A stretch of DNA of 64,000 bases from the NCBI GenBank assembly GCA_031291295.1, contig JARLJI010000116.1, positions 286,190 through 350,189 on the forward strand, read 5' to 3'. The notes below the pieces were generated by a model. It ran no database searches. It was given only the letters and a program-made list of their open reading frames with translations, and had not been told where the DNA came from. Below, piece after piece: positions 1-64,000 of the stretch. Each line of letters opens with the position of its first letter. The first letter of the stretch is position 1. The DNA comes from Rhodoferax sp. (lineage in GTDB: Bacteria; Pseudomonadota; Gammaproteobacteria; Burkholderiales; Burkholderiaceae_C). A program made the translations under genes and the position numbers.

Positions 1-732
1 CTACCGCGCATCGCGGCAAGCCCGCTGCGCTACCTGTTCGGTCGGCGCGGCATGCTGGCATCGAACGCGGCCGAGGCCGGCGGGTTCATGCGCACGCTGC
101 CGGGGCTGGAGCGCCCCGACGTGCAGATGACCTTTTTGGTCGGCCTCAAGGGTACCGCCCGTACCATTCCGCGCGAGCACGGCTTTCTCGTGCTGGTACA
201 ACTGCTGAGGCCGCGCACGCGCGGCCATATCGAGCTGGCCTCGGCGAATCCGCAGGGCCGGCCGGTGATGCACCCTTGTTTCCTCGACGACCCGGCCGAC
301 GTGGCGACGCTGGTGCGCGGCTTGCGCGAGGCGCGGCGCATTTTCGGTGCGGCCGCGCTCGCGCGCTACGCCAGCGGCGAGATCGAGCCGGGCCTGCATG
401 CGTCCAGCGATGCGCAGCTCGAAGCCGCGATCCGCGCGCAGGTGACCACCGCCTACCACCCGGCGGGCACCTGCAGGATGGGGCCGGCGCACGACGCGAT
501 GGCGGTGGTCGATGCGCAATTGCGCGTGCACGGCATCGAAGGCCTGCGCGTGGCTGACGCCTCGGTCATGCCGAACATCATCGGCGGTAACACGAGCGCG
601 CCGGCCACCATGATCGGCGAGCGCGCGGCCGACTTCATCCTCGGGCGTCATTCCTTGCCGGCATCGGCATCGGCATCGGCGCCGGCGAACGCCCCGGTGC
701 CGCTGCAGAACGCCGAGCCGGCGCTGGCCTGA
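1..732 (+). CDS. GMC-family oxidoreductase (choline dehydrogenase-like), C-terminal part, truncated by window edge
   Basis: Frame +1 is open from base 1; C-terminal GMC motifs 'TTAYHPAGTCRMG' and 'LRVADASVMPNIIGGNTSAPATMIGERAAD'. Confidence 0.93.
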   Translation, partial: LPRIAASPLRYLFGRRGMLASNAAEAGGFMRTLPGLERPDVQMTFLVGLKGTARTIPREHGFLVLVQLLRPRTRGHIELASANPQGRPVMHPCFLDDPADVATLVRGLREARRIFGAAALARYASGEIEPGLHASSDAQLEAAIRAQVTTAYHPAGTCRMGPAHDAMAVVDAQLRVHGIEGLRVADASVMPNIIGGNTSAPATMIGERAADFILGRHSLPASASASAPANAPVPLQNAEPALA

Positions 733-771
733 GCGCGCCCGCGACCTCCCCCACACCCCAAGGAACCGAAC

Positions 772-2259
772 ATGACCACGACACCGAGCCTGCGCCCCGC
801 GTTTCTCGAAGGCAGCCCCAAGGGCCTCTTCATCGATGGCGCCGCCACGCCCGCCGCATCCGGCAAGACCTTCCGTACGCTCAACCCGTCGACCGGCGAG
901 CTGCTTGCCGAAGTGGCCGAGGGCGATGCACACGATATCGACCGCGCTGTCGCCGCGGCGCGTCGCGCCTTCCAGGATGGGCCGTGGTCCCGCTTCAAGC
1001 CCTTCGACCGTCAGCAGCTGATGCTTAAGCTGGCCGACATCGTCGAGCGCCACTACGACGAACTCGCAATGCTGGATTCGCTCGACATGGGCGGACCGAT
1101 CTCGCGCACCGTGCTCGGCCGGCGGCGGGCCGTCGGGCTGCTGCGCTTCTATGCCGGGCTGGCCACCTCGGGCCACGGCGAAACCATCGACAACTCCGCG
1201 GCTGGCGAGGTCTTCTCGTACACGCTAAAGGAGCCGGTCGGCGTGGTTGGCGCCATCAACCCGTGGAACGGGCCGATCGGCCTCGCGATCTGGAAGCTGT
1301 GCCCGGTGCTCGCTTCGGGGTGCACGCTGGTGCTGAAACCGGCCGAGCAGGCGCCGTTGTCGCCCCTGCGGCTGGCCGAGCTGTGCATGGAGGCGGGCCT
1401 GCCGCCCGGGGTGTTCAACGTCGTCACCGGGCAGGGCGTCGCCGGCGCCGCGCTGGCCGAGCATCCGGGCGTCGACAAGATCGCATTCACCGGCTCGACC
1501 GAGGTCGGCCAGAAGATCATCCGCGCCTCAGCGTCCAACGTGAAGCGCGTGTCCCTCGAGCTCGGCGGTAAATCGCCCAACATCGTGTTCGCGGACGCCG
1601 ACCTCGACGCCGCGGTGCCCGGTGCCGCCATGGCGGTGTTCGCGAACTCGGGCCAGATCTGCAGCGCGGGCACGCGGCTCTACGTGCAGCGGCCGGTCTA
1701 CGAAGAGTTTGTCGAGCGCGTGGCGGCCTACGCGAAGACGCTGCGCGTAGGTAATGCACTCGATCCCGAGACGCAGCTCGGCCCGCTGGTGTCGGCCGCG
1801 CAGCTCGAACGCGTGACCAGCTACATGGCGTTGGGCAAGTCGCAGGGCGCGCGCGCCGCGGCGGGCGGCGAGCGCCTGACCGAGGGCGCGCTGGCGCAGG
1901 GCTACTTCGTGCCGCCGACCGTGTTTGCCGGCGTGAACGACGACATGCGCATCGCCCGCGAGGAGATCTTCGGCCCGGTGATCTCGGCGCTGCCCTTCGA
2001 CGACGTCGATGACGCCATCCGCCGCGGCAACGACACCACCTACGGCCTGGGCAGCGGCGTGTGGACGCGTAACGTCAACACCGCGCATCGCGTGGCCCGC
2101 GGCCTGCGCACCGGCACCGTGTGGGTCAACTGCTACCAGGTGATGGACCCGGCCGTGCCCTTCGGCGGCTACAAGATGAGCGGCTACGGCCGCGAGTCGG
2201 GCGCCGAGCACATGCAGGAGTACCTGCAGACCAAGGCGGTGTGGATCAAGACCGACTGA
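772..2259 (+). CDS. NAD(P)-dependent aldehyde dehydrogenase
   Basis: 'VSLELGGKSPNIVFADADLD', 'FANSGQICSAGTRLYV', 'EEIFGPVIS', 'PFGGYKMSGYGRE' motifs. Confidence 0.95.
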   Translation: MTTTPSLRPAFLEGSPKGLFIDGAATPAASGKTFRTLNPSTGELLAEVAEGDAHDIDRAVAAARRAFQDGPWSRFKPFDRQQLMLKLADIVERHYDELAMLDSLDMGGPISRTVLGRRRAVGLLRFYAGLATSGHGETIDNSAAGEVFSYTLKEPVGVVGAINPWNGPIGLAIWKLCPVLASGCTLVLKPAEQAPLSPLRLAELCMEAGLPPGVFNVVTGQGVAGAALAEHPGVDKIAFTGSTEVGQKIIRASASNVKRVSLELGGKSPNIVFADADLDAAVPGAAMAVFANSGQICSAGTRLYVQRPVYEEFVERVAAYAKTLRVGNALDPETQLGPLVSAAQLERVTSYMALGKSQGARAAAGGERLTEGALAQGYFVPPTVFAGVNDDMRIAREEIFGPVISALPFDDVDDAIRRGNDTTYGLGSGVWTRNVNTAHRVARGLRTGTVWVNCYQVMDPAVPFGGYKMSGYGRESGAEHMQEYLQTKAVWIKTD

Positions 2260-2272
2260 TGCGCCGCCGGCC

Positions 2273-3187
2273 GTGAACGATCGCATCCACGAGCTCGACG
2301 TGTTCCTGCGCGTCACCGAGGCGGTGAGCTTCTCGGCCGCGGCGCGCAGCCTCGACTGCAACCCCTCGACGGTCAGCAAGGTGATCCAGCGGCTGGAAGA
2401 CCGGCTGGGCGCGCGCCTGTTCGACCGCACCTCGCGCACCATGCACCTGACGCAGGAGGGCGAGCGCTTTCTCGAGGCGGCCCGCCGCGTGGTCGAGGCG
2501 ATCGAAGACGCCGAGCATGTGCTGGGCGAGCGCGGCGCCGAGTTGGGCGGCCTGCTGCGCATCAACAGTACGCTCGCGTTCGCGCAGTTCCACCTCGCGC
2601 CGTGGGTGGCGGAGTTCGTCGAGCGCCATCCGAAGCTGCGCCTGGAGTTCATGCTCACGGCCGCGCCCGTCGACCTGTTCGAGCACCAGATCGACATCTC
2701 CTTGCGCAGCGGCTACATCCCCGACTCGTCGCTGGTGGCACGGCGCATCGCGACCAGCCGCTGGTTCATCTGTGCCTCGCCGGCCTACCTGGCGCGCGCC
2801 GGCACGCCGCGCGAGCCGGTCGACTTGGAGCGCCACCAATGCTTGAACTTCCTCCCGGGCTCCTATCGCAGCAGTTGGCCGCTGCAGGGCGGGGCCGGCA
2901 AGGCCGGGCTGCAGCTGCGCGGCAGCGTCGATTCCAATTCTTCCGAGCTGCTGCGGCTGCTGGCGTGCCAGGGCCTGGGCATCGTGCGGCTGTCGGAGTT
3001 TGTGGTGGGCCACGACCTGGCCACTGGCGCGCTGGTGCCGGTGCTCGCCGACCTGCAGGACGGCGCCGAGGAGCCGGTTTTCGCGGTGTATGCGAGCAAG
3101 CGCAACATCAGCCCGCGGCTCAAGGCCTTCCTTGATTTCTTGGAAGAGAAGCTCAGCCCGGTGCCGCCTGCTCAGCCATCGGCCTGA
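2273..3187 (+). CDS. LysR-family transcriptional regulator (GTG start)
   Basis: N-terminal wHTH 'LDVFLRVTEAVSFSAAARSLDCNPSTVSKVIQRLEDRLGARLFDRTSRTMHLT' plus LysR substrate domain. Confidence 0.93.
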   Translation: MNDRIHELDVFLRVTEAVSFSAAARSLDCNPSTVSKVIQRLEDRLGARLFDRTSRTMHLTQEGERFLEAARRVVEAIEDAEHVLGERGAELGGLLRINSTLAFAQFHLAPWVAEFVERHPKLRLEFMLTAAPVDLFEHQIDISLRSGYIPDSSLVARRIATSRWFICASPAYLARAGTPREPVDLERHQCLNFLPGSYRSSWPLQGGAGKAGLQLRGSVDSNSSELLRLLACQGLGIVRLSEFVVGHDLATGALVPVLADLQDGAEEPVFAVYASKRNISPRLKAFLDFLEEKLSPVPPAQPSA

Positions 3188-4377
3188 GCGCGGCCGACGG
3201 CACCCGCGTCCTGCAGGTCCGCGATTTGCGCCGGGCTCATTTTTAACAGCTCCCCGAGGATGGCATGCGCATCGGCACCGAGCGCCGGCAGGTGCGCGCG
3301 CGGGCCGGCGTTGCCCTCGTTCATGCGGAACGGCGCGCCTGCGATGCTGAAGCGGCCGGCGCCGTCGTCCACCTCGCAGCGCGTGCCGCGCTCCGTCACC
3401 GAGGGGAGGCGCGAGGCTTCGGCCACGTCGAGGTAGCGGGAGCAGGGCACTTTGTGCGCATCCAGCAGGCGTTCGCATTCGGTCACGCTGAATTGCCCGG
3501 CCCACCCGTCGAGCTCGGCCAGGAAGGCGCTCCAGTACTGCTGGCGGCCACCGCCCGTGGCAAAGCGCGGGTCGGCCAACCACTCGCGGTGCCCGGTCGC
3601 CTCGCACAGCGCGGCGAAGTTGTCCTGCGTAGTAGGCGCCACCATCAGCCAGCCGTCGCGCGCGCGCGTCGGCTCGTAGACGAAGTGGCGCGGCTGCTCG
3701 GGAAACTGCGACTCCTGCAGCTCGCACACCAGTAGGCTCAGCATGGCGTCGAGCAGCGAGACATCGACCAGATCGCCGCGCCCCGTGCGCTGGCGCTGCA
3801 GCAGCGCGGACTGGATCGCGCCGAAGGCCAGCGAGCCGCCGAGCACGTCGGCCACGAAGATGCCGGTATTGGGTGGGCGCTCGCGGCCGGGCTGATAGCT
3901 GGCCGTGGCCCGGTCGAAGCCCGAAAGTGCATGCAGTGTCGGCGCGTAGGCGCCTTTTCCGTTGCCGCTGGCGCCCTGGCCGAAGCCCGAGATGGCGCAG
4001 TACACGAGCCGCGGGTTGATGGCCGACAGTGTGGGGTGGTCGAGGCCCAGCCGCTTCATCACGCCGGGGCGAAAGTTCTCGACCACCACGTCGACCTGTT
4101 TCACCAGTTCATGGAGCACGGCACGCGCGCCCGGCGACTTCAGGTCGAGCACCAGGCTGCGCTTGCCGCAGTTCAGTGCGGCGTAGTAGCTGCTCCTGCC
4201 GTCGCGAAACGGCGGCCGGTTGCGCGTCAGGTCGCCGTGCTTCGACTCGATCTTGATCACGTCGGCACCCAGGTCGGCCATCAGGCGCGTGCAGTAGGGG
4301 CCCGACATCACGAAGGTGAAGTCGAGCACGCGGATGCCGCTGAGCGCGCCCGGCGTGCCGGGAGAGAAGACGGGCAT
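3172..4377 (-). CDS. CaiB/BaiF family III CoA-transferase
   Basis: 'LSGIRVLDFTFVMSGPYCTRLMADLGADVIKIE', 'NCGKRSLVLDLKSPGAR', 'VENFRPGVMKRLGL'. Confidence 0.92.
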   Translation of the reverse strand: MPVFSPGTPGALSGIRVLDFTFVMSGPYCTRLMADLGADVIKIESKHGDLTRNRPPFRDGRSSYYAALNCGKRSLVLDLKSPGARAVLHELVKQVDVVVENFRPGVMKRLGLDHPTLSAINPRLVYCAISGFGQGASGNGKGAYAPTLHALSGFDRATASYQPGRERPPNTGIFVADVLGGSLAFGAIQSALLQRQRTGRGDLVDVSLLDAMLSLLVCELQESQFPEQPRHFVYEPTRARDGWLMVAPTTQDNFAALCEATGHREWLADPRFATGGGRQQYWSAFLAELDGWAGQFSVTECERLLDAHKVPCSRYLDVAEASRLPSVTERGTRCEVDDGAGRFSIAGAPFRMNEGNAGPRAHLPALGADAHAILGELLKMSPAQIADLQDAGAVGRAQADG

Positions 4378-4384
4378 GGCGGTC

Positions 4385-5539
4385 TCAGTGCAGGCCGAGC
4401 GCGCGGCGCGCGATCACCATACGCTGGATCTGGTTCGTGCCCTCGTAGATCTGCAGCACCTTGGCGTCGCGCATCATGCGCTCGACGTGGTTTCCGCGCA
4501 CATAGCCGTGGCCGCCCAGGATCTGCACCGCATCGGTCGTCACCTTCATCGCCATGTCGGTGCAGAAGCACTTCACCATCGAGGCCATCTCGGTCAGCCG
4601 TTCGAGCCGTCCGGCGTCGATGGCGCGGGTGCACTGATAGAGCAGGGCGCGGCCGGCCTCGATCTGCATGTGCATATCGGCCAGCATAAACTGCATGCCC
4701 TGGAACTCGCCGATCGCCTTGCCGAAGGCCTTGCGCTCCTTCGCGTAGGCCACCGCGATGTCGAAGGCGCCCTGCGCCACGCCGCAGGCGCTCGCCGCCA
4801 CGGTCGGCCGGTTCAGGTCGAGGATGTGCATGCACGAGGTGAAGCCCTTGCCTTCCTCGCCCATGCGGTTGTCGATCGGCACGCGCACGTTGTCGAAATG
4901 GATGTCGCTGTGCGGCGTGCCGCGCTGGCCCATCATCTTCTCGGTCTTGCCGAGCGTGATGCCGGGTCTCTTCATGTCGACGATGAAGCAGCTGATGTTG
5001 TCCACGCCGCGCTTGCCGCCGCTGTCGGTCCTGGCGAAGAGGGTGATGTAGGAGGCTAGCGGCGCCATCGTGATGAAGCACTTCTGGCCATTGATCACGT
5101 AGTGGTCGCCGTCGCGGACGGCCTTGGTGCGCATCGCGCCCACGTCGGAGCCCGCATGCGGCTCGGTGATGGCCACGGAGCTGACGATGCCGCCCTTCGC
5201 GACGATCGGCAGCCACTTGCGGCGCTGTTCTTCGGTGCCGAAATGCAGCAGCGGCAGCGTGAAGGAGATGGTGTTCTGGTTGATCAACTGCGCGCCGGTC
5301 ATCGAGGTGCGCGCCACCAGCTCTTTGGCCATGCAGGTGGTGGTTAGGTCCAGGCCCGGGCCGCCGTACTGCTCGGGCACCCGGGCCTGCATGAGGCCGA
5401 GCTCGCCGAAGATGGAGATCAAGTGCTTCGGGAAAGTCTCCGTCTCGTCCATTTCCTGGGCGATCGGGGCGATTTCCTTGTCGACGACGCGTTGCAGGCT
5501 GTCGAGCAGGGCGGCTTGAAGTTCGGTAAGTGGTTCCAT
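4385..5539 (-). CDS. acyl-CoA dehydrogenase
   Basis: 'ITEPHAGSDVGAMRTKA', C-terminal 'QILGGHGYVRGNHVERMMRDAKVLQIYEGTNQIQRMVIAR' with the canonical YEGT Glu. Confidence 0.95.
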   Translation of the reverse strand: MEPLTELQAALLDSLQRVVDKEIAPIAQEMDETETFPKHLISIFGELGLMQARVPEQYGGPGLDLTTTCMAKELVARTSMTGAQLINQNTISFTLPLLHFGTEEQRRKWLPIVAKGGIVSSVAITEPHAGSDVGAMRTKAVRDGDHYVINGQKCFITMAPLASYITLFARTDSGGKRGVDNISCFIVDMKRPGITLGKTEKMMGQRGTPHSDIHFDNVRVPIDNRMGEEGKGFTSCMHILDLNRPTVAASACGVAQGAFDIAVAYAKERKAFGKAIGEFQGMQFMLADMHMQIEAGRALLYQCTRAIDAGRLERLTEMASMVKCFCTDMAMKVTTDAVQILGGHGYVRGNHVERMMRDAKVLQIYEGTNQIQRMVIARRALGLH

Positions 5540-5907
5540 AGAGGCTGATGCTGCCGGCGCATGCGGCGCGACGGAAGTAGGCGCGGCAGAATATTAGGTG
5601 TGAAGCGCCGGCACAGCTGGCCCCGTCGGCACCGGCGAGGGCGAACCCGATTGACGCATGTCATACGGATATATAAGGTCTTTGAGGCATATCAAACTCA
5701 ACCCCTGGCCACAGGTGTAGCCCTAAACCTGCATGCGGGTCATTGCGGCGAAGACCCCCGTATTTACCATAGGTAGTACACATGCATATGATGATGTATG
5801 CTTATGTTCTGGGGGCGGCGTGGGGCCGCTACCCGCGTCACCCATCCTGGGCAAGCCATGACTCGATTGAACGCAGCGCGGGCCTCCTGCACAGGCCAGC
5901 GATACGC

Positions 5908-6774
5908 ATGAACCTGCCGAATGTAATTGGACGAAGTTTCGAACCTATCTTGCAGCGCTACGACTGGCGCGACTCGGCGCTGTACGCACTGGGCTTGGGC
6001 ATGGGCTCCGATCCGGTGGACGAAGACGAACTGTCTTACGTTTACGAGGGCCGCGAACAGTCCGTCGTGCCCAGCCAGTGCATGGTGCTCGGCTGGCCCG
6101 AGTTCTGGCATGCCGATCCAGCCGCCGGCATCGACTGGGTGAATATCCTGCATGGCGAAGAAAGCTTCGAGCTGCACAAGCCACTGCCGCTTACTGCGTT
6201 GATCCGCGCCACGCACCACATCCGTGCCGTCGTCGACAAGGGTGTCGGACGTGGCGCCCTGATCTATTTCGACACCGAGATCGCCGATGCGCAAACCGGC
6301 GATGCGCTGGCCACCTTGCGCGCAACACAGTTCCTGCGCGGCGATGGCGGTTGCGGCAACCATGGCGAGGCGCCGCCAGTCGTGCCCGCACTGCGCGATG
6401 GCGCCACGCCGAGCGCCGTCGCCGAATACCGCACCGCGCCGCAGGCCGCGCTGCTGTACCGCTTGGTCAGCCGCGACTACATGCCGATTCACGCCGACCC
6501 TGTCGTCGCGCGGCGCGCCGGCTTCGAGCGGCCGATCTCGCACGGGCTCAACACGATGGGCTTGGCGTGCCGCGCAATCCTGAAGCACTTCGGCCTGGGC
6601 CGGCCCGATCGGCTGCGATCGATGTTCGTGCGCTTCGCCCAGCCGGCGTATCCTGGCGAGACCATCCGCGTCGATTTGTTCGACGAGGGCGTCGATGTGC
6701 GTTTTCGTGCGCTGGCTGTCGAGCGGAATGTAATTGTGCTCGACCGCGGCCTGTGCCAGCTTGGCGAACACTGA
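5908..6774 (+). CDS. MaoC-type double-hotdog (R)-specific enoyl-CoA hydratase/dehydratase
   Basis: 'SRDYMPIHADPVVARRAGFERPISHGLNTMGLACRAIL' hydratase-2 motif; ATG at 5908 chosen over the upstream in-frame ATG at 5782. Confidence 0.85.
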   Translation: MNLPNVIGRSFEPILQRYDWRDSALYALGLGMGSDPVDEDELSYVYEGREQSVVPSQCMVLGWPEFWHADPAAGIDWVNILHGEESFELHKPLPLTALIRATHHIRAVVDKGVGRGALIYFDTEIADAQTGDALATLRATQFLRGDGGCGNHGEAPPVVPALRDGATPSAVAEYRTAPQAALLYRLVSRDYMPIHADPVVARRAGFERPISHGLNTMGLACRAILKHFGLGRPDRLRSMFVRFAQPAYPGETIRVDLFDEGVDVRFRALAVERNVIVLDRGLCQLGEH

Positions 6775-6785
6775 ACGGATTCCAC

Positions 6786-7658
6786 ATGGAGTTTTCAGAT
6801 ATCCTCACCATACCTCAGCTGGCCAATGCGCTTGCGCTGGCGTCGCTGCTTACGATCCTGGCCAGTGGACTGGCGCTTATTTTCGGCTTGCGCGACGTGA
6901 TGAATTTTGGTCACGGTGCGTTGTTCATGCTAGGTGCCTACTTGGGCTACACCTTCTCGGGTCTACTCAATTTCTGGATGGCGCTAGTGATCGTACCCTT
7001 GTTACTGGCGCTGCTGGGGGTCGTCTTTGAGTACGCGGCGATCAGGCCGCTGCAGAAGCGCTCGCAAATGGACGTGGCGCTCGTCACCTTCGGCCTGGCG
7101 ATGGTGCTCAGCCAGGTGGTGATCAAGATCTGGGGCACCGCGCCCTTGTCGGTGGAGGCGCCGGAATCGCTGGCCGGTTCCATCGACTTGTTTGGCCAGC
7201 GATATCCCACCTACCGGATTTTCCTGATCGCTGTGGGCTTCGGCACCTGCATGGCGCTCGCCGCGTGGTTGAAATTCACACGTTCCGGCATGCATGTGCG
7301 CGCCGTCAGCCAGCAGCCCATGGTCGCGCGCATGATGGGCGTCAACACCGATCGTCTGAGCCTGCTTGTCGTTTGCATGGGCACGGGCTTCGCCGGATTC
7401 GCCGGTGTATTGGCGGGGCCCTATCTTTCCGTCGACCCCGGAATGGGCGCCGGCATCTTGATTAGCTGTTTGATCGTGGTCGTCATCGGCGGCCTGGGCA
7501 GCATCGGCGGGGCCATCGCCGCGGCCGTGGTGTATGGCCTGATCCAGGTGATTGGCACACTCCTGTCGCCCACATTGGCTGTGACGGCGCCGTACCTGTT
7601 GTTGTTCTTTGTGCTGTTATGGCGGCCGCAAGGGTTCGGCCGCGGGAGGGTGGATTGA
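6786..7658 (+). CDS. branched-chain amino acid-type ABC transporter permease (LivH family)
   Basis: 'SGLALIFGLRDVMNFGHGALFMLGAYLGYTF', polytopic; overlaps the next gene by ATGA. Confidence 0.93.
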   Translation: MEFSDILTIPQLANALALASLLTILASGLALIFGLRDVMNFGHGALFMLGAYLGYTFSGLLNFWMALVIVPLLLALLGVVFEYAAIRPLQKRSQMDVALVTFGLAMVLSQVVIKIWGTAPLSVEAPESLAGSIDLFGQRYPTYRIFLIAVGFGTCMALAAWLKFTRSGMHVRAVSQQPMVARMMGVNTDRLSLLVVCMGTGFAGFAGVLAGPYLSVDPGMGAGILISCLIVVVIGGLGSIGGAIAAAVVYGLIQVIGTLLSPTLAVTAPYLLLFFVLLWRPQGFGRGRVD

Positions 7659-8713
7659 TGTCTGCTATGCAAGAATTGACGGCGCAGGCGCGCACAATGT
7701 CCGGCGCGGCCAGTAGCAAGGCGCCCGACCTCCTAAAGCCTGCGCTCGTGGTTGCTGTGCTCATCGCGCTGGGCTTGTTCGTGCCGACAGTGCTCAAGAG
7801 CAGCTTCTATCTTGGGCTGCTGGTCAATGCTATCTTGCTGGGGATCGCGGCTGTCTCGATCGGCTTTCTGGCGCACCAGAGCGGGCTTATGATGTTCGGC
7901 GCAGCGGCCTTCACCGGCGGCGCCACCTACCTGTTCGCCATCTCGGTCACGCGGTTCGGCTGGAATGCGATGACGGCCGCCGCCTTCGCGCTGCTGGCGG
8001 CCACGCTGCTGGCGGCCCTGATCGGTGCGCTGGTCGTGCGTACCCGGCCCTTGCCGTTTGCCATGCTGACGCTGGCATTGGCGCAGATGCTGCGCTCGCT
8101 GGTGATGATCACCGAGTTCCGGCCGGTGACCGGCGGCGACGACGGACTGGCGCTCAGCTTCGGCGGCACCTTCTTCGGTCTGACGCAGGCGCAATTATCC
8201 AAGCCCGAGATGTTCTGGCCGGTCGCATGGCTGGCGCTGTGCGGTGTGATGCTGCTAGCCTGGGGCGTCGGGCGTTCGCGCACCGGCCGCGTGCTGCGCG
8301 CCATTCGCGCGAACGAGGAGCGTATGCGCTTTTCCGGCTTTAATACCTACGTGCCACGCATCATTGCATTCACTCTGGCCGGCTTCATCGCCGCCGTTTC
8401 CGGTGTGCTGACCGGGTTGTACACCGCGTTCGCGTCGCCCGAGTTGCTGGATTTCGTGACCGGCGGAAATGCGCTGGTGTCGACGCTGGTCGGCGGCGTC
8501 GGCAGCGTCAGCGGCCCGGTGCTGGGCGCGCTGCTGTATGTAATCGGACAAGACCAGTTCGGCGCCACCGGGAACCTCGAACTGCTGACGGGCGTAGCCG
8601 TCGTGCTGGTGATCGTCACATTTCCCGAGGGCGCCATGGGCGCCATCCGCAATACCATCGCCCGCTTCGGCACGCGCTTACCAGCCAATGGGGGCAACGA
8701 TGCTGCGCATTGA
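7658..8713 (+). CDS. branched-chain amino acid-type ABC transporter permease (LivM family)
   Basis: Hydrophobic; 'IGFLAHQSGLMMFGAAAFTGGATYL', 'GRSRTGRVLRAIRANEERMRFSGFN' LivM motif. Confidence 0.93.
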   Translation: MSAMQELTAQARTMSGAASSKAPDLLKPALVVAVLIALGLFVPTVLKSSFYLGLLVNAILLGIAAVSIGFLAHQSGLMMFGAAAFTGGATYLFAISVTRFGWNAMTAAAFALLAATLLAALIGALVVRTRPLPFAMLTLALAQMLRSLVMITEFRPVTGGDDGLALSFGGTFFGLTQAQLSKPEMFWPVAWLALCGVMLLAWGVGRSRTGRVLRAIRANEERMRFSGFNTYVPRIIAFTLAGFIAAVSGVLTGLYTAFASPELLDFVTGGNALVSTLVGGVGSVSGPVLGALLYVIGQDQFGATGNLELLTGVAVVLVIVTFPEGAMGAIRNTIARFGTRLPANGGNDAAH

Positions 8714-9398
8714 AGACTTGAGCGTTTCCTACGGCAGTGTCAAGGCACTCGAGGGCATCACTCTCGAGGTAGCCGAGCGCGGCGTACTGCACGGCGTGAT
8801 CGGCCCGAACGGCGCCGGGAAATCGACCTTAATGGATGCCATCACCGGCCGGCGCAAGCCGACCCGCGGGCGCGTCTTTATCAACGGCCAGGACATCACC
8901 CACCAGTCGGTCGTGCAACGGCGCCGGCTCGGTATGTCGCGATCGTTCCAGCGCACCAGTATCTTCCCCGGCATCAGCGTGGGCGAACAGTTGGAACTGG
9001 TGGCCTCGCAGCTCGGTGAGGCCGATCTGCAAGGCATCGTCGACACGCTGGAACTCGGGCCCGTGTACCACGAGATCGCCGACAGCATTGCCTATGGCGA
9101 CCAGCGGCGCGTGGACATCGCGCTGGCGCTGGTCGGCCGGCCGACATTGATGCTTTTGGACGAACCCGCCGCCGGCCTGTCGACCACCGAGACCATCGGC
9201 CTGTTCGAACATCTGTCCACCGTGGTGCGCAAGCGCAACGTCACCGCGCTGGTGGTCGAGCACGATGTCGATGCGGTGTTTCGCTTCTGCGACACCATCA
9301 TCGCGCTCGATCTCGGACGGTTGCTGGCCAATGGCTCGCCGGCCGAAGTGCGCAGCAATCCGAAGGTGATCGCCGCCTACCTGGGGACAGCGGCATGA
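8700..9398 (+). CDS. ABC transporter ATP-binding protein (LivG family)
   Basis: Walker A 'GPNGAGKST', Walker B 'LMLLDEPAAGLS', H-loop 'VVEHDVDAVF'. Confidence 0.93.
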   Translation: MLRIEDLSVSYGSVKALEGITLEVAERGVLHGVIGPNGAGKSTLMDAITGRRKPTRGRVFINGQDITHQSVVQRRRLGMSRSFQRTSIFPGISVGEQLELVASQLGEADLQGIVDTLELGPVYHEIADSIAYGDQRRVDIALALVGRPTLMLLDEPAAGLSTTETIGLFEHLSTVVRKRNVTALVVEHDVDAVFRFCDTIIALDLGRLLANGSPAEVRSNPKVIAAYLGTAA

Positions 9399-10090
9399 GC
9401 TTCATTCACGTCAAGGGCCTGCGCGCAGGCTACGGTAAATCGGTGGTACTGCGCGAGGTCGACCTCGAGGTCGAGGAGGGCGAAGCGGTCGCTGTGGTCG
9501 GCAAGAACGGCGCCGGCAAGTCGACCTTGCTGCAATCCTTCTTCGGCGGGACCACAATCAGCGGCGGCAGCATCGAAGTCGGCGGCGTCGCGTTGCAGAA
9601 GCTGCCGGCCTACCGCGCCGCCATGCAGGGGGTCACGCTGTCGCCGCAGGGCCGGATGATCCTGCCGCACCTGACGGTCGGTGAGAACCTGCTGCTGGGC
9701 GCCGCCAGCAAGCGCAAGGGGCACTGGACGGTCGATTTGGTCCACAAGCTGTTTCCGGTCCTGCGCGAGCGCCGCGACCGCATGGGCAACGAACTGAGCG
9801 GCGGGCAGCAGCAGATGCTGGCGGTCGGCAGGGCGCTGCTGGGCAACCCGCGCGTGCTCCTGCTCGACGAACCGTCGGAAGGGCTGTCACCGGTGCTGGT
9901 GGACGACCTGGCACGCGTGTTCAACGAGATCCGCGCCGCCGGCACTGGTGTGCTGATGGTCGAGCAGCACCTGAACCTGGTGCGCCGCGTCAGCCAACGC
10001 TTTGTCGTGATGGCCAAGGGCGAAATCATCGACTGCGGGCGCACTGAGGATATCGATTCGGAGCAGCATCGCGCCGCGTTGGCTTTTTGA
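9395..10090 (+). CDS. ABC transporter ATP-binding protein (LivF family)
   Basis: 'GKNGAGKSTLLQSFFG', 'LSGGQQQMLAVGRALLGNPRVLLLDEPSEGLSPVLVDDL'. Confidence 0.94.
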   Translation: MSFIHVKGLRAGYGKSVVLREVDLEVEEGEAVAVVGKNGAGKSTLLQSFFGGTTISGGSIEVGGVALQKLPAYRAAMQGVTLSPQGRMILPHLTVGENLLLGAASKRKGHWTVDLVHKLFPVLRERRDRMGNELSGGQQQMLAVGRALLGNPRVLLLDEPSEGLSPVLVDDLARVFNEIRAAGTGVLMVEQHLNLVRRVSQRFVVMAKGEIIDCGRTEDIDSEQHRAALAF

Positions 10091-10110
10091 CCACAGAAAT
10101 GGAGACTTGT

Positions 10111-11292
10111 ATGCTGAAGAAACTACTGGCCATCATGGCCGCCATCGTGGCATTCCAGGGCGGCGCCTTAGCCCAAAACACGATCAAACTCGGTGTGGTG
10201 AACATCGACACCGGACCCTTCGCGGTCAGCGGCGCCTACGTCAACGACGGCGCGGCGTTCGCAGTGGAGACGCTCAATGCTCAGGGCGGGGCGCTTGGGC
10301 GCAAGTACGAACTTATCACACAGAACCATGCGGGCACCCCGGCGTCGGCCATCGCCGCCGCTAACCGGCTGGTTGAGCAACAGGGCGTTTCGTTCTTCAC
10401 CGGCCTCAACCCGTCCGGTACCTCGCTGGCCATCGCGTCCAAGATGTCGGGGCTGAACGCGTTGTTCCTCGATGCGACGGCAGCCTCGGACGACCTCACT
10501 GGGAAGAACTGCGGACCGAACTACTTTCGTATCGGCATCACCGACGGCATGCAGGTTAACAGCTTCCGCGAACTCGCGGCCAAGAGTGGTGTCAAGACTT
10601 GGGATCTGCTGATGGCTGACATCGCGGTCGGCCACGACACCGCAAGGCGCTTCGCCGCCGCGATACAGGAAAGCGGTGGCAAGATCAACAAGACGCTGTT
10701 CGCGCCGATCACGGCTTCCGACCTCGGCAGCTATATCGACCAACTGCTCGACAAGCCGGCCGAAGGCCTGTTGATGTACTACCCGTCGTCGGGCGGCATC
10801 GCCTTGATCAAGCAGCAGCGGGCCTTCAGGCTGTTCGAGAAGTACAAGACGGTGTTGTCAGCCTCGATGGTCAACGAGATCCTGATCGGCGCGCAGGGCG
10901 ACGCCAGCGTTGGACTGTGGTCGGCTCAAAGCTACTTTTGGACCATGCCCGGCGAGCGCAATGCGGCATTCGTGAAAGCTTTTGAGCAGCGCTACAAGCG
11001 CAAGCCGACCTATATTGACGCGGACGCCTACATGTCGTTTGAACTGCTGCATCAGGCAATCCTGAAAGCCAAGTCGACCGATGTCACGGCTGTGCGCAAC
11101 GCGCTGGCCGGCCTCAAGGCCGAGACCGTGGTGGGCGAGGTCGAGATGCGCGCGGCCGACCATCAGCTGCTGCGTCCGCTGGTGGTGGTGCAGGCCACCA
11201 AGGCCGGCGAGGGCAAGGGGGAGATTACGATGAGGTCGATCGAAACGAGGGCGCAGATCGCGCCAGCGCTCAGCCCGGAATGCAAGATGTGA
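10111..11292 (+). CDS. ABC transporter substrate-binding protein (LivJ/HAAT family)
   Basis: Signal peptide 'MLKKLLAIMAAIVAFQGGALAQ' then type I periplasmic-binding fold; last gene of a permease/ATPase operon. Confidence 0.92.
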   Translation: MLKKLLAIMAAIVAFQGGALAQNTIKLGVVNIDTGPFAVSGAYVNDGAAFAVETLNAQGGALGRKYELITQNHAGTPASAIAAANRLVEQQGVSFFTGLNPSGTSLAIASKMSGLNALFLDATAASDDLTGKNCGPNYFRIGITDGMQVNSFRELAAKSGVKTWDLLMADIAVGHDTARRFAAAIQESGGKINKTLFAPITASDLGSYIDQLLDKPAEGLLMYYPSSGGIALIKQQRAFRLFEKYKTVLSASMVNEILIGAQGDASVGLWSAQSYFWTMPGERNAAFVKAFEQRYKRKPTYIDADAYMSFELLHQAILKAKSTDVTAVRNALAGLKAETVVGEVEMRAADHQLLRPLVVVQATKAGEGKGEITMRSIETRAQIAPALSPECKM

Positions 11293-11293
11293 C

Positions 11294-12871
11294 ATGCCTG
11301 CGAACGATAGCTCGATGCAGATAGCCAACTTGCTGGAGCAGGACTTCAGCACCATCTCGACGCTGATCCGCGCGCACGCTGAGGCGCACCCCGCGCAACC
11401 CGCGTTGGTGCAGGAGGGGCGCACGCTCAACTACCGCGACCTCGATGCCGCGATGGATCGGGTGGCCGCTGCACTGCAGCGCGATGGTATTGCACCACGC
11501 GACGTTATCGCCATCTGCAGCGCGACCTCGCTGGAATACGCCGTCGTGTTCCTGGGCAGCGTGCGGGCCGGCGTGACCGTCGCGCCACTTGCGCCCGATT
11601 CGACGCCCGTCGGGCTTGCCGCCATGGTGGCCGACGCCGGCGCCAAGCTCTTCTTCCTGAGCGACGGGGTGGCCGGCTCGCTCGGCGACGTCGCCACAAT
11701 GATCGGCGCGCGCCGCATCGCGCTCGACGACTCGACGGCCGGCGCGGCGCTGTCGACGTGGCTGGCTGCGCCCGGCTTCGTGCCGCAAGCGGTCGAGATC
11801 GAGCCACAATGGCCGTTCAACATCATCTATTCGTCCGGCACCACGGGAATGCCCAAGGGCATCGTGATGCCTTACGCGTTCCGCTGGGCGCAGGTCAAGC
11901 TTTTCCGTGTGCTCGGCTACGGCCCCGGCGCGGTGGTACTGGTGTCGATCCCGCTGTACTCGAACATGACCTTGTCGAGCTTCCTGCCGGCGCTGTCGCT
12001 CGGCGCGACCGTCGTGCTGATGGCGAAGTTCGATGCCGGCCATTACCTCGCGCTGTCGCAAGAGCACCGTGTCACGCACAGCATGATGGTGCCGGTGCAG
12101 TTCCAGCGGATTATGGCGCGGCCAGACTTCGACAGCTATGACCTGTCGTCGTTCTGCGTCAAGTCGTGCGGCAGCGCACCGTTCCCGGCGGCACTGAAGG
12201 CTGACGTCGTGACGCGCTGGCCCGGCGGACTGGTCGAGTACTACGGCATGACTGAAGGCGGCGGCGTGTGCGCGCTGCCGGCGCACGAACGGCCCGACAA
12301 GCTGCACACCGTCGGCAAGCCGGCGGCCGGCCACGACATGCGCGTGATCGATGAGGAAGGCCGTGAGCTGCCGCGCGGCGAGATCGGCGAGATCGTCGGC
12401 CGCTCCGGCACCATGATGGTCGGCTACCACAACCTGCCGGCCAAGACCGCCGAGGTCGAATGGTTCGATGCCGAAGGGCGTCGCTTCATCCGCAGTGGTG
12501 ATATCGGCCGTTTCGATGAAGACGGCTATCTGGTCCTCCTCGACCGCAAGAAGGACATGGTCATTTCGGGCGGCTTCAACGTCTACCCGATCGACCTCGA
12601 GAACGTGCTGCGCAGGCATCAAGACGTGGCCGACGCGGCCGTATTCGGGGTGCCTTCGGAGCGCTGGGGCGAGTCGCCGATGGCCTGCGTCGTGCTGCGC
12701 GCCGGATCGACGACCACGGCCGATGCGCTGATGGCCTGGGCCAACGGGCAGTTGGCCAAGGCGCAGCGCCTGGCCGCGGTGAAGCTCGTCGCGAGCCTGC
12801 CGCGCAGCGACATCGGCAAGATCCTCAAGCGCGAATTGCGCGCGACCTGGGGCGCCGTGCCCGCGCCCTGA
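11294..12871 (+). CDS. AMP-dependent acyl-CoA synthetase/ligase
   Basis: 'NIIYSSGTTGMPKGIVMPY', 'YYGMTEGGG', 'RSGDIGRFDEDGYLVLLDRKKDMVISGGFNVYPIDLE', 'GKILKRELR'. Confidence 0.94.
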   Translation: MPANDSSMQIANLLEQDFSTISTLIRAHAEAHPAQPALVQEGRTLNYRDLDAAMDRVAAALQRDGIAPRDVIAICSATSLEYAVVFLGSVRAGVTVAPLAPDSTPVGLAAMVADAGAKLFFLSDGVAGSLGDVATMIGARRIALDDSTAGAALSTWLAAPGFVPQAVEIEPQWPFNIIYSSGTTGMPKGIVMPYAFRWAQVKLFRVLGYGPGAVVLVSIPLYSNMTLSSFLPALSLGATVVLMAKFDAGHYLALSQEHRVTHSMMVPVQFQRIMARPDFDSYDLSSFCVKSCGSAPFPAALKADVVTRWPGGLVEYYGMTEGGGVCALPAHERPDKLHTVGKPAAGHDMRVIDEEGRELPRGEIGEIVGRSGTMMVGYHNLPAKTAEVEWFDAEGRRFIRSGDIGRFDEDGYLVLLDRKKDMVISGGFNVYPIDLENVLRRHQDVADAAVFGVPSERWGESPMACVVLRAGSTTTADALMAWANGQLAKAQRLAAVKLVASLPRSDIGKILKRELRATWGAVPAP

Positions 12872-12895
12872 TCACAACCAAGGAAGGATACAGCG

Positions 12896-14053
12896 ATGGG
12901 ACCACTCGAGGGAGTCAAGGTCGTGGAGATGGCGGGGCTCGCGCCCGGGCCGTTCGCCGCGATGATGCTGGCCGACATGAGCGCGCAGGTGCTGCGCATC
13001 GAGCGGCCGGGGCAGGTTTCACCGCCCGGTCATCCGACCGTGGAGCTGCTCAATCGCAGCCGCGGCGTGGTCGCGCTCGATCTGAAGTCGCCGGCCGGGC
13101 TCGGCACCTTGCGGCGGTTGCTCGACGGCGCCGATGCATTCATCGAAGGCTTCCGGCCGGGGGTGATGGAGCGGCTCGGCCTCGGGCCCGACGCTTGCCT
13201 GGCCACCAACCCGAAGCTGGTCTACGGCCGCATGACAGGCTGGGGGCAAGACGGCCCGCTCGCCAAGGCGGCCGGCCACGACATCAACTACATCGCGCTC
13301 ACCGGCGCGCTGCATTCGATCGGCCGCAAGGGACAGCCGCCGACGGTGCCGCTGAACCTGGTCGGCGACTTCGGCGGCGGCGGCATGTACCTCGCGTTCG
13401 GCATAGTCTGCGCGCTGCTCGAGGCGCGACGCTCGGGCAAGGGGCAGGCCGTCGATGCGGCGATGGTCGATGGCGCGGCCTCGCTGATGACCTACATGTT
13501 CGCCTCGCACGCGGTCGACGCCTGGAGCGACACGCGCGGCGAAAACGTGCTCGATGGCGACACCGCGCCCTGGTACGGCGTGTATGAAACTTCGGATTGC
13601 AGCTACATCAGCATCGCCTCGGCCGAACCGCAGTTCTATGCGGAGCTGCTGCGGCTGACCGGACTTGCCGACGCCGCCGATCGTGCCGCGTTGCCCAATC
13701 AGCTCGATCGCACCAGCTGGCCTGCATTTCGCGCGCGCTTGGCCACGCTGTTCAAGGGGAGGACGCGCGCCGAGTGGTGCGCCGTTATGGAAGGCAGCGA
13801 CGTCTGCTTCGCGCCGGTGCTGACATTGGGCGAAGCTATGGTGCATCCGCACAACCAGGCGCGCGGCATTTTCGTCGAAGTCGACGGCGTGGTGCAGCCG
13901 GCGCCGGCGCCGCGCTTTAGCCGCACCGTGCCCGATCGTCCCACCCTGCCCAAGCGGGTGAGCCAGGACAACACCGATGTGCTGGCCTCGTGGGGTTTCA
14001 CTTCACAAGAGGTGCAGGCACTGCGCAGAGAAGGCGCGTTCGGCACAGCCTGA
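12896..14053 (+). CDS. CaiB/BaiF family protein, alpha-methylacyl-CoA racemase (AMACR)-like
   Basis: 'GLAPGPFAAMMLADM', 'AAGHDINYIALTGALHSIGRKG', 'LNLVGDFGGGGMYL', 'VDAAMVDGAASL' match AMACR signature regions. Confidence 0.85.
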   Translation: MGPLEGVKVVEMAGLAPGPFAAMMLADMSAQVLRIERPGQVSPPGHPTVELLNRSRGVVALDLKSPAGLGTLRRLLDGADAFIEGFRPGVMERLGLGPDACLATNPKLVYGRMTGWGQDGPLAKAAGHDINYIALTGALHSIGRKGQPPTVPLNLVGDFGGGGMYLAFGIVCALLEARRSGKGQAVDAAMVDGAASLMTYMFASHAVDAWSDTRGENVLDGDTAPWYGVYETSDCSYISIASAEPQFYAELLRLTGLADAADRAALPNQLDRTSWPAFRARLATLFKGRTRAEWCAVMEGSDVCFAPVLTLGEAMVHPHNQARGIFVEVDGVVQPAPAPRFSRTVPDRPTLPKRVSQDNTDVLASWGFTSQEVQALRREGAFGTA

Positions 14054-15183
14054 TACCAAATAGCCTTCAATAAGGTTGATAATCAACTTCATCCTGACCT
14101 GATAGGATGAAGCGGATGAAGGCCTTGATCAATGCGGACCCCTCGATCATCGAGAGCCTGGCCGAGCGGCTCAAGAGCGCGCGAGGGCGCCCCGAATACC
14201 AGCGCATCCAGTGCGTTCTGCTACGCGCCACGCTGGGCAGTTCAGCCGCCGAGATCGCCAAGGTGCTGGGCTGGGCCACCACCACGGTGCACAACATTCA
14301 CTCGCGCTTTGCTCGCGAGCACGAGGCCATCTTCGATCTCAAGCCCAAGGGTGGGCGCAATCACCAGCACCTCACGCCCGAGGACGAGGCCGGGCTGCTT
14401 GCCCCCTTCATCGGGCAGGCCCGCGCCGGCGGCATGCTGCAGGTGGCACAAGTGCGCAGCGCCTACGAGCAGCGCGTAGGCCAACCGGTGGCTGCAAGCA
14501 CCATCTACCGGCTACTGGATCGCCACGGCTGGCGCAAAGTCGTGCCGCGCCCGAGGCACCCCAAGGCAGATGTCGCGGCACAGGCCGCCTTTAAAAAAAC
14601 TGCGCCCCGCGCTGCGCCGCGAGGTTGAGCGCCAGGCTCGGCTGGGCCGAGCGGTGCGGCTGATGTTCCAGGACGAAGGCCGCTTCGGCCTGTTGGGCAG
14701 TCCCAGGCGGTGCTGGGCACCCCGGGGCATGCGCCCTGTCGTCGGCGCACGTCTGGTTCGTCAATTCACCTATGCCTTTGCTGCGGTCAGCCCACACGAC
14801 GGCGTCATGGACACCCTGATCCTGCCGTGGGTGAACGCGCAGACCATGTCTTTGTTCCTGGACACGGTGGCACGGCGCCATGCCCATGAGTTCATCGTCA
14901 TGGTCATGGATCGGGCGGGTTGGCATGTCGCGGGTGATTTGGTGGTGCCCGAGAACATGCGCCTGTTGTTCCTTCCCCCCTATAGCCCCGAACTCAACCC
15001 GGCCGAGCACCTGTGGAAGGCGCTGCGCGAGGCCTGCTTTGCCAACACGGTGGTCGCCAGCATGGATGCCGTGGAGAGCGCCTTGGTCAGCGGCCTGCGC
15101 GACATGGAGCAGAACCAGCACCGAACCCAGTCACTGACCGGGTTCGATTGGATAACTTCTATTTCATTGAACGCAATTTAGTA
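14054..15183 (+). mobile_element. IS630-family insertion sequence with TA at both ends
   Basis: Imperfect terminal inverted repeats TACCAAATAGCCTTCAAT (left) / TACTAAATTGCGTTCAAT (right, reverse complement), 15/18 identical, each beginning at a TA dinucleotide; encloses a split IS630 transposase. Confidence 0.88.
14107..15181 (+). CDS. IS630-family transposase in two overlapping frames (14107-14628 and 14570-15181) joined at an A7 tract
   Basis: ORF A helix-turn-helix 'AEIAKVLGWATTTVHNIHSRF'; ORF B DDE domain 'VRLMFQDEGRFGLLG...VMDRAGWHVAGD...LPPYSPELNPAEHLWKALRE'; junction TTTAAAAAAAC at 14590-14600. Confidence 0.9.
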
Positions 15184-15219
15184 TGAGTCCGAACACCCGG
15201 AGCGCACGGGCGCTCGGCG

Positions 15220-15807
15220 CTAGGGCGTCGATTCGTTCAGCGTTCTCACGCGCATGTCGTCCAGCGAGCTGCCGACCATCCGTGTCACCGAGCAGTGATC
15301 GAGCGAGAAGGTCTCGGTGCCCGGCATGCGCATCGCGTGGGCAACCAGCGTCTTGATCGGCATGCCGTGCGAGAACACGGCGACCACGCTCCCGCGCGAA
15401 TCGGCCAGCAGCGCGGCGAACGCGTCCATCACTGTCTTGTGAAAGACATCTGGATCAACGCCCAGGAAGCCCGGCGGCGACGCCAGGAACTCGGCCCAGC
15501 GGTGCGGCTCTTCTCGCCGGATGGTGTCGGGCGAGCGATAGCGATCGGTGTAAAGGTCGCATTCGGCCAGGCCGTTGATCACCTCGATATCGATGCCGAG
15601 CAGGCGCGACAGCGGCGCCGCCGTATCCAGTGCCCGCTGCTGCGGACTGCAGACGATGCGATCGATCGGCTCGAAGGCGAGCCGGCGAAGCGCAAGCACA
15701 CGCGCCTGCACTTGGCCCGCTGCATGCAGCGGCGGATTGCCGGGTCGCAGCGCGTGACCTTCATCGGGCTGGCCGTGTCGAACGAGCAAGAGCTGCTTCA
15801 TGGTCAC
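15220..15807 (-). CDS. histidine phosphatase family protein (phosphoglycerate mutase-like)
   Basis: 'LLLVRHGQPDEG' RHG motif, 'FSHGMPIKTLVAH' second catalytic His. Confidence 0.9.
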   Translation of the reverse strand: MTMKQLLLVRHGQPDEGHALRPGNPPLHAAGQVQARVLALRRLAFEPIDRIVCSPQQRALDTAAPLSRLLGIDIEVINGLAECDLYTDRYRSPDTIRREEPHRWAEFLASPPGFLGVDPDVFHKTVMDAFAALLADSRGSVVAVFSHGMPIKTLVAHAMRMPGTETFSLDHCSVTRMVGSSLDDMRVRTLNESTP

Positions 15808-15820
15808 CGAGGGATCTTCA

Positions 15821-16846
15821 TCAGGCCATCAGGACGACGACCTTGCCGAACTGCTCGCCACGTTCCAGGCAGTCGAAGGCCGCGTGCACATCATCAAGGG
15901 CGAAGCGGCGATCGATCACCGGCTTGATGGCGCCGCTGGCGAACAAACTGACCAGCTGGCGGAACTCGTCGACGCTGCCGCCTGTGGAGCCGTAGATCTC
16001 GAGCTGGCGAATAAACAGGCGCTGGATTTCCGCCGGCGGATTGGAGCCTGTCGTAGCGCCGCAGGTGACCAGCCGGCCACCGCGCCTCAGGCAACGCAGC
16101 GAGTCGCCCCAGCTCGCCTGGCCAACGCTGTCAATGACCATGTCGACACCTTCGCCGCCGGTCAGCGCGAGCACGCGCTCGGCCACCTGTTCAGTCCGGT
16201 AGTTGACGCCGCTGCTCGCGCCGAGCGCCAGCGCACGTTCTATTTTCGCGTCGCTCGATGAGGTGACGAGTACCCGCGCACCGGCCCGCAATGCCAGTTG
16301 CAGGCTGGCGACAGCGACGCCGCCGCCGATGCCGACGACCAGCACCGTCTCGCCGGGCTGCAGCGCCCGCTTGCCGAACAACATGCGCCAGGCGGTGAGG
16401 TGGCCCGTCATCAGTGCCCCGGCATCGACCAGGTCCACCGCGTCGGGCAAAGGGAAGAAGCACCGGTTGGGCATCACCACGTACTCGGCGAAGCCCCCGT
16501 CGCGATGCTCGCCCATGATGTGGGCCCGCAGGCACAGCGGCTGCTCGCCAGCCATGCAATAGCGGCATCGGCCGCAGAAGGCGTTGGAGTAGAGAACGGC
16601 CTTCTGCCCCGGTCGCAGCCCGCTGTCCGCATCGGCTTCGACCACCACGCCGGCCGCCTCCACACCCATGGTCTGCGGCAGGCTGTGAGTGATCCCGCTG
16701 CCGTTGTCGCGCATGTACAGGTCGACCCGGTTCAGCCCCGCGGCATGCACGCGCATCAAAGCCTCGCCCGGGCGAGGCTTCGGCACAGCGATGTCGCGCA
16801 CGAAGAGCCCGGCACGGCCGCGTTGTTCAAGGATGGCAGCTTTCAT
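15821..16846 (-). CDS. zinc-dependent alcohol dehydrogenase / quinone oxidoreductase-like MDR protein
   Basis: 'MGVEAAGVVVEADADSGLRPGQKAVLYSNAFCGRCRYC', 'VLVVGIGGGVAVASLQLA'. Confidence 0.92.
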   Translation of the reverse strand: MKAAILEQRGRAGLFVRDIAVPKPRPGEALMRVHAAGLNRVDLYMRDNGSGITHSLPQTMGVEAAGVVVEADADSGLRPGQKAVLYSNAFCGRCRYCMAGEQPLCLRAHIMGEHRDGGFAEYVVMPNRCFFPLPDAVDLVDAGALMTGHLTAWRMLFGKRALQPGETVLVVGIGGGVAVASLQLALRAGARVLVTSSSDAKIERALALGASSGVNYRTEQVAERVLALTGGEGVDMVIDSVGQASWGDSLRCLRRGGRLVTCGATTGSNPPAEIQRLFIRQLEIYGSTGGSVDEFRQLVSLFASGAIKPVIDRRFALDDVHAAFDCLERGEQFGKVVVLMA

Positions 16847-16858
16847 GGGCGCCTCGCC

Positions 16859-17662
16859 TCAGTTGGGCGTCAGCACGGCGCCGCCGCAGACCGAGATCAC
16901 TTGGCCGGTGACGTACTGCGAAAGATCGGTCACAAGGAACTCGAGCACCCCCGCGCAATCCTCGACCTTGCCGAAGCGGCGCAGCGGTATTTGCGCTGCC
17001 TCGTCGTCGGTACCGACGCCGCGCTGGGCAGCTTGCGCTGCCACGCGTGCGGTCATCATCACGCCGGGCGCGAGGCAGTTGGCCCGGATGCCGTGCGGCC
17101 CGAGTTCGGCGGCAAGGTAGCGCGTGTAGTGGGTCACGGCGGCCTTCGCCGCGCCGTAGCCCGCCAGCAAGCCCTGCTTGTACGTAGTGATCGCCGACTG
17201 CGACGAGATGTTGACGATCACGCCGGAGCCCTGGCGTTTCATGATCGGCGTCGCCGCCTGACAGCAGTGGACGGCGCTCATGTAGTTCACGTCGAGCAAG
17301 AAGCGCATGTCCTCTTCGGGCGACTCCGACGCGCGGCTGCGCTCGGCCGGAGTCAGTGCGCCGCCTGCGTTGTTGACCAGGATGTCGATCCGGCCGAAGG
17401 CCCGCAGCACTGCGTCTATCGCCCTAAACGCCTCGTCGCGTTGCGCGAGATCGACCTCGATCCCTAGGCTGCGCCGGCCGAGCTGTTCGATCTCCTTCGA
17501 CACGCTCGATGCGTTCAGTCTCTCGCCGAACTCGGCCGCACCATCGAGCTTGATGTCGGCGACGACGACATCGGCTCCGAGAGATGCGAGACGCAGCGCA
17601 TACGCGCGACCTAGACCGCGTGCCGCGCCGGTGACGACGGCGGTCTTGCCGAGAAGCTTCAT
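16859..17662 (-). CDS. short-chain dehydrogenase/reductase (SDR)
   Basis: 'AVVTGAARGLGRAYALRLA', 'DILVNNAGGAL', YxxxK in 'LLAGYGAAKAAVTHYTRYLA'. Confidence 0.93.
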   Translation of the reverse strand: MKLLGKTAVVTGAARGLGRAYALRLASLGADVVVADIKLDGAAEFGERLNASSVSKEIEQLGRRSLGIEVDLAQRDEAFRAIDAVLRAFGRIDILVNNAGGALTPAERSRASESPEEDMRFLLDVNYMSAVHCCQAATPIMKRQGSGVIVNISSQSAITTYKQGLLAGYGAAKAAVTHYTRYLAAELGPHGIRANCLAPGVMMTARVAAQAAQRGVGTDDEAAQIPLRRFGKVEDCAGVLEFLVTDLSQYVTGQVISVCGGAVLTPN

Positions 17663-18429
17663 GATGGATTCCTTTCAGTGTCGATGGGATGAGAGGCAAC
17701 CTTGCGGGACGCGCTCGCGCCGAGATAGGCCTGACGGATCAGGTCACCGTTGCGCAGCTCGTGCGCTGGCCCGTGACCGATGACGCGACCGTTCTGGAGC
17801 ACGTAGGCGGTGTCAGCGATCTGCAACGCGCGCTCGACCATCTGCTCGACTAGTAGGATGGTTGTGCCCTCGGCGCGCAGTTGTACGATCGCGTCGAACA
17901 CCTGGTCGATGACGGCCGGCGCCAGGCCAAGCGAGGGCTCGTCGAGCATCAGCAGCCGGGGCTTGTGCATCAGTGCCTGCGCAATGGCGAGCATCTGCTG
18001 CTGGCCACCCGAGAGGATGCCGGCGCGCACCCGCTGCCGCTCTTGGAGCACGGGAAACAGCGTGAACACGCGCTCGAAGCGCGCTGCCGCCTCGCCCTTC
18101 GCAAGCCGGGTGGCCCACAGGCCGAGCTCGAGATTGTCGCGCACCGACTGCGCACGGAAGAGGCGCCGACCCTCAGCCACGTGCAGCAGGCCTTGAGCGA
18201 CGATCGCCGCCGGGTTCGCGCCGACCAGCGACGCGCCGTCGAAGGCGATACTGCCCGAGCTCGGTCGCAGCAGGCCCGACAGCGCTCGCAGCAGCGTCGA
18301 CTTGCCAGTCCCATTGCTGCCGACCAGCGCGACGAGGCCGCCCTCGGGGAGTTCGAGCGATACGCCTTCGAGCACACCGACATGCCCATAGCCGGCGTGT
18401 AGGTCACGCACTTCCAGCGAGGCGCTCAT
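17659..18429 (-). CDS. ABC transporter ATP-binding protein (LivF family)
   Basis: 'GSNGTGKSTLLRALSG', 'LSGGQQQMLAIAQALMHKPRLLMLDEPSLGLAP'. Confidence 0.93.
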   Translation of the reverse strand: MSASLEVRDLHAGYGHVGVLEGVSLELPEGGLVALVGSNGTGKSTLLRALSGLLRPSSGSIAFDGASLVGANPAAIVAQGLLHVAEGRRLFRAQSVRDNLELGLWATRLAKGEAAARFERVFTLFPVLQERQRVRAGILSGGQQQMLAIAQALMHKPRLLMLDEPSLGLAPAVIDQVFDAIVQLRAEGTTILLVEQMVERALQIADTAYVLQNGRVIGHGPAHELRNGDLIRQAYLGASASRKVASHPIDTERNPS

Positions 18430-20243
18430 CGGGAGCCTCCAGTACCCTCGCGGCCCATGTACGCGCGTTCGACTTCCAGATTGCTGAACACCTCGCCCGG
18501 CGTACCGGCGGCCAGCACCATGCCGCGGTCGAGGACGGTGACCGAGCGGCTGACGCGGGCGATCAGCTCGAGATGGTGTTCGACGATCAGGACCGTCGTG
18601 CCCTGGGCGGCGATGGCCTCGATCAACGCGCCGAGCCGGTCAAGTTCGTCCATCGACAGGCCGGCTGCCGGTTCGTCCAGCAGCAGCAGCGACGGACGTC
18701 CGGCCAGCGCGCGTGCGATCTCGACAAGACGCTGCTGGCCGTGCGGCAGGTCGCCGGCAAGCGCGTGTGCGAGGCCGGCCAGGCCGACGAAGCGCAGCAG
18801 CGTCATCGCCGCGGCCGCGCTCTGGCGCTGATCGCGGTGGGCGCGCGGCAGGCCGAGCACGATCTCGGCGGCCGTGGCCTGCTCGCTGACGAAACCGCCG
18901 AGGCGAACGTTGTCGAGCACCGTCATTTCGTTGAGCAGCTTCGGCGTCTGGAAGGTGCGCCCGACGCCGAGCCGCGCGATCTCGTGCGGCGCAAGCCCCG
19001 AGACGTCGGTCTCGCCGAGCAGCACGTTGCCCTGGTCGCTGCGGATGAAGCCGCTGATCACGTTTAGCGTCGTCGTTTTGCCCGAGCCGTTCGGTCCGAC
19101 CAGCGCATGCGTGTGACCGGCCTCCGCCGTGAGCGCGCAACCGTTGAGCGCCTTGACGCCGCCGAAGTGCTTCTGCAGGCCGCACACGGTAAGCGTCAAA
19201 CGCGCCACGGGTGCGTTGTGTACATCGTGCGATTCGTCTAGGTCGACGTCTGTGCTGCGGATGTTCCAGCGCCGCCAGATCTTCATGCCCATAATACCGT
19301 TCGGTGCGAAGAGCATCAACACCAGCAGCATGACGCCGTAGACCATCAGTCGCCAGCTCTGCAGCGCGCCGAGCAATTCGGGCAGGAGGAAGAAGATCAG
19401 TGTGCCGATCACCGGGCCCCATAGCTTGCCAAGGCCGCCGATCACGATCACCAGCAGGAAGAAGATCGAGAAGTCAACGCTGAAGTCTTCCGGCGTGATG
19501 ACGGTGTTCTGCACCGCGTAGAACCCGCCGGCTAGGCCCGCAAGCGCCGCGCTGATCGCAAACGCAAACAGTTTGATGCGAAGCAGCGAGATGCCCGAAG
19601 CGGTGGCAGCGAGCGGGTTGTCTCGCGCCGCGACCATGCCGCGACCGAGCCGCGAGCGAACGAGATTGCGCGTGCCCCAGAACGCCAGAACTACGCACGC
19701 GGCCACCGCGACGTAGAGCTGCGCGGCGCTCAACGGCTGCCCGCCGATCGTCGGCGCCGGGATACCGACGACGCCGGAGAAGCCGCCCGTCAATCCGCGC
19801 ATTTCGACCAGCAGGTCGGTCACGACCTGGGCGAAGGTTAGCGTGACGAGTGCGAAATACCAGGTCGATAGGCGAAGCGCCGGCAGCGCCATCACGAGGC
19901 CGGCCAGTGCGGCGGCGGCCATACCGGCGAGCGCGGCAAGCCAGAACGACCAGTGCGCATCGACCATCAACAGTGCGGTCGTGTAGCTGCCGATCGCGAC
20001 CAGCGCGCCGTGACCGAGCGACACTTGTCCGGCATAGCCGGTGAGCACGTTCAGGCCGACCGCGACCAACATCATCACGCCGGCCCGGGTTGCGAGGAAC
20101 AGGATGAACTCGCCACGAAACCACAGCGGCAAGGACAACGCGGCAAGCACCGCCACGGCCCACACGGCCGGTGGCAGACGCAGGGCTACGTTTGCGGACG
20201 AGGCGGCCGCTGCCGGCGGACTGTGTTCAGTCATTGGGATCAT
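18426..20243 (-). CDS. fused LivM-type permease + LivG-type ATPase of an ABC transporter
   Basis: 605-aa ORF: N-terminal LivM ('LNVLTGYAGQVSLGHGALVAIGSY', 'RSRLGRGMVAARDNPLAATASG') then LivG ('GPNGSGKTTTLNVISGF', 'LLLLDEPAAGLSMDEL'). Confidence 0.92.
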   Translation of the reverse strand: MIPMTEHSPPAAAASSANVALRLPPAVWAVAVLAALSLPLWFRGEFILFLATRAGVMMLVAVGLNVLTGYAGQVSLGHGALVAIGSYTTALLMVDAHWSFWLAALAGMAAAALAGLVMALPALRLSTWYFALVTLTFAQVVTDLLVEMRGLTGGFSGVVGIPAPTIGGQPLSAAQLYVAVAACVVLAFWGTRNLVRSRLGRGMVAARDNPLAATASGISLLRIKLFAFAISAALAGLAGGFYAVQNTVITPEDFSVDFSIFFLLVIVIGGLGKLWGPVIGTLIFFLLPELLGALQSWRLMVYGVMLLVLMLFAPNGIMGMKIWRRWNIRSTDVDLDESHDVHNAPVARLTLTVCGLQKHFGGVKALNGCALTAEAGHTHALVGPNGSGKTTTLNVISGFIRSDQGNVLLGETDVSGLAPHEIARLGVGRTFQTPKLLNEMTVLDNVRLGGFVSEQATAAEIVLGLPRAHRDQRQSAAAAMTLLRFVGLAGLAHALAGDLPHGQQRLVEIARALAGRPSLLLLDEPAAGLSMDELDRLGALIEAIAAQGTTVLIVEHHLELIARVSRSVTVLDRGMVLAAGTPGEVFSNLEVERAYMGREGTGGSR

Positions 20244-21118
20244 ACGGTTCTGGCCTCGAGGGTACTGAACAGACCTCCCGGTCTCGCCAGTAGCACGATT
20301 AACACGAGCGCCAGCATGACCGCATTGTCATAACCCGGTGAGAGCAGCAATGCGCTCATGGCCTCGACCAGACCAATCATGTAGCCGGCGATCAGTGCGC
20401 CGCGATTGCTGCCGAGGCCGCCGATCGCGGCCGCGGCAAAGCCCTTGAGCAACAGCACGCCCCCGAGGGTGGTCGATGCGCTGAGAACGGGCGAGGCGAG
20501 GTAGCCGGTCGCGCCCGCGAGCATGCCGCCGAGCGCGAACGACCAGCGGCTGATGGAGCCCGGATCGATGCCGCGCAGTAGCGCCGCGTCGCGGTCCTCC
20601 GCGACGGCGAGTGTGGCCTTGCCCCAGAGGCTGCGGTAGAGCTGATCGATGCCGAAGACCAGCAGCAGCGTCAGCGCGATCAGCGCGATCTGGTAGCTCG
20701 ACACGCTGACGCCGTTCAGCGGCAGCACGCCAACAGAGAACGGCGGCGGCGCGTGTACGACGATCGGGTCCGGGCCCCACACCTTGCCGACGGCGTTGGT
20801 GATGATCATCGAGACCGCCAGTGTGGTGATGATCCACGCAGTGCCGTTCGCGCTGCGCTTAAGCACCGGTGCGACGGCGATTCGCTCCTCAAGCAGTGCG
20901 AGCAACGCGATCGCCACCATTGCGGCCGCCAGCGCCGCGTACCATGGCCACGACTGTTGCGTGATCAGCAGCGCGCTGGCCATCGAGCCGAGCATGACGA
21001 GATCGCCCTGCGCGAAGTTGAACACCTTGGTCGGCCGATACAGGATGTTGAATCCCATGGCCACCAAGCAGTAGAGGCTCCCGGCGGTGAGCCCGGACAC
21101 GATCGCGTCTAGCCACAT
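20240..21118 (-). CDS. ABC transporter permease (LivH family)
   Basis: 'LVAMGFNILYRPTKVFNFAQGDLVMLGSM', polytopic, overlaps the downstream fused permease/ATPase. Confidence 0.92.
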   Translation of the reverse strand: MWLDAIVSGLTAGSLYCLVAMGFNILYRPTKVFNFAQGDLVMLGSMASALLITQQSWPWYAALAAAMVAIALLALLEERIAVAPVLKRSANGTAWIITTLAVSMIITNAVGKVWGPDPIVVHAPPPFSVGVLPLNGVSVSSYQIALIALTLLLVFGIDQLYRSLWGKATLAVAEDRDAALLRGIDPGSISRWSFALGGMLAGATGYLASPVLSASTTLGGVLLLKGFAAAAIGGLGSNRGALIAGYMIGLVEAMSALLLSPGYDNAVMLALVLIVLLARPGGLFSTLEARTV

Positions 21119-21133
21119 ATCGCGAGGGAAGCC

Positions 21134-22363
21134 TTAGGCGCGTTCGCGGAACACGTGCATCGCCTTCGGATCCTTGCCTGAGAGAAGCGTTGCCATCACC
21201 ATCTGGTCGCTTGTCAGCGCGCAGTGGTTCTCTGGGCTGAAGCTGATGCTGCCGATCATCCCCGAGTATCCTTTGGTCGAATCAAACGCATGCTTGATGC
21301 GCTCGGTGTCGAACTTCTTTTCGGTGTCCACCACTTGCCGCAGCAGATGGAGGTAGTCATAGAACGGGCTGATGACCGCGTTGATCTCCCACTCTTTCGA
21401 TTCGGGGAAGGTGACAACGCGCTTCGCATAAGCGACCTGCCGGGCACCGGGCGGCTCGGTAGCGGTGTAGGTCATGGTCTTGATAAGCGTGCCATACGCG
21501 TTTTTCAGCACCTCGGGGTCGGTGTTCTCGAGCACGGCGTTCGAGAACAATGAGTTGCCGCCGAGGATTGCCGGATACCACTTCATCGCCTGCAGGCCGG
21601 CGGCAGTGAGCAGCATGCCCTGGGCTGGCGAGTTCCATAGCACCAAGGCCTCGACACCGGAGGCGCGGAGCTTGCTGAGGTAGACCTTCAAGTCGGTTGC
21701 AGTGACGGGGTACACTTGAACAGAAGCTGGTTCGATCCCGTATTTCTTCAGTGAGCGCGCCGTAGCGGCGCCACCGGATTCGCCCAGGGCGCTGTTCTCT
21801 TGCAGAATACCGACCTTTTTTAGCTTCAGTTTCTCGACGATATGGCGGGCGATCGCCTCGCCCTGCTGGCCAGTGTTGTAGGTGAACTGGTATTGATACG
21901 GATATTTTCTTCCGTCGGCCAGTTCCTCGGCCCAGCCGCCACCGGCTTGGACTATCTTCATCGCAGTCGTTGTTGCGACCGCGGCCAGCGTCTGCGAACT
22001 GCCGACCGGCCCGAGCAGCGCTTGTGCCCCGTCGTCGACTAGCTTCCGCATCACCGCCGGCTCCTTGGCCGGGGAGCTCTCGTCGTCGGCCTCGATAATT
22101 TCGATTGGCCGGCCGAGCATACCGCCAGATGCGTTGATCTCGCCGACCGCGATTTTGACCGAGATATAAAGCGGCGCAAAAGACGATGAGGTGAGGCCGG
22201 TCATGGCTCGTGCCGAGCCGATCTTGATGGTGTCGCCGCGTTGGGCGAAGACGCTCTGCGCGGCGATCAGCAAAGAAGTGCCTGTCAACGAGGCCGCAGC
22301 GGCAGACAGCACGGTGCGGCGCGAGACGCCATGGTTGGGACTGTTAACGTTTAACGTATTCAT
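21134..22363 (-). CDS. ABC transporter substrate-binding protein (LivJ family) with Tat-like signal
   Basis: 'SRRTVLSAAAASLTGTSLLIAAQSVFA' then periplasmic-binding fold 'IKIGSARAMTGLTSSSFAPL'. Confidence 0.9.
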   Translation of the reverse strand: MNTLNVNSPNHGVSRRTVLSAAAASLTGTSLLIAAQSVFAQRGDTIKIGSARAMTGLTSSSFAPLYISVKIAVGEINASGGMLGRPIEIIEADDESSPAKEPAVMRKLVDDGAQALLGPVGSSQTLAAVATTTAMKIVQAGGGWAEELADGRKYPYQYQFTYNTGQQGEAIARHIVEKLKLKKVGILQENSALGESGGAATARSLKKYGIEPASVQVYPVTATDLKVYLSKLRASGVEALVLWNSPAQGMLLTAAGLQAMKWYPAILGGNSLFSNAVLENTDPEVLKNAYGTLIKTMTYTATEPPGARQVAYAKRVVTFPESKEWEINAVISPFYDYLHLLRQVVDTEKKFDTERIKHAFDSTKGYSGMIGSISFSPENHCALTSDQMVMATLLSGKDPKAMHVFRERA

Positions 22364-22465
22364 AAGTCTGGCCCCCATTTCGGTGATGGCTCATTGCGCG
22401 CCGAGCCAGTGCAGCGCCTAGCATTTGGCCAACTGCGGCATGACCACGCCAGAGTCAGAACAAAT

Positions 22466-22497
22466 CGTATAGATGTGTATGATACGTGACATATACG
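22466..22497. promoter_or_regulatory. inverted repeat CGTATA-N20-TATACG upstream of the minus-strand liv operon
   Basis: Perfect 6-bp arms read directly in the AT-rich leader of the 22363-17659 operon. Confidence 0.35.
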
Positions 22498-22589
22498 AAA
22501 GCGCGGTTGTATTTTTCTAGTGTTTTCCCTAGGTGCATGGTCCCGGAGAGTCGTAACGTTATTCTGTCCATTGAGGCGGAAAAAGCGTT

Positions 22590-23330
22590 ATGGCAACTAT
22601 GCTTCACGGCAGCGCCCGAACAACGCCGCGAGTTCGAGTCAAGCTCCAAAGGCCGAAAGAAAAGACCAGTGTCCTGGCCCGGCGCTACGGGTTGAGCCGC
22701 ACGACCGTCACGAAATGGCGATCTCGCCCCACGACCGCAGATACGCGCATGGGCCCGAGTCAACCCCAAGGCACAGTGCTGTCTCCTGCCGAGGAGGCCG
22801 TAGTCGTGGAGTTCAGGTGAAGAACACTGCTGCCTCTGGATGACGTGATGGGTTGCCTGCGCGAGAGCGTTCCCAAACTCACCTGCTCAAGCCTGCATCG
22901 CTGCTTTCACCGGCATGGCATTTCTCGTCTGCCAGCCAGCGATATAAAAACAACTGGCAGGGAAAAGTTTGCTCCGACTCAGATCGGTTACGTGCACATC
23001 GACAGTGCTGAGCTGCGCTTGGCGCAAGGCAAGCTCAACATGTTCTTGGTTATTGACCGGGTCTCGAAATTCACTTATGTAGAGTTTCGGAACGATGGCG
23101 GCAAGATGAATGGCGCAGACTTTCTGCACGGCGTGGTCGCTGCTTTACCCTACAAGATTCACACCGTTCTGACCGACAACGGCATCACTTTTGCCGACCC
23201 GCGAAAGAACCGGAACAAGCCTATCCATGTCTTGCTGGGAATGCAAATCTTTGGCAGGGTTTGCAATGAAAATGCCATCATGCACAAGCTAACCAGGCCC
23301 TACCCCCTGGGGACTTTGTTGTCGACATGA
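22590..23330 (+). pseudogene. IS481-family transposase relic (in-frame stop, truncated 3' end)
   Basis: Frame 3 reads 'MATMLHGSARTT...LARRYGLSRTTVTKWRSR...EFR*RTLLPLDDVMGCLRESVPKLTCSSLHRCFHRHGISRLP...IGYVHIDSAELRLAQGKLNMFLVIDRVSKF...KIHTVLTDNGITF'; TGA at 22818-22820 interrupts it and the C-terminal DDE Glu region is absent. Confidence 0.85.
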
Positions 23331-23332
23331 CC

Positions 23333-23381
23333 TTGACAGTCAGCGCCAACGGCATGCATAATTACTCGTACAGTAGTGTAC
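23333..23381 (+). promoter_or_regulatory. sigma70-like promoter (TTGACA-N18-CATAAT) followed by operator GTACAGTAGTGTAC
   Basis: TTGACA 23333-23338, CATAAT 23357-23362, GTACA-GTAG-TGTAC inverted repeat 23368-23381, upstream of the ligase at 23435. Confidence 0.65.
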
Positions 23382-23434
23382 TACATGACCGATGTCGGGC
23401 GCAGGTCTTAGGTGCAGTGACAGGAGATGAATGA

Positions 23435-25087
23435 ATGGCAAACTCTCGATTCGACGCTGTGGCTCATGCCCGCAGCATGCGCGGTGCGGGTTTTTGGGTT
23501 GACCGAACCATCGATGAATTCTTGGTTGACGCGGTTGAGCGTTTTCCCGACAAGGCCGCAGTGGTGGCCTACCGGACCGATCGAGTAGCGCCAGAGCGAA
23601 TGACTTTTGCCGAACTTGAGGCCAAGGTTGCTCGCGTTGCAGGCTCGCTACGCGCGCTCGGTGTCGGGCCTCGCGATGTCGTCGCGGTACAGCTACCCAA
23701 CTGGTGGGAGTTCGTCGTCACCGTGTTAGCTTGCGGGCGACTAGGCGCCGTGGTCAACCCGCTGATGCCTATCTTCCGTGAGCGTGAATTGGGCTTTATG
23801 TTGGCCTTCTCTGAAGCCAAGGTGTTGGTAGTGCCACATGTCTTTCGAGGGTTCGACCATTCGGCGATGGCCGAGAGCCTGAAGGCGCAGTCGGCGACAT
23901 TGCGGTGTGTCATCGTAGTTGACGGTCCGGGGACAAACTCGTTCGAGCGCGCACTAATGAACGGCGATGGCAGCGACATGGCGGTTGAGCCGTCGTTCGC
24001 ATTAAAACCAGACGAGCTCGCAGTGCTGATGTTCACGTCTGGGACCACCGGTGAACCCAAGGGCGTTATGCACAGCAGCAACACGCTGGTGGCCTGCACG
24101 AACTCGCTTGCCGATCGCTTTCATCTGACGGCCGACGACGTGCTGCTGTGCTGCTCGCCTTTGGGCCACATGACCGGCTATGCGGCCGTCATGCTTGAGG
24201 CCATTCGACTCTCGGCCACGCTAGTGTTGCAGGATGTATGGGAGCCCAAGCGCGGCGTGGCCATCATGGCCAACGAAGGCGTGACGCACACTGCGGCATC
24301 GACGCCCTTTCTCGCCGACATCACCGAAGCCGTGGTTGCAGGCAGCCCGCGGCCTAATCGCCTGCGCACCTTCCTGTGCGGGGGTGCACCGATCCCACCG
24401 GTGCAGATCGGCCGAGCCGCACGCGAGCTCGGTCTGCTGGTGTCGTCACTATGGGGTATGACCGAATCGCTCGGGGGCACGCTGACCGAGCCCGAGCGGG
24501 CGGCTGAGAAGTCGTCCAAGACCGACGGTCGGGCGGTCGAAGGCATGCAGGTTCGTGTCGTCGACGATGGCGGGCGGCCGGTGCCTGCGGACCAGACCGG
24601 GCATCTCGAGGTGCGCGGCGCGCAGATGTTCCTCGGCTACTACAAGCGGATGGATATCAAGACCTTCGATGCCGAAGGCTGGTTCGACACTGGCGATCTC
24701 GCCTACATGGATGACGAGGGTTACATCCGTGTCAATGGCCGCACCAAGGACGTACTGATTCGCGGCGGCGAGAATGTGCCAGTGTTCGAGATTGAGAGCT
24801 TGCTCTACAAGCACCCTGCGGTAAGCATGGCGGCAATCGTTGGCTACCCCGATGTACGACTCGGCGAGCGCGCCTGTGCCTTCGTCGTGCTGCGGCCGGG
24901 CGCCGCTCTCGACCTCGCCGCGGTGCAGGCCTACATGGCCGAATGCAAGGTCGCGAAGCAGTATTGGCCGGAGCAGGTTGAGGTCATCGACGACTTGCCA
25001 CGCACGGCTAGCGGCAAGATCCAGAAGTTCGTGCTCAGGGAGCGCGCCAAGGCGCACGGAGACGACTCCAGCTGCGCACGCACATGA
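23435..25087 (+). CDS. cyclohexanecarboxylate-CoA ligase-like AMP-forming acyl-CoA synthetase
   Basis: 'LMFTSGTTGEPKGVMHSSNTL', 'SLWGMTESLGGT', 'FDTGDLAYMDDEGYIRVNGRTKDVLIRGGENVPVFEIE', 'LPRTASGKIQKF'; resembles the CHC-CoA ligase family (AliA-like) as remembered. Confidence 0.85.
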   Translation: MANSRFDAVAHARSMRGAGFWVDRTIDEFLVDAVERFPDKAAVVAYRTDRVAPERMTFAELEAKVARVAGSLRALGVGPRDVVAVQLPNWWEFVVTVLACGRLGAVVNPLMPIFRERELGFMLAFSEAKVLVVPHVFRGFDHSAMAESLKAQSATLRCVIVVDGPGTNSFERALMNGDGSDMAVEPSFALKPDELAVLMFTSGTTGEPKGVMHSSNTLVACTNSLADRFHLTADDVLLCCSPLGHMTGYAAVMLEAIRLSATLVLQDVWEPKRGVAIMANEGVTHTAASTPFLADITEAVVAGSPRPNRLRTFLCGGAPIPPVQIGRAARELGLLVSSLWGMTESLGGTLTEPERAAEKSSKTDGRAVEGMQVRVVDDGGRPVPADQTGHLEVRGAQMFLGYYKRMDIKTFDAEGWFDTGDLAYMDDEGYIRVNGRTKDVLIRGGENVPVFEIESLLYKHPAVSMAAIVGYPDVRLGERACAFVVLRPGAALDLAAVQAYMAECKVAKQYWPEQVEVIDDLPRTASGKIQKFVLRERAKAHGDDSSCART

Positions 25088-25435
25088 GATCGCATCTTAC
25101 TCAGTAGTCGGTGATTTAGACTGGCGATTTACGGCACGATTGACGCCCGTGGCCGGCCTGATCGCCTGGGCCGCGAGTGGGGAAGTCTTCGGGCCGATGA
25201 AACCGGCCAGCGTGGCGGTCGCACAACTTTCTGAGCCGCGCTGACCTGTTGGTAGGGCGTGAGGTGTTCTTGGGTTCGCGAGACTTGGCCGTGGGGCCGG
25301 CTTGCTGCCCGCGGACATCGCGCCCGCAGCGCCATCCGCCTGGTGCCGCGTCAACGCCGCTCAGGCGGGCAATCACGGACTCATCTGAAGCGCGAGAGAT
25401 CATCAGCCTACAGCCTTACCAAGGACGAATCATCC

Positions 25436-26221
25436 ATGAACTCGAACCATGAATATCCAGTGGCCCAACGCCTGGCCGGCACGGTGTGCGTCGTCACTGG
25501 GGCCGCACGCGGCATTGGTATGGCAATTGCCGAACGCTTCGCCGCCGAGGGTGGACGCATCGCCTGCTTTGACGTGAGCGACAGGCGCCTGGAGCCGGCT
25601 GTCGCCGAGCTGGTCGCGCGTGGCATCGATGCGCGCGGCTACACCGCCGATGTCTCGCGCCGCGACGCGGTGGCCAAGGCGTTCGAGGCAGTGGAGCGTG
25701 ATTTCGGCGCGCCCGTGGGCGTGCTGGTCAACAACGCCGTATGGGCACGTTTCCAGCCGCTAGCTGAGGTGGACGAGGAGTGTGTGGGGCGCATGTTCGA
25801 CGTCGGCCTCAAGGCCCTGATCTGGACCATGCAGGCGGCCGTGCCCCAGATGAAGCGTCGCGGATCGGGCGCGATCATCAATCTCAGTTCCACGTCGGCC
25901 CTGCAGGCCATGCCCAATGCCATCGGCTATGCCGCGATGAAAGCCGGCGTGCTCGGGATCACGCGCGCGGCCGCCGTCGAGCTGAGCCCGCATCGTATCC
26001 GCGTGAACACCATCATTCCCGGCATGATCGGCACGCCGGCCTCGATCGCACAGTTCGACGACGCGACCATGAGCGCGCGCCTGTCAACGATGCCCATGGG
26101 GCGCTTTGGCGAGCCGCACGAGATCGCGGCGGTCGCGGCCTTTCTGGCGAGCGATGACAGCCGTTACGTGCAGGGCGCTGCGCTGGTTGCCGATGGTGGC
26201 TGGACGGTCGCCACCCACTGA
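25436..26221 (+). CDS. SDR family oxidoreductase
   Basis: 'VCVVTGAARGIGMAIAERFA', 'VLVNNAVWA', 'NAIGYAAMKAGVLGITRAAAVEL'. Confidence 0.92.
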   Translation: MNSNHEYPVAQRLAGTVCVVTGAARGIGMAIAERFAAEGGRIACFDVSDRRLEPAVAELVARGIDARGYTADVSRRDAVAKAFEAVERDFGAPVGVLVNNAVWARFQPLAEVDEECVGRMFDVGLKALIWTMQAAVPQMKRRGSGAIINLSSTSALQAMPNAIGYAAMKAGVLGITRAAAVELSPHRIRVNTIIPGMIGTPASIAQFDDATMSARLSTMPMGRFGEPHEIAAVAAFLASDDSRYVQGAALVADGGWTVATH

Positions 26222-26349
26222 GCCTTGCAGCATCGATATGCCTTTCAGGTCATCCTTGTTCGTGCAGGCATGCGCACGATCCTGTCGTCAAAATCCTCGA
26301 AGCGTTGTCCGTTTCTGGTGTTTGTGCCGAGGGGCTTCTTGGTTGTGCG

Positions 26350-26844
26350 CTAGCTAGCGCGCTGCGGCATGCCCGGCAGCCGCAGCCCATGGTCGCTCGC
26401 GGTGTCGGGCAATAGCGGCCCGCGCTTGAACACGCCGCTGGCACGCAGCACGGTCTGGCCGTCGGCCTGCACCAGGCCTTGCGAGAACACGAGGTTGCGC
26501 GTCACCTTGAGGATGTCGGCACGGCCCTGTACCCAGCTACCCAGTGGCGCGTTGGCCATGAAGTCCATTTGCAGGCTGATGGTGGGCAGGAATTGGCGCG
26601 GGATGTCGGCCTGGTACTGCGCGGCGGTGGAGATCAGGATGTCAGCGAACATGCCGAGCATGCCGCCGTGGCAGCTCTGCCCAGGGTTCACATGCTGCGG
26701 GCCGACGCGGAAACCGAGTTGCAGCCGCTCGTCGTGCCAGCGCGCGTACAGCGGGCCGTTGTGCGTGGCGAAAGCGCCGCCTATTTGCACCGGCTCGAAG
26801 CCGGTCGGCGGCGGCGCGAAGGCGTCCTCGGACGTGTGTTTCAT
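26350..26844 (-). CDS. PaaI/YigI-type hotdog acyl-CoA thioesterase
   Basis: 'QHVNPGQSCHGGMLGMFADILISTAAQ' hotdog helix and 'LPTISLQMDFMANAPLGSWVQGRADI'; ATG at 26844 used within the longer ORF. Confidence 0.82.
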   Translation of the reverse strand: MKHTSEDAFAPPPTGFEPVQIGGAFATHNGPLYARWHDERLQLGFRVGPQHVNPGQSCHGGMLGMFADILISTAAQYQADIPRQFLPTISLQMDFMANAPLGSWVQGRADILKVTRNLVFSQGLVQADGQTVLRASGVFKRGPLLPDTASDHGLRLPGMPQRAS

Positions 26845-28079
26845 GCGTGGCGGCGGATATCGTCCCAGGCTTGCGCCAGGGTGTTGCGGTGTTCGGGGGC
26901 GGCGATGCCGATCAGCGCCTGGGCCCGCGCGTCGAGTGACAGGCCGCGCAGCTCGGCCACGCCATGCTCGGTGACGACGGCATCGGCCAGGTAGCGTGGC
27001 AGCGTGCACAGCGCCTGGGCGCCGAGCGCCGGCACGATGCGCGAGACGCTGCCCTTGCGCGCGGTCGAGCCCAGGCAAATGAGGAGCCGGCCGCCGGGCG
27101 AGGCCAGCGCGCCTTGCGCGAAGGCCGGCAGACCGCCGGCGCCGGCTTGGATGAGGCCATTGGCACGTTCGGAATTGACCTGGCCGAACAGGTCGACCTC
27201 GACCGCGGTGTTGACCGCCACGAAGCGCGGGATTGTGCCGATGGCGTTCACATTGTGTGTGTGCGACACGTCGGTCAACCACAGCGGCTCGAGTCGCGCG
27301 GCAAAGTCCTGGAAGTCGTGGTCGCCCAGCACCACGCCGGTGGTGATGCGCGCGTCGCGGTCTAGCGCGCCAGCTTCCCACAACGTGCGCAACGCCGCCG
27401 GAACCATGCCGGCGTGCACGCGCAGCTGCCGGTGCGCGGTCAGCGAGGCGGACAACGCCAGCGGCACCGAGCCGATACCGAACTGCAGTGTGTCGCCATC
27501 GTGCACCAGCGCCGCGACGTGGGCCCCAATGCGGGTTTCCACCTCGCCGCAGCCGGGTTCGGCAAAATTGATCAGCGGCGTGTCGGCCTTGACAGCAAAG
27601 TCCAGTTCCGACACATGCACACGAAAGCTGCCGCGCGTGCGCAGCAGGCGCGGGTTGAGGTGGGCAACGCGGCGAAGGGCCCGCGACCAGACCAGCGGCA
27701 TGAAGTCGCAGGCCAGGCCCGGGCTGCACCAGCCCTCGGCATCCGGCAGCGTGAGCTGCGCGATCGCCACGTCCACCGGAGTTTCATCGCGCAGGTGGCG
27801 AGCTATGCCCAGGTAATCCAGGCTCAACAGGTTGGCGCGGCCCTGGGTGAGGCCGGCGCGCACCGACGGCGACATGAAGAACGCGTCCAGCCGCGCCTCG
27901 GGGTGTACGGCGAGGTAGTCGGCGCGGTCGATACCCGGGAACTGCACGCCCATGAAGGTGACGCCGCGCGCCCGTTCGGGATCGGCATGCAGTTCATCCT
28001 GCAGCAGGGCCGACTCGGTGCTCAGCGTCGAGACGAAGACCCGCGCCCCGGGCTGCAGCGCATCGACCAGGCGCTTCAC
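26841..28079 (-). CDS. acetyl-CoA hydrolase/4-hydroxybutyrate CoA-transferase family protein
   Basis: 'LQFGIGSVPLALSASL', 'GGLPAFAQGALASPGGRLLICLGSTARKGSVSRIVP', 'VTEHGVAELRGLSLDARAQALIGIA'. Confidence 0.88.
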   Translation of the reverse strand: MKRLVDALQPGARVFVSTLSTESALLQDELHADPERARGVTFMGVQFPGIDRADYLAVHPEARLDAFFMSPSVRAGLTQGRANLLSLDYLGIARHLRDETPVDVAIAQLTLPDAEGWCSPGLACDFMPLVWSRALRRVAHLNPRLLRTRGSFRVHVSELDFAVKADTPLINFAEPGCGEVETRIGAHVAALVHDGDTLQFGIGSVPLALSASLTAHRQLRVHAGMVPAALRTLWEAGALDRDARITTGVVLGDHDFQDFAARLEPLWLTDVSHTHNVNAIGTIPRFVAVNTAVEVDLFGQVNSERANGLIQAGAGGLPAFAQGALASPGGRLLICLGSTARKGSVSRIVPALGAQALCTLPRYLADAVVTEHGVAELRGLSLDARAQALIGIAAPEHRNTLAQAWDDIRRHA

Positions 28080-28480
28080 GCCGCGACCTCCGCCACAGGG
28101 GCGACGCGGGCGCTGCCGGCGACCAGCTCAGTGCCGGTCGCGGTGCGTGCACGCAGCTCGTAGTGACCGAGGCCCTTTTCGACCGTGACCAGCGTCGCGC
28201 TCAGCGTTACCGTGTCGCCGAGCTTCGCCACCCCGGTGAAGCGCGTTTGCAGTGCGCGAACGCTACCGGCGCCGAAGTGGCGCGTGAACAGGCGCGCGGC
28301 GTAGGCCATTGTCAACATGCCGTGAACCACGGGCCGGTCGAAGCCGGCTGCGCGTGCCACCTCGACATCAAGGTGCAGGGGGTTATGGTCGCCCGAGGCG
28401 GCGGCGAACAGCGCGAGGTCGATCGCGGTGACCGGGCCGCAGTTCAGGTCCAGTTGGGGAGGGAAAGTCGTCGGGTTCAT
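28076..28480 (-). CDS. MaoC-like single-hotdog dehydratase
   Basis: 'FAAASGDHNPLHLDVEVARAAGFDRPVVHGMLTMAYAARL' D/H hydratase-2 motif. Confidence 0.9.
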   Translation of the reverse strand: MNPTTFPPQLDLNCGPVTAIDLALFAAASGDHNPLHLDVEVARAAGFDRPVVHGMLTMAYAARLFTRHFGAGSVRALQTRFTGVAKLGDTVTLSATLVTVEKGLGHYELRARTATGTELVAGSARVAPVAEVAA

Positions 28481-28929
28481 GCTGCGGCCACCGGGCTGCG
28501 CACGAGGATGGTCTGGCGGCTCGTCGCCACCGGACGCGCATCGACGTGGTAGTGCGTGTCGACCACGATGAAGGTGAACGCGCCGTCCTTCTTGTCGTAG
28601 ATGTCGGTCACCGTGCGGCAGACCTCGACCGCGTCGCCGACGTGGACTGGTGCCAGGTGCTCAAAGGCCTGTTCGGCATGCAGCACGCCTCGCAGCGGCA
28701 CGTCCAGCAGCTTCATCAGCGCTGCGCTGCTGAAATGTTCGCCCTCAATCGCCTTAAGGAAGGTCGGCGGCACTGGGCAGGCCGGATGGCCGGCCGCACG
28801 GGCGGCGGCCGGGTCCTGGTAGACCGGGTCGGTCTCGCCGATCGCCTGGCAAAACAGCTTGACGCGCCAGCCGTCGACGATGGCCGTCGTCGGTTCGGTG
28901 CGAAAGCCGATACGGCTGCGGTCGGTCAT
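28477..28929 (-). CDS. MaoC/FAS1-like N-terminal hotdog domain protein
   Basis: 'FCQAIGETDPVYQDPAAARAAGHPACPVPPTFLKAI'; partner of the adjacent MaoC gene, overlapping ATGA. Confidence 0.85.
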   Translation of the reverse strand: MTDRSRIGFRTEPTTAIVDGWRVKLFCQAIGETDPVYQDPAAARAAGHPACPVPPTFLKAIEGEHFSSAALMKLLDVPLRGVLHAEQAFEHLAPVHVGDAVEVCRTVTDIYDKKDGAFTFIVVDTHYHVDARPVATSRQTILVRSPVAAA

Positions 28930-30407
28930 GCAGGGCTGGCCTCGTTTTCTGCGGCGGCCCAGGTCAGCGGCCCGCCAGTCCAGGCCGGTGTCAGGCCGGC
29001 CAGGCAGGCCGCCACGTCGAGGAAGGCCGCGTCGCCTGCGCCGGGCTGCGCAGCGCACTGTAGTGCTACTTGTGCCTGCTCTGGCAGAGGAAGGCCTCGC
29101 AGGCGCTGCAACACGCTCACAGGGCCGGGTGTGCGCCAGGGCAGGGACCACAGGCGCGCGGCCAGCGCGGCCAACGCTGCGGCGCAGGCGTCGTCGGCTC
29201 CGACGATCTCGAGCACGCGGCCGTAGGGGCCAGCAGGCGCGAGCACCGCAAGAGGCAGGCCCGGGGTCGCAGTGTCCGGTGCAACACCCAGCACGCGCGG
29301 TGCCACGCGATGGCGTCCGCCCTGAGCGTCGAAAAGTTCCAGCGTGTCGGCCGGCAGGCTGTCGTCCGGCGACTGCGGCAGCTTGAGCCTGACCAGTGCC
29401 TGGGTCCACGCGTTGTGCGCGGCGCTGATTGTCCCGACGCCAAGGCGCTCGATGCGCACACCCGCCGGAGCCGCCAGTTCGCGCTCGGCACGCAGGCGTT
29501 CGAGGAACAGCGTGCGCACCATGCGGCCTGCGACCGGGCTGAACATCAGGCGCAGGAACTGGTTCATCTCCACCGCTGTGGCCTGGTCCAACGGCAGGTG
29601 CGCGCCCTTGAGCACGCTGTCGACGATGGAACTGTAGGCCGGGTAGAGGTCGAAGTTCTCTTGGCTGATGCCATGGCGGGACGCCACGGCGCGCGCCGTG
29701 GCGTCACTGTGTGCTGGGACATCGGCTTGCGCGATCTGCGGAAACTTGGCGTTGGCGTCGTAGGGCTGGCCGTGCAGAGCGCGGGCCGCGGCCCTGGCTT
29801 CTTCCAGCAGCTCCCCGGCGGGCACGGCGCGGGCAACGATGCCCAGATGCACGGCGTCAGCTGGCGTCAGCGAGCGGCCGCTGGTCAGCAGGTCCATGGC
29901 GGCCTCGAATCCCGCGAGGCGTGGCAGCCGCTGCGTGCCGCCGGCACCGGGCAGCAGACCCCAGCGCACCTCGGGCACGCCGAGCTGGATACGCGGGTCA
30001 TCGGCTACTAACCGAACGCGGCAAGCTAGCGCCAGCTCCAGGCCGCCGCCGAGCGCCAGGCCGTTGACGGCTGCGACCCAGGGCTTGGCCGAGGCTTCGA
30101 GCCGCACGAGCTGTCTGCCCAGGCGCCCGCACATCTCAAACATCTGGTCGTGCGTCGAGCTGCGCGCGGAGTCGCAGAAGCCGCGCACCATCACCAGGTC
30201 GGCGCCGGCGAGGAAGCTGGATTTGCCGGAGGTGAGGACCACGCTCTGTACAGCCGCATCGCTGTCGACGCGGTCCATCAGCGCATCGAGCGCGTCCATC
30301 AGGCCCGCCGAGAAGACGTTCATCGTCCGGCCGGCCATGTCGATGGTGGCCACGAGCACGCCATCGGGCTCGAGGGTGGTTTGGATCAAGAGTGTCACGT
30401 GATTCAT
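28926..30407 (-). CDS. enoyl-CoA hydratase/isomerase with a long C-terminal extension (FadJ-like without a recognisable NAD motif)
   Basis: Crotonase part 'VVLTSGKSSFLAGADLVMVRG', 'AVNGLALGGGLELALACRVRLVADDPRIQLGVPEVRWGLLPGAGGTQRLPRL'; ~200-aa C-terminus lacks GxGxMG. Confidence 0.8.
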   Translation of the reverse strand: MNHVTLLIQTTLEPDGVLVATIDMAGRTMNVFSAGLMDALDALMDRVDSDAAVQSVVLTSGKSSFLAGADLVMVRGFCDSARSSTHDQMFEMCGRLGRQLVRLEASAKPWVAAVNGLALGGGLELALACRVRLVADDPRIQLGVPEVRWGLLPGAGGTQRLPRLAGFEAAMDLLTSGRSLTPADAVHLGIVARAVPAGELLEEARAAARALHGQPYDANAKFPQIAQADVPAHSDATARAVASRHGISQENFDLYPAYSSIVDSVLKGAHLPLDQATAVEMNQFLRLMFSPVAGRMVRTLFLERLRAERELAAPAGVRIERLGVGTISAAHNAWTQALVRLKLPQSPDDSLPADTLELFDAQGGRHRVAPRVLGVAPDTATPGLPLAVLAPAGPYGRVLEIVGADDACAAALAALAARLWSLPWRTPGPVSVLQRLRGLPLPEQAQVALQCAAQPGAGDAAFLDVAACLAGLTPAWTGGPLTWAAAENEASPA

Positions 30408-30424
30408 CCAACCGGGGCGTCGGC

Positions 30425-31222
30425 TCAGCTCGCAAACTTCTTGAAGTCGGGCTTGCGCTTCTCGTTGAACGCGCGCACACCTTCCTTGGACTCCTCTGTC
30501 TGGTAGAAGTGCTTCACCGTCTGGATGCCCAGGAAGCCGATGCCGCGGATATTCTCGCTGTCGGCGTTGAAGGAGCGCTTCACAATGGTGAGCGCTGTCG
30601 GGCTCATTTCGTTGATCTCCTTGCACCATTGGTCGACCTCGGCGTCGAGCTGGTCATGCGGCACCACCTTATTGACCAGGCCCATCTCGCACGCTTCCTG
30701 CGCCTTGTAGCGGCGGCAAAGAAACCAGATTTCGCGGGCCTTTTTCTCGCCGACGATGCGTGCAAGATACGCCGTGCCCCAGCCCGGATCCGCTGAACCG
30801 ACCCTGGGGCCGGCTTGGCCGAAGGTGGCCTTCTCGCTGGCGATCGTCAGGTCGCACATGGTTGCGAACACATGGCCACCGCCGATGGCAAAGCCCTGCA
30901 CCTTGGCGATCGAAACCTTGCGCAAATCGCGCAGGGCGGTCTGCATTTCTTCGATCGGCATACCGACGGTGCCGCGCGGGCCGTAGAGTCCGTCTTCGCT
31001 CAGGTGCACCTTCTGGTCGCCCCCAGTGCAGAACGCCTTGTCACCGGCGCCAGAGAGCACCATGACGTTGGCGCTTTTCTCCTCGTCGGCGCGACGCAAG
31101 GCATCGATCAGTTCCTCTAGGGTTTGCAAGCGAAACGCGTTGTAAACCTCGGCGCGGTTGATGGTCACGCGCACGACACCGTCGCGCACTTCGTAGAGGA
31201 TGTCCTTGTATTGCTTGCTCAT
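30425..31222 (-). CDS. badI: 2-ketocyclohexanecarboxyl-CoA hydrolase (BadI)-like crotonase
   Basis: 'SGAGDKAFCTGGDQKVHL', 'GPRGTVGMPIEEMQTALRDL', 'AKVQGFAIGGGHVFATMCDLTIASEKATFGQAGPRVGSADPGWGTAYLARIVGEKKAREIW' closely follow BadI as remembered. Confidence 0.82.
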   Translation of the reverse strand: MSKQYKDILYEVRDGVVRVTINRAEVYNAFRLQTLEELIDALRRADEEKSANVMVLSGAGDKAFCTGGDQKVHLSEDGLYGPRGTVGMPIEEMQTALRDLRKVSIAKVQGFAIGGGHVFATMCDLTIASEKATFGQAGPRVGSADPGWGTAYLARIVGEKKAREIWFLCRRYKAQEACEMGLVNKVVPHDQLDAEVDQWCKEINEMSPTALTIVKRSFNADSENIRGIGFLGIQTVKHFYQTEESKEGVRAFNEKRKPDFKKFAS

Positions 31223-31243
31223 GTGATTGCTCCTATTAAAAAA

Positions 31244-32014
31244 TTAACCGTGCATGGTGAGACCGCCCGAGACGCTGATCGTCTGGCCGGTGATGAAAGC
31301 GGCGTCGTCGCTGGCCAGGAAGGCCACGACTCCGGGGTAATCGTCGGGTACGCCGATGCGGCCCAGCGGCACGCCGCGCACCATCGCGTCACGAATCTTC
31401 TGGCCCTGCTCGCCTGTGCCGACAAAGGCATCCATCGCCGGCGTGTCGGTCGGCCCCGGGCAGACGGTGTTGATGGTGACGTTGCTGCGTGCCACTTCCC
31501 GCGCCAGCGCCTTGGCGAAGGCGATCGTGGCGCCCTTGCAGCCGGAGTACACCACTTCGCCGGACGAGCCGACGCGGCCGGCGTCGGACGCGATGTTGAC
31601 GATGCGGCCACCCTTGCGAGCGGCCATGCCCTTTGCCACCGCGTGCGTCATGTGCAGCGGGCCGAACCAATTGATGGCGGTCACCTTTTTCCAGAATGCT
31701 TCCTCGGTTTTCAGGAAAGGCATCGGCGTATCCCATCCGGCGTTGTTGACGAGGATATCGGTGCCGCGGCTGGTTTGACCCTCGAAGCTGGCCACGGCGG
31801 TGGTTACGGCTGCATAGTCAGTGATATCACAAGTGACGGCGATAGCCTTGCCTCCAGCGGCTTCGATGGCGGCGACGGTTTCGCCGGCACCGCCAGGGTT
31901 GATGTCGAACACGCCGACCGTCACGCCTTCAGTGCCCAGGCGCAGTGCGATGGCGCGGCCAATGCCGCTGCCGGCACCGGTGACGATGGCGGTTTTGTCC
32001 TTCAGTCCTCTCAT
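31244..32014 (-). CDS. badH: 2-hydroxycyclohexanecarboxyl-CoA dehydrogenase (BadH)-like SDR
   Basis: 'DILVNNAGWDTPMPFLKTE', 'GGRIVNIASDAGRVGSSGEVVYSGCKGATIAFAKALARE', 'FITGQTISVSGGLTMHG'; adjacent to the badI-like gene. Confidence 0.8.
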   Translation of the reverse strand: MRGLKDKTAIVTGAGSGIGRAIALRLGTEGVTVGVFDINPGGAGETVAAIEAAGGKAIAVTCDITDYAAVTTAVASFEGQTSRGTDILVNNAGWDTPMPFLKTEEAFWKKVTAINWFGPLHMTHAVAKGMAARKGGRIVNIASDAGRVGSSGEVVYSGCKGATIAFAKALAREVARSNVTINTVCPGPTDTPAMDAFVGTGEQGQKIRDAMVRGVPLGRIGVPDDYPGVVAFLASDDAAFITGQTISVSGGLTMHG

Positions 32015-32057
32015 GCGGAATCTCCTATGGATGGTTTAAATTTGGGTGAAACAGGTC

Positions 32058-33263
32058 TCAGGCGCCTTGGCGTCCGATGATGGAGACGGCGCACACATTC
32101 TGGTGCGGGTGGCCGCCCAGGTTTTCCGTCAGGCCGCGGTCGACGTTCTTCAGCTGCCGACCGTCAGCGCGACCGTGGATCTGCAGGTAGATCTCGTAGG
32201 CCATACGCAGGCCGGACGCACCGATCGGGTGGCCGAAACACTTGAGGCCGCCGTCGGGCTGCACGGGCAGCGCGCCGTCGCGGTCAAATATGCCATCTAA
32301 CACGTCATGGATCACGCGGCCGGGCGCGCTGAAGCCGAGGTCTTCCATCGTCACGGCCTCGGCGATCGAGAAGCAGTCGTGAACCTCGGCCATCTGGAGC
32401 TGGGTGCGCGGGTCGGTGATGCCGGCAGCGGCGTAGGCGCGAGCGCCGGCCTCGCGGGCCGTGGCGATGTGCGCGCCGTCCCAGCGGTTGAAGCTGGCTT
32501 CCTCGCCGTTGCTGACCGAGACTTCGAGCGCCTTGATCGTCACCACCTCGGCGTCGGGCCGCAGCGCGCGAGCGATTTCCGGCGTGGTCAGGATGGCGCA
32601 GGCTGCGCCGTCGCTGACGCCGCAGCAGTCGTAGAGGCCGAGCGGCGCCGCAATCGTTGTCGCTTTGAGCACGTCTTCCTCGGTGATCGGGTTGCGCAGG
32701 TGCGCCTTGGGGTTGTGTACGGCGTTGGCGTGGCTTTTCACCGAGATATGGGCCATGGCGCGCTTGAGGTCGGCCATGGCCACGCCGTGCTTGGCGGCAT
32801 AGGCCGAGGCCAGTTGTGCGAAAGCACCAGGCGCCGTGGCATTGGGCAGCCACAGGTCGTTGGCCACGCCGCGTGTGCGAACCGGCAATCCGCCGTAGCC
32901 AGTGTCCTTGAGCTTCTCGACACCGAGCGCGAGCACGATGTCATAGGCACCGGAAGCCACTGCATAGGCGGCTCCGCGCAGCGCCTCGGTGCCGGTCGCG
33001 CAGGCGTTTTCGACGCGCGTGGCGGCGATGCGCGGCAGGCGCAGCGCCTGCGCGAGTGGACCGGCGGTCTTGCCGACGTTATTCTCTTCCAGGCATACGC
33101 CGAACCATGCGGCTTCGATCTGCTTGAGCCCGATGCCAGCATCGGCCAACGCTTCGTTGAACGCTTCGAGCATCAGCTCGTCGGCGCCGCAGTCCCAGCG
33201 CTCGCCGAAACGCGAACAGCCCATGCCGAGGATGGCGACCTTGTCGCGAATACCAGTGGCCAT
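32058..33263 (-). CDS. thiolase (SCP-x/archaeal/BbsB-like type)
   Basis: 'TRVENACATGTEALRGAAYAVASGAYDIVLALGVEKLKD', 'VHDCFSIAEAVTMEDLGF', 'KCFGHPIGASGLRM'. Confidence 0.9.
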   Translation of the reverse strand: MATGIRDKVAILGMGCSRFGERWDCGADELMLEAFNEALADAGIGLKQIEAAWFGVCLEENNVGKTAGPLAQALRLPRIAATRVENACATGTEALRGAAYAVASGAYDIVLALGVEKLKDTGYGGLPVRTRGVANDLWLPNATAPGAFAQLASAYAAKHGVAMADLKRAMAHISVKSHANAVHNPKAHLRNPITEEDVLKATTIAAPLGLYDCCGVSDGAACAILTTPEIARALRPDAEVVTIKALEVSVSNGEEASFNRWDGAHIATAREAGARAYAAAGITDPRTQLQMAEVHDCFSIAEAVTMEDLGFSAPGRVIHDVLDGIFDRDGALPVQPDGGLKCFGHPIGASGLRMAYEIYLQIHGRADGRQLKNVDRGLTENLGGHPHQNVCAVSIIGRQGA

Positions 33264-34757
33264 TCAGTTCTCCTCGGGGGTTTTGATGGGATCGATCGCG
33301 CCGCGCATCGGCGTGGCCTTCCAGAAGTAGCGGCGGAAGCCGCGGTTGCGGTCGAAGTCCTTCACACGGTAAACCATGCGCAACGGCAGGCCGACCCGCA
33401 GTTCGGCGGGGTCGGTGTCGGCAAACTCCATCAGCACGCGGCCGCCACCTTCGAAGTCGATGTGGCCGAACTGGAAAGGCGGATTCGGCGTGTAGGCCAG
33501 GAAATCACTGGTGTGCGACAGCACTCGCGCCGGCACGTCGGCCAGACTCGTGGGCTCCTGGGTGTCCTGCGCCCGGCAGTCCGGATTCACGCACAGCTGC
33601 GAGCGCGGGAATTGCACAGTGCCACAGCGGCTGCAACGGCCACCTTCGAAACGAGAGGCGCGCGCGTGGTCGCGCCAGGCGGCGGTCAACGCGGTCTTGT
33701 TGTCCATCTCGGCGCGCATGCCCCATTCGAGGTCGATTTGTCCGGTGAACGACAGGTATTTCATGTAACTGGTCTCGGACCGGCCAGTGTCAGGAGTCGG
33801 GCCGGGGCAGGGCACTGAGGTGCGGCGCAAGAGAAGCGCGTCGCAGCCGCTGCCGAACGCGACGACGAGGATCAGTGCGCCCGGCGCAGCGGCGCGCAGT
33901 GCGATGTCGAGCATGGCGAGCGGCTGCGCGCTTCCGAGATCGCCGACGGTTTCGTGCTCGGCCGACACCACGGCCGAGGCGGGTATTCCCAAACGTTTGG
34001 CAACCGCGTCGTTGACGCGCGCGAGTGGCGCCGGCATCGCAAAGTGCGCCACGTCGGCGGTGGCTACGCCGGCATCGGCCAGGCATAGACGGATCGTGGC
34101 GGTGGCGATCTTCATGTAGCCCTCGTCGCGTACCCAGCGCTCTTCCCAGCCGTAGTCGTGTTCCTCGCCGGTCAGGCGAAAACGGTCGACAAGGTCGGCG
34201 TAGGTGCTGTGGCTGGCCACGAGTGTGGCGATCGGTTTGCCCAAGCCTACCAGTGCGCCGGCAGCGCCGTCACTGAAGAGCATTTCCTGCGGGCTGGCGG
34301 GTCGGGCGATGCGGCGCTCGGCGGCCAGCAGCATCTGCGGCGCACTGCCGGCCGGGCGCTGCAGCGCAGCGGCCAGTTCCGTGAGCGCGGCGCGGTTGCT
34401 CGAGGCCACGTCGCGCAGCACAGCCTCGGGCGCCAGGCCGAGGGCCGAGGCCACGATGCCGGCGTTCAGCCGTTCTGCGAACGGCAATGTGGTAGAGGCC
34501 AGGGTCAGTCCAGCGGGAGCCGTAGCCGGTAGCGCCTGCTGGAGCAGGCGCCCGGCTTCGACGGCCATCGTCACGCTGTCTTCATCCCAACTGGCAATCG
34601 CGCGTTGGCCCTTGGCCAACCCGCGCAGGCCGGGCGCCATCCAGCGGTGTTGCGCCAGTATTTCGCTGCGCTCGAGCCGTAGGCGCGGCACGTAGCGCGT
34701 GGTGGCCAGCAGGCCGTGTTCGGAGTTGATGTCGTTCACAATGCCTCGAATTAGCAT
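33264..34757 (-). CDS. HMG-CoA synthase/KAS III-like domain fused to a DUF35 (zinc-ribbon + OB-fold) domain
   Basis: N-terminal HMGCS/KASIII-like ('MLFSDGAAGALVG', 'GDLGSAQPLAMLDIAL'); C-terminal zinc ribbon 'GGRCSRCGTVQFPRSQLCVNPDC' + OB-fold; adjacent to thiolase. Confidence 0.85.
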   Translation of the reverse strand: MLIRGIVNDINSEHGLLATTRYVPRLRLERSEILAQHRWMAPGLRGLAKGQRAIASWDEDSVTMAVEAGRLLQQALPATAPAGLTLASTTLPFAERLNAGIVASALGLAPEAVLRDVASSNRAALTELAAALQRPAGSAPQMLLAAERRIARPASPQEMLFSDGAAGALVGLGKPIATLVASHSTYADLVDRFRLTGEEHDYGWEERWVRDEGYMKIATATIRLCLADAGVATADVAHFAMPAPLARVNDAVAKRLGIPASAVVSAEHETVGDLGSAQPLAMLDIALRAAAPGALILVVAFGSGCDALLLRRTSVPCPGPTPDTGRSETSYMKYLSFTGQIDLEWGMRAEMDNKTALTAAWRDHARASRFEGGRCSRCGTVQFPRSQLCVNPDCRAQDTQEPTSLADVPARVLSHTSDFLAYTPNPPFQFGHIDFEGGGRVLMEFADTDPAELRVGLPLRMVYRVKDFDRNRGFRRYFWKATPMRGAIDPIKTPEEN

Positions 34758-34896
34758 GGCTTGTCATAAAACATGATGTGATGCATGATACACTAGCGCA
34801 CGATAATTACGCAAGACCCGGTAGCTTGATTTGGCCGAGGGTTTTCCCGAAATTTCCAGGGTGGGATGAGCCCGCTGATGATCGAGGAGACGAAGA

Positions 34897-35169
34897 GTGG
34901 ATGTGAATACCGTCAGGCTGCATGATCGGTTGCGCCAACACCTCGGTGCGGATCTTGCAGCTTACAAGACCTTGCACCGTTGGTTGGCCGAGCATGTGTC
35001 GGCTTTCTATCAGACGGCTGCGCTGGCAGTCTCGCTTCAGTCACTGCGGGTCAAGAAGCTGATGCCCGGCCGCGCGTTCGCCGAGGCGGTGAACAAGGAC
35101 GCGTGTGCCAATCCAGCGGCATTCGACGGATTCGTCGCATACGCCGCTCAGCGCGAACACGCAGAATGA
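34897..35169 (+). CDS. small hypothetical protein (90 aa)
   Basis: ORF with plausible start, codirectional with the downstream SDR; no family recognised. Confidence 0.5.
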   Translation: MDVNTVRLHDRLRQHLGADLAAYKTLHRWLAEHVSAFYQTAALAVSLQSLRVKKLMPGRAFAEAVNKDACANPAAFDGFVAYAAQREHAE

Positions 35170-35192
35170 ATGAAACCCCAAGGAGAGAACCC

Positions 35193-36107
35193 ATGAATAG
35201 ATTGTTGGAAGGCAAGGTAGCCCTCATTACAGGTGGTGGCCGCGGCCTCGGCCGTGCCATTGCGCTGGGTATGGCCGCCGCGGGCGCCAAGGTGGTTGTC
35301 AATGACCTGGGCGCGTCGCTGGACGGGCAACTTGACCATCAGCAGCCCGCCGACGAAGTGGTCGCTGCAATCCGGGCGATGGGCGGCGAAGCCATCGCCG
35401 ACGGTGGCTCGGTGGCCGACTGGAACGCTGCGAACCGGATGGTCGAGGCGGCGGTGAATGCCTTTGGCCGCATCGACATCGTCGTCAACAACGCCGGCAT
35501 CCTGCGCGACGTGATGTTCCACCGGATGAGCGAGCCCGAGTTCGACCAAGTGATCGCGGTGCACCTGAAGGGCAGTTTCAATGTCAGCCGCGCCGCAGCG
35601 CCGCATTTCAAGGCGCAGGGCAGCGGCAGCTACGTGCACATGACCTCGACCTCGGGCCTCATCGGCAACTTCGGCCAGGCCAACTACAGCGCGGCCAAGC
35701 TGGGCATCGTGGCCCTGTCCAAGTCGATCGCGCTGGACATGCAGAAGTTCGGCGTGCGCTCCAACGCGGTCGCGCCCTTCGCCTGGACCCGCATGATCGA
35801 TTCGATACCGAGCGAGACGCCCGAGCAGAAGAAGCGCGTGGAGGGACTCCGCAAGCTGGTGCCCGAGCGCGTGGCGCCATTCGTCGTGGGCCTGTGCGCC
35901 GACGACGCCAAGGACGTCACTGGCCAGATCTTCGGGGTACGCAACAACGAGATCTATCTTTTCAGCCAGCCGCGCCCGATCCGCAGCGCCCACTGCGGCG
36001 AGGGCTGGACGCCCGAAGGCGTGGTCGAGACCGCGCTGCCGATGCTGCGCGCAAGCTTCTTCCCATTGGAGCGCTCGGGGGACGTGTTCACCTGGGACCC
36101 AGTCTAA
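35193..36107 (+). CDS. SDR family oxidoreductase (MFE/FabG-like)
   Basis: 'VALITGGGRGLGRAIALGMAAAGAKVVVNDLGASLDG', 'GQANYSAAKLGIVALSKSIALDM'. Confidence 0.93.
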   Translation: MNRLLEGKVALITGGGRGLGRAIALGMAAAGAKVVVNDLGASLDGQLDHQQPADEVVAAIRAMGGEAIADGGSVADWNAANRMVEAAVNAFGRIDIVVNNAGILRDVMFHRMSEPEFDQVIAVHLKGSFNVSRAAAPHFKAQGSGSYVHMTSTSGLIGNFGQANYSAAKLGIVALSKSIALDMQKFGVRSNAVAPFAWTRMIDSIPSETPEQKKRVEGLRKLVPERVAPFVVGLCADDAKDVTGQIFGVRNNEIYLFSQPRPIRSAHCGEGWTPEGVVETALPMLRASFFPLERSGDVFTWDPV

Positions 36108-36144
36108 GCCAACCACCCAGGAACAACCCACCAAGGAGACTTGC

Positions 36145-37077
36145 ATGTCCGCACAGAAGAAGGTCATCATCACCTGCGCCGTCACCGGCGCGATCCATAC
36201 CCCGTCGATGTCTCCGCACTTGCCGATCACCGCCAAGGAGATCGCCGATGCGGCGGTCGGCGCGGTCGAGGCAGGCGCCGCCATCATTCACCTGCACGCG
36301 CGCGACCCGGTCACGGGCAAGCCGGACCAGCGTCCGGAAGCCTTCGTGCCCTTTCTCAAGGACATCAAGGCGCGTTCCGATGCGGTGATCAACCTCACCA
36401 CCGGCGGCTCGCCGTACATGACGGTGCAGGAACGCATGCAACCCGCCAAGGTGCTCAAGCCCGAGGTGGCATCGATGAACATGGGTACGATGAATTTCGG
36501 CTTGTTCCCGATGCTACAGCGCTTCAAGGAGTTCAAGCACGACTGGGAGCGCCCATACTTGGAGGGCAGCAAGGATCTGATTTTTCGGAACACATACGGC
36601 GACCTCGAAACCGTGCTCATCGAGCTCTCGGCGAATCAGACGCGTTACGAATTCGAGTGCTACGACACTTCGCACCTATATAACCTGGCGCACTTTGTCG
36701 ACCGGGGTCTGGTACAGGCGCCGTTCTTCGTCCAAACGGTATTCGGCATCCTGGGCGGCATCGGCAGCCATCCGGACGACGTGATGCACATGAAGCGCAC
36801 CGCCGACCGGCTGTTTGGCGCCGATTACCGCTGGTCGGTGCTGGGGGCGGGGCGCAGCCAAATGCCCATCGCGGCCATGTCGGCGGCCATGGGTGGCAAT
36901 GTGCGCGTGGGGCTCGAAGACAGCTTGTGGATCGGGGCGGGAAAGCTCGCCGAATCGAATGCGCAGCAAGTGCGCAAGGTGCGCGAGATCATTGAAGGGT
37001 TGGGACTGGAGGTTGCGACCCCTGCCGAGGCGCGCGAGATACTGGCCTTGAAGGGCAAGGACGCGGTGGCGTTTTGA
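36145..37077 (+). CDS. beta-keto acid cleavage enzyme (BKACE/DUF849 family)
   Basis: 'KVIITCAVTGAIHTPSMSPHLPITAKEIADAAVGAVEAGAAIIHLHARDPVTGKPDQRPEAFVPFL', 'NLTTGGSPYMT', 'NVRVGLEDSLWIGAGKLAESNAQQV'. Confidence 0.92.
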   Translation: MSAQKKVIITCAVTGAIHTPSMSPHLPITAKEIADAAVGAVEAGAAIIHLHARDPVTGKPDQRPEAFVPFLKDIKARSDAVINLTTGGSPYMTVQERMQPAKVLKPEVASMNMGTMNFGLFPMLQRFKEFKHDWERPYLEGSKDLIFRNTYGDLETVLIELSANQTRYEFECYDTSHLYNLAHFVDRGLVQAPFFVQTVFGILGGIGSHPDDVMHMKRTADRLFGADYRWSVLGAGRSQMPIAAMSAAMGGNVRVGLEDSLWIGAGKLAESNAQQVRKVREIIEGLGLEVATPAEAREILALKGKDAVAF

Positions 37078-37163
37078 CTCGTGAGGGAGTTGCGCCGGGT
37101 AATTGCTAGAATGTACGCATCATTACAGTAAAGGCCCACCCCTTGAAGGTGGGCGGCGACATT

Positions 37164-37628
37164 ATGGCAACCGACACACATCAGATCGACTGGGAGCTTC
37201 GGCTCGGGTTTCTAATCCACGACGTTTCTCGTTTGCGCCGCAGCGCCTTCGACCGTTGTCTCAAACCGCTGAGCGTGACACGCTCGCAGTGGTGGGTACT
37301 GGCCTACCTGTCGCGCGAGGACGGAATGACCCAGACGCAGTTGGCTGAAGAACTCGACCTGGGCAAGGTTGCGATTGGGGGGCTGATCGACCGGCTTGAG
37401 AAGTCGGGCTTGGTGCGGCGCGATGCCGATGCCGCCGATCGGCGTGTTAAGCGCATCTTTCTGGAGCCGAAGAGCAAGCAGCTGATCGCCCGTATGCGCA
37501 AGGTCAGCCATCGGCTGAACCAGCAGATCCTTGATGGTCTGCCTGACGAGAACCTCGGCGGGGCGGCGAAGACGCTCGACAGGATGAAACGCAATCTGCT
37601 CAACTACTTGCAGTTGGAAGAGGTCTGA
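37164..37628 (+). CDS. MarR-family transcriptional regulator
   Basis: 'LSVTRSQWWVLAYLSREDGMTQTQLAEELDLGKVAIGGLIDRLEKSGLVRRDADAADRRVKRIFLEPKSKQL'. Confidence 0.94.
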   Translation: MATDTHQIDWELRLGFLIHDVSRLRRSAFDRCLKPLSVTRSQWWVLAYLSREDGMTQTQLAEELDLGKVAIGGLIDRLEKSGLVRRDADAADRRVKRIFLEPKSKQLIARMRKVSHRLNQQILDGLPDENLGGAAKTLDRMKRNLLNYLQLEEV

Positions 37629-37680
37629 CGAGGACGGATTCGGGAATCGCACTCACGCCGCCTTTGCGCGGATACTTTCG

Positions 37681-37731
37681 TTGACTTATGCCTGCTGTAT
37701 TGTCATAATTCATTACCGTACAGTAGTGAAC
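37681..37731 (+). promoter_or_regulatory. sigma70-like promoter (TTGACT-N17-CATAAT) followed by operator-like GTACAGTAGTGAAC
   Basis: TTGACT 37681-37686, CATAAT 37704-37709, operator 37718-37731; one mismatch to the site at 23368. Confidence 0.65.
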
Positions 37732-37786
37732 TAATTAACCGCCACCCGGCTTGCCGGCATCTGGCTCTTCAGCAGGAGACATAGGC

Positions 37787-39430
37787 ATGACGACTCAAGC
37801 TTTCGACCCTATCGCGCATGGGCGTGCGATGCGCTCGGGCGGATTCTGGCTCGACAGGACAATCGACGAATATCTCGCCGAGGCGATCGCAAGAACACCT
37901 GACAAGCTCGCGTTGGTGGCCGACCGCGCCGACCGCACCGAGCTGCAGCGCTTTACCTACCGCGAGTTGGGCGATATGGTATCGCGCGCCGCCGGTTCGT
38001 TGCACGCGCTCGGTGTCGGCCACGGCGACGTCGTCGCGGCGCAGCTTCCGAACTGGTGGGAATTCGTCGTCACCGCGCTGGCCTGCGGCCGCCTCGGCGC
38101 TGTTTTCAATCCCTTGATGCCGATCTTTCGCGAGCGGGAACTGAGCTACATGCTCGACTTCGCCGAAGCCAAGGTGTTTGTAGTGCCCAAAGTGTTTCGC
38201 GGTTTCGACTATGCGGCGATGGCAGAGAATCTGAAGGCGCAGCTGCCAGCGTTGCAGCACGTCATCGTTGTCGACGGTGACGGCGACAACGGGTTCGAGC
38301 GCAAGCTGCTGCAGGGAGGAATGCGCGTCGAGCCAGCGCGCAGCCGCACAAAATCAGCATTGCAGCCGGACGATGTGGCGGTGATGATGTTTACCTCGGG
38401 CACTACCGGCTCGCCCAAGGGTGTGATGCACACGTCGAACACCCTGGTAGCTTGTACCATTGCGCTGGCCGGCCGCTTCGGCCTCGGCGACGATGATGTG
38501 CTGCTGGCGTGTTCGCCGGTGGGCCATATGACAGGTTATGCGGCTGTGGTGGTGATCGGTATTCGCCTTGGGGCGACGGTTGTGTTGCAGGACCTTTGGG
38601 AAGCCAAGCGGGGGGTGGCGCTGATGGCTGCCGAGGGAGTAACCTACACCGCCGCGTCGACGCCCTTCCTGTCCGATATCTGCGAGGCGGTCGCCTCTGG
38701 AGCACCGCGACCGGGAGATCTGCGCTCTTTCCTCTGCGGTGGTGCGCCGATTCCGCCGGTGCTGATTGAGCGGGCCGCGCGCGAGCTCAATCTCAAGGTC
38801 TGCTCCCTCTGGGGTATGACCGAGGCGCTGTCGGGTACGCTGACTGAGCCGTCCCGTGCCGCCGAGAAGTCTTCGAAGACGGATGGACGCGCCCTTGAAG
38901 GCATGGAGATCCGAATTGCCAATATCGACGGCAAACCGTTGCCGGTTGGCGAGACGGGCAGGCTGCTGGTTCGCGGCGCACAGATGTTTATGGGGTACTA
39001 CAAACGGCCGGACATCCAGACCTTCGATGCCGAAGGCTGGTTCGACACTGGCGACCTTGCCTACATGGACGCCGAAGGCTATATCCGCGTCAATGGCCGC
39101 ACCAAGGACGTACTGATCCGCGGCGGGGAAAACGTGCCGGTGTTCGAGATCGAAAGCTTGCTGCACAAGCACCCTGCCGTGGCGGCGGCGGCGATCGTTG
39201 GCTACCCGGACGTGCGGCTTGGCGAGCGCGCCTGTGCCTGCGTCGTGCTGCGGCCGGGGGGTGCACTGGACCTGACGGGTGTGCAGGCCTGGATGGCTGA
39301 ATCCAAGGTGGCTAAACAGTACTGGCCGGAACGGGTCGAGATTCTCGAGGATCTGCCGCGCACGCCCAGCGGCAAGATTCAGAAGTTCAAGTTGCGCGAA
39401 ATGGCTGCCAAAGAGCCCCGTCTCGGCTGA
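37787..39430 (+). CDS. cyclohexanecarboxylate-CoA ligase-like AMP-forming acyl-CoA synthetase (paralog of 23435-25087)
   Basis: 'MMFTSGTTGSPKGVMHTSNTL', 'FDTGDLAYMDAEGYIRVNGRTKDVLIRGGENVPVFEIESLLHKHPAV'; long stretches identical to the ligase at 23435. Confidence 0.86.
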   Translation: MTTQAFDPIAHGRAMRSGGFWLDRTIDEYLAEAIARTPDKLALVADRADRTELQRFTYRELGDMVSRAAGSLHALGVGHGDVVAAQLPNWWEFVVTALACGRLGAVFNPLMPIFRERELSYMLDFAEAKVFVVPKVFRGFDYAAMAENLKAQLPALQHVIVVDGDGDNGFERKLLQGGMRVEPARSRTKSALQPDDVAVMMFTSGTTGSPKGVMHTSNTLVACTIALAGRFGLGDDDVLLACSPVGHMTGYAAVVVIGIRLGATVVLQDLWEAKRGVALMAAEGVTYTAASTPFLSDICEAVASGAPRPGDLRSFLCGGAPIPPVLIERAARELNLKVCSLWGMTEALSGTLTEPSRAAEKSSKTDGRALEGMEIRIANIDGKPLPVGETGRLLVRGAQMFMGYYKRPDIQTFDAEGWFDTGDLAYMDAEGYIRVNGRTKDVLIRGGENVPVFEIESLLHKHPAVAAAAIVGYPDVRLGERACACVVLRPGGALDLTGVQAWMAESKVAKQYWPERVEILEDLPRTPSGKIQKFKLREMAAKEPRLG

Positions 39431-39496
39431 TCGGCCGGTCACCACATTCTGCGGCGCGACAACACACGGGAAAACACTGAGGTACGCACCAATATT

Positions 39497-39510
39497 ATAT
39501 GGTAGTGTAC
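39497..39510. promoter_or_regulatory. operator-like ATATGGTAGTGTAC upstream of the third liv operon
   Basis: 11/14 match to GTACAGTAGTGTAC, in AT-rich leader. Confidence 0.4.
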
Positions 39511-39588
39511 GTATTTCAGTGACATCACTTCCTCAATCCACGACCGGGGAGGTAGCGCGCTAACCACAACCTTTTGACCTGGCAGCGA

Positions 39589-40419
39589 ATGAATATCTCT
39601 GCATCATCCACGATGCTCCCGACCCCTTCCATGGCTACAGGCTTGGCTCTTTCGGTCGAAGGGGTCGACCTTCGCTTTGGCGGGATCAATGCGCTGCGGG
39701 GCGTGTCGTTCTCAGCGGCACCCGGGCAGGTCACGGCGATCATCGGTCCCAACGGCGCCGGCAAGACCAGCGTCTTCAACACGATTTCAGGCTTCTACCC
39801 GCCGACGGCCGGCCGCATCCGACTGGGGAAAGAGGACATCACGCAAGTTCCGGTGCATGCCCGCGCTGCCCGTGGCTTGGCTCGCACCTTCCAGAACATC
39901 GCGCTGTTTCACGGCATGACGGTGCTGGAGAACATCAAGCTCGGCGGCCACCACACGATGAAAACCGGCATCTTCTCGGCCTTGACCTACGGGCGCGCAG
40001 CGCGCGACGAGGAAATGGCCTTGCGCGAGGAGGTCGAGCGCGATGTCATTGACTTCCTTGAGATCGACCACATACGCCACCTGTCAGTCGATGTGCTGCC
40101 CTACGGCCTGCAGAAACGGGTGGAATTGGCGCGCGCGCTGGCGATGCGCCCGCGCGTGCTCATGCTCGACGAGCCGGTGGCCGGCATGAACCGCGAAGAA
40201 ACCGAGGACATGGCGCGCTTCATCCTCGACGTGCAGGAGGAATGGGGTGTGACCGTGCTGCTGGTTGAACACGATATGGGTATGGTGATGGATATTTCGA
40301 GCCATGTAGTCGTGCTGAATTTTGGCGAGGTCATCGCCAGCGGTACACCCGCCGAAGTGCGCCAACACCCGCAGGTAATTGAGGCCTATCTGGGTGCGCA
40401 AAGTGAGGCTCTGGCATGA
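39589..40419 (+). CDS. ABC transporter ATP-binding protein (LivG family)
   Basis: 'GPNGAGKTSVFNTISGFYPPTAGRIRLG', 'LMLDEPVAGMNREETEDMARFI'; start uncertain (39574/39589/39628). Confidence 0.92.
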   Translation: MNISASSTMLPTPSMATGLALSVEGVDLRFGGINALRGVSFSAAPGQVTAIIGPNGAGKTSVFNTISGFYPPTAGRIRLGKEDITQVPVHARAARGLARTFQNIALFHGMTVLENIKLGGHHTMKTGIFSALTYGRAARDEEMALREEVERDVIDFLEIDHIRHLSVDVLPYGLQKRVELARALAMRPRVLMLDEPVAGMNREETEDMARFILDVQEEWGVTVLLVEHDMGMVMDISSHVVVLNFGEVIASGTPAEVRQHPQVIEAYLGAQSEALA

Positions 40420-41288
40420 GTGAATTCCTGGAGTACAGCCTGCTTGGCCTGCTGTCCGGCGGCGTGATGGCCCTGATCGCGCTGAGCTTCGTGTTGATCT
40501 ACAAGGGCACCGGGGTCGTGAACTTCGCAGTCGGCGAGGTCATGATGCTCGGTGCCTACCTCTACTACGCCGGCGCCGTCACTTTCGGCTTGGCGCCTTG
40601 GCTGGCCTTTGTGCTGTCGCTGGCCATCATCGGTGTATTGGCTATTTTGGTCGAGCGTGCTGTACTGCGGCCGCTGTCGGGCCAGCCGGCAGTGGCGGTG
40701 CTGATGGCCACCATCGGCATGGCCAACATCATCCACGGCGGTGTGGAGGCGGTGTGGGGCGGGGACACTTATTCTCCCCCCACCTTGCTGCCGCGCACGC
40801 CATTGATGATGGGTGAGATCCTCATCCCCGGCACCGTGCTCGGTAACTTCGCAGTTGCCGCGCTGCTGATCGCGGCATTCCTTGCCTTCTTCCGCTATTC
40901 GAAAACAGGCATCGCGCTGCGCGCCACCGCCAGCGATCCCGTCACGGCGGCCACTCTGGGTATCAACATCAACTACTCGCAGCGCCTGACCTGGGTGCTC
41001 TCGGGTCTGGTGGGTACGGTGGCCGGTGTGCTGATCGCAAGTTCCGCGGGTTTATCCCCGCAGCTGGCCGCGGCGGCACTGAGCGTGTTCGCTGCCATCA
41101 TCCTGGGTGGGCTGGACAGCATCCTCGGTGCGATTGTTGCCAGCCTCATCATCGGCTGGGTCGAGGCGGTGGCGGCGGGCTATCTGGGTGGCAAGACGCG
41201 TGACGTTGTGCCTTACATCGTGGTGCTGGCCATCCTGGTCGTGAAGCCCTACGGCATCTTCGGCACCCGCACCATCGAAAGGCTTTGA
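40416..41288 (+). CDS. ABC transporter permease (LivH family)
   Basis: 'LIALSFVLIYKGTGVVNFAVGEVMMLGAYLYY', polytopic, ATGA overlap. Confidence 0.93.
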   Translation: MSEFLEYSLLGLLSGGVMALIALSFVLIYKGTGVVNFAVGEVMMLGAYLYYAGAVTFGLAPWLAFVLSLAIIGVLAILVERAVLRPLSGQPAVAVLMATIGMANIIHGGVEAVWGGDTYSPPTLLPRTPLMMGEILIPGTVLGNFAVAALLIAAFLAFFRYSKTGIALRATASDPVTAATLGININYSQRLTWVLSGLVGTVAGVLIASSAGLSPQLAAAALSVFAAIILGGLDSILGAIVASLIIGWVEAVAAGYLGGKTRDVVPYIVVLAILVVKPYGIFGTRTIERL

Positions 41289-41289
41289 A

Positions 41290-42330
41290 GTGCGTACTGG
41301 CGTCTTTCACGAAACCTTCGCTTCCGAAGAGCGGCTGTGGGATTCCCCCACGGCGCGCAGTTGGATGCTCGTCTTCACGCTGGCGCTGTTCGCGCTGCCG
41401 CTGTGGGGCAGCGACTACATGCTGGCGATGGCCTGCATCGTCGGCATCCATGTGATCGCCACGCTAGGGCTCAACCTCACCACCGGCAACGCAGGGCTGA
41501 TCTCCCTCTGTCATGGCGCCTTTCTCGGTGTGGGCTGCTACACAGTAGCCTGGCTCGGTAAGCACGGAGTGCCCTTTTACGTGGCGCTGCCGGCGGCCGG
41601 CTTTTTGACCGCCTTGTTCGGCGTCATCGTCGGGATGCCCAGCTTGCGTGTAAAGGGGCTGTACCTGGCTATCGCCACGCTGGCGGCGCACTTCATTCTG
41701 ACCTTTATTTTTCGCGAATGGGAGCCGGTCACCGGCGGCGTACCCGGTACGTCGATTCCGCATGCCAACCTGTTCGGCTTCGTGTTCGCAGGCGACCGGC
41801 GTAATTTCTACTTGATCTTCGTCTGCGCGTTCGCGATGGCCGTGTCTGCACGCAACCTGGCGCGCACCCACATCGGGCGTGCCTTCGTGGCCGTGCGCGA
41901 CCGCGATATTTCGGCCGAAATTTTGGGTGTTCACCTGCTGCGCACGAAGTTGCTGGCGTTCGCCATCGGCGCCTTCTACGCCGGTGTGGCCGGCGGACTG
42001 CTCGGATACTTCTATGGCGCCATTTCGCCGGAGTACTTCGTACTAACGCTGTCGGTGTTCTATCTGGCGGCTGTAATCGTCGGTGGCCTCGGCACCGTGC
42101 TCGGCAGCATCCTCGGTGCCGTTTTTATGACTTTCGTGCCCGAGGTGCTGCGCTTGGTGGCGAACGCCAGCTCGCAGTGGTTCCCGGGCATCGCCGGACT
42201 GCTGTTGCCGATGGGGCAAGTGGTGTTCGGTCTGTTGATCATCGTGTTCCTGGTCTTTGAACCACGCGGACTGGCCGCCATATGGTCCCGCGTCCGGCGC
42301 GTTTTTCACCTTTGGCCCTTCCGGACCTAA
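41290..42330 (+). CDS. ABC transporter permease (LivM family)
   Basis: 'LGLNLTTGNAGLISLCHGAFLGVGCY', 'RTHIGRAFVAVRDRDISAEILGV'. Confidence 0.93.
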   Translation: MRTGVFHETFASEERLWDSPTARSWMLVFTLALFALPLWGSDYMLAMACIVGIHVIATLGLNLTTGNAGLISLCHGAFLGVGCYTVAWLGKHGVPFYVALPAAGFLTALFGVIVGMPSLRVKGLYLAIATLAAHFILTFIFREWEPVTGGVPGTSIPHANLFGFVFAGDRRNFYLIFVCAFAMAVSARNLARTHIGRAFVAVRDRDISAEILGVHLLRTKLLAFAIGAFYAGVAGGLLGYFYGAISPEYFVLTLSVFYLAAVIVGGLGTVLGSILGAVFMTFVPEVLRLVANASSQWFPGIAGLLLPMGQVVFGLLIIVFLVFEPRGLAAIWSRVRRVFHLWPFRT

Positions 42331-42382
42331 GTCCAGGCCACCCATCCCGTGCCCATCCACCCATCCACCCAAGGAGAAAATC

Positions 42383-43584
42383 ATGACCGATATCAATAGG
42401 CGCAAACTGGTGAAAGCCATTGGTGCCGCTGCATCGCTCGGGCCGTTCGCCATCGGCTCGTCGTTCGCGCAGGCGCATAAGGGCGACATCGTGATCGGTG
42501 CCTCTCAGCCGATCACCGGGGTCTTCTCATTTGCCGGAGCCGCGATGAACAACGGCCTCAACGACTTCGTGCAGTGGAAGAACACCACTGGCGGCGTGCT
42601 TGGTCATAAGCTGCGCTATGTGTCGGAGGACAGTGGCTTCAAGCTCGACCAGGGCGTGGCGATCTTCAAGAAAATCATGGCCGCCGAGAAACCGTCGTTC
42701 TTCTATGGCGACAGTACGCAGTGGGCCACGGCCGTAGCACAGGACGCGATCGCATCGAACTCGATCATGACCTCCTCAACCTCGCTCGCCTCCGTGGTCG
42801 CGAATCCGGTGAAAATGCCACAGCATGTAGTGCCCGGGCCCACCTATCCGCGGCTGCACGAAATCCTGATGGAATACATCGCGCGCACCTCACGTGGTGC
42901 CGCGAGCAAGCCGAGAATTGCCTATGTCTACTCCGATACCGAGTTCGGTCTAGACGGAATTCCCGGCGGCAAGGCGCGCGCCGAGAAGCTGGGCTTGCCG
43001 ATCGTGGCCGAAATCGTAACCAAGCAGTCCGGCATCGATGTCACGACCGAAGTGGCCAAACTGCGTCGCGCCAAGCCTGATATCGTGATCTTCCAAGGCT
43101 ATATTCTTGCACCCATGCCCGAGTTCGTGCGCCAGCTGCGCGAAGCCGGCCTGAATCCGCAAATCATGGGTACAGCGTGGGGCCTGGACAAGCCTGCCTA
43201 CGACGCGCTAGGTGCGCTCGGCGTACGGCTGACGGGTGTCAGCCCCTACCGCTATGGGCACGAAACCGATTCGTTGATGATCAACGCGATGCGCGATTAC
43301 CTGGCCAAGGCGCGGCCAGAGGTCAAGCACATCTCGCCGTTCTACATCTCCGCCTGGCTTAGCGGCATGATCTTCGCCGAAGTCGCCGAGCGCTGCATCA
43401 AGGCCAACAAGCCGCTGCAGCTGCCGCACATGAAATCGGCGCTAGAGTCGATGACAAGCTGGGACACAGGAGGCATCACTGGCCTGCTGGCCGACTTGAG
43501 TGGCCACCAAATTCCTGTCGGGCGCATGTACAGCTACGAACCGGACAAGAAGACGATGGAGCCGGCAAGCGGCTGGATCAAGGT

Positions 43585-43588
<4 letters not shown>
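42383..43588 (+). CDS. ABC transporter substrate-binding protein (LivJ family), Tat-like signal
   Basis: 'NRRKLVKAIGAAASLGPFAIGSSFAQ', periplasmic-binding fold 'IVIGASQPITGVFSFAGAAMNNGLNDF'. Confidence 0.92.
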
Positions 43589-44390
<802 letters not shown>

Positions 44391-44394
<4 letters not shown>

Positions 44395-46235
44395 CTCTTT
44401 TTCATACTATGGCCCGATCCATCGACGATCTGAAGGATCTGCCGCTCCCGCAGCAGCTGCTGTACTGGGCAGGGCAACGCCCTCATGAGGTGGCTTTGCG
44501 CCAGAAAGAGTACGGCGTCTGGCAGCCGATTACTTGGACACAATACGCCGAGCAGTCGCGCTGGTTCGGCCTTGGACTGCTGAAGCTGGGCCTGCAGCCG
44601 GGCCAGAGCGTGGCGGTGCTTGGCGAGAATTGCAAGGAATGGGTATTTGCCGAACTCGGCACAGCCATGGTCGGAGGTATCACCGCTGGTGTGTATCCGA
44701 CGTCGCCAGCGCCCGAGGTGGAGTATTTGCTGGCATTGTCAGAGGCGCCGATTATCGTCTGTGAGGACCAGGAGCAACTCGACAAGGTCCTGTCGGTGCG
44801 CGAACGGCTGCCCCACCTGCGGTCCATCGTCGTCATCGATCCGCGCGGCCTGCGGCGCTATGACCGCGACGGCATGCACGATTTCGCCGACGTCGTCACG
44901 CTCGGCCAGCGTTTCGAGACCGAGAATGCCGCGGCAGCCGCCGCTGCCACGGCAGGGCCGAAGCTCGACGACGTCGGCTTGATGGTATTCACCTCAGGCT
45001 CGACGGGCCGACCGAAGGCCGCCATGATGAACTGGCGCGGCCTCGGCTGCGCGGCGCGCGGCCTGAACTCTGTGCTGGGCTGTGGCCAGAAAGATTCTCT
45101 GGTGTCGTACCTGCCGCTGTGCCACGTGGCGGAACAGATGTTCTCCATCCACATCCCGCTGGCCACCGGCGCGGTGGTCAATTTCGCCGAGAGCCTGCGC
45201 ACCGTGCAGGAGGACCTGCGCGAGCTGTCGCCACAGATATTCTTCGGTGTGCCACGCATCTGGGAGAAGTTCCATGCCTCGATCCAGACCAAGCTGCGCG
45301 AGGCCGGCGGCTTGCGCCTGTGGCTGTACCGGCAGGCAATGGCATCGCTCGAAGGCATAGCGGCCACTCCACGCGCCCGCTGGACCTCGCTGGACCGGGC
45401 GCGCTGGGCGTTCTGGTACGTGCTGATCCTGCGTGCCTTGCTGAATTTCGTGGGTCTGCGCCTCTGTCGCGTGGCGATCTCCTCCGGCGCGCCAATCGCC
45501 CCGGAAATCCTGAAGTTTTTCCGCGTGCTCGGCGTGCCGATTCGCGAAGCCTATGGGTTGACCGAGGCCTCCGGCGCCTCAACGATGCAGCCGAGCGACG
45601 CGTCGCCCGTGGGCACCGTGGGGGTGCCGTACCCGGGCGTCGAGGTCAGGCTGGCCGAGGATGGCGAGATCCTGATCAAGGGGGACGTCGTGTTCCGAGG
45701 CTACTTCAAGAACGAGGAGGCCACGCGTGAGGCCATCGACGCCGAAGGCTGGCTGCACACCGGCGACGTGGCGCGCTGGGAAGACGGTCCGACTGGCCGC
45801 GAATTGCGCATCATCGACCGCAAGAAGGACATCATGATCACCGCAGGCGGCAAGAACATCACACCCTCGGAGATCGAGAACGCGCTGCGGTTCTCGTCCT
45901 ATATCAAGGAGGCGATTGTGATAGCCGACCGCCGGCGCTTCGTCTCGGCCTTACTCCAGATCGATTTCGAGAGCGTGGGCAGATGGGCTGAGGAGCAGGG
46001 CCTGATCTACACACACTTCCGCAGCCTTGTCGAACAAGGGCCGGTGCGCGATCTGATCGAGCACGAGGTGAATAACGCCAATGCAAAGATGCCGCAGGTG
46101 CAGCACGTGCGCAAGTTTCATTTGCTGACCAAGGAACTCGACCACGACGATGGCGAAGTCACCGCGACGATGAAGGTACGGCGCAAGAGCATCGCCGAGA
46201 AATACGCGCAAGTGATCGAGGAACTCTATGTCTGA
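44391..46235 (+). CDS. long-chain-type AMP-forming acyl-CoA synthetase
   Basis: 'LMVFTSGSTGRPKAAMMNWRG', 'EAYGLTEASGAST', 'LHTGDVARWEDGPTGRELRIIDRKKDIMITAGGKNITPSEIE'. Confidence 0.93.
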
Positions 46236-47046
46236 CGCTCTCGGTCAGGGCCCCGGCGTCCGGCTGGAGCACCCTGAGGATGGCATCGCGCTGCTACGGC
46301 TGGATCGGCCGCGGCACCTCAATTCGCTGACCGATGACACAGTGACCGAGATCGGCCGGTTGCTCGATACCCTGGCGGCCGATTCGAAGATCCGTGTGCT
46401 CGTGATTACCGGCGAGGGCCGGGGTTTTTGCGCCGGCTTCGATCTAGGCCTTGCGTCCGACGCGCCCGGCAGCGCCGAACTGGGCGAAACACCGGCCTGG
46501 ATGATGCGTCAGGAGGCCTTCGCGTCGCTTGTCACCCGGCTGCGCGCGCTGCGTCAGCCGGTGATCGCTGCCGTCAATGGCCCGGCCAACGGCGCTGGGC
46601 TGGGCTTGGCGCTGGCAGCCGAGATCCGCATCGCCGCGCGTTCGGCCGTGTTCAACGCCGCCTTCGTGCGTGTGGGAATGTCCAGTTGCGATATTGGTGT
46701 GAGCTGGCTACTGCCGCGTTGCGTGGGCCTGTCGCGTGCGTTCGAGATCATGCTCACGGGCCGCATGGTCGATGCGGCGGAGGCCGAGCGCATTGGGCTG
46801 GTATCCGCAACGGTCGATGACGGACAGCTGATGCCGCGCGTGCTGGAGACTGCCCGTTCAATCGTGGCTAACAATGCCTTCGGTGTCTGGATGACCAAGC
46901 GCGGCACTTGGGCCAACGCCGAAAGCGGGAGCTTGGCTGCGGCCATCGAACTCGAAAACCGCACGCAAATCTTGGCGCGCACGACAGGCGATCTTCAGCG
47001 CGCCGCTCAGGCGCTGCTGTCTAGACGCAAGAAGCGTCCTGCCTGA
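46228..47046 (+). CDS. enoyl-CoA hydratase/isomerase family protein
   Basis: 'VLVITGEGRGFCAGFDLGLA', 'AVNGPANGAGLGLALAAEIRIAARSAVFNAAFVRVGMSSCDIGVSWLLPRCVG'. Confidence 0.93.
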   Translation: MSDALGQGPGVRLEHPEDGIALLRLDRPRHLNSLTDDTVTEIGRLLDTLAADSKIRVLVITGEGRGFCAGFDLGLASDAPGSAELGETPAWMMRQEAFASLVTRLRALRQPVIAAVNGPANGAGLGLALAAEIRIAARSAVFNAAFVRVGMSSCDIGVSWLLPRCVGLSRAFEIMLTGRMVDAAEAERIGLVSATVDDGQLMPRVLETARSIVANNAFGVWMTKRGTWANAESGSLAAAIELENRTQILARTTGDLQRAAQALLSRRKKRPA

Positions 47047-47066
47047 GTCCGGCTCGCTTCAGGCAG
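47039..47066 (+). terminator. possible terminator-like hairpin CTGCCTGA-N12-TCAGGCAG overlapping the upstream stop codon
   Basis: Perfect 8-bp arms; no clear U-tract follows. Confidence 0.25.
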
Positions 47067-47337
47067 CTTGCGCATCGAGTTGATTAGTACTTCCAGCTCC
47101 AGCGACCGGCCGCCTTCCGGGGCATGCACCATCGACATTTTGTGGTCGTTGGCGCTGCGCGCGGCCGGGATATGTAAGGTTTGTAAAGTCAACTTACGGC
47201 ATCCACTGGCCGACCGTGTTCCGACGGCGTTCTCGAGTTCATTGAACCTCGCCTGCGGCCCGGTGACTGGTGTGGAGCACCCGTAGTTGTCCGGGCGGCG
47301 GGATGTGCAGAATCGTGTGAAACCGCGTTAAGCCCAA

Positions 47338-47380
47338 TTGACAAGTATTGTACATATGCGTATGGTACAGAAGGCATACG
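47338..47380 (+). promoter_or_regulatory. sigma70-like promoter (TTGACA-N17-TATGGT) overlapping inverted repeat CGTATG-N10-CATACG
   Basis: TTGACA 47338-47343, TATGGT 47361-47366, arms 47359-47364 and 47375-47380. Confidence 0.5.
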
Positions 47381-47433
47381 GAATTAACAGCCCGGCGACC
47401 GAATCGCCTTACTTTTTTCAGGAGCTTCGCCCC

Positions 47434-48681
47434 ATGGATTATCAGTTTCCCCCCGAGATCACCGCGAAGCTCGCCGAGCTCGACGCCTTCATCGAGGCTG
47501 AGATCAAGCCGCTCGAGCGCGAGAACATGCAGTTCTTCGATCACCGCCGAGAGTATGCGCGCACGGACTGGGAGAACGACGGCTTCCCGCGCGAAGAATG
47601 GCATGCGCTGATCGCCGAGATGGAGCGCCGCGCCGACCGGGCCGGCCACCTGCGCTACGGCCTGCCGAAGGCGTGCGGTGGCCAGGCGGCGCCGAACCTG
47701 GCGATCGCCGCGATCCGCGAACACCTCGCGGCCAAGGGGCTGGGCCTGCACAACGATCTCCAGGACGAATCGTCGATCGTCGGCAATTTTCCGATCGTCC
47801 CGGTGCTCAATGCCTACGGCACGACCGAGCAGAAGCGTTACATCGAGGGCATCATCAAGCGTGACCGCCACCTGTCATTCGGTCTGACCGAGCCGAACCA
47901 CGGCAGCGACGCGACCTGGCTCGAGACCACCGCGGTGCGCGACGGCGATGACTGGATCATCAACGGCATGAAGCGCTTCAACAGCCAGGTACAGCGTGCG
48001 CACGGGAACCTCGTGTTCGCGCGCAGCTCGGGCGCGCCTGGCGACGCGCTCGGCATCACCGCGTTCATCGTGCCTACCGACACGCCCGGCCACCGCATCG
48101 CGTACAACCACTGGACCTTCAATATGCCCAGCGACCACGCCGAGGTCGAGCTGAAGAACGTGCGCGTGCCGAACAGCGCGATCCTGCACGAGGAAGGCCA
48201 GGGGTTGGTGCTGGCGCAGCGCTTCATCCATGAGAACCGCATCCGCCAGGCGGCGGCGAGCGCCGGCGCGGCGCGCTACTGCATTGCCGAGTCGGCCAAG
48301 TACGCGGTGAACCGAATCGCCTTCGGCGAGCCGCTGTCGAAGAAGCAGGCGATCCAGTTTCCGCTGGTCGAGCTGTACGCCGAGTGCGAGATGGTGCGCA
48401 ACTTCATCTTCCAGGTCGCCGCCCGCATGGACCAGCAGGACCCGCTCGAGATCAGCGATCTGGTTTCGATCTGCAACTTCCGCGCGAATCGCCTGGCCTG
48501 CGAGGCCGCCGACCGTGCGATCCAGGTCCACGGCGGCATCGGCTACACCCGCGCACTGCCGTTCGAGCACATCTATCGCCACCATCGCCGCTACCGCATC
48601 ACCGAGGGCTCCGAAGAGGTGCAGATGCGCCGTGTCGCGCAGTACCTGTTTGGTTTCGCAGGCAAGCGCGCGACGTCATGA
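47434..48681 (+). CDS. acyl-CoA dehydrogenase (ACAD11-like)
   Basis: 'LSFGLTEPNHGSDATWLETTAV', 'AIQVHGGIGYTRALPFEHIYRHHRRYRITEGSEEVQMRRVAQYLF'; overlaps the kinase-like gene by 4 nt. Confidence 0.92.
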   Translation: MDYQFPPEITAKLAELDAFIEAEIKPLERENMQFFDHRREYARTDWENDGFPREEWHALIAEMERRADRAGHLRYGLPKACGGQAAPNLAIAAIREHLAAKGLGLHNDLQDESSIVGNFPIVPVLNAYGTTEQKRYIEGIIKRDRHLSFGLTEPNHGSDATWLETTAVRDGDDWIINGMKRFNSQVQRAHGNLVFARSSGAPGDALGITAFIVPTDTPGHRIAYNHWTFNMPSDHAEVELKNVRVPNSAILHEEGQGLVLAQRFIHENRIRQAAASAGAARYCIAESAKYAVNRIAFGEPLSKKQAIQFPLVELYAECEMVRNFIFQVAARMDQQDPLEISDLVSICNFRANRLACEAADRAIQVHGGIGYTRALPFEHIYRHHRRYRITEGSEEVQMRRVAQYLFGFAGKRATS

Positions 48682-49730
48682 GCGCAGTGACGGAGACGTC
48701 GGCCGATCGCGGCATCGATTTCGAGATCGGCCGGCTGGACGCATACCTGCGTCAGGCCCTCCCCGACCTGTCAGGCGAGCTGGTCGTTGAGCGCACTCTC
48801 GGGGGCATGTCCAACCCGACCTACTTCCTGCGACGCGGAGATTGGCAGGCTGTGCTGCGCAAGCAGCCGAACTCGGTGCTGATGGCGTCGGCTCACGCGA
48901 TCGACCGGGAATACCGCGTGCTGAACGCGCTGCGGGGCAGTGCCGTCCCGGTGCCTACGCCGCTTCTGTATTGCACCGACCGGGGCGTCGTCGGGACGCC
49001 GTTCTACCTGATGGAACGGATCGACGGCCGGGTGTTCGATGGGTTCGCCATGCCCGGGGTGCCTCCGACTGACAGGCGCGCGATGTACGAGTCGATGTGC
49101 GCCACGATGGCCGCGCTTCATCGCCTGGACTTCCGTGCGCTCGGCCTGGCCGACTATGGCCGGCCAGGCAACTACTTCGCGCGCCAGCTCGGCCGGTGGT
49201 CGCAGCAGTGGACGCAGTTTCGCCGCGGTGACGACGACAACCCGGACCTCGACCGCATCGTGGCCTGGCTCTCGGAGCGCGTCCCCGACAGCGACTCGAT
49301 CGCGTTGTGCCATGGCGACTTCCGCATCACCAACATGATGTTCCACCCGACCGAACCGCGGGTCGTCGGCGTGCTCGACTGGGAATTGTCGACACTCGGG
49401 CATCCGCTCGTCGACGTGGCGTTCAACAGCCAGGCCTGGCGCATGGCGACCGACGAGAACGGCGGGCTGCTTGGCCTGCCGCTCGCCGAGCTCGGCATCC
49501 CGACCGAAGAGGAGTACCTTGAGCGCTACTACCGGCTCGCCGGCTTGAGCGAGCGCATGACGACCTTTCACCAGGTCTTCGCGATGTTTCGCGGCTCGGT
49601 CGGCAGCGCCGGCGTGGCGATGCGTGGCGAGGCCGGCAACGCCTTTCTTCCCGACGCGGCCCGGGTGGGCCGCAAGCTGGCGCGCGCCTATGCCAAGCGC
49701 GGCGCAGAGCTCGCGCGTGGCGCGCCATGA
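48678..49730 (+). CDS. APH-like phosphotransferase (ACAD10/11 kinase-domain-like)
   Basis: 'LCHGDFRITNMMFHPTEPRVVGVLDWELSTLGHPLVDVA' HGDxxxxN...DWE motifs; N-terminal 'ERTLGGMSNPTYFL'. Confidence 0.92.
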   Translation: MSAVTETSADRGIDFEIGRLDAYLRQALPDLSGELVVERTLGGMSNPTYFLRRGDWQAVLRKQPNSVLMASAHAIDREYRVLNALRGSAVPVPTPLLYCTDRGVVGTPFYLMERIDGRVFDGFAMPGVPPTDRRAMYESMCATMAALHRLDFRALGLADYGRPGNYFARQLGRWSQQWTQFRRGDDDNPDLDRIVAWLSERVPDSDSIALCHGDFRITNMMFHPTEPRVVGVLDWELSTLGHPLVDVAFNSQAWRMATDENGGLLGLPLAELGIPTEEEYLERYYRLAGLSERMTTFHQVFAMFRGSVGSAGVAMRGEAGNAFLPDAARVGRKLARAYAKRGAELARGAP

Positions 49731-50413
49731 ATGACAAGAAGACCCTGACGATGAACCTTGACGATGCGATCCGCCTGCGCCGCTCCGTGCGCGGATATCT
49801 GCCCACTGAAGTGCCGCAGGTCACACTGCACGAGGTGTTCGACCTGGCGCAGCTTGCACCCTCGAACTGCAACGTGCAGCCGTGGGTTCCGCATGTGGTG
49901 TCGGGCACGGCCTTGCAGCGCGTGCGCGCGGCCTTGGTCGACGCCATCGGCAAAAGCCAGCCGCACGACCCAGACTGGCCTGCGGACGGTAAATTCGAAG
50001 GGGTCTATCGCGAGCGTCAGGTCGACGCTGCCGTTCAACTCTATGGCGCGATGGGTGTCGATCGCCGCGACCTGGTGGGCCGACAAGCCGCCTACGTGCG
50101 CAACCTTGCGTTCTTCGACGCGCCGCACGCCGTGTTCGTCTTCATGCCGCACCCGTTCGACACGCGCGAGGCAACCGACATCGGCATGTACGCGCAGACG
50201 CTGATGCTGGCGTTGACCGCACGCGGGATCGCTTCCTGTGCGCAAGGCGCGCTCGGCCTGTATCCAAGCATCGTGCGCGAGCAGCTCGGTCTGTCTGCGC
50301 AGCATCGGTTGCTGTTTGGCGTCTCGTTCGGCTACGAAGACCGGACGGTGAAGGCCAACATCGCACGTGTGGGCCGGGCGCCCTTGCATGAGGCGGTGCG
50401 CTTTCATCGCTGA
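49727..50413 (+). CDS. nitroreductase family protein
   Basis: 'AIRLRRSVRGYLPTEVPQVTLHEVFDLAQLAPSNCNVQPWVPHVVSG', 'LALTARGIASCAQGAL'. Confidence 0.92.
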   Translation: MNDKKTLTMNLDDAIRLRRSVRGYLPTEVPQVTLHEVFDLAQLAPSNCNVQPWVPHVVSGTALQRVRAALVDAIGKSQPHDPDWPADGKFEGVYRERQVDAAVQLYGAMGVDRRDLVGRQAAYVRNLAFFDAPHAVFVFMPHPFDTREATDIGMYAQTLMLALTARGIASCAQGALGLYPSIVREQLGLSAQHRLLFGVSFGYEDRTVKANIARVGRAPLHEAVRFHR

Positions 50414-50419
50414 ACGTCC

Positions 50420-51727
50420 ATGGAAGACAGCACACTTTGCGCTTTGCGGCGGGCCACGATGGTCGATCCGATCATCCCCGCTACGGCGCCTGACAGCATG
50501 TTCCGGCGCATCGGTGTGGCGGGACCGGGCTTGATGGGTCTGGGCATCGCGCAGGTGGCGGCGGCTGCGGGCATCGGTGTCGTGCTGCTCGGGCGCGACG
50601 CCGCGTCGGCACGGGCCGGACACCGGCGGCTGGCGGACCTTCTGCAGCGGCAGGTGACTCGTGGACGCCTCGATACGTCGGCAGCGGAATCGATTTTGGC
50701 GCGGGTGACACCGGTGGCCGACTTTGCGGCTCTGTGCGATTGTGATCTTGCCATCGAAGCCGTGCCCGAGGACCGCGCGATCAAAAACGACGTGCTGCGG
50801 CGCATGCAGCAGGCACTGCCGCCCGGCACGCTGATCGCAACCAATACGTCGGGCTTGCCGGTCACGGGGCTAGGAGCCGCGTTGGCTCGGCCCCATCGCT
50901 TCATCGGGTTGCACTTCTTCTCGCCGGTCGAGCGTATGGCGCTGGTGGAGGTGATCAAGGGTGAAGCGACCGCGCACGCGACCGTCCTTGAGGCGCTGAC
51001 CTTCGTGGAGCGGGTCGGCCATCGACCGATCGTCGTGCGCGACGGGCCGGGCTTCTTCACCTCGCGCGTGTTCGCCGCCTACCTCGACGAAGCGATCGCA
51101 ATGGTCGGCGAAGGCGTGTCGCCTGCGCTGATCGAGCAGGCGGCGCTGGCCGGCGGGCGTGCCATGGGCCCATTGGCCGTGCTGGACGAGGTCTCGCTGC
51201 AACTCAACTGGCAGCAGGCCCAGCAGGCGAGGGTGGACGGGTTGGAAGAGCGCTTTTGCCGGCCGCTCGCGTGGCCAGTACTCAATCGCATGCTGAGCCT
51301 CGGACGCGGCGGCCGGCGCCAGGGCGGCGGCTTCTACGACCACCCGGCCGATGGCGCCAGGCGGCTGTGGCCGGGCTTGGCCGAAGCGTTTGTGCTACTC
51401 GGTGAGCAGCCGCTGCCAGAAGTCGTTGAGCGACGCCTGCGCCATGTCGAGGTCATGCAGGCGCTGCGTTGTCTGGAAGAGGGTGTGCTGGCGAATGCCG
51501 ATGAGGCGGACACTGGGTCGATGCTCGGCTTGGGCTTCCCCGCTGCCACGGGCGGTGTGTTGCGCTGGGTTGAAGAGCACGGCCTCGCTCGTTTCACCGA
51601 GGCATGCGACGCCATGGCCGTGGAACACGGACCGCGCTTTGAGCCATCGTCATGGCTGCGCGAAGTGACGCGCTGCGGCAACGGGCTGGCGGCGTGGCGA
51701 ATGGGTCAATCAAGAGGAGTGATGTGA
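50420..51727 (+). CDS. 3-hydroxyacyl-CoA dehydrogenase family protein
   Basis: 'IGVAGPGLMGLGIAQVAAAAGIGVVLLGRD', 'LIATNTSGLPVTGLGAALARPHRFIGLHFFSPVERMALVEVI', 'DGPGFFTSRV'; start may be the internal Met at 'MFRRIGVAG'. Confidence 0.92.
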   Translation: MEDSTLCALRRATMVDPIIPATAPDSMFRRIGVAGPGLMGLGIAQVAAAAGIGVVLLGRDAASARAGHRRLADLLQRQVTRGRLDTSAAESILARVTPVADFAALCDCDLAIEAVPEDRAIKNDVLRRMQQALPPGTLIATNTSGLPVTGLGAALARPHRFIGLHFFSPVERMALVEVIKGEATAHATVLEALTFVERVGHRPIVVRDGPGFFTSRVFAAYLDEAIAMVGEGVSPALIEQAALAGGRAMGPLAVLDEVSLQLNWQQAQQARVDGLEERFCRPLAWPVLNRMLSLGRGGRRQGGGFYDHPADGARRLWPGLAEAFVLLGEQPLPEVVERRLRHVEVMQALRCLEEGVLANADEADTGSMLGLGFPAATGGVLRWVEEHGLARFTEACDAMAVEHGPRFEPSSWLREVTRCGNGLAAWRMGQSRGVM

Positions 51728-52887
51728 TGTCTGGACCGTTGAGCGGGTTTCGAGTGCTGGAGCTGACGGCGATCGGGCCGGTGCCTTTTGCCGGCGCGCT
51801 ACTGGCCGACATGGGGGCCGATGTCGTGCGCATTGACCGGTTGCCGGTGCCAGGTGCGAAGCCGGAGTTGCCGCCATGTTTCGACTTCTACAACCGTAAC
51901 AAACGCTCGTTGGCGCTGGATCTGAAGCGCCCGCAAGCCGTACAGACGGTGCTGCGCATGGTCCGCGAGGCCGATGTGCTGCTCGAGGGTTACCGCCCCG
52001 GCGTCACCGAACGCCTGGGCTTCGGCCCGGCGCCATGTCTCGAAGCGAATCCGCGGTTGGTCTACGGCCGCATGACGGGTTGGGGCCAGGAGGGTCCGCT
52101 GTCTCAAGCCGTCGGTCACGACATAAATTACCTCGCGCTGACCGGTGCATTGCACTGCATCGGCTCGCCCGACCAGCCGGTGCCGCCGCTGAACCTGGTG
52201 GCCGACCTCGGAGGCGGCGCGATGTACCTCGCGGTGGGTGTGCTCGCGGCGGCGATGGAGGCGCGCAGTTCCGGCCACGGCCAAGTGGTCGATGCGGCCA
52301 TGATCGACGGCGTGAGCCACCTGATGTCGGCCTTCCAGGCCTTTCGCCAGTTCGGCAGCTGGACCGCGAATCGCCGCGAGAACATCGTCGACGGAGGTGC
52401 GCCATTCTACGGCACCTACGAAACGCGAGACGGCAAGTTCATCGCGGTGGGCGCTATCGAGCCGCATTTTTATGCCGCGCTGCTCGACGTCCTAGGCATG
52501 AGTGGCGAGCCGCTGCCTGAGCAGAACGACCGCACTTCCTGGCCGACGATGCGCGAGCGCTTCGCTGCAGTCTTTCGCAAGAAGACGCGCGACGAGTGGG
52601 TTCAGGCCATGGAAGGACGCGACGCCTGCTTCGCGCCGGTGCTCGACATCGACGAAGCCTCGCAACACCCGCAGATGCGCGCGCGAAACGTCTTCACGCG
52701 CTTCGACAACGTGCTGCACCCGAGCCCGGCGCCGCGCTTCGGCCGCACGCCCGGAACGCTACGCCGCCCGCCACCGTCACCAGGTCAGCACAGCCATGAG
52801 GTGTTGGCCGAGTGGGGCTTTGAGGGAGCGCAGGTCAGCGCGCTCGAGGCGACCGGCGCGATGCAGCAGGCGAGCGCCGCGTCCTAG
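51727..52887 (+). CDS. CaiB/BaiF family protein, AMACR-like
   Basis: 'LTAIGPVPFAGALLADMGADVVRIDR', 'AVGHDINYLALTGALHCIGSPDQPVPPLNLVADLGGGAMYL', 'VDAAMIDGVSHL'. Confidence 0.85.
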   Translation: MSGPLSGFRVLELTAIGPVPFAGALLADMGADVVRIDRLPVPGAKPELPPCFDFYNRNKRSLALDLKRPQAVQTVLRMVREADVLLEGYRPGVTERLGFGPAPCLEANPRLVYGRMTGWGQEGPLSQAVGHDINYLALTGALHCIGSPDQPVPPLNLVADLGGGAMYLAVGVLAAAMEARSSGHGQVVDAAMIDGVSHLMSAFQAFRQFGSWTANRRENIVDGGAPFYGTYETRDGKFIAVGAIEPHFYAALLDVLGMSGEPLPEQNDRTSWPTMRERFAAVFRKKTRDEWVQAMEGRDACFAPVLDIDEASQHPQMRARNVFTRFDNVLHPSPAPRFGRTPGTLRRPPPSPGQHSHEVLAEWGFEGAQVSALEATGAMQQASAAS

Positions 52888-53065
52888 TCATGCGCTCGCG
52901 GGCAGCAATCCCCAACCTTCCCGCCTCAGTGAGAGGAAGCTGTGGCAAAGCAACAACCGGCAGTGCCAGACGGTATTAGATAAATATGATAAGCTAGTGT
53001 AATATATTTATGAGGCACGCGAACTTTTGCCACGTGCCAGAGACAATTTCCAGGAGACACTTCCA

Positions 53066-54214
53066 ATGGTACTCACCGACGACCAGAAAGCCTTGCAGGA
53101 AACCGCGCGCCGCTTTGCGCGAGAGCGCCTGTTGCCCGACTACCAGAAGCGCGAGAAGCTCGGCGTGCTCGACCGGAATTTGATCGCCGAGATGGGCCGC
53201 CTGGGCCTGCTCGGCACCGACCTGCCCGAGGAGCTTGGTGGCCTCGGCGTCGATGCCGTCACCACCGGCCTGATCGCCGAAGAGTTAGCCTACGGCGATT
53301 TTAATGTCAGCGCCGTGCCGGTGGGCATCTCGCTCAACGCTGCCATCCTGATTCGCCATGCGCAGCCCGACATCGTGCGGGAGTGGGTGCCGCGCATGAC
53401 GCGTGGCGAGGCCATCGTCGCCATCTGCCTGACGGAACCACGTGGCGGCTCGGACGCCAGCAACCTGCAGCTCAAGGCGCGGCGCGACGGCGACCATTAC
53501 GTCATCAACGGAGAGAAGACCTCAATCACTTTTGCCGACCGTGCTGACGCCTACCTGATCTTCGCTCGCACCGGCAAACCCGACGAAGGCGCCAAGGGCG
53601 TCTCAGCCTTCTTCATTCCGGGCGACACACCGGGTATCTCACGAACGCATTTCGATGACGTGGGCAGTACCATTATCGGTCGTGGGTCTGTGTTCTTCGA
53701 TGACGTGCGCATTCCCGCGAGCCACAGACTCGGCGACGAGGGTAAGGGCTTCACCCAGGTGATGCAGGGCTTCGACTACAGCCGCGCGCTCATCGGCCTG
53801 CAGTGCTGCGGCGCCGCGCAGGCCTCGCTCGACGAGGCTTGGGCCTACTCGAAGGAGCGCGAGGCCTTCGGCCGGCCGATCGGGCAGTTCCAAGGCGTGA
53901 GTTTTCCGCTGGCCGAGGGCGAATCGCAGATCGCCGCAGTGCGCCAGTTGTGTTACCACGCACTCTCGCTGCGCGATGCCGGCCTGCAGCACACCGCCGA
54001 GGCGGCGATGTGCAAGTGGATGGGCCCCAGGAATGCGTTCGACGTCATCCACCAGTGTCTGCTGACCTTTGGTCACTACGGTTGGAGCAAGGACCTGCCG
54101 CATCAGCAGCGCATGCGCGACGTGATGGGGCTGGAAATTGGTGACGGGACCGCTCAGGTAATGAAGCTCATCATCGCGCGTGAGCGCATCGGCCGCGCGG
54201 CCGTGCAGTACTGA
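53066..54214 (+). CDS. acyl-CoA dehydrogenase resembling cyclohexanecarboxyl-CoA dehydrogenase (AliB-like)
   Basis: 'ICLTEPRGGSDASNLQLKARRDGDHYVINGEK', C-terminal 'QQRMRDVMGLEIGDGTAQVMKLIIARERIG'; Asp replaces the usual Glu of the YEGT motif. Confidence 0.85.
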   Translation: MVLTDDQKALQETARRFARERLLPDYQKREKLGVLDRNLIAEMGRLGLLGTDLPEELGGLGVDAVTTGLIAEELAYGDFNVSAVPVGISLNAAILIRHAQPDIVREWVPRMTRGEAIVAICLTEPRGGSDASNLQLKARRDGDHYVINGEKTSITFADRADAYLIFARTGKPDEGAKGVSAFFIPGDTPGISRTHFDDVGSTIIGRGSVFFDDVRIPASHRLGDEGKGFTQVMQGFDYSRALIGLQCCGAAQASLDEAWAYSKEREAFGRPIGQFQGVSFPLAEGESQIAAVRQLCYHALSLRDAGLQHTAEAAMCKWMGPRNAFDVIHQCLLTFGHYGWSKDLPHQQRMRDVMGLEIGDGTAQVMKLIIARERIGRAAVQY

Positions 54215-54232
54215 ACTCAGGGAGAACCAAAC

Positions 54233-55102
54233 ATGCCTTATCAATCTGTGTTTCATGCCGGCCTGTTTGCCGACCGGACCTTCATTGTCACCGGCGGTGG
54301 CAGCGGCATCGGCCGCTGCACGGCCCATGAGCTCGCCGCCCTCGGTGCCCACGTGGCGCTGGTGGGCCGCACGCCCGAGAAGCTGGAGGCCGTGAAGGCC
54401 GAGATCGCCGAGGACGGCGGCAGCGCCAGCGTGCACCCCTGCGACATCCGCGACGAAACCGCCGTCGGTGCCACCATCGACGCGGTGCTGCAGCTGCGCG
54501 GGCGCCTGGACGGCCTCGTCAACAATGCCGGCGGCCAGTACCGCACGGCGATGAAAACGATCTCTACCAAGGGCTTCGAGGCCGTGGTGCGCAACAACCT
54601 CACCGGTGGCTTCATCTTCATGCGCGAAGCCTACCTGCGCTGGATGGAGGCGAACGGTGGTGCCATTGTGAACATCATTGCTGACATGTGGAACGGCTGG
54701 CCCGACTATGCGCACTCCGGTGCCGCGCGGGCGGGTATGCACAACCTCAGCGAAACCGCCGCCTGCGAATGGGCGGCCTCTGGCGTGCGCGTGAACACCG
54801 TCGCACCCGGCGGTATTGCTTCCAGCGGCTTTGACACCTACACCCCCGAGGCGAAGGCCAAGATCCTCCAGTACCCGCCCACGGTGCCACTGCAGCGCTA
54901 TGGCACCGAGGCGGAGCTGTCGGCCGCTATTGTCTTCCTGCTCTCTCCGGCGGCGGCATACATTACGGGTTCGTGTATCCGCGTGGACGGCGGGACGCCC
55001 AACGCGCGCGGCACCTGGAAGCTGGAGCCACACACGCGCAGCCAGCCCTTCATGGGTTTTCATCGCGCCACGCTGCCGAAGCTGCTCACCGAGCAGGGGT
55101 GA
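54233..55102 (+). CDS. SDR family oxidoreductase (2,4-dienoyl-CoA reductase/PECR-like)
   Basis: 'TFIVTGGGSGIGRCTAHELAALGAHVALVGRTPEKLEAVKAEI', 'GLVNNAGGQYRTAMKTISTKGFEAVVRNNLTGGF'. Confidence 0.9.
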   Translation: MPYQSVFHAGLFADRTFIVTGGGSGIGRCTAHELAALGAHVALVGRTPEKLEAVKAEIAEDGGSASVHPCDIRDETAVGATIDAVLQLRGRLDGLVNNAGGQYRTAMKTISTKGFEAVVRNNLTGGFIFMREAYLRWMEANGGAIVNIIADMWNGWPDYAHSGAARAGMHNLSETAACEWAASGVRVNTVAPGGIASSGFDTYTPEAKAKILQYPPTVPLQRYGTEAELSAAIVFLLSPAAAYITGSCIRVDGGTPNARGTWKLEPHTRSQPFMGFHRATLPKLLTEQG

Positions 55103-55129
55103 GGCGGCTTTGCTGAACGGTACGTGACA

Positions 55130-55588
55130 ATGACCCTACCGCTCAAGCAACGCTGGTTCGAGGACTACGTGCCAGGCGAGAGCTTCGAGTTTGGCGACTA
55201 CCTGGTCACCGAGGATGAAATCATCGCGTTCGCGCGCCGCTACGACCCACAAGCCTTCCACGTCGATCCAACCGCAGCAGCGCAGTCAAGCTTCGGTGGC
55301 CTGGTGGCCAGCGGCTGGATGACCAGCGCGGTGCTGATGCGCATGATGTGCGACCACTTCATTTCAACGGTCTCGGCGATGGGCTCGCCCGGCGTGGACC
55401 AACTGCGCTGGCTGCGGCCGGTGCGCCCGGACGACCGGCTGCATGCGCGGGTGACGGTGGTCGAGACCCGGCACTCTCAAAGCAAGCCCGATCGCGGCGC
55501 CGTCACGCTGCGCCAGGAGGCCATCAACCAGGACGGCGAGGTGGTCATGTCGCTGGAGGGGCGGGCGCTGCACCGCTGCCGGCCATGA
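55130..55588 (+). CDS. MaoC-family dehydratase
   Basis: 'WFEDYVPGESFEFGDYLVTEDEIIAFARRYDPQAFHVDPTAAAQSSFGGLVASGWMTSAVLMRMM'. Confidence 0.92.
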   Translation: MTLPLKQRWFEDYVPGESFEFGDYLVTEDEIIAFARRYDPQAFHVDPTAAAQSSFGGLVASGWMTSAVLMRMMCDHFISTVSAMGSPGVDQLRWLRPVRPDDRLHARVTVVETRHSQSKPDRGAVTLRQEAINQDGEVVMSLEGRALHRCRP

Positions 55589-56181
55589 AGCTGGTACTGA
55601 TTCGCCATGGCCGACCTGACGAAGACGACATCGAGCGGCCGCACGACCCGCCGCTGCGCGCCGACGGCTGGCAGCAGGCGCGGGCGGTAGCGAGCCAACT
55701 GGCCACCGAAGGCATCACGCGCATCGTCAGCAGCCCGCTGCTGCGCGCGCGGCAGACTGCCGCCCCGCTAGCAGAGCGGCTGGGGCTGGCAAACGACATC
55801 ATCGACGGCTGGGCCGAGGCCGACCGCCACGTCGCGCGTTACCGCTCCACCGAGACGCTGCGCCAGCAGGGCCATGAGGAGTGGGGGCGCTTTCTGCAAG
55901 ACCCGGTGTGCTACCTGGGCGGCGACCCGCAGCAATTCCACGCCGACGTGCTGGGCGCGCTGGCGGCCGTGCTCGGCGGCGCCGACGGAACCGACCACGT
56001 AGCCGTATTCACCCACGGTCTTCCGATCAACGTCGTGCTATCGCACGTGCTCGGGTTGGAGCGCATCACCCACTTTGCGCCAGGCTATGGCTCGATCACG
56101 CGGCTGCGCGCGCGTGGGCCCGACGCGATCGGGATCTTCAGCATCAACGAAAATGGCCATCATGCTGGCCGCAATGAATGA
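55585..56181 (+). CDS. histidine phosphatase family protein
   Basis: 'MKLVLIRHGRPDEDD', 'RIVSSPLLRARQTAAPLAERLGL', 'VAVFTHGLPINVVLSHVLG'; overlaps both neighbours by 4 nt. Confidence 0.92.
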   Translation: MKLVLIRHGRPDEDDIERPHDPPLRADGWQQARAVASQLATEGITRIVSSPLLRARQTAAPLAERLGLANDIIDGWAEADRHVARYRSTETLRQQGHEEWGRFLQDPVCYLGGDPQQFHADVLGALAAVLGGADGTDHVAVFTHGLPINVVLSHVLGLERITHFAPGYGSITRLRARGPDAIGIFSINENGHHAGRNE

Positions 56182-57221
56182 ATCAGATGAACACCATCGG
56201 TGACGACGCCACACTGGCACGCAAGATTTCCGCCTATCTAGCGCAGCAGGTTGGGCACCCGATCCAGGTCGGCACGATCCGCCGCTTTCCTGTCGGCTTC
56301 TCGTGGTTGACCTACGCGGTGCCAGTGACCGGACTGCAGGGCAACGGTGACACGCAGGAACTGATCCTGCGCCTGGGCCCGGACTACGGCCTGTTCGCGC
56401 CCTACAGCGCCGCGCCGCAGGTGCTGTCCATGCGATCGCTCGAAGGCAGCACCGTACCCCTGCCGCGCGCCTACTGGAGCAGCGACGACGCAAGCATCTT
56501 CGGCGCGCCCTTCCTGTTCTGCGAGAAGGTGTCAGGCGCGGCCGTAGTGCCCTGGGTGTCCGCCAACGAGCCGGGCCTGGAGGAGAGCTACCGGCGGCGT
56601 CTGGGCGAACAGTTCATCGACGCGCTGGCGGCGCTGCATCGCGTGCCATGGCAGGACAAGCCGATCGCCGACATGGCGCATGGCATCACCGTCGACAACG
56701 CCGCACGGCAGAACGTGGTGTACTGGGAGGCACAAATCGCGCGCTGGGCCATGCGCCCCTATCCGCTGGCCGAGTGGGGCATCCGCTGGCTCAAGGCCCA
56801 TGCGCCGGTGGCACCGCGCGTGGCCATAGTGCACGGCGACTACCGCACCGGCAACTTCCTTGAAGAGAGCGGGCGTATCACCGCCATTCTGGATTGGGAA
56901 CTCGTGCACCTGGGCGACCCGCACGAAGATCTGGGTTGGGCCAGCCTGCCGATGTACATGGGCGGCAGCAAGCTCATCAGCCGCCTGGCCGAGCCCGACT
57001 GGTTCTACGCGCGCTACAGCGAGAAGGCGGCCTTCCAGGTCTCGATGCCCTCCGTGCGCTACTACCAGGTGCTGTCGCTGCTGAAGCTGGCGGCCACGCA
57101 CATGGCGGCGGCACGCTGCTTCGAGGAAGGACGCTTCAATGACATGCGCATGCCGGCGATGGGCAGCCAGATCGCCACTTGCCTGCGCCAGATGGAAAAA
57201 ACGATCGAAAGTGTTTCATGA
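56178..57221 (+). CDS. APH-like phosphotransferase (ACAD10/11 kinase-domain-like)
   Basis: 'IVHGDYRTGNFLEESGRITAILDWELVHLGDPHEDLGWA' motifs. Confidence 0.91.
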   Translation: MNQMNTIGDDATLARKISAYLAQQVGHPIQVGTIRRFPVGFSWLTYAVPVTGLQGNGDTQELILRLGPDYGLFAPYSAAPQVLSMRSLEGSTVPLPRAYWSSDDASIFGAPFLFCEKVSGAAVVPWVSANEPGLEESYRRRLGEQFIDALAALHRVPWQDKPIADMAHGITVDNAARQNVVYWEAQIARWAMRPYPLAEWGIRWLKAHAPVAPRVAIVHGDYRTGNFLEESGRITAILDWELVHLGDPHEDLGWASLPMYMGGSKLISRLAEPDWFYARYSEKAAFQVSMPSVRYYQVLSLLKLAATHMAAARCFEEGRFNDMRMPAMGSQIATCLRQMEKTIESVS

Positions 57222-57712
57222 ACAACTCCTTCCCCCGACTGATCGATGGCATGTGCGCAACGCTGCGCACCGAGGTACTGAGCCGCCTAGACGACGAGTT
57301 TGCGCGTGGCCAGGTGTTCGGTGTGATCAACCTGCTGAATACCTTCAAGTTCCGCGCGGACTGGTCGGCAGGCTTTCTGCTCCAGCAACTCGCGGCCCAG
57401 CGCACCGCGCTCGATGGCGTGACTGAACTGCTGCAGGGCCAGCCCGCGTCGGTGTCGCTGCCCGCGCTGCCTCAAGGTTCGTTGCCGGTGGTCACGCCGA
57501 TCGCTGAGCTCCTGGCGCTGCGTGACGAGGGTAACCGCGCCATCAGCGCGCTTCTCGGATGGCTCGATGCCGAGCGTTCCCGGCTGGCCCCTGAGGTTGC
57601 GAACCAGGTCGAAAAGCTGCTGCGCGCGGCGATGCGCGCCGAAGTCGACATCGAACTGAAGAATTCTCCGCGGCCACTGTTCGCGGAGATGTCAAGTGGA
57701 CGGGAAGAGTGA
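57218..57712 (+). CDS. uncharacterised protein following the phosphotransferase
   Basis: Overlaps the kinase stop by 4 nt; possibly DUF6285-like by genomic context only. Confidence 0.6.
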   Translation: MNNSFPRLIDGMCATLRTEVLSRLDDEFARGQVFGVINLLNTFKFRADWSAGFLLQQLAAQRTALDGVTELLQGQPASVSLPALPQGSLPVVTPIAELLALRDEGNRAISALLGWLDAERSRLAPEVANQVEKLLRAAMRAEVDIELKNSPRPLFAEMSSGREE

Positions 57713-57764
57713 GGCCGGTACCGGAAGCTGACGGAAGCGAGCCGATGGTCTGACTTGCAGTGCG

Positions 57765-58874
57765 TCAGATGGGCGGGTGCCCCTGCACCGCCTGGTACTT
57801 CGCATATCCTTTGCCGACGCCATATTCGACAATGCCGTAGCCCAGCTCGTCGCCGTCGCGCACCTCGATCACCTGATCGGCTAGGGTACGCACTTTCTGG
57901 CGCGTGGCGGGGTCGGTCAGGTTCCAGGTGTCGTGGGCCGTGAATAGCTTGCCCTTGTCGTCCCCGTGGAACCAGCCGTCCAGGCCGCCGTAGAGGCCGC
58001 CCTTGAGGAAATACTTGGTCGGCAGCACCCGCACTGACACGGGCCGCTCGCTGCCGTCGGCAAAGCGCAGCTGAAAGGTTGCCGAGGCCATGGACTGGCC
58101 ATGCGGGTCGTCATGCCACTGTGCCTCGTGCTGCACGTCCACCAGTTGGTTGCGGCCCGAGACCTTGTTGCCCAGAGTGAGCACTTCCTCGCCAGAGAGG
58201 TAGATCTTGTCGCCAGGAGCACGCTCCTTGAAGAAGATGTGCAGCCCGCGGTTCTTGAACTGTGCGGTGGCCCAGCAGTAAAGGAAGGGCGGGTAGAAAG
58301 TCAGCGGCGGGCTTGTCTCGTCGGAGCGCATCTCGGCGCGCACGCCCCAGGAGTGGTCTCGCTGGCCGAGCCACTGGTCGACCTCGACGCGGCGGCCGTC
58401 GAACTCGATCCAGCCGCTGTAGCGGCCGAGTTGCTGCGCCCGCGCCATGTTCTCGGTGACGCGGCCGTCGCGCCGGCGCAGGTGCGCCTTTTCCTCGTGC
58501 GGGTTCATCGTGCCGTGGAACTCGATCTCGAAGCGGATGCCCGAATTGTTGTCGCCTAGCGCCAAGCGGTGCCGGCGCAGGCCTTCGAGCACGGTGATCG
58601 ATAGCGGGCCCACGGTGGTGGTCAGCGGGTCGGGCCGCAGGCGGCGCGAGGCGCGGAAGTTCCATTGCCGCCCGGGTACTGCCACGCCGGCGAAAGCGTC
58701 CATCACGTTGCGGTTGGGGTGGTAGCCCAGGCCGATGTCGAAAATGATGTCGCCGCCCGGAACCGGGTGGCCGGTGTACCACAGGCGCTCCATCCAGGCC
58801 GGGTCGCTGTTGTCGATCTGATCGAAGGTGGTGGGCAGCTGGTGGCCGATAAGGTCATCCTGAGGAGTGAGCAT
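57765..58874 (-). CDS. uncharacterised AttH/CrtC-like (lipocalin-like; DUF7064/DUF7065-type) protein
   Basis: 'VEVDQWLGQRDHSWGVRAEM' (RDHSWG motif) and beta-rich sequence; assignment from memory of the superfamily. Confidence 0.6.
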   Translation of the reverse strand: MLTPQDDLIGHQLPTTFDQIDNSDPAWMERLWYTGHPVPGGDIIFDIGLGYHPNRNVMDAFAGVAVPGRQWNFRASRRLRPDPLTTTVGPLSITVLEGLRRHRLALGDNNSGIRFEIEFHGTMNPHEEKAHLRRRDGRVTENMARAQQLGRYSGWIEFDGRRVEVDQWLGQRDHSWGVRAEMRSDETSPPLTFYPPFLYCWATAQFKNRGLHIFFKERAPGDKIYLSGEEVLTLGNKVSGRNQLVDVQHEAQWHDDPHGQSMASATFQLRFADGSERPVSVRVLPTKYFLKGGLYGGLDGWFHGDDKGKLFTAHDTWNLTDPATRQKVRTLADQVIEVRDGDELGYGIVEYGVGKGYAKYQAVQGHPPI

Positions 58875-58907
58875 GATGCAGGTCCAGTTTGAGGGTTTTC
58901 AATAATA

Positions 58908-58936
58908 TTACAGTAGCGTACCATCTGCTATGGTAC
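58908..58936. promoter_or_regulatory. operator-like TTACAGTAGCGTAC (58908-58921) overlapping perfect inverted repeat GTACCAT-N5-ATGGTAC (58918-58936)
   Basis: Read directly in the divergent intergenic region between 58874 and 59027. Confidence 0.55.
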
Positions 58937-59026
58937 TTTCCATGATTTGCTTTCAATGACGGTGTGTCGGGCCGTTACCACCGGAGGGCGAATCCAGCCG
59001 ACCACCCCACGAGGAGACCCTGTTCC

Positions 59027-59693
59027 ATGAATTCCACTTCTTCCATCCGCATCGAAATGCAGGGCGGCCTGGCCGTTGTGAGCCTGGCGCAGCCAGCGCG
59101 CGGCAACCCGTTTGATGGCGACTTCACGCGCGACTTCGAGCAAGTGTTTTCCGACCTGTGGGACGCGAACGGCCTGCGTGCCGTGCTGCTGCGCGCCGAC
59201 GGCGCCAACTTCAGCTTCAGCGGCGACCTGAAGGCCTTTCACCCCGTGCGCGACAAGCTGGCGCCGCTGGATGGTCGATCTGCACATGGGCTTGCAGCGT
59301 GCGTGGCAGCTGCCCGTCCCCATCGTGGCGGCGGTGCAGGGTTTCGCCATGGGCGGCGGCGTGGCGCTGCTGACCGGCTGCGATGTCGTCCTGGCCGGTG
59401 AGTCCACGCGTATCGGCTCGGCCTTCGCGCAGCTCGGCTTCAGTTGCGACTCGGGCTCGAGTGCCACGCTGACCGCGCGCATGGGCTCCGCCCCCGCGCG
59501 CCGCTTTGTGCTGCTGGCCGAGGTGCTGAAGAGCCAGGAGGCGCTGCAGGCCAGTCTGGTGGATCGCGTAGTGGCCGACGACAAGCTGCAGGACGAGGCG
59601 CTGACGCTGGCGTGCGTGTCCGCCAGCGCCGATGCACAGGAGGGCATTGCCGCGATGACCGAACGCCGCAAGCCGGTGTTCCGCGGCTGCTGA
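59027..59693 (+). pseudogene. enoyl-CoA hydratase, frameshifted
   Basis: Frame 2 'MNSTSSIRIEMQGGLAVVSLAQPARGNPFDGDF...FSFSGDLKAFHPVRDKLAPLD' continues only in frame 3 'VDLHMGLQRAWQLPVPIVAAVQGFAMGGGVALLTGCDVVLAGESTRIGSAFAQLGF' at ~59265-59275. Confidence 0.82.
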
Positions 59694-59698
59694 CGCAC

Positions 59699-60421
59699 AT
59701 GATCTACGAAACAATCATTGTCGAGTGCTCTCAGGAGGGCTTCGCCACGCTGGTGCTGAACCGGCCTGGCAAGCTCAACACGCTGTCGATCCGCATGCGC
59801 CAGGAGATGGCGGCGGCGGTCGATCCACTGGAGGCAGACCCGGCGGTGCGCGTGCTGATCCTCACCGGCGCCGGGCGTGGTGGCCGCTGGCGCCTATGAG
59901 CACGACGCGGTGGCGGCGTTGCAGCGTTTCTCGGGCCCGGTGATCGGCGCCATCAACGGCCTGGCGATCACCGGCGGCGTGGAAATCTTGCTCGCCTGCG
60001 ATGTGCTGATCGCTTCCACCGAGGCGCGCTTTGCTGACACCCACGTAAAGGTCGGCCTGCTGTCGGGTTGGGGTGGTTCGGTGCGCATGGCACGCCGCAT
60101 CGGCCTGCACCGCGCGAAGGAGTTGGCGCTGACCGGCCGCTTCCTCGACGCCGAGCAGGCTGCCGCCTGGGCTTCGTCAACCGTGTGGTAGATCCCGAGC
60201 AACTGCGCCCCGACGCCGAGGCCGAGGCGATGGCGCGGCAGATGCTCGCCGGCGTGCCTGAGGCGTTGACAGCGTACAAACAGTTGCTCGATGACGAGGC
60301 CGGTGTCACGCTGGAAGAGGCGCTGCGCCTGGAACGAGCGGCATCCCTGGCCAACAACACACCAGTGGGCCGTACCGAAATCGACGCCCGGCTGGCGCGC
60401 CTGCGCGGGCGCAAGGCTTGA
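59699..60421 (+). pseudogene. enoyl-CoA hydratase with at least two frame changes and an apparent internal deletion
   Basis: 'MIYETIIVECSQEGFATLVLNRPGKLNTLS...LILTGAGR' then frame 3 'GAYEHDAVAALQRFSGPVIGAINGLAITGGVEILLACDVL' then frame 2 'LGFVNRVVDPEQLRPDAEAEAMARQML'; expected FCAGGDL region missing near 59875, second shift near 60165. Confidence 0.85.
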
Positions 60422-60433
60422 GCGGCGAGCCGG

Positions 60434-61669
60434 CTAAGGTCGGGACCTGATTCCGCCGGTACTGTGCGGTGTGATAGCGCCCGAGTGCTCGAGCGTCTCG
60501 ATCTCGTCCCGGCTGTAGCCAAGTTCGGCGAGGATTTCCTCGCTGTGCTCGCCATGCAAAGGCGGTGGCCGGCGCAGGGCGGTGCGTTCCCCGTCGAAGC
60601 GCAAGGGTTGGGCGACGCCCCGCAGCGTTCCCAAGGCGGGATGCACGTAGTCGAACGTCATGCCGCTGGCGCGGGTGTGGGGATGCTCGGAAAACTCGCC
60701 CAGCGTGTGCAGGGGCGAGCTCGGGATGCCGGCCTGATCTAACTCGCGCAACCAGACGTCGCGCGGTCGGGTGGCCAGAGCTGCAGACACCAAGGCGACA
60801 GTGTTCTCGCGGTGAAGGACCCGGTCAGCATTGGTGCGATAGCTTGGATCGTCTGCGACATGGTTTAAGCCGGCTAGGACGCAGAAACGCTTCCAGAGCG
60901 AATCGTTGGCCACGCCCAAGATCAAAGGCTTGTCCGCGGTGTCGAACACCTGGTAAGGGCAAAGCGACTCATGGCCCGACCCCGGCTTCTCCGGCTCGGT
61001 TCCCCGCTCCCAGAAGCTTTGGAGGAAATAGCCAAGGAATCCCGTGGCCGTGTCAAAGAGCGAGGCTTCGACGATGCCGCCCTGGCCGGTACGCTCTCGT
61101 CGGTAGAGCGCCGCCAGGATTCCAATGAGGGCATGCAGGCCGGTGGCTTGATCCACTGGCGAGAACGGGCTGCGGACCGGTGGGCCGTTGCGTTCGCCGG
61201 TGATGGACAGCATGCCCGTGAAGGATTGCAGAATCACGTCGTAACCCTTGCCGTTGCGCATAGGGCCGACGCTGCCGAAACCAGAGATGTCGCAACAGAT
61301 CAGGCGCGGGTTGCAGGTCCGCAATGTCGCGGCATCGACGCCGAGCCGCTCCGCGACCCCGGGGCCGAAGCTCGCGATGGCGATGTCCGCCCACTTGGCC
61401 AGCCGGTAGACCACACCTCGGCCTTGCTCACTGTTCAGGTCCAGGGCCAGGCTTCGCTTGTTGCGGTTGGCGCTGATGAAGACGGCCCCTGTCCTGTCCT
61501 GGCCGGCTTCGCGGAAGGGCGGCCAGTGCCGCGTTTCATCGCCCTGGCCGGGCGTTTCGACCTTAATGACGTCCGCTCCCATGTCGCCCAGGTACTGTGC
61601 ACACAATGGGCCGGCCAGCACCTTGGAAAGATCCAGGACGCGAAGCCCAGGCAGGGGTAATGCACTCAT
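60434..61669 (-). CDS. CaiB/BaiF family III CoA-transferase
   Basis: 'LPGLRVLDLSKVLAGPLCAQYLGDMGADVIKVETPGQGDETRHWPPF', 'NRNKRSLALDLNSEQGRGVVYRLAKWADIAIASFGPGV'. Confidence 0.93.
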   Translation of the reverse strand: MSALPLPGLRVLDLSKVLAGPLCAQYLGDMGADVIKVETPGQGDETRHWPPFREAGQDRTGAVFISANRNKRSLALDLNSEQGRGVVYRLAKWADIAIASFGPGVAERLGVDAATLRTCNPRLICCDISGFGSVGPMRNGKGYDVILQSFTGMLSITGERNGPPVRSPFSPVDQATGLHALIGILAALYRRERTGQGGIVEASLFDTATGFLGYFLQSFWERGTEPEKPGSGHESLCPYQVFDTADKPLILGVANDSLWKRFCVLAGLNHVADDPSYRTNADRVLHRENTVALVSAALATRPRDVWLRELDQAGIPSSPLHTLGEFSEHPHTRASGMTFDYVHPALGTLRGVAQPLRFDGERTALRRPPPLHGEHSEEILAELGYSRDEIETLEHSGAITPHSTGGIRSRP

Positions 61670-61714
61670 CGCTTCATCTCCTCATATTGCGGTCGCCGGC
61701 GTCGCCAGAAGGCG

Positions 61715-61758
61715 TTGACGCTCAGGATAGGATTGTAGTATAAAGTACAGTAGCATAC
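61715..61758 (+). promoter_or_regulatory. sigma70-like promoter (TTGACG-N18-TATAAA) followed immediately by GTACAGTAGCATAC
   Basis: TTGACG 61715-61720, TATAAA 61739-61744, operator-like 61745-61758. Confidence 0.6.
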
Positions 61759-61772
61759 GATAGGAGATTAAT

Positions 61773-62744
61773 ATGCGTTTGATGCATTTGTGGCGTTGTT
61801 CGGCGCTGGCCCTGGCGGCGTTCGCATGCGGCCCCTCGTTTTCTCAAGCGTGGCCCGCCAAGCCGGTGAAGATCGTCACAGCGTTCGGACCTGGGAGTGC
61901 CAGCGATATTGTCGCCAGGCTATTGGCCCGGGAGCTGCAGTCAGAATATGGCCAACCCTTCATCGTGGAAAACAAGCCAGGTGCATCAGGGATCATTGCG
62001 GCGGAATTCGTCGCCAGGTCGACTGCGGACGGGTACACGCTTCTCCTGACCACCAACACGATCAATTCGGGTAATCCGCATTTGTTCAAAAAGCTTCCCT
62101 ACGATCCAATCAGGGACTTCACGCCTGTGGCACGGGTTTGCAACTTCCTGTTCATTCTTGTAGTTTCGGCGGACCAGCCCATCAAGACCGTGTCGGACTT
62201 GGAGTCGTTCGCCAAAGCTCATCCGAACAAGGTGAGCTTTGCCTACGGCAATAGCACGGGCCAGGTTGCGGGGGCTGCGTTCAATGCGTTGGCGGGCCTG
62301 AACGCGTTGGCTGTTCCCTACAAGAGTACGCCACAGGCGTTGAGTGCGCTGGTGGGCGGTGAAGTGACCTATCTGTTCGTCGATTTAGCGTCAAGCCAAT
62401 CCTTGGAAAAGGCTGGGCGGGTGCGCGCTTTGGCGATCACGACCGAAAATAAAAGCCCACTCGCGCCAGAACTGCCTACGCTGGCCTCCAGTGCAGATCT
62501 GCCAGGCTTCGACCTCGCGGCGTGGGTTGGCGTTGTGGGCCCGGCAGCGCTACCCGGCGATATTACGAACAAGCTCAGTGCATCGATCAATCGCATCCTG
62601 AGGCGCAAAGAAGTGGTAGACAAGTTGACGTCTCTTGGTGCGGATGTTTCCCCCGGAACAGCTGCCGAGCTTCAGTCCTACATGAGCCGCCAATACGTTG
62701 TTTGGGGCGACAAGATCAAGGCCGCCGGCATCCAGCCGGAATAG
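61773..62744 (+). CDS. Bug/TctC-family tripartite tricarboxylate transporter substrate-binding protein
   Basis: Signal peptide then '[68 protein letters not shown]'. Confidence 0.94.
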
Positions 62745-62785
62745 GTATTCCAATCGCCTGCTTGACTCAAAAAAACGAAGACCCC

Positions 62786-64000
62786 ATGACCGACCTGTCC
62801 GCTGAATACAAGGCTCTTGCCAACTACCGCCCCACGCACAAGGTGCGCTTCGTCACGGCCGCGAGCCTGTTCGACGGGCACGACGCGGCCATCAACATCA
62901 TGCGGCGCATCCTGCAGGGCATGGGCGCCGAAGTCATCCACCTGGGCCACAACCGCAGCGTGGACGAGGTCGTGACCGCCGCGCTGCAGGAAGACGCGCA
63001 GGGCATCGCCATCAGCTCCTACCAGGGCGGTCACGTCGAGTACTTCAAGTACATGGTCGACCTGCTCAAAAGCCGTGGCGGCGAACACATCCAGGTCTTT
63101 GGCGGCGGCGGCGGCGTGATCGTGCCGCCCGAGATCCGCGAGCTGCAGGCCTATGGCGTGGCACGCATCTTCAGTCCCGAAGACGGCCAAAAGATGGGTC
63201 TGGCCGGCATGATCGGCGAGATGGTGATGCGCTGCGACAAGGACCTGAGCGGCTTCGCGCCCAGGGACATTCAGGCCATCCAGGGCCACGGCGAGATGGC
63301 CTGGCGCGCGCTGGCCCAGTTGATCACGGCGCTTGAAAACGACGGAGCGCCGGCGGCCGATAAAAGCCCCGACGCCAAATTGGCAGCGCTGGTCCAAACC
63401 CTGCGCACCCAGGCCGCGACGAAGAAGGTGCCCGTGCTCGGCATCACCGGCACCGGCGGCGCCGGCAAGTCATCGCTCACCGACGAGCTGATCCGGCGCC
63501 TGCGCCTCGACCAGAACGACAGCCTGCGCGTGGCGGTGATCTCAATCGACCCGTCACGGCGCAAGAGTGGCGGCGCGCTGCTGGGCGACCGCATTCGCAT
63601 GAATGCGATTGGTCCGTGGCGCAGGCCTTCACCCCTTCCCCCGCTGGGGGAAGGCAGGGATGGGGGCCGGCGTGCCACGGTGACCGCCAAAATGCCCCCA
63701 CCCCTGCCCTCCCCCAGCGGGGGAGGGAGTCAAGACAACGGCCAACGGGTATTTATGCGCAGCCTGGCCACGCGCGACTTCGGCTCCGAGATCAGCGCCG
63801 CGCTGCCCGACGTGATCGCCGCCTGCAAGGTGGCCGGTTTTGATTTGATCGTGGTGGAAACCTCGGGCATCGGCCAGGGCGACGCCGCCATCGTGCCGCA
63901 TGTGGACGTGCCCATGTACGTGATGACGCCCGAGTTCGGCGCCGCCAGCCAGCTGGAAAAAATCGACATGCTGGACTTCGCCGAGTTCGTGGCCATCAAC
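62786..64000 (+). CDS. icmF: fused isobutyryl-CoA mutase IcmF (B12-binding + MeaB-like G domain), 5' part, continues past window
   Basis: Open frame from ATG 62786 to window end; '[44 protein letters not shown]', P-loop '[22 protein letters not shown]', '[24 protein letters not shown]', '[22 protein letters not shown]'. Absent from the ORF track because it has no stop in the window. Confidence 0.92.
63632..63729. repeat. REPIN-like element: two inverted G/C-rich hairpin units inside icmF
   Basis: Left arm 63632-63666 and right arm 63695-63729 are inverted copies (31/35 identical); each contains a perfect 9-bp hairpin (CCTTCCCCC-GCT-GGGGGAAGG; CCCTCCCCC-AGC-GGGGGAGGG). Confidence 0.9.

What the first reader, a model, noticed from the sequence alone, without database searches (positions are those of the whole stretch)
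63602..63756. REPIN-like double-hairpin palindrome inserted in frame inside the G-domain of IcmF
Seen: the icmF frame runs without a stop through two inverted REP-like units, giving '[62 protein letters not shown]'. From remembered IcmF/MeaB homologs the expected sequence is about 'RIRMNAI(N)HPN(V/I)FMRSLATR', so roughly 40 residues replace a short loop. Such repeats are normally intergenic; an in-frame insertion into an essential loop of a GTPase chaperone domain recalls Rickettsia palindromic elements that create protein segments. It could be a tolerated exaptation, an altered GTPase gating loop, or a silently inactivated icmF.
Basis: partly seen in the sequence, partly recalled or inferred. 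Interest (0 to 1): 0.72.

Follow-up and report, generated by a model that had tools for sequence, protein, structure and literature searches.

The report
Repeat elements recurrently inserted in enzyme loop
A small mobile palindromic DNA repeat has landed, in frame, inside a conserved vitamin-B12 enzyme gene, and comparison shows that unrelated repeats have done the same at this exact loop about twenty separate times in related bacteria, so repetitive DNA is repeatedly being turned into protein segments at tolerated spots.

Summary
An inverted pair of REP-like units (arms 63627-63667 and 63694-63734, 88% complementary) lies in frame in icmF, between the switch I segment and the next beta-strand of the G domain. 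It is multi-copy in its genome (12 matches or more). Of 135 distinct IcmF sequences examined, 28 carry one of three unrelated REP families there (one family in both orientations). A loop-free tree needs 27 changes; strongly supported branches alone force 21. No element of these families was found in 374 kb of icmF outside the loop. Most Burkholderiales relatives have a plain 16-residue loop. The genes look functional: dN/dS is 0.03-0.17, the frame is always open, and the used frame encodes neutral, low-hydrophobicity peptide. AlphaFold shows the insert as disordered on an intact IcmF fold. PurL and MoeA have loops of the same kind. Most likely these are tolerated insertions at permissive surface loops, not a broken gene. 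In-frame palindromic elements are known (Rickettsia RPEs, intragenic REPs). What is new is the convergence of unrelated families on one site, which bears on the hotspot-versus-common-origin question left open for Rickettsia.

The parts
62786..64000 (+). icmF (isobutyryl-CoA mutase fused), N-terminal B12-binding domain and G domain; open at the window/contig end
   Evidence: Pfam PF02310 and PF03308; phmmer to 4xc6 IcmF E 9e-157; Foldseek to 4xc6/5cjv E about 1e-41
63440..63475 (+). P-loop [12 protein letters not shown] (residues 219-230)
   Evidence: invariant columns of the alignment
63548..63598 (+). switch I equivalent [17 protein letters not shown] (residues 255-271; MeaB 92-108)
   Evidence: alignment; MeaB numbering from PMC10481361
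63593..63754 (+). hypervariable loop segment IRMNAI...RVF, 54 residues here
   Evidence: 12-77 residues in 135 orthologs
63627..63734 (+). REPIN-like element (family A), read in frame as residues ~281-316
   Evidence: inverted repeat, repeat copies, fold z -6.7; pLDDT < 50 over nearly all of residues 282-314
63627..63667 (+). left REP unit (arm)
63668..63693 (+). spacer between the two REP units
63694..63734 (+). right REP unit (arm, inverted)
63755..63775 (+). conserved anchor MRSLATR after the loop

Best explanation
The segment is a REPIN-like mobile repeat inserted in frame into a surface loop of the IcmF G domain, just after switch I. SHOWN: the same loop, and no other place in icmF, has received unrelated REP families many times in this bacterial family; the reading frame is always kept; the host gene stays under purifying selection; the insert is modelled as a disordered extension of an otherwise normal fold. 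INFERRED: REPs land widely and mostly survive between genes. The few that land in this length-tolerant, probably solvent-exposed loop survive if they keep the frame and encode a non-sticky disordered peptide, and they are later eroded or lost. The element therefore works as a tolerated, recurrently renewed loop extension, not as a regulator or a knock-out.
For: 28 of 135 distinct IcmF sequences carry family A (6), B (8), C+ (7) or C- (7) in this loop; every one outscores 100 of 100 shuffles. Each family is multi-copy in most of the host genomes. The tree needs 27 changes; starred branches alone force A>=4, B>=7, C+>=6, C->=4; the labels are as scattered as random (27.4). Sisters with plain 16-residue loops exist (L080/L043, L077/L079) and sisters with different REPs (L162 B / L036 C+). 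0 REP matches in 374,448 bases of icmF outside the loop. dN/dS 0.03-0.17 in pairs with an insert-bearing member. Insert pLDDT below 50 with ordered flanks; fold matches IcmF. The used frame has mean net charge 0.04 against +4.4 and +5.8, and fewer bulky hydrophobics, in the other two frames, which are open in 21 and 14 of 28. PurL and MoeA loops show the same recurrence.
Against: The interdomain linker of IcmF (60-83 residues, apparently permissive) has no REP, so tolerance alone may not explain the preference. Frame and composition preferences could partly reflect how the loci were picked: the family surveys ranked one-piece alignments to an insert-bearing query first. No transposition enzyme was tied to any of the families. 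No expression or activity data.
Confidence: 0.74

Rival explanations
1. DNA-level target preference: a REP transposase recognises the sequence or structure of this loop's DNA, so the hotspot reflects insertion bias rather than survival.
For: Inserts concentrate in a few codons between PW and RVF; the C+ end often abuts the RVF codons directly; other permissive regions of icmF have none. RAYT-like proteins occur in all 17 genomes searched.
Against: Three unrelated REP families, one in both orientations, use the same loop, with left and right boundaries differing by several codons. The same families also enter purL, moeA and uvrD, whose sequences at the site are unrelated. No REP of families A-D lies within about 1.5 kb of the 8 RAYT-like genes examined.
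Confidence: 0.12
2. The inserts are adaptive: the REP-derived disordered loop tunes the G-protein to mutase or G-protein to G-protein contact next to switch I.
For: Position directly after the switch I arginine that makes an interchain salt bridge in MeaB (PMC10481361); composition differs from the unused frames.
Against: The insert labels are as scattered on the tree as random labels, and close relatives lack them, as expected for transient near-neutral insertions. PurL and MoeA show the same pattern in unrelated chemistry.
Confidence: 0.1
3. One ancient insertion that was repeatedly replaced or eroded in descendants.
For: At least one mid-length loop looks like an eroded REP (L131 significant); the window's genus has A in two members and 32-33-residue loops in three close sequences, compatible with one insertion followed by deletions.
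Against: Clean 16-residue loops in sisters of insert-bearing lineages; unrelated families in both orientations; at least 21 changes forced by starred branches, although losses count among these.
Confidence: 0.07
4. The window's icmF is a pseudogene or an assembly chimera.
For: The contig ends in the gene, a second complete icmF is in the same bin, and the bin has 5.55% contamination.
Against: Frame intact; dN/dS 0.07-0.14. A separate genome of the same genus, G102, has the same family at the same site in the same frame. A fragment at the end of contig C13 carries an intact C-terminal part of a second copy.
Confidence: 0.03

Closest known systems
Rickettsia palindromic elements (RPEs)
   Same: About 100-150 bp palindromes inserted in frame in conserved genes; at least one host protein (guanylate kinase) stays active (PMC2229807).
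   Different: RPE-bearing genes carry an insertion at the same locus in each rickettsial ortholog, and common origin was favoured over hotspots (PMC3767692). Here unrelated families in different lineages enter one loop, next to uninserted sisters, in betaproteobacteria.
Intragenic GTAG/CGTC REPs (Di Nocera et al. 2013, PMC3733652)
   Same: REP monomers or dimers in frame in uvrA, polA, dnaE2 and other genes of several species; location in flexible linkers or loops suggested.
   Different: The window's element shows no GTAG or CGTC tag. In the passages read, that paper does not report repeated independent insertion at one site, nor IcmF, PurL or MoeA; its supplementary lists were not read.
REPINs (Pseudomonas REP doublets mobilised by RAYTs)
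   Same: Inverted pair of short hairpins, several to many copies, a RAYT-like gene in the genome.
   Different: No RAYT flanked by the element was found; this copy is within a gene rather than extragenic.
IcmF of Cupriavidus metallidurans (PDB 4xc6)
   Same: Same N-terminal domains, conserved P-loop, switch I and MRSLATR anchor.
   Different: Its loop is 12 residues (IRMNAINHPNIF), without PW or insert.

Membership tests
REP/REPIN elements | short hairpin units, here an inverted pair | tested here: met
   41-nt arms, 88% complementary; fold z -6.7
REP/REPIN elements | multiple copies in the host genome | tested here: met
   12 matches at E <= 0.01 in G000, 7 in G102, 33 in G036, 28 in G279
REP/REPIN elements | mostly extragenic | tested here: inconclusive
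   by a codon-composition test, 39 of 40 family B copies in two genomes are outside genes, but 5 of 20 family A/C loci in G000 lie in gene-like frames
REP/REPIN elements | mobilising RAYT flanked by the repeat | tested here: not met
   RAYT-like gene on C207 (just over the cut-off), no A-D repeat within about 1.5 kb
GTAG/CGTC-tagged REP super-families | GTAG or CGTC tag | tested here: not met
   neither motif nor its complement occurs in 63627-63734 (read)
Rickettsia palindromic elements | in-frame insertion in a conserved gene | tested here: met
Rickettsia palindromic elements | RPE sequence families in Rickettsia | not tested
   no RPE sequence was compared; the host lineage differs
IcmF | B12-binding domain + MeaB-like G domain | tested here: met
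   Pfam, PDB, Foldseek
IcmF | C-terminal mutase domain | tested here: inconclusive
   beyond the contig end; a C-terminal fragment on C13 is probably its other end

The most novel reading that the evidence does not exclude
Certain loops of core enzymes (IcmF, PurL, MoeA) act as recurrent landing sites where unrelated REP families are repeatedly recruited as adaptive disordered linkers, in IcmF tuning the switch I/mutase contact, so that REP turnover is an ongoing source of functional protein segments in a whole bacterial family.
Probability: 0.12. Interest if true: 0.88.

Novelty: new variant of a known kind. Interest (0 to 1): 0.66.

Why it matters
For Rickettsia it was left open whether different palindromic elements in one gene mark an insertion hotspot or one diverged ancient insertion (PMC3767692). 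This loop gives an answerable case: unrelated repeat families, both orientations, many events, uninserted sisters, and one well-studied enzyme with solved structures. It offers natural replicates for how mobile DNA becomes protein, and a ready list of tolerated insertion points next to a GTPase switch.

Tried and rejected
Rfam scan of the region gave only sub-threshold microRNA-hairpin matches, expected for any strong hairpin, and was discarded. Idea that IcmF is unique: rejected after the PurL and MoeA surveys. Idea that the element is specific to this strain: rejected. RAYT association: looked for, not found adjacent. 'Essential loop': rejected by length variation. Pseudogene: rejected by dN/dS. 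The 77-residue loop of G043, the 40-residue loop of G277 and several 24-33-residue loops could not be assigned to families A-C; the 44-residue loop of G121 matches A only weakly and was not counted. Two calls with wrong frames failed.

Full report
OBSERVATION. The icmF frame starts at 62786 and stays open to the window end, through an inverted repeat with 41-nt arms at 63627-63667 and 63694-63734. The strand folds far better than its shuffles. The window ends at the end of contig C16 of a 265-contig assembly (98% complete, 5.55% contamination). The gene's N-terminal B12 and MeaB-like domains are clear.

THE ELEMENT IS A REPEAT. In its own genome it matches a near full-length copy (79%, inside purL) and about ten half-copies, some at 97%. 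With a related copy as query, 12 matches were found in G000, 7 in its congener G102, 33 in G036 and 28 in G279; 23 of the 36 genomes searched had none. Counts are lower bounds because the tool scores a limited number of candidates.

THE LOOP. I extracted the stretch between LLGDR and MRSLATR from 135 distinct IcmF sequences. It is 12 residues in Cupriavidus and in most taxa outside Burkholderiales, 16 in most Burkholderiales (IRMNAIxPWxxGxRVF), and up to 77. After it the protein has 817-824 residues in 71 of 72 complete cases. In MeaB numbering switch I is 92-108 (PMC10481361); the insertion follows the equivalent of R108 by a few residues.

DIFFERENT REPEATS IN ONE LOOP. Reading the DNA showed three families. 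A: CCCCTTCCCCCGCTGGGGGAAGG-type (window, L154, L063, L160, L168, L177). B: GTTCGCCCTGAGCCTGTCGAAGG-type (L162, L169, L171, L175, L176, L071, L074, L080). C: GGGCCGTCCCAAGG...GCCCCCTCGGGGGGCAGCG...GTGGGGAGCGTGGGGGC, as C+ (L032, L036, L037, L178, L180, L107, L135) and reversed as C- (L034, L164, L166, L035, L170, L179, L077). All 28 outscore 100 of 100 shuffles of themselves. B is multi-copy in all eight B genomes (7-48 matches), C in 13 of its 14 (7-30; one match in G084), A in four of its six. In the 401-genome family survey 261 genomes had a match, and 22 besides the window's genome matched the insert-bearing query in one piece; 20 of those 22 belong to families A-C.

INDEPENDENCE. On a tree built without the loop (135 rows, IQ-TREE, quick search), A needs 5 changes, B 8, C+ 7, C- 7; all states 27, about equal to the shuffled mean of 27.4. 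Starred branches alone force 4+7+6+4. Changes may be gains or losses. The window and L154 may share one insertion, since both carry family A in the same frame. Uninserted sisters (L043 for L080, L079 for L077) favour gains.

SPECIFICITY OF THE SITE. Scanning 374,448 bases of these icmF genes outside the loop for families A-D found nothing above a score of 33, while the 28 loop inserts score 38-210 against A-C. The variable B12-to-G linker is free of REPs.

FUNCTIONAL STATE. dN/dS outside the loop is 0.03-0.17 for close pairs with an insert-bearing member, 0.07 and 0.14 for the window against its nearest relatives. AlphaFold gives the insert pLDDT below 50 over nearly all of 282-314, between an ordered helix (268-274) and strand (322-328); overall pTM 0.83; the best PDB matches are IcmF structures. 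A 16-residue-loop ortholog gives the same arrangement of elements (pTM 0.87). The used frame encodes near-neutral peptide with 11% bulky hydrophobics; the other forward frames, open in 21 and 14 of 28 inserts, would be strongly basic (+4.4, +5.8) and more hydrophobic. In IcmF, B is read only as the VRPEPVEG or VRAEPVEA type and C+ only as AGPSQG..APSGGSE, although other frames are mostly open in genomic copies. Caution: the family surveys ranked one-piece alignments first; the genome contigs set, not chosen by loop, shows the same frames in its five REP cases.

GENERALITY. Of 60 other genomic loci inspected, most copies lie outside genes, but in-frame copies were seen in uvrD (G217) and, in the window's genome, in moeA, purL and three further gene-like frames. 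Gene names other than moeA (Pfam) rest on reading the sequence. Surveying about 100 genera, the purL loop before MPMxVLLGKPPKMHR carries A, B or C in at least nine cases, and the moeA loop before LFGLPGNPVA carries C in four. A further set of moeA loops resembles family D, a repeat with many copies in four of the 14 genomes searched; membership of those loops in D was judged by eye, not scored.

LITERATURE. In-frame palindromic elements are known in Rickettsia, and intragenic REPs in several species (PMC2229807, PMC3733652). For Rickettsia, hotspot versus common origin was discussed and common origin favoured (PMC3767692). I found no report of this in Comamonadaceae or IcmF in the open-access library, which misses most subscription journals.

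ASSESSMENT. The element is a new member of a known kind of insertion. Its recurrence at one loop by unrelated families is a new variant of that kind. Tolerance in a permissive loop with selection on frame and composition is the best reading. DNA targeting and adaptive use remain possible.

Noticed in passing
G000 C163:115061-118432 and C13:80379-81326: The bin holds a second, complete icmF (93% DNA identity before the loop, 97% after it) with the same context as congener G071; C13 ends with a 316-residue C-terminal icmF piece next to an IS66-like transposase remnant, probably the other end of the window's copy. Paralogue or second strain is undecided.
   Followed up: partly
L243 (G000 C22:68333): purL carries the closest full relative of the window's element in frame, in a loop before MPMNVLLGKPPKMHR that is also a recurrent REP site in other genera.
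   Followed up: partly
L234 (G000 C42:56402), L299: moeA carries a C-family REP in frame; G045 (L299) has two tandem copies, and many other genera have a possible family-D repeat at the same loop.
   Followed up: partly
L197 (G217): A B-family REP lies in frame inside a uvrD-type helicase.
   Followed up: no
L064 (G043): 77-residue IcmF loop not matching families A-C; possibly another repeat family.
   Followed up: no
window 60437-62744: CoA-transferase family III and a TctC-type receptor lie upstream of this icmF; the sequence upstream of the other copy and of G071's icmF does not match it.
   Followed up: partly
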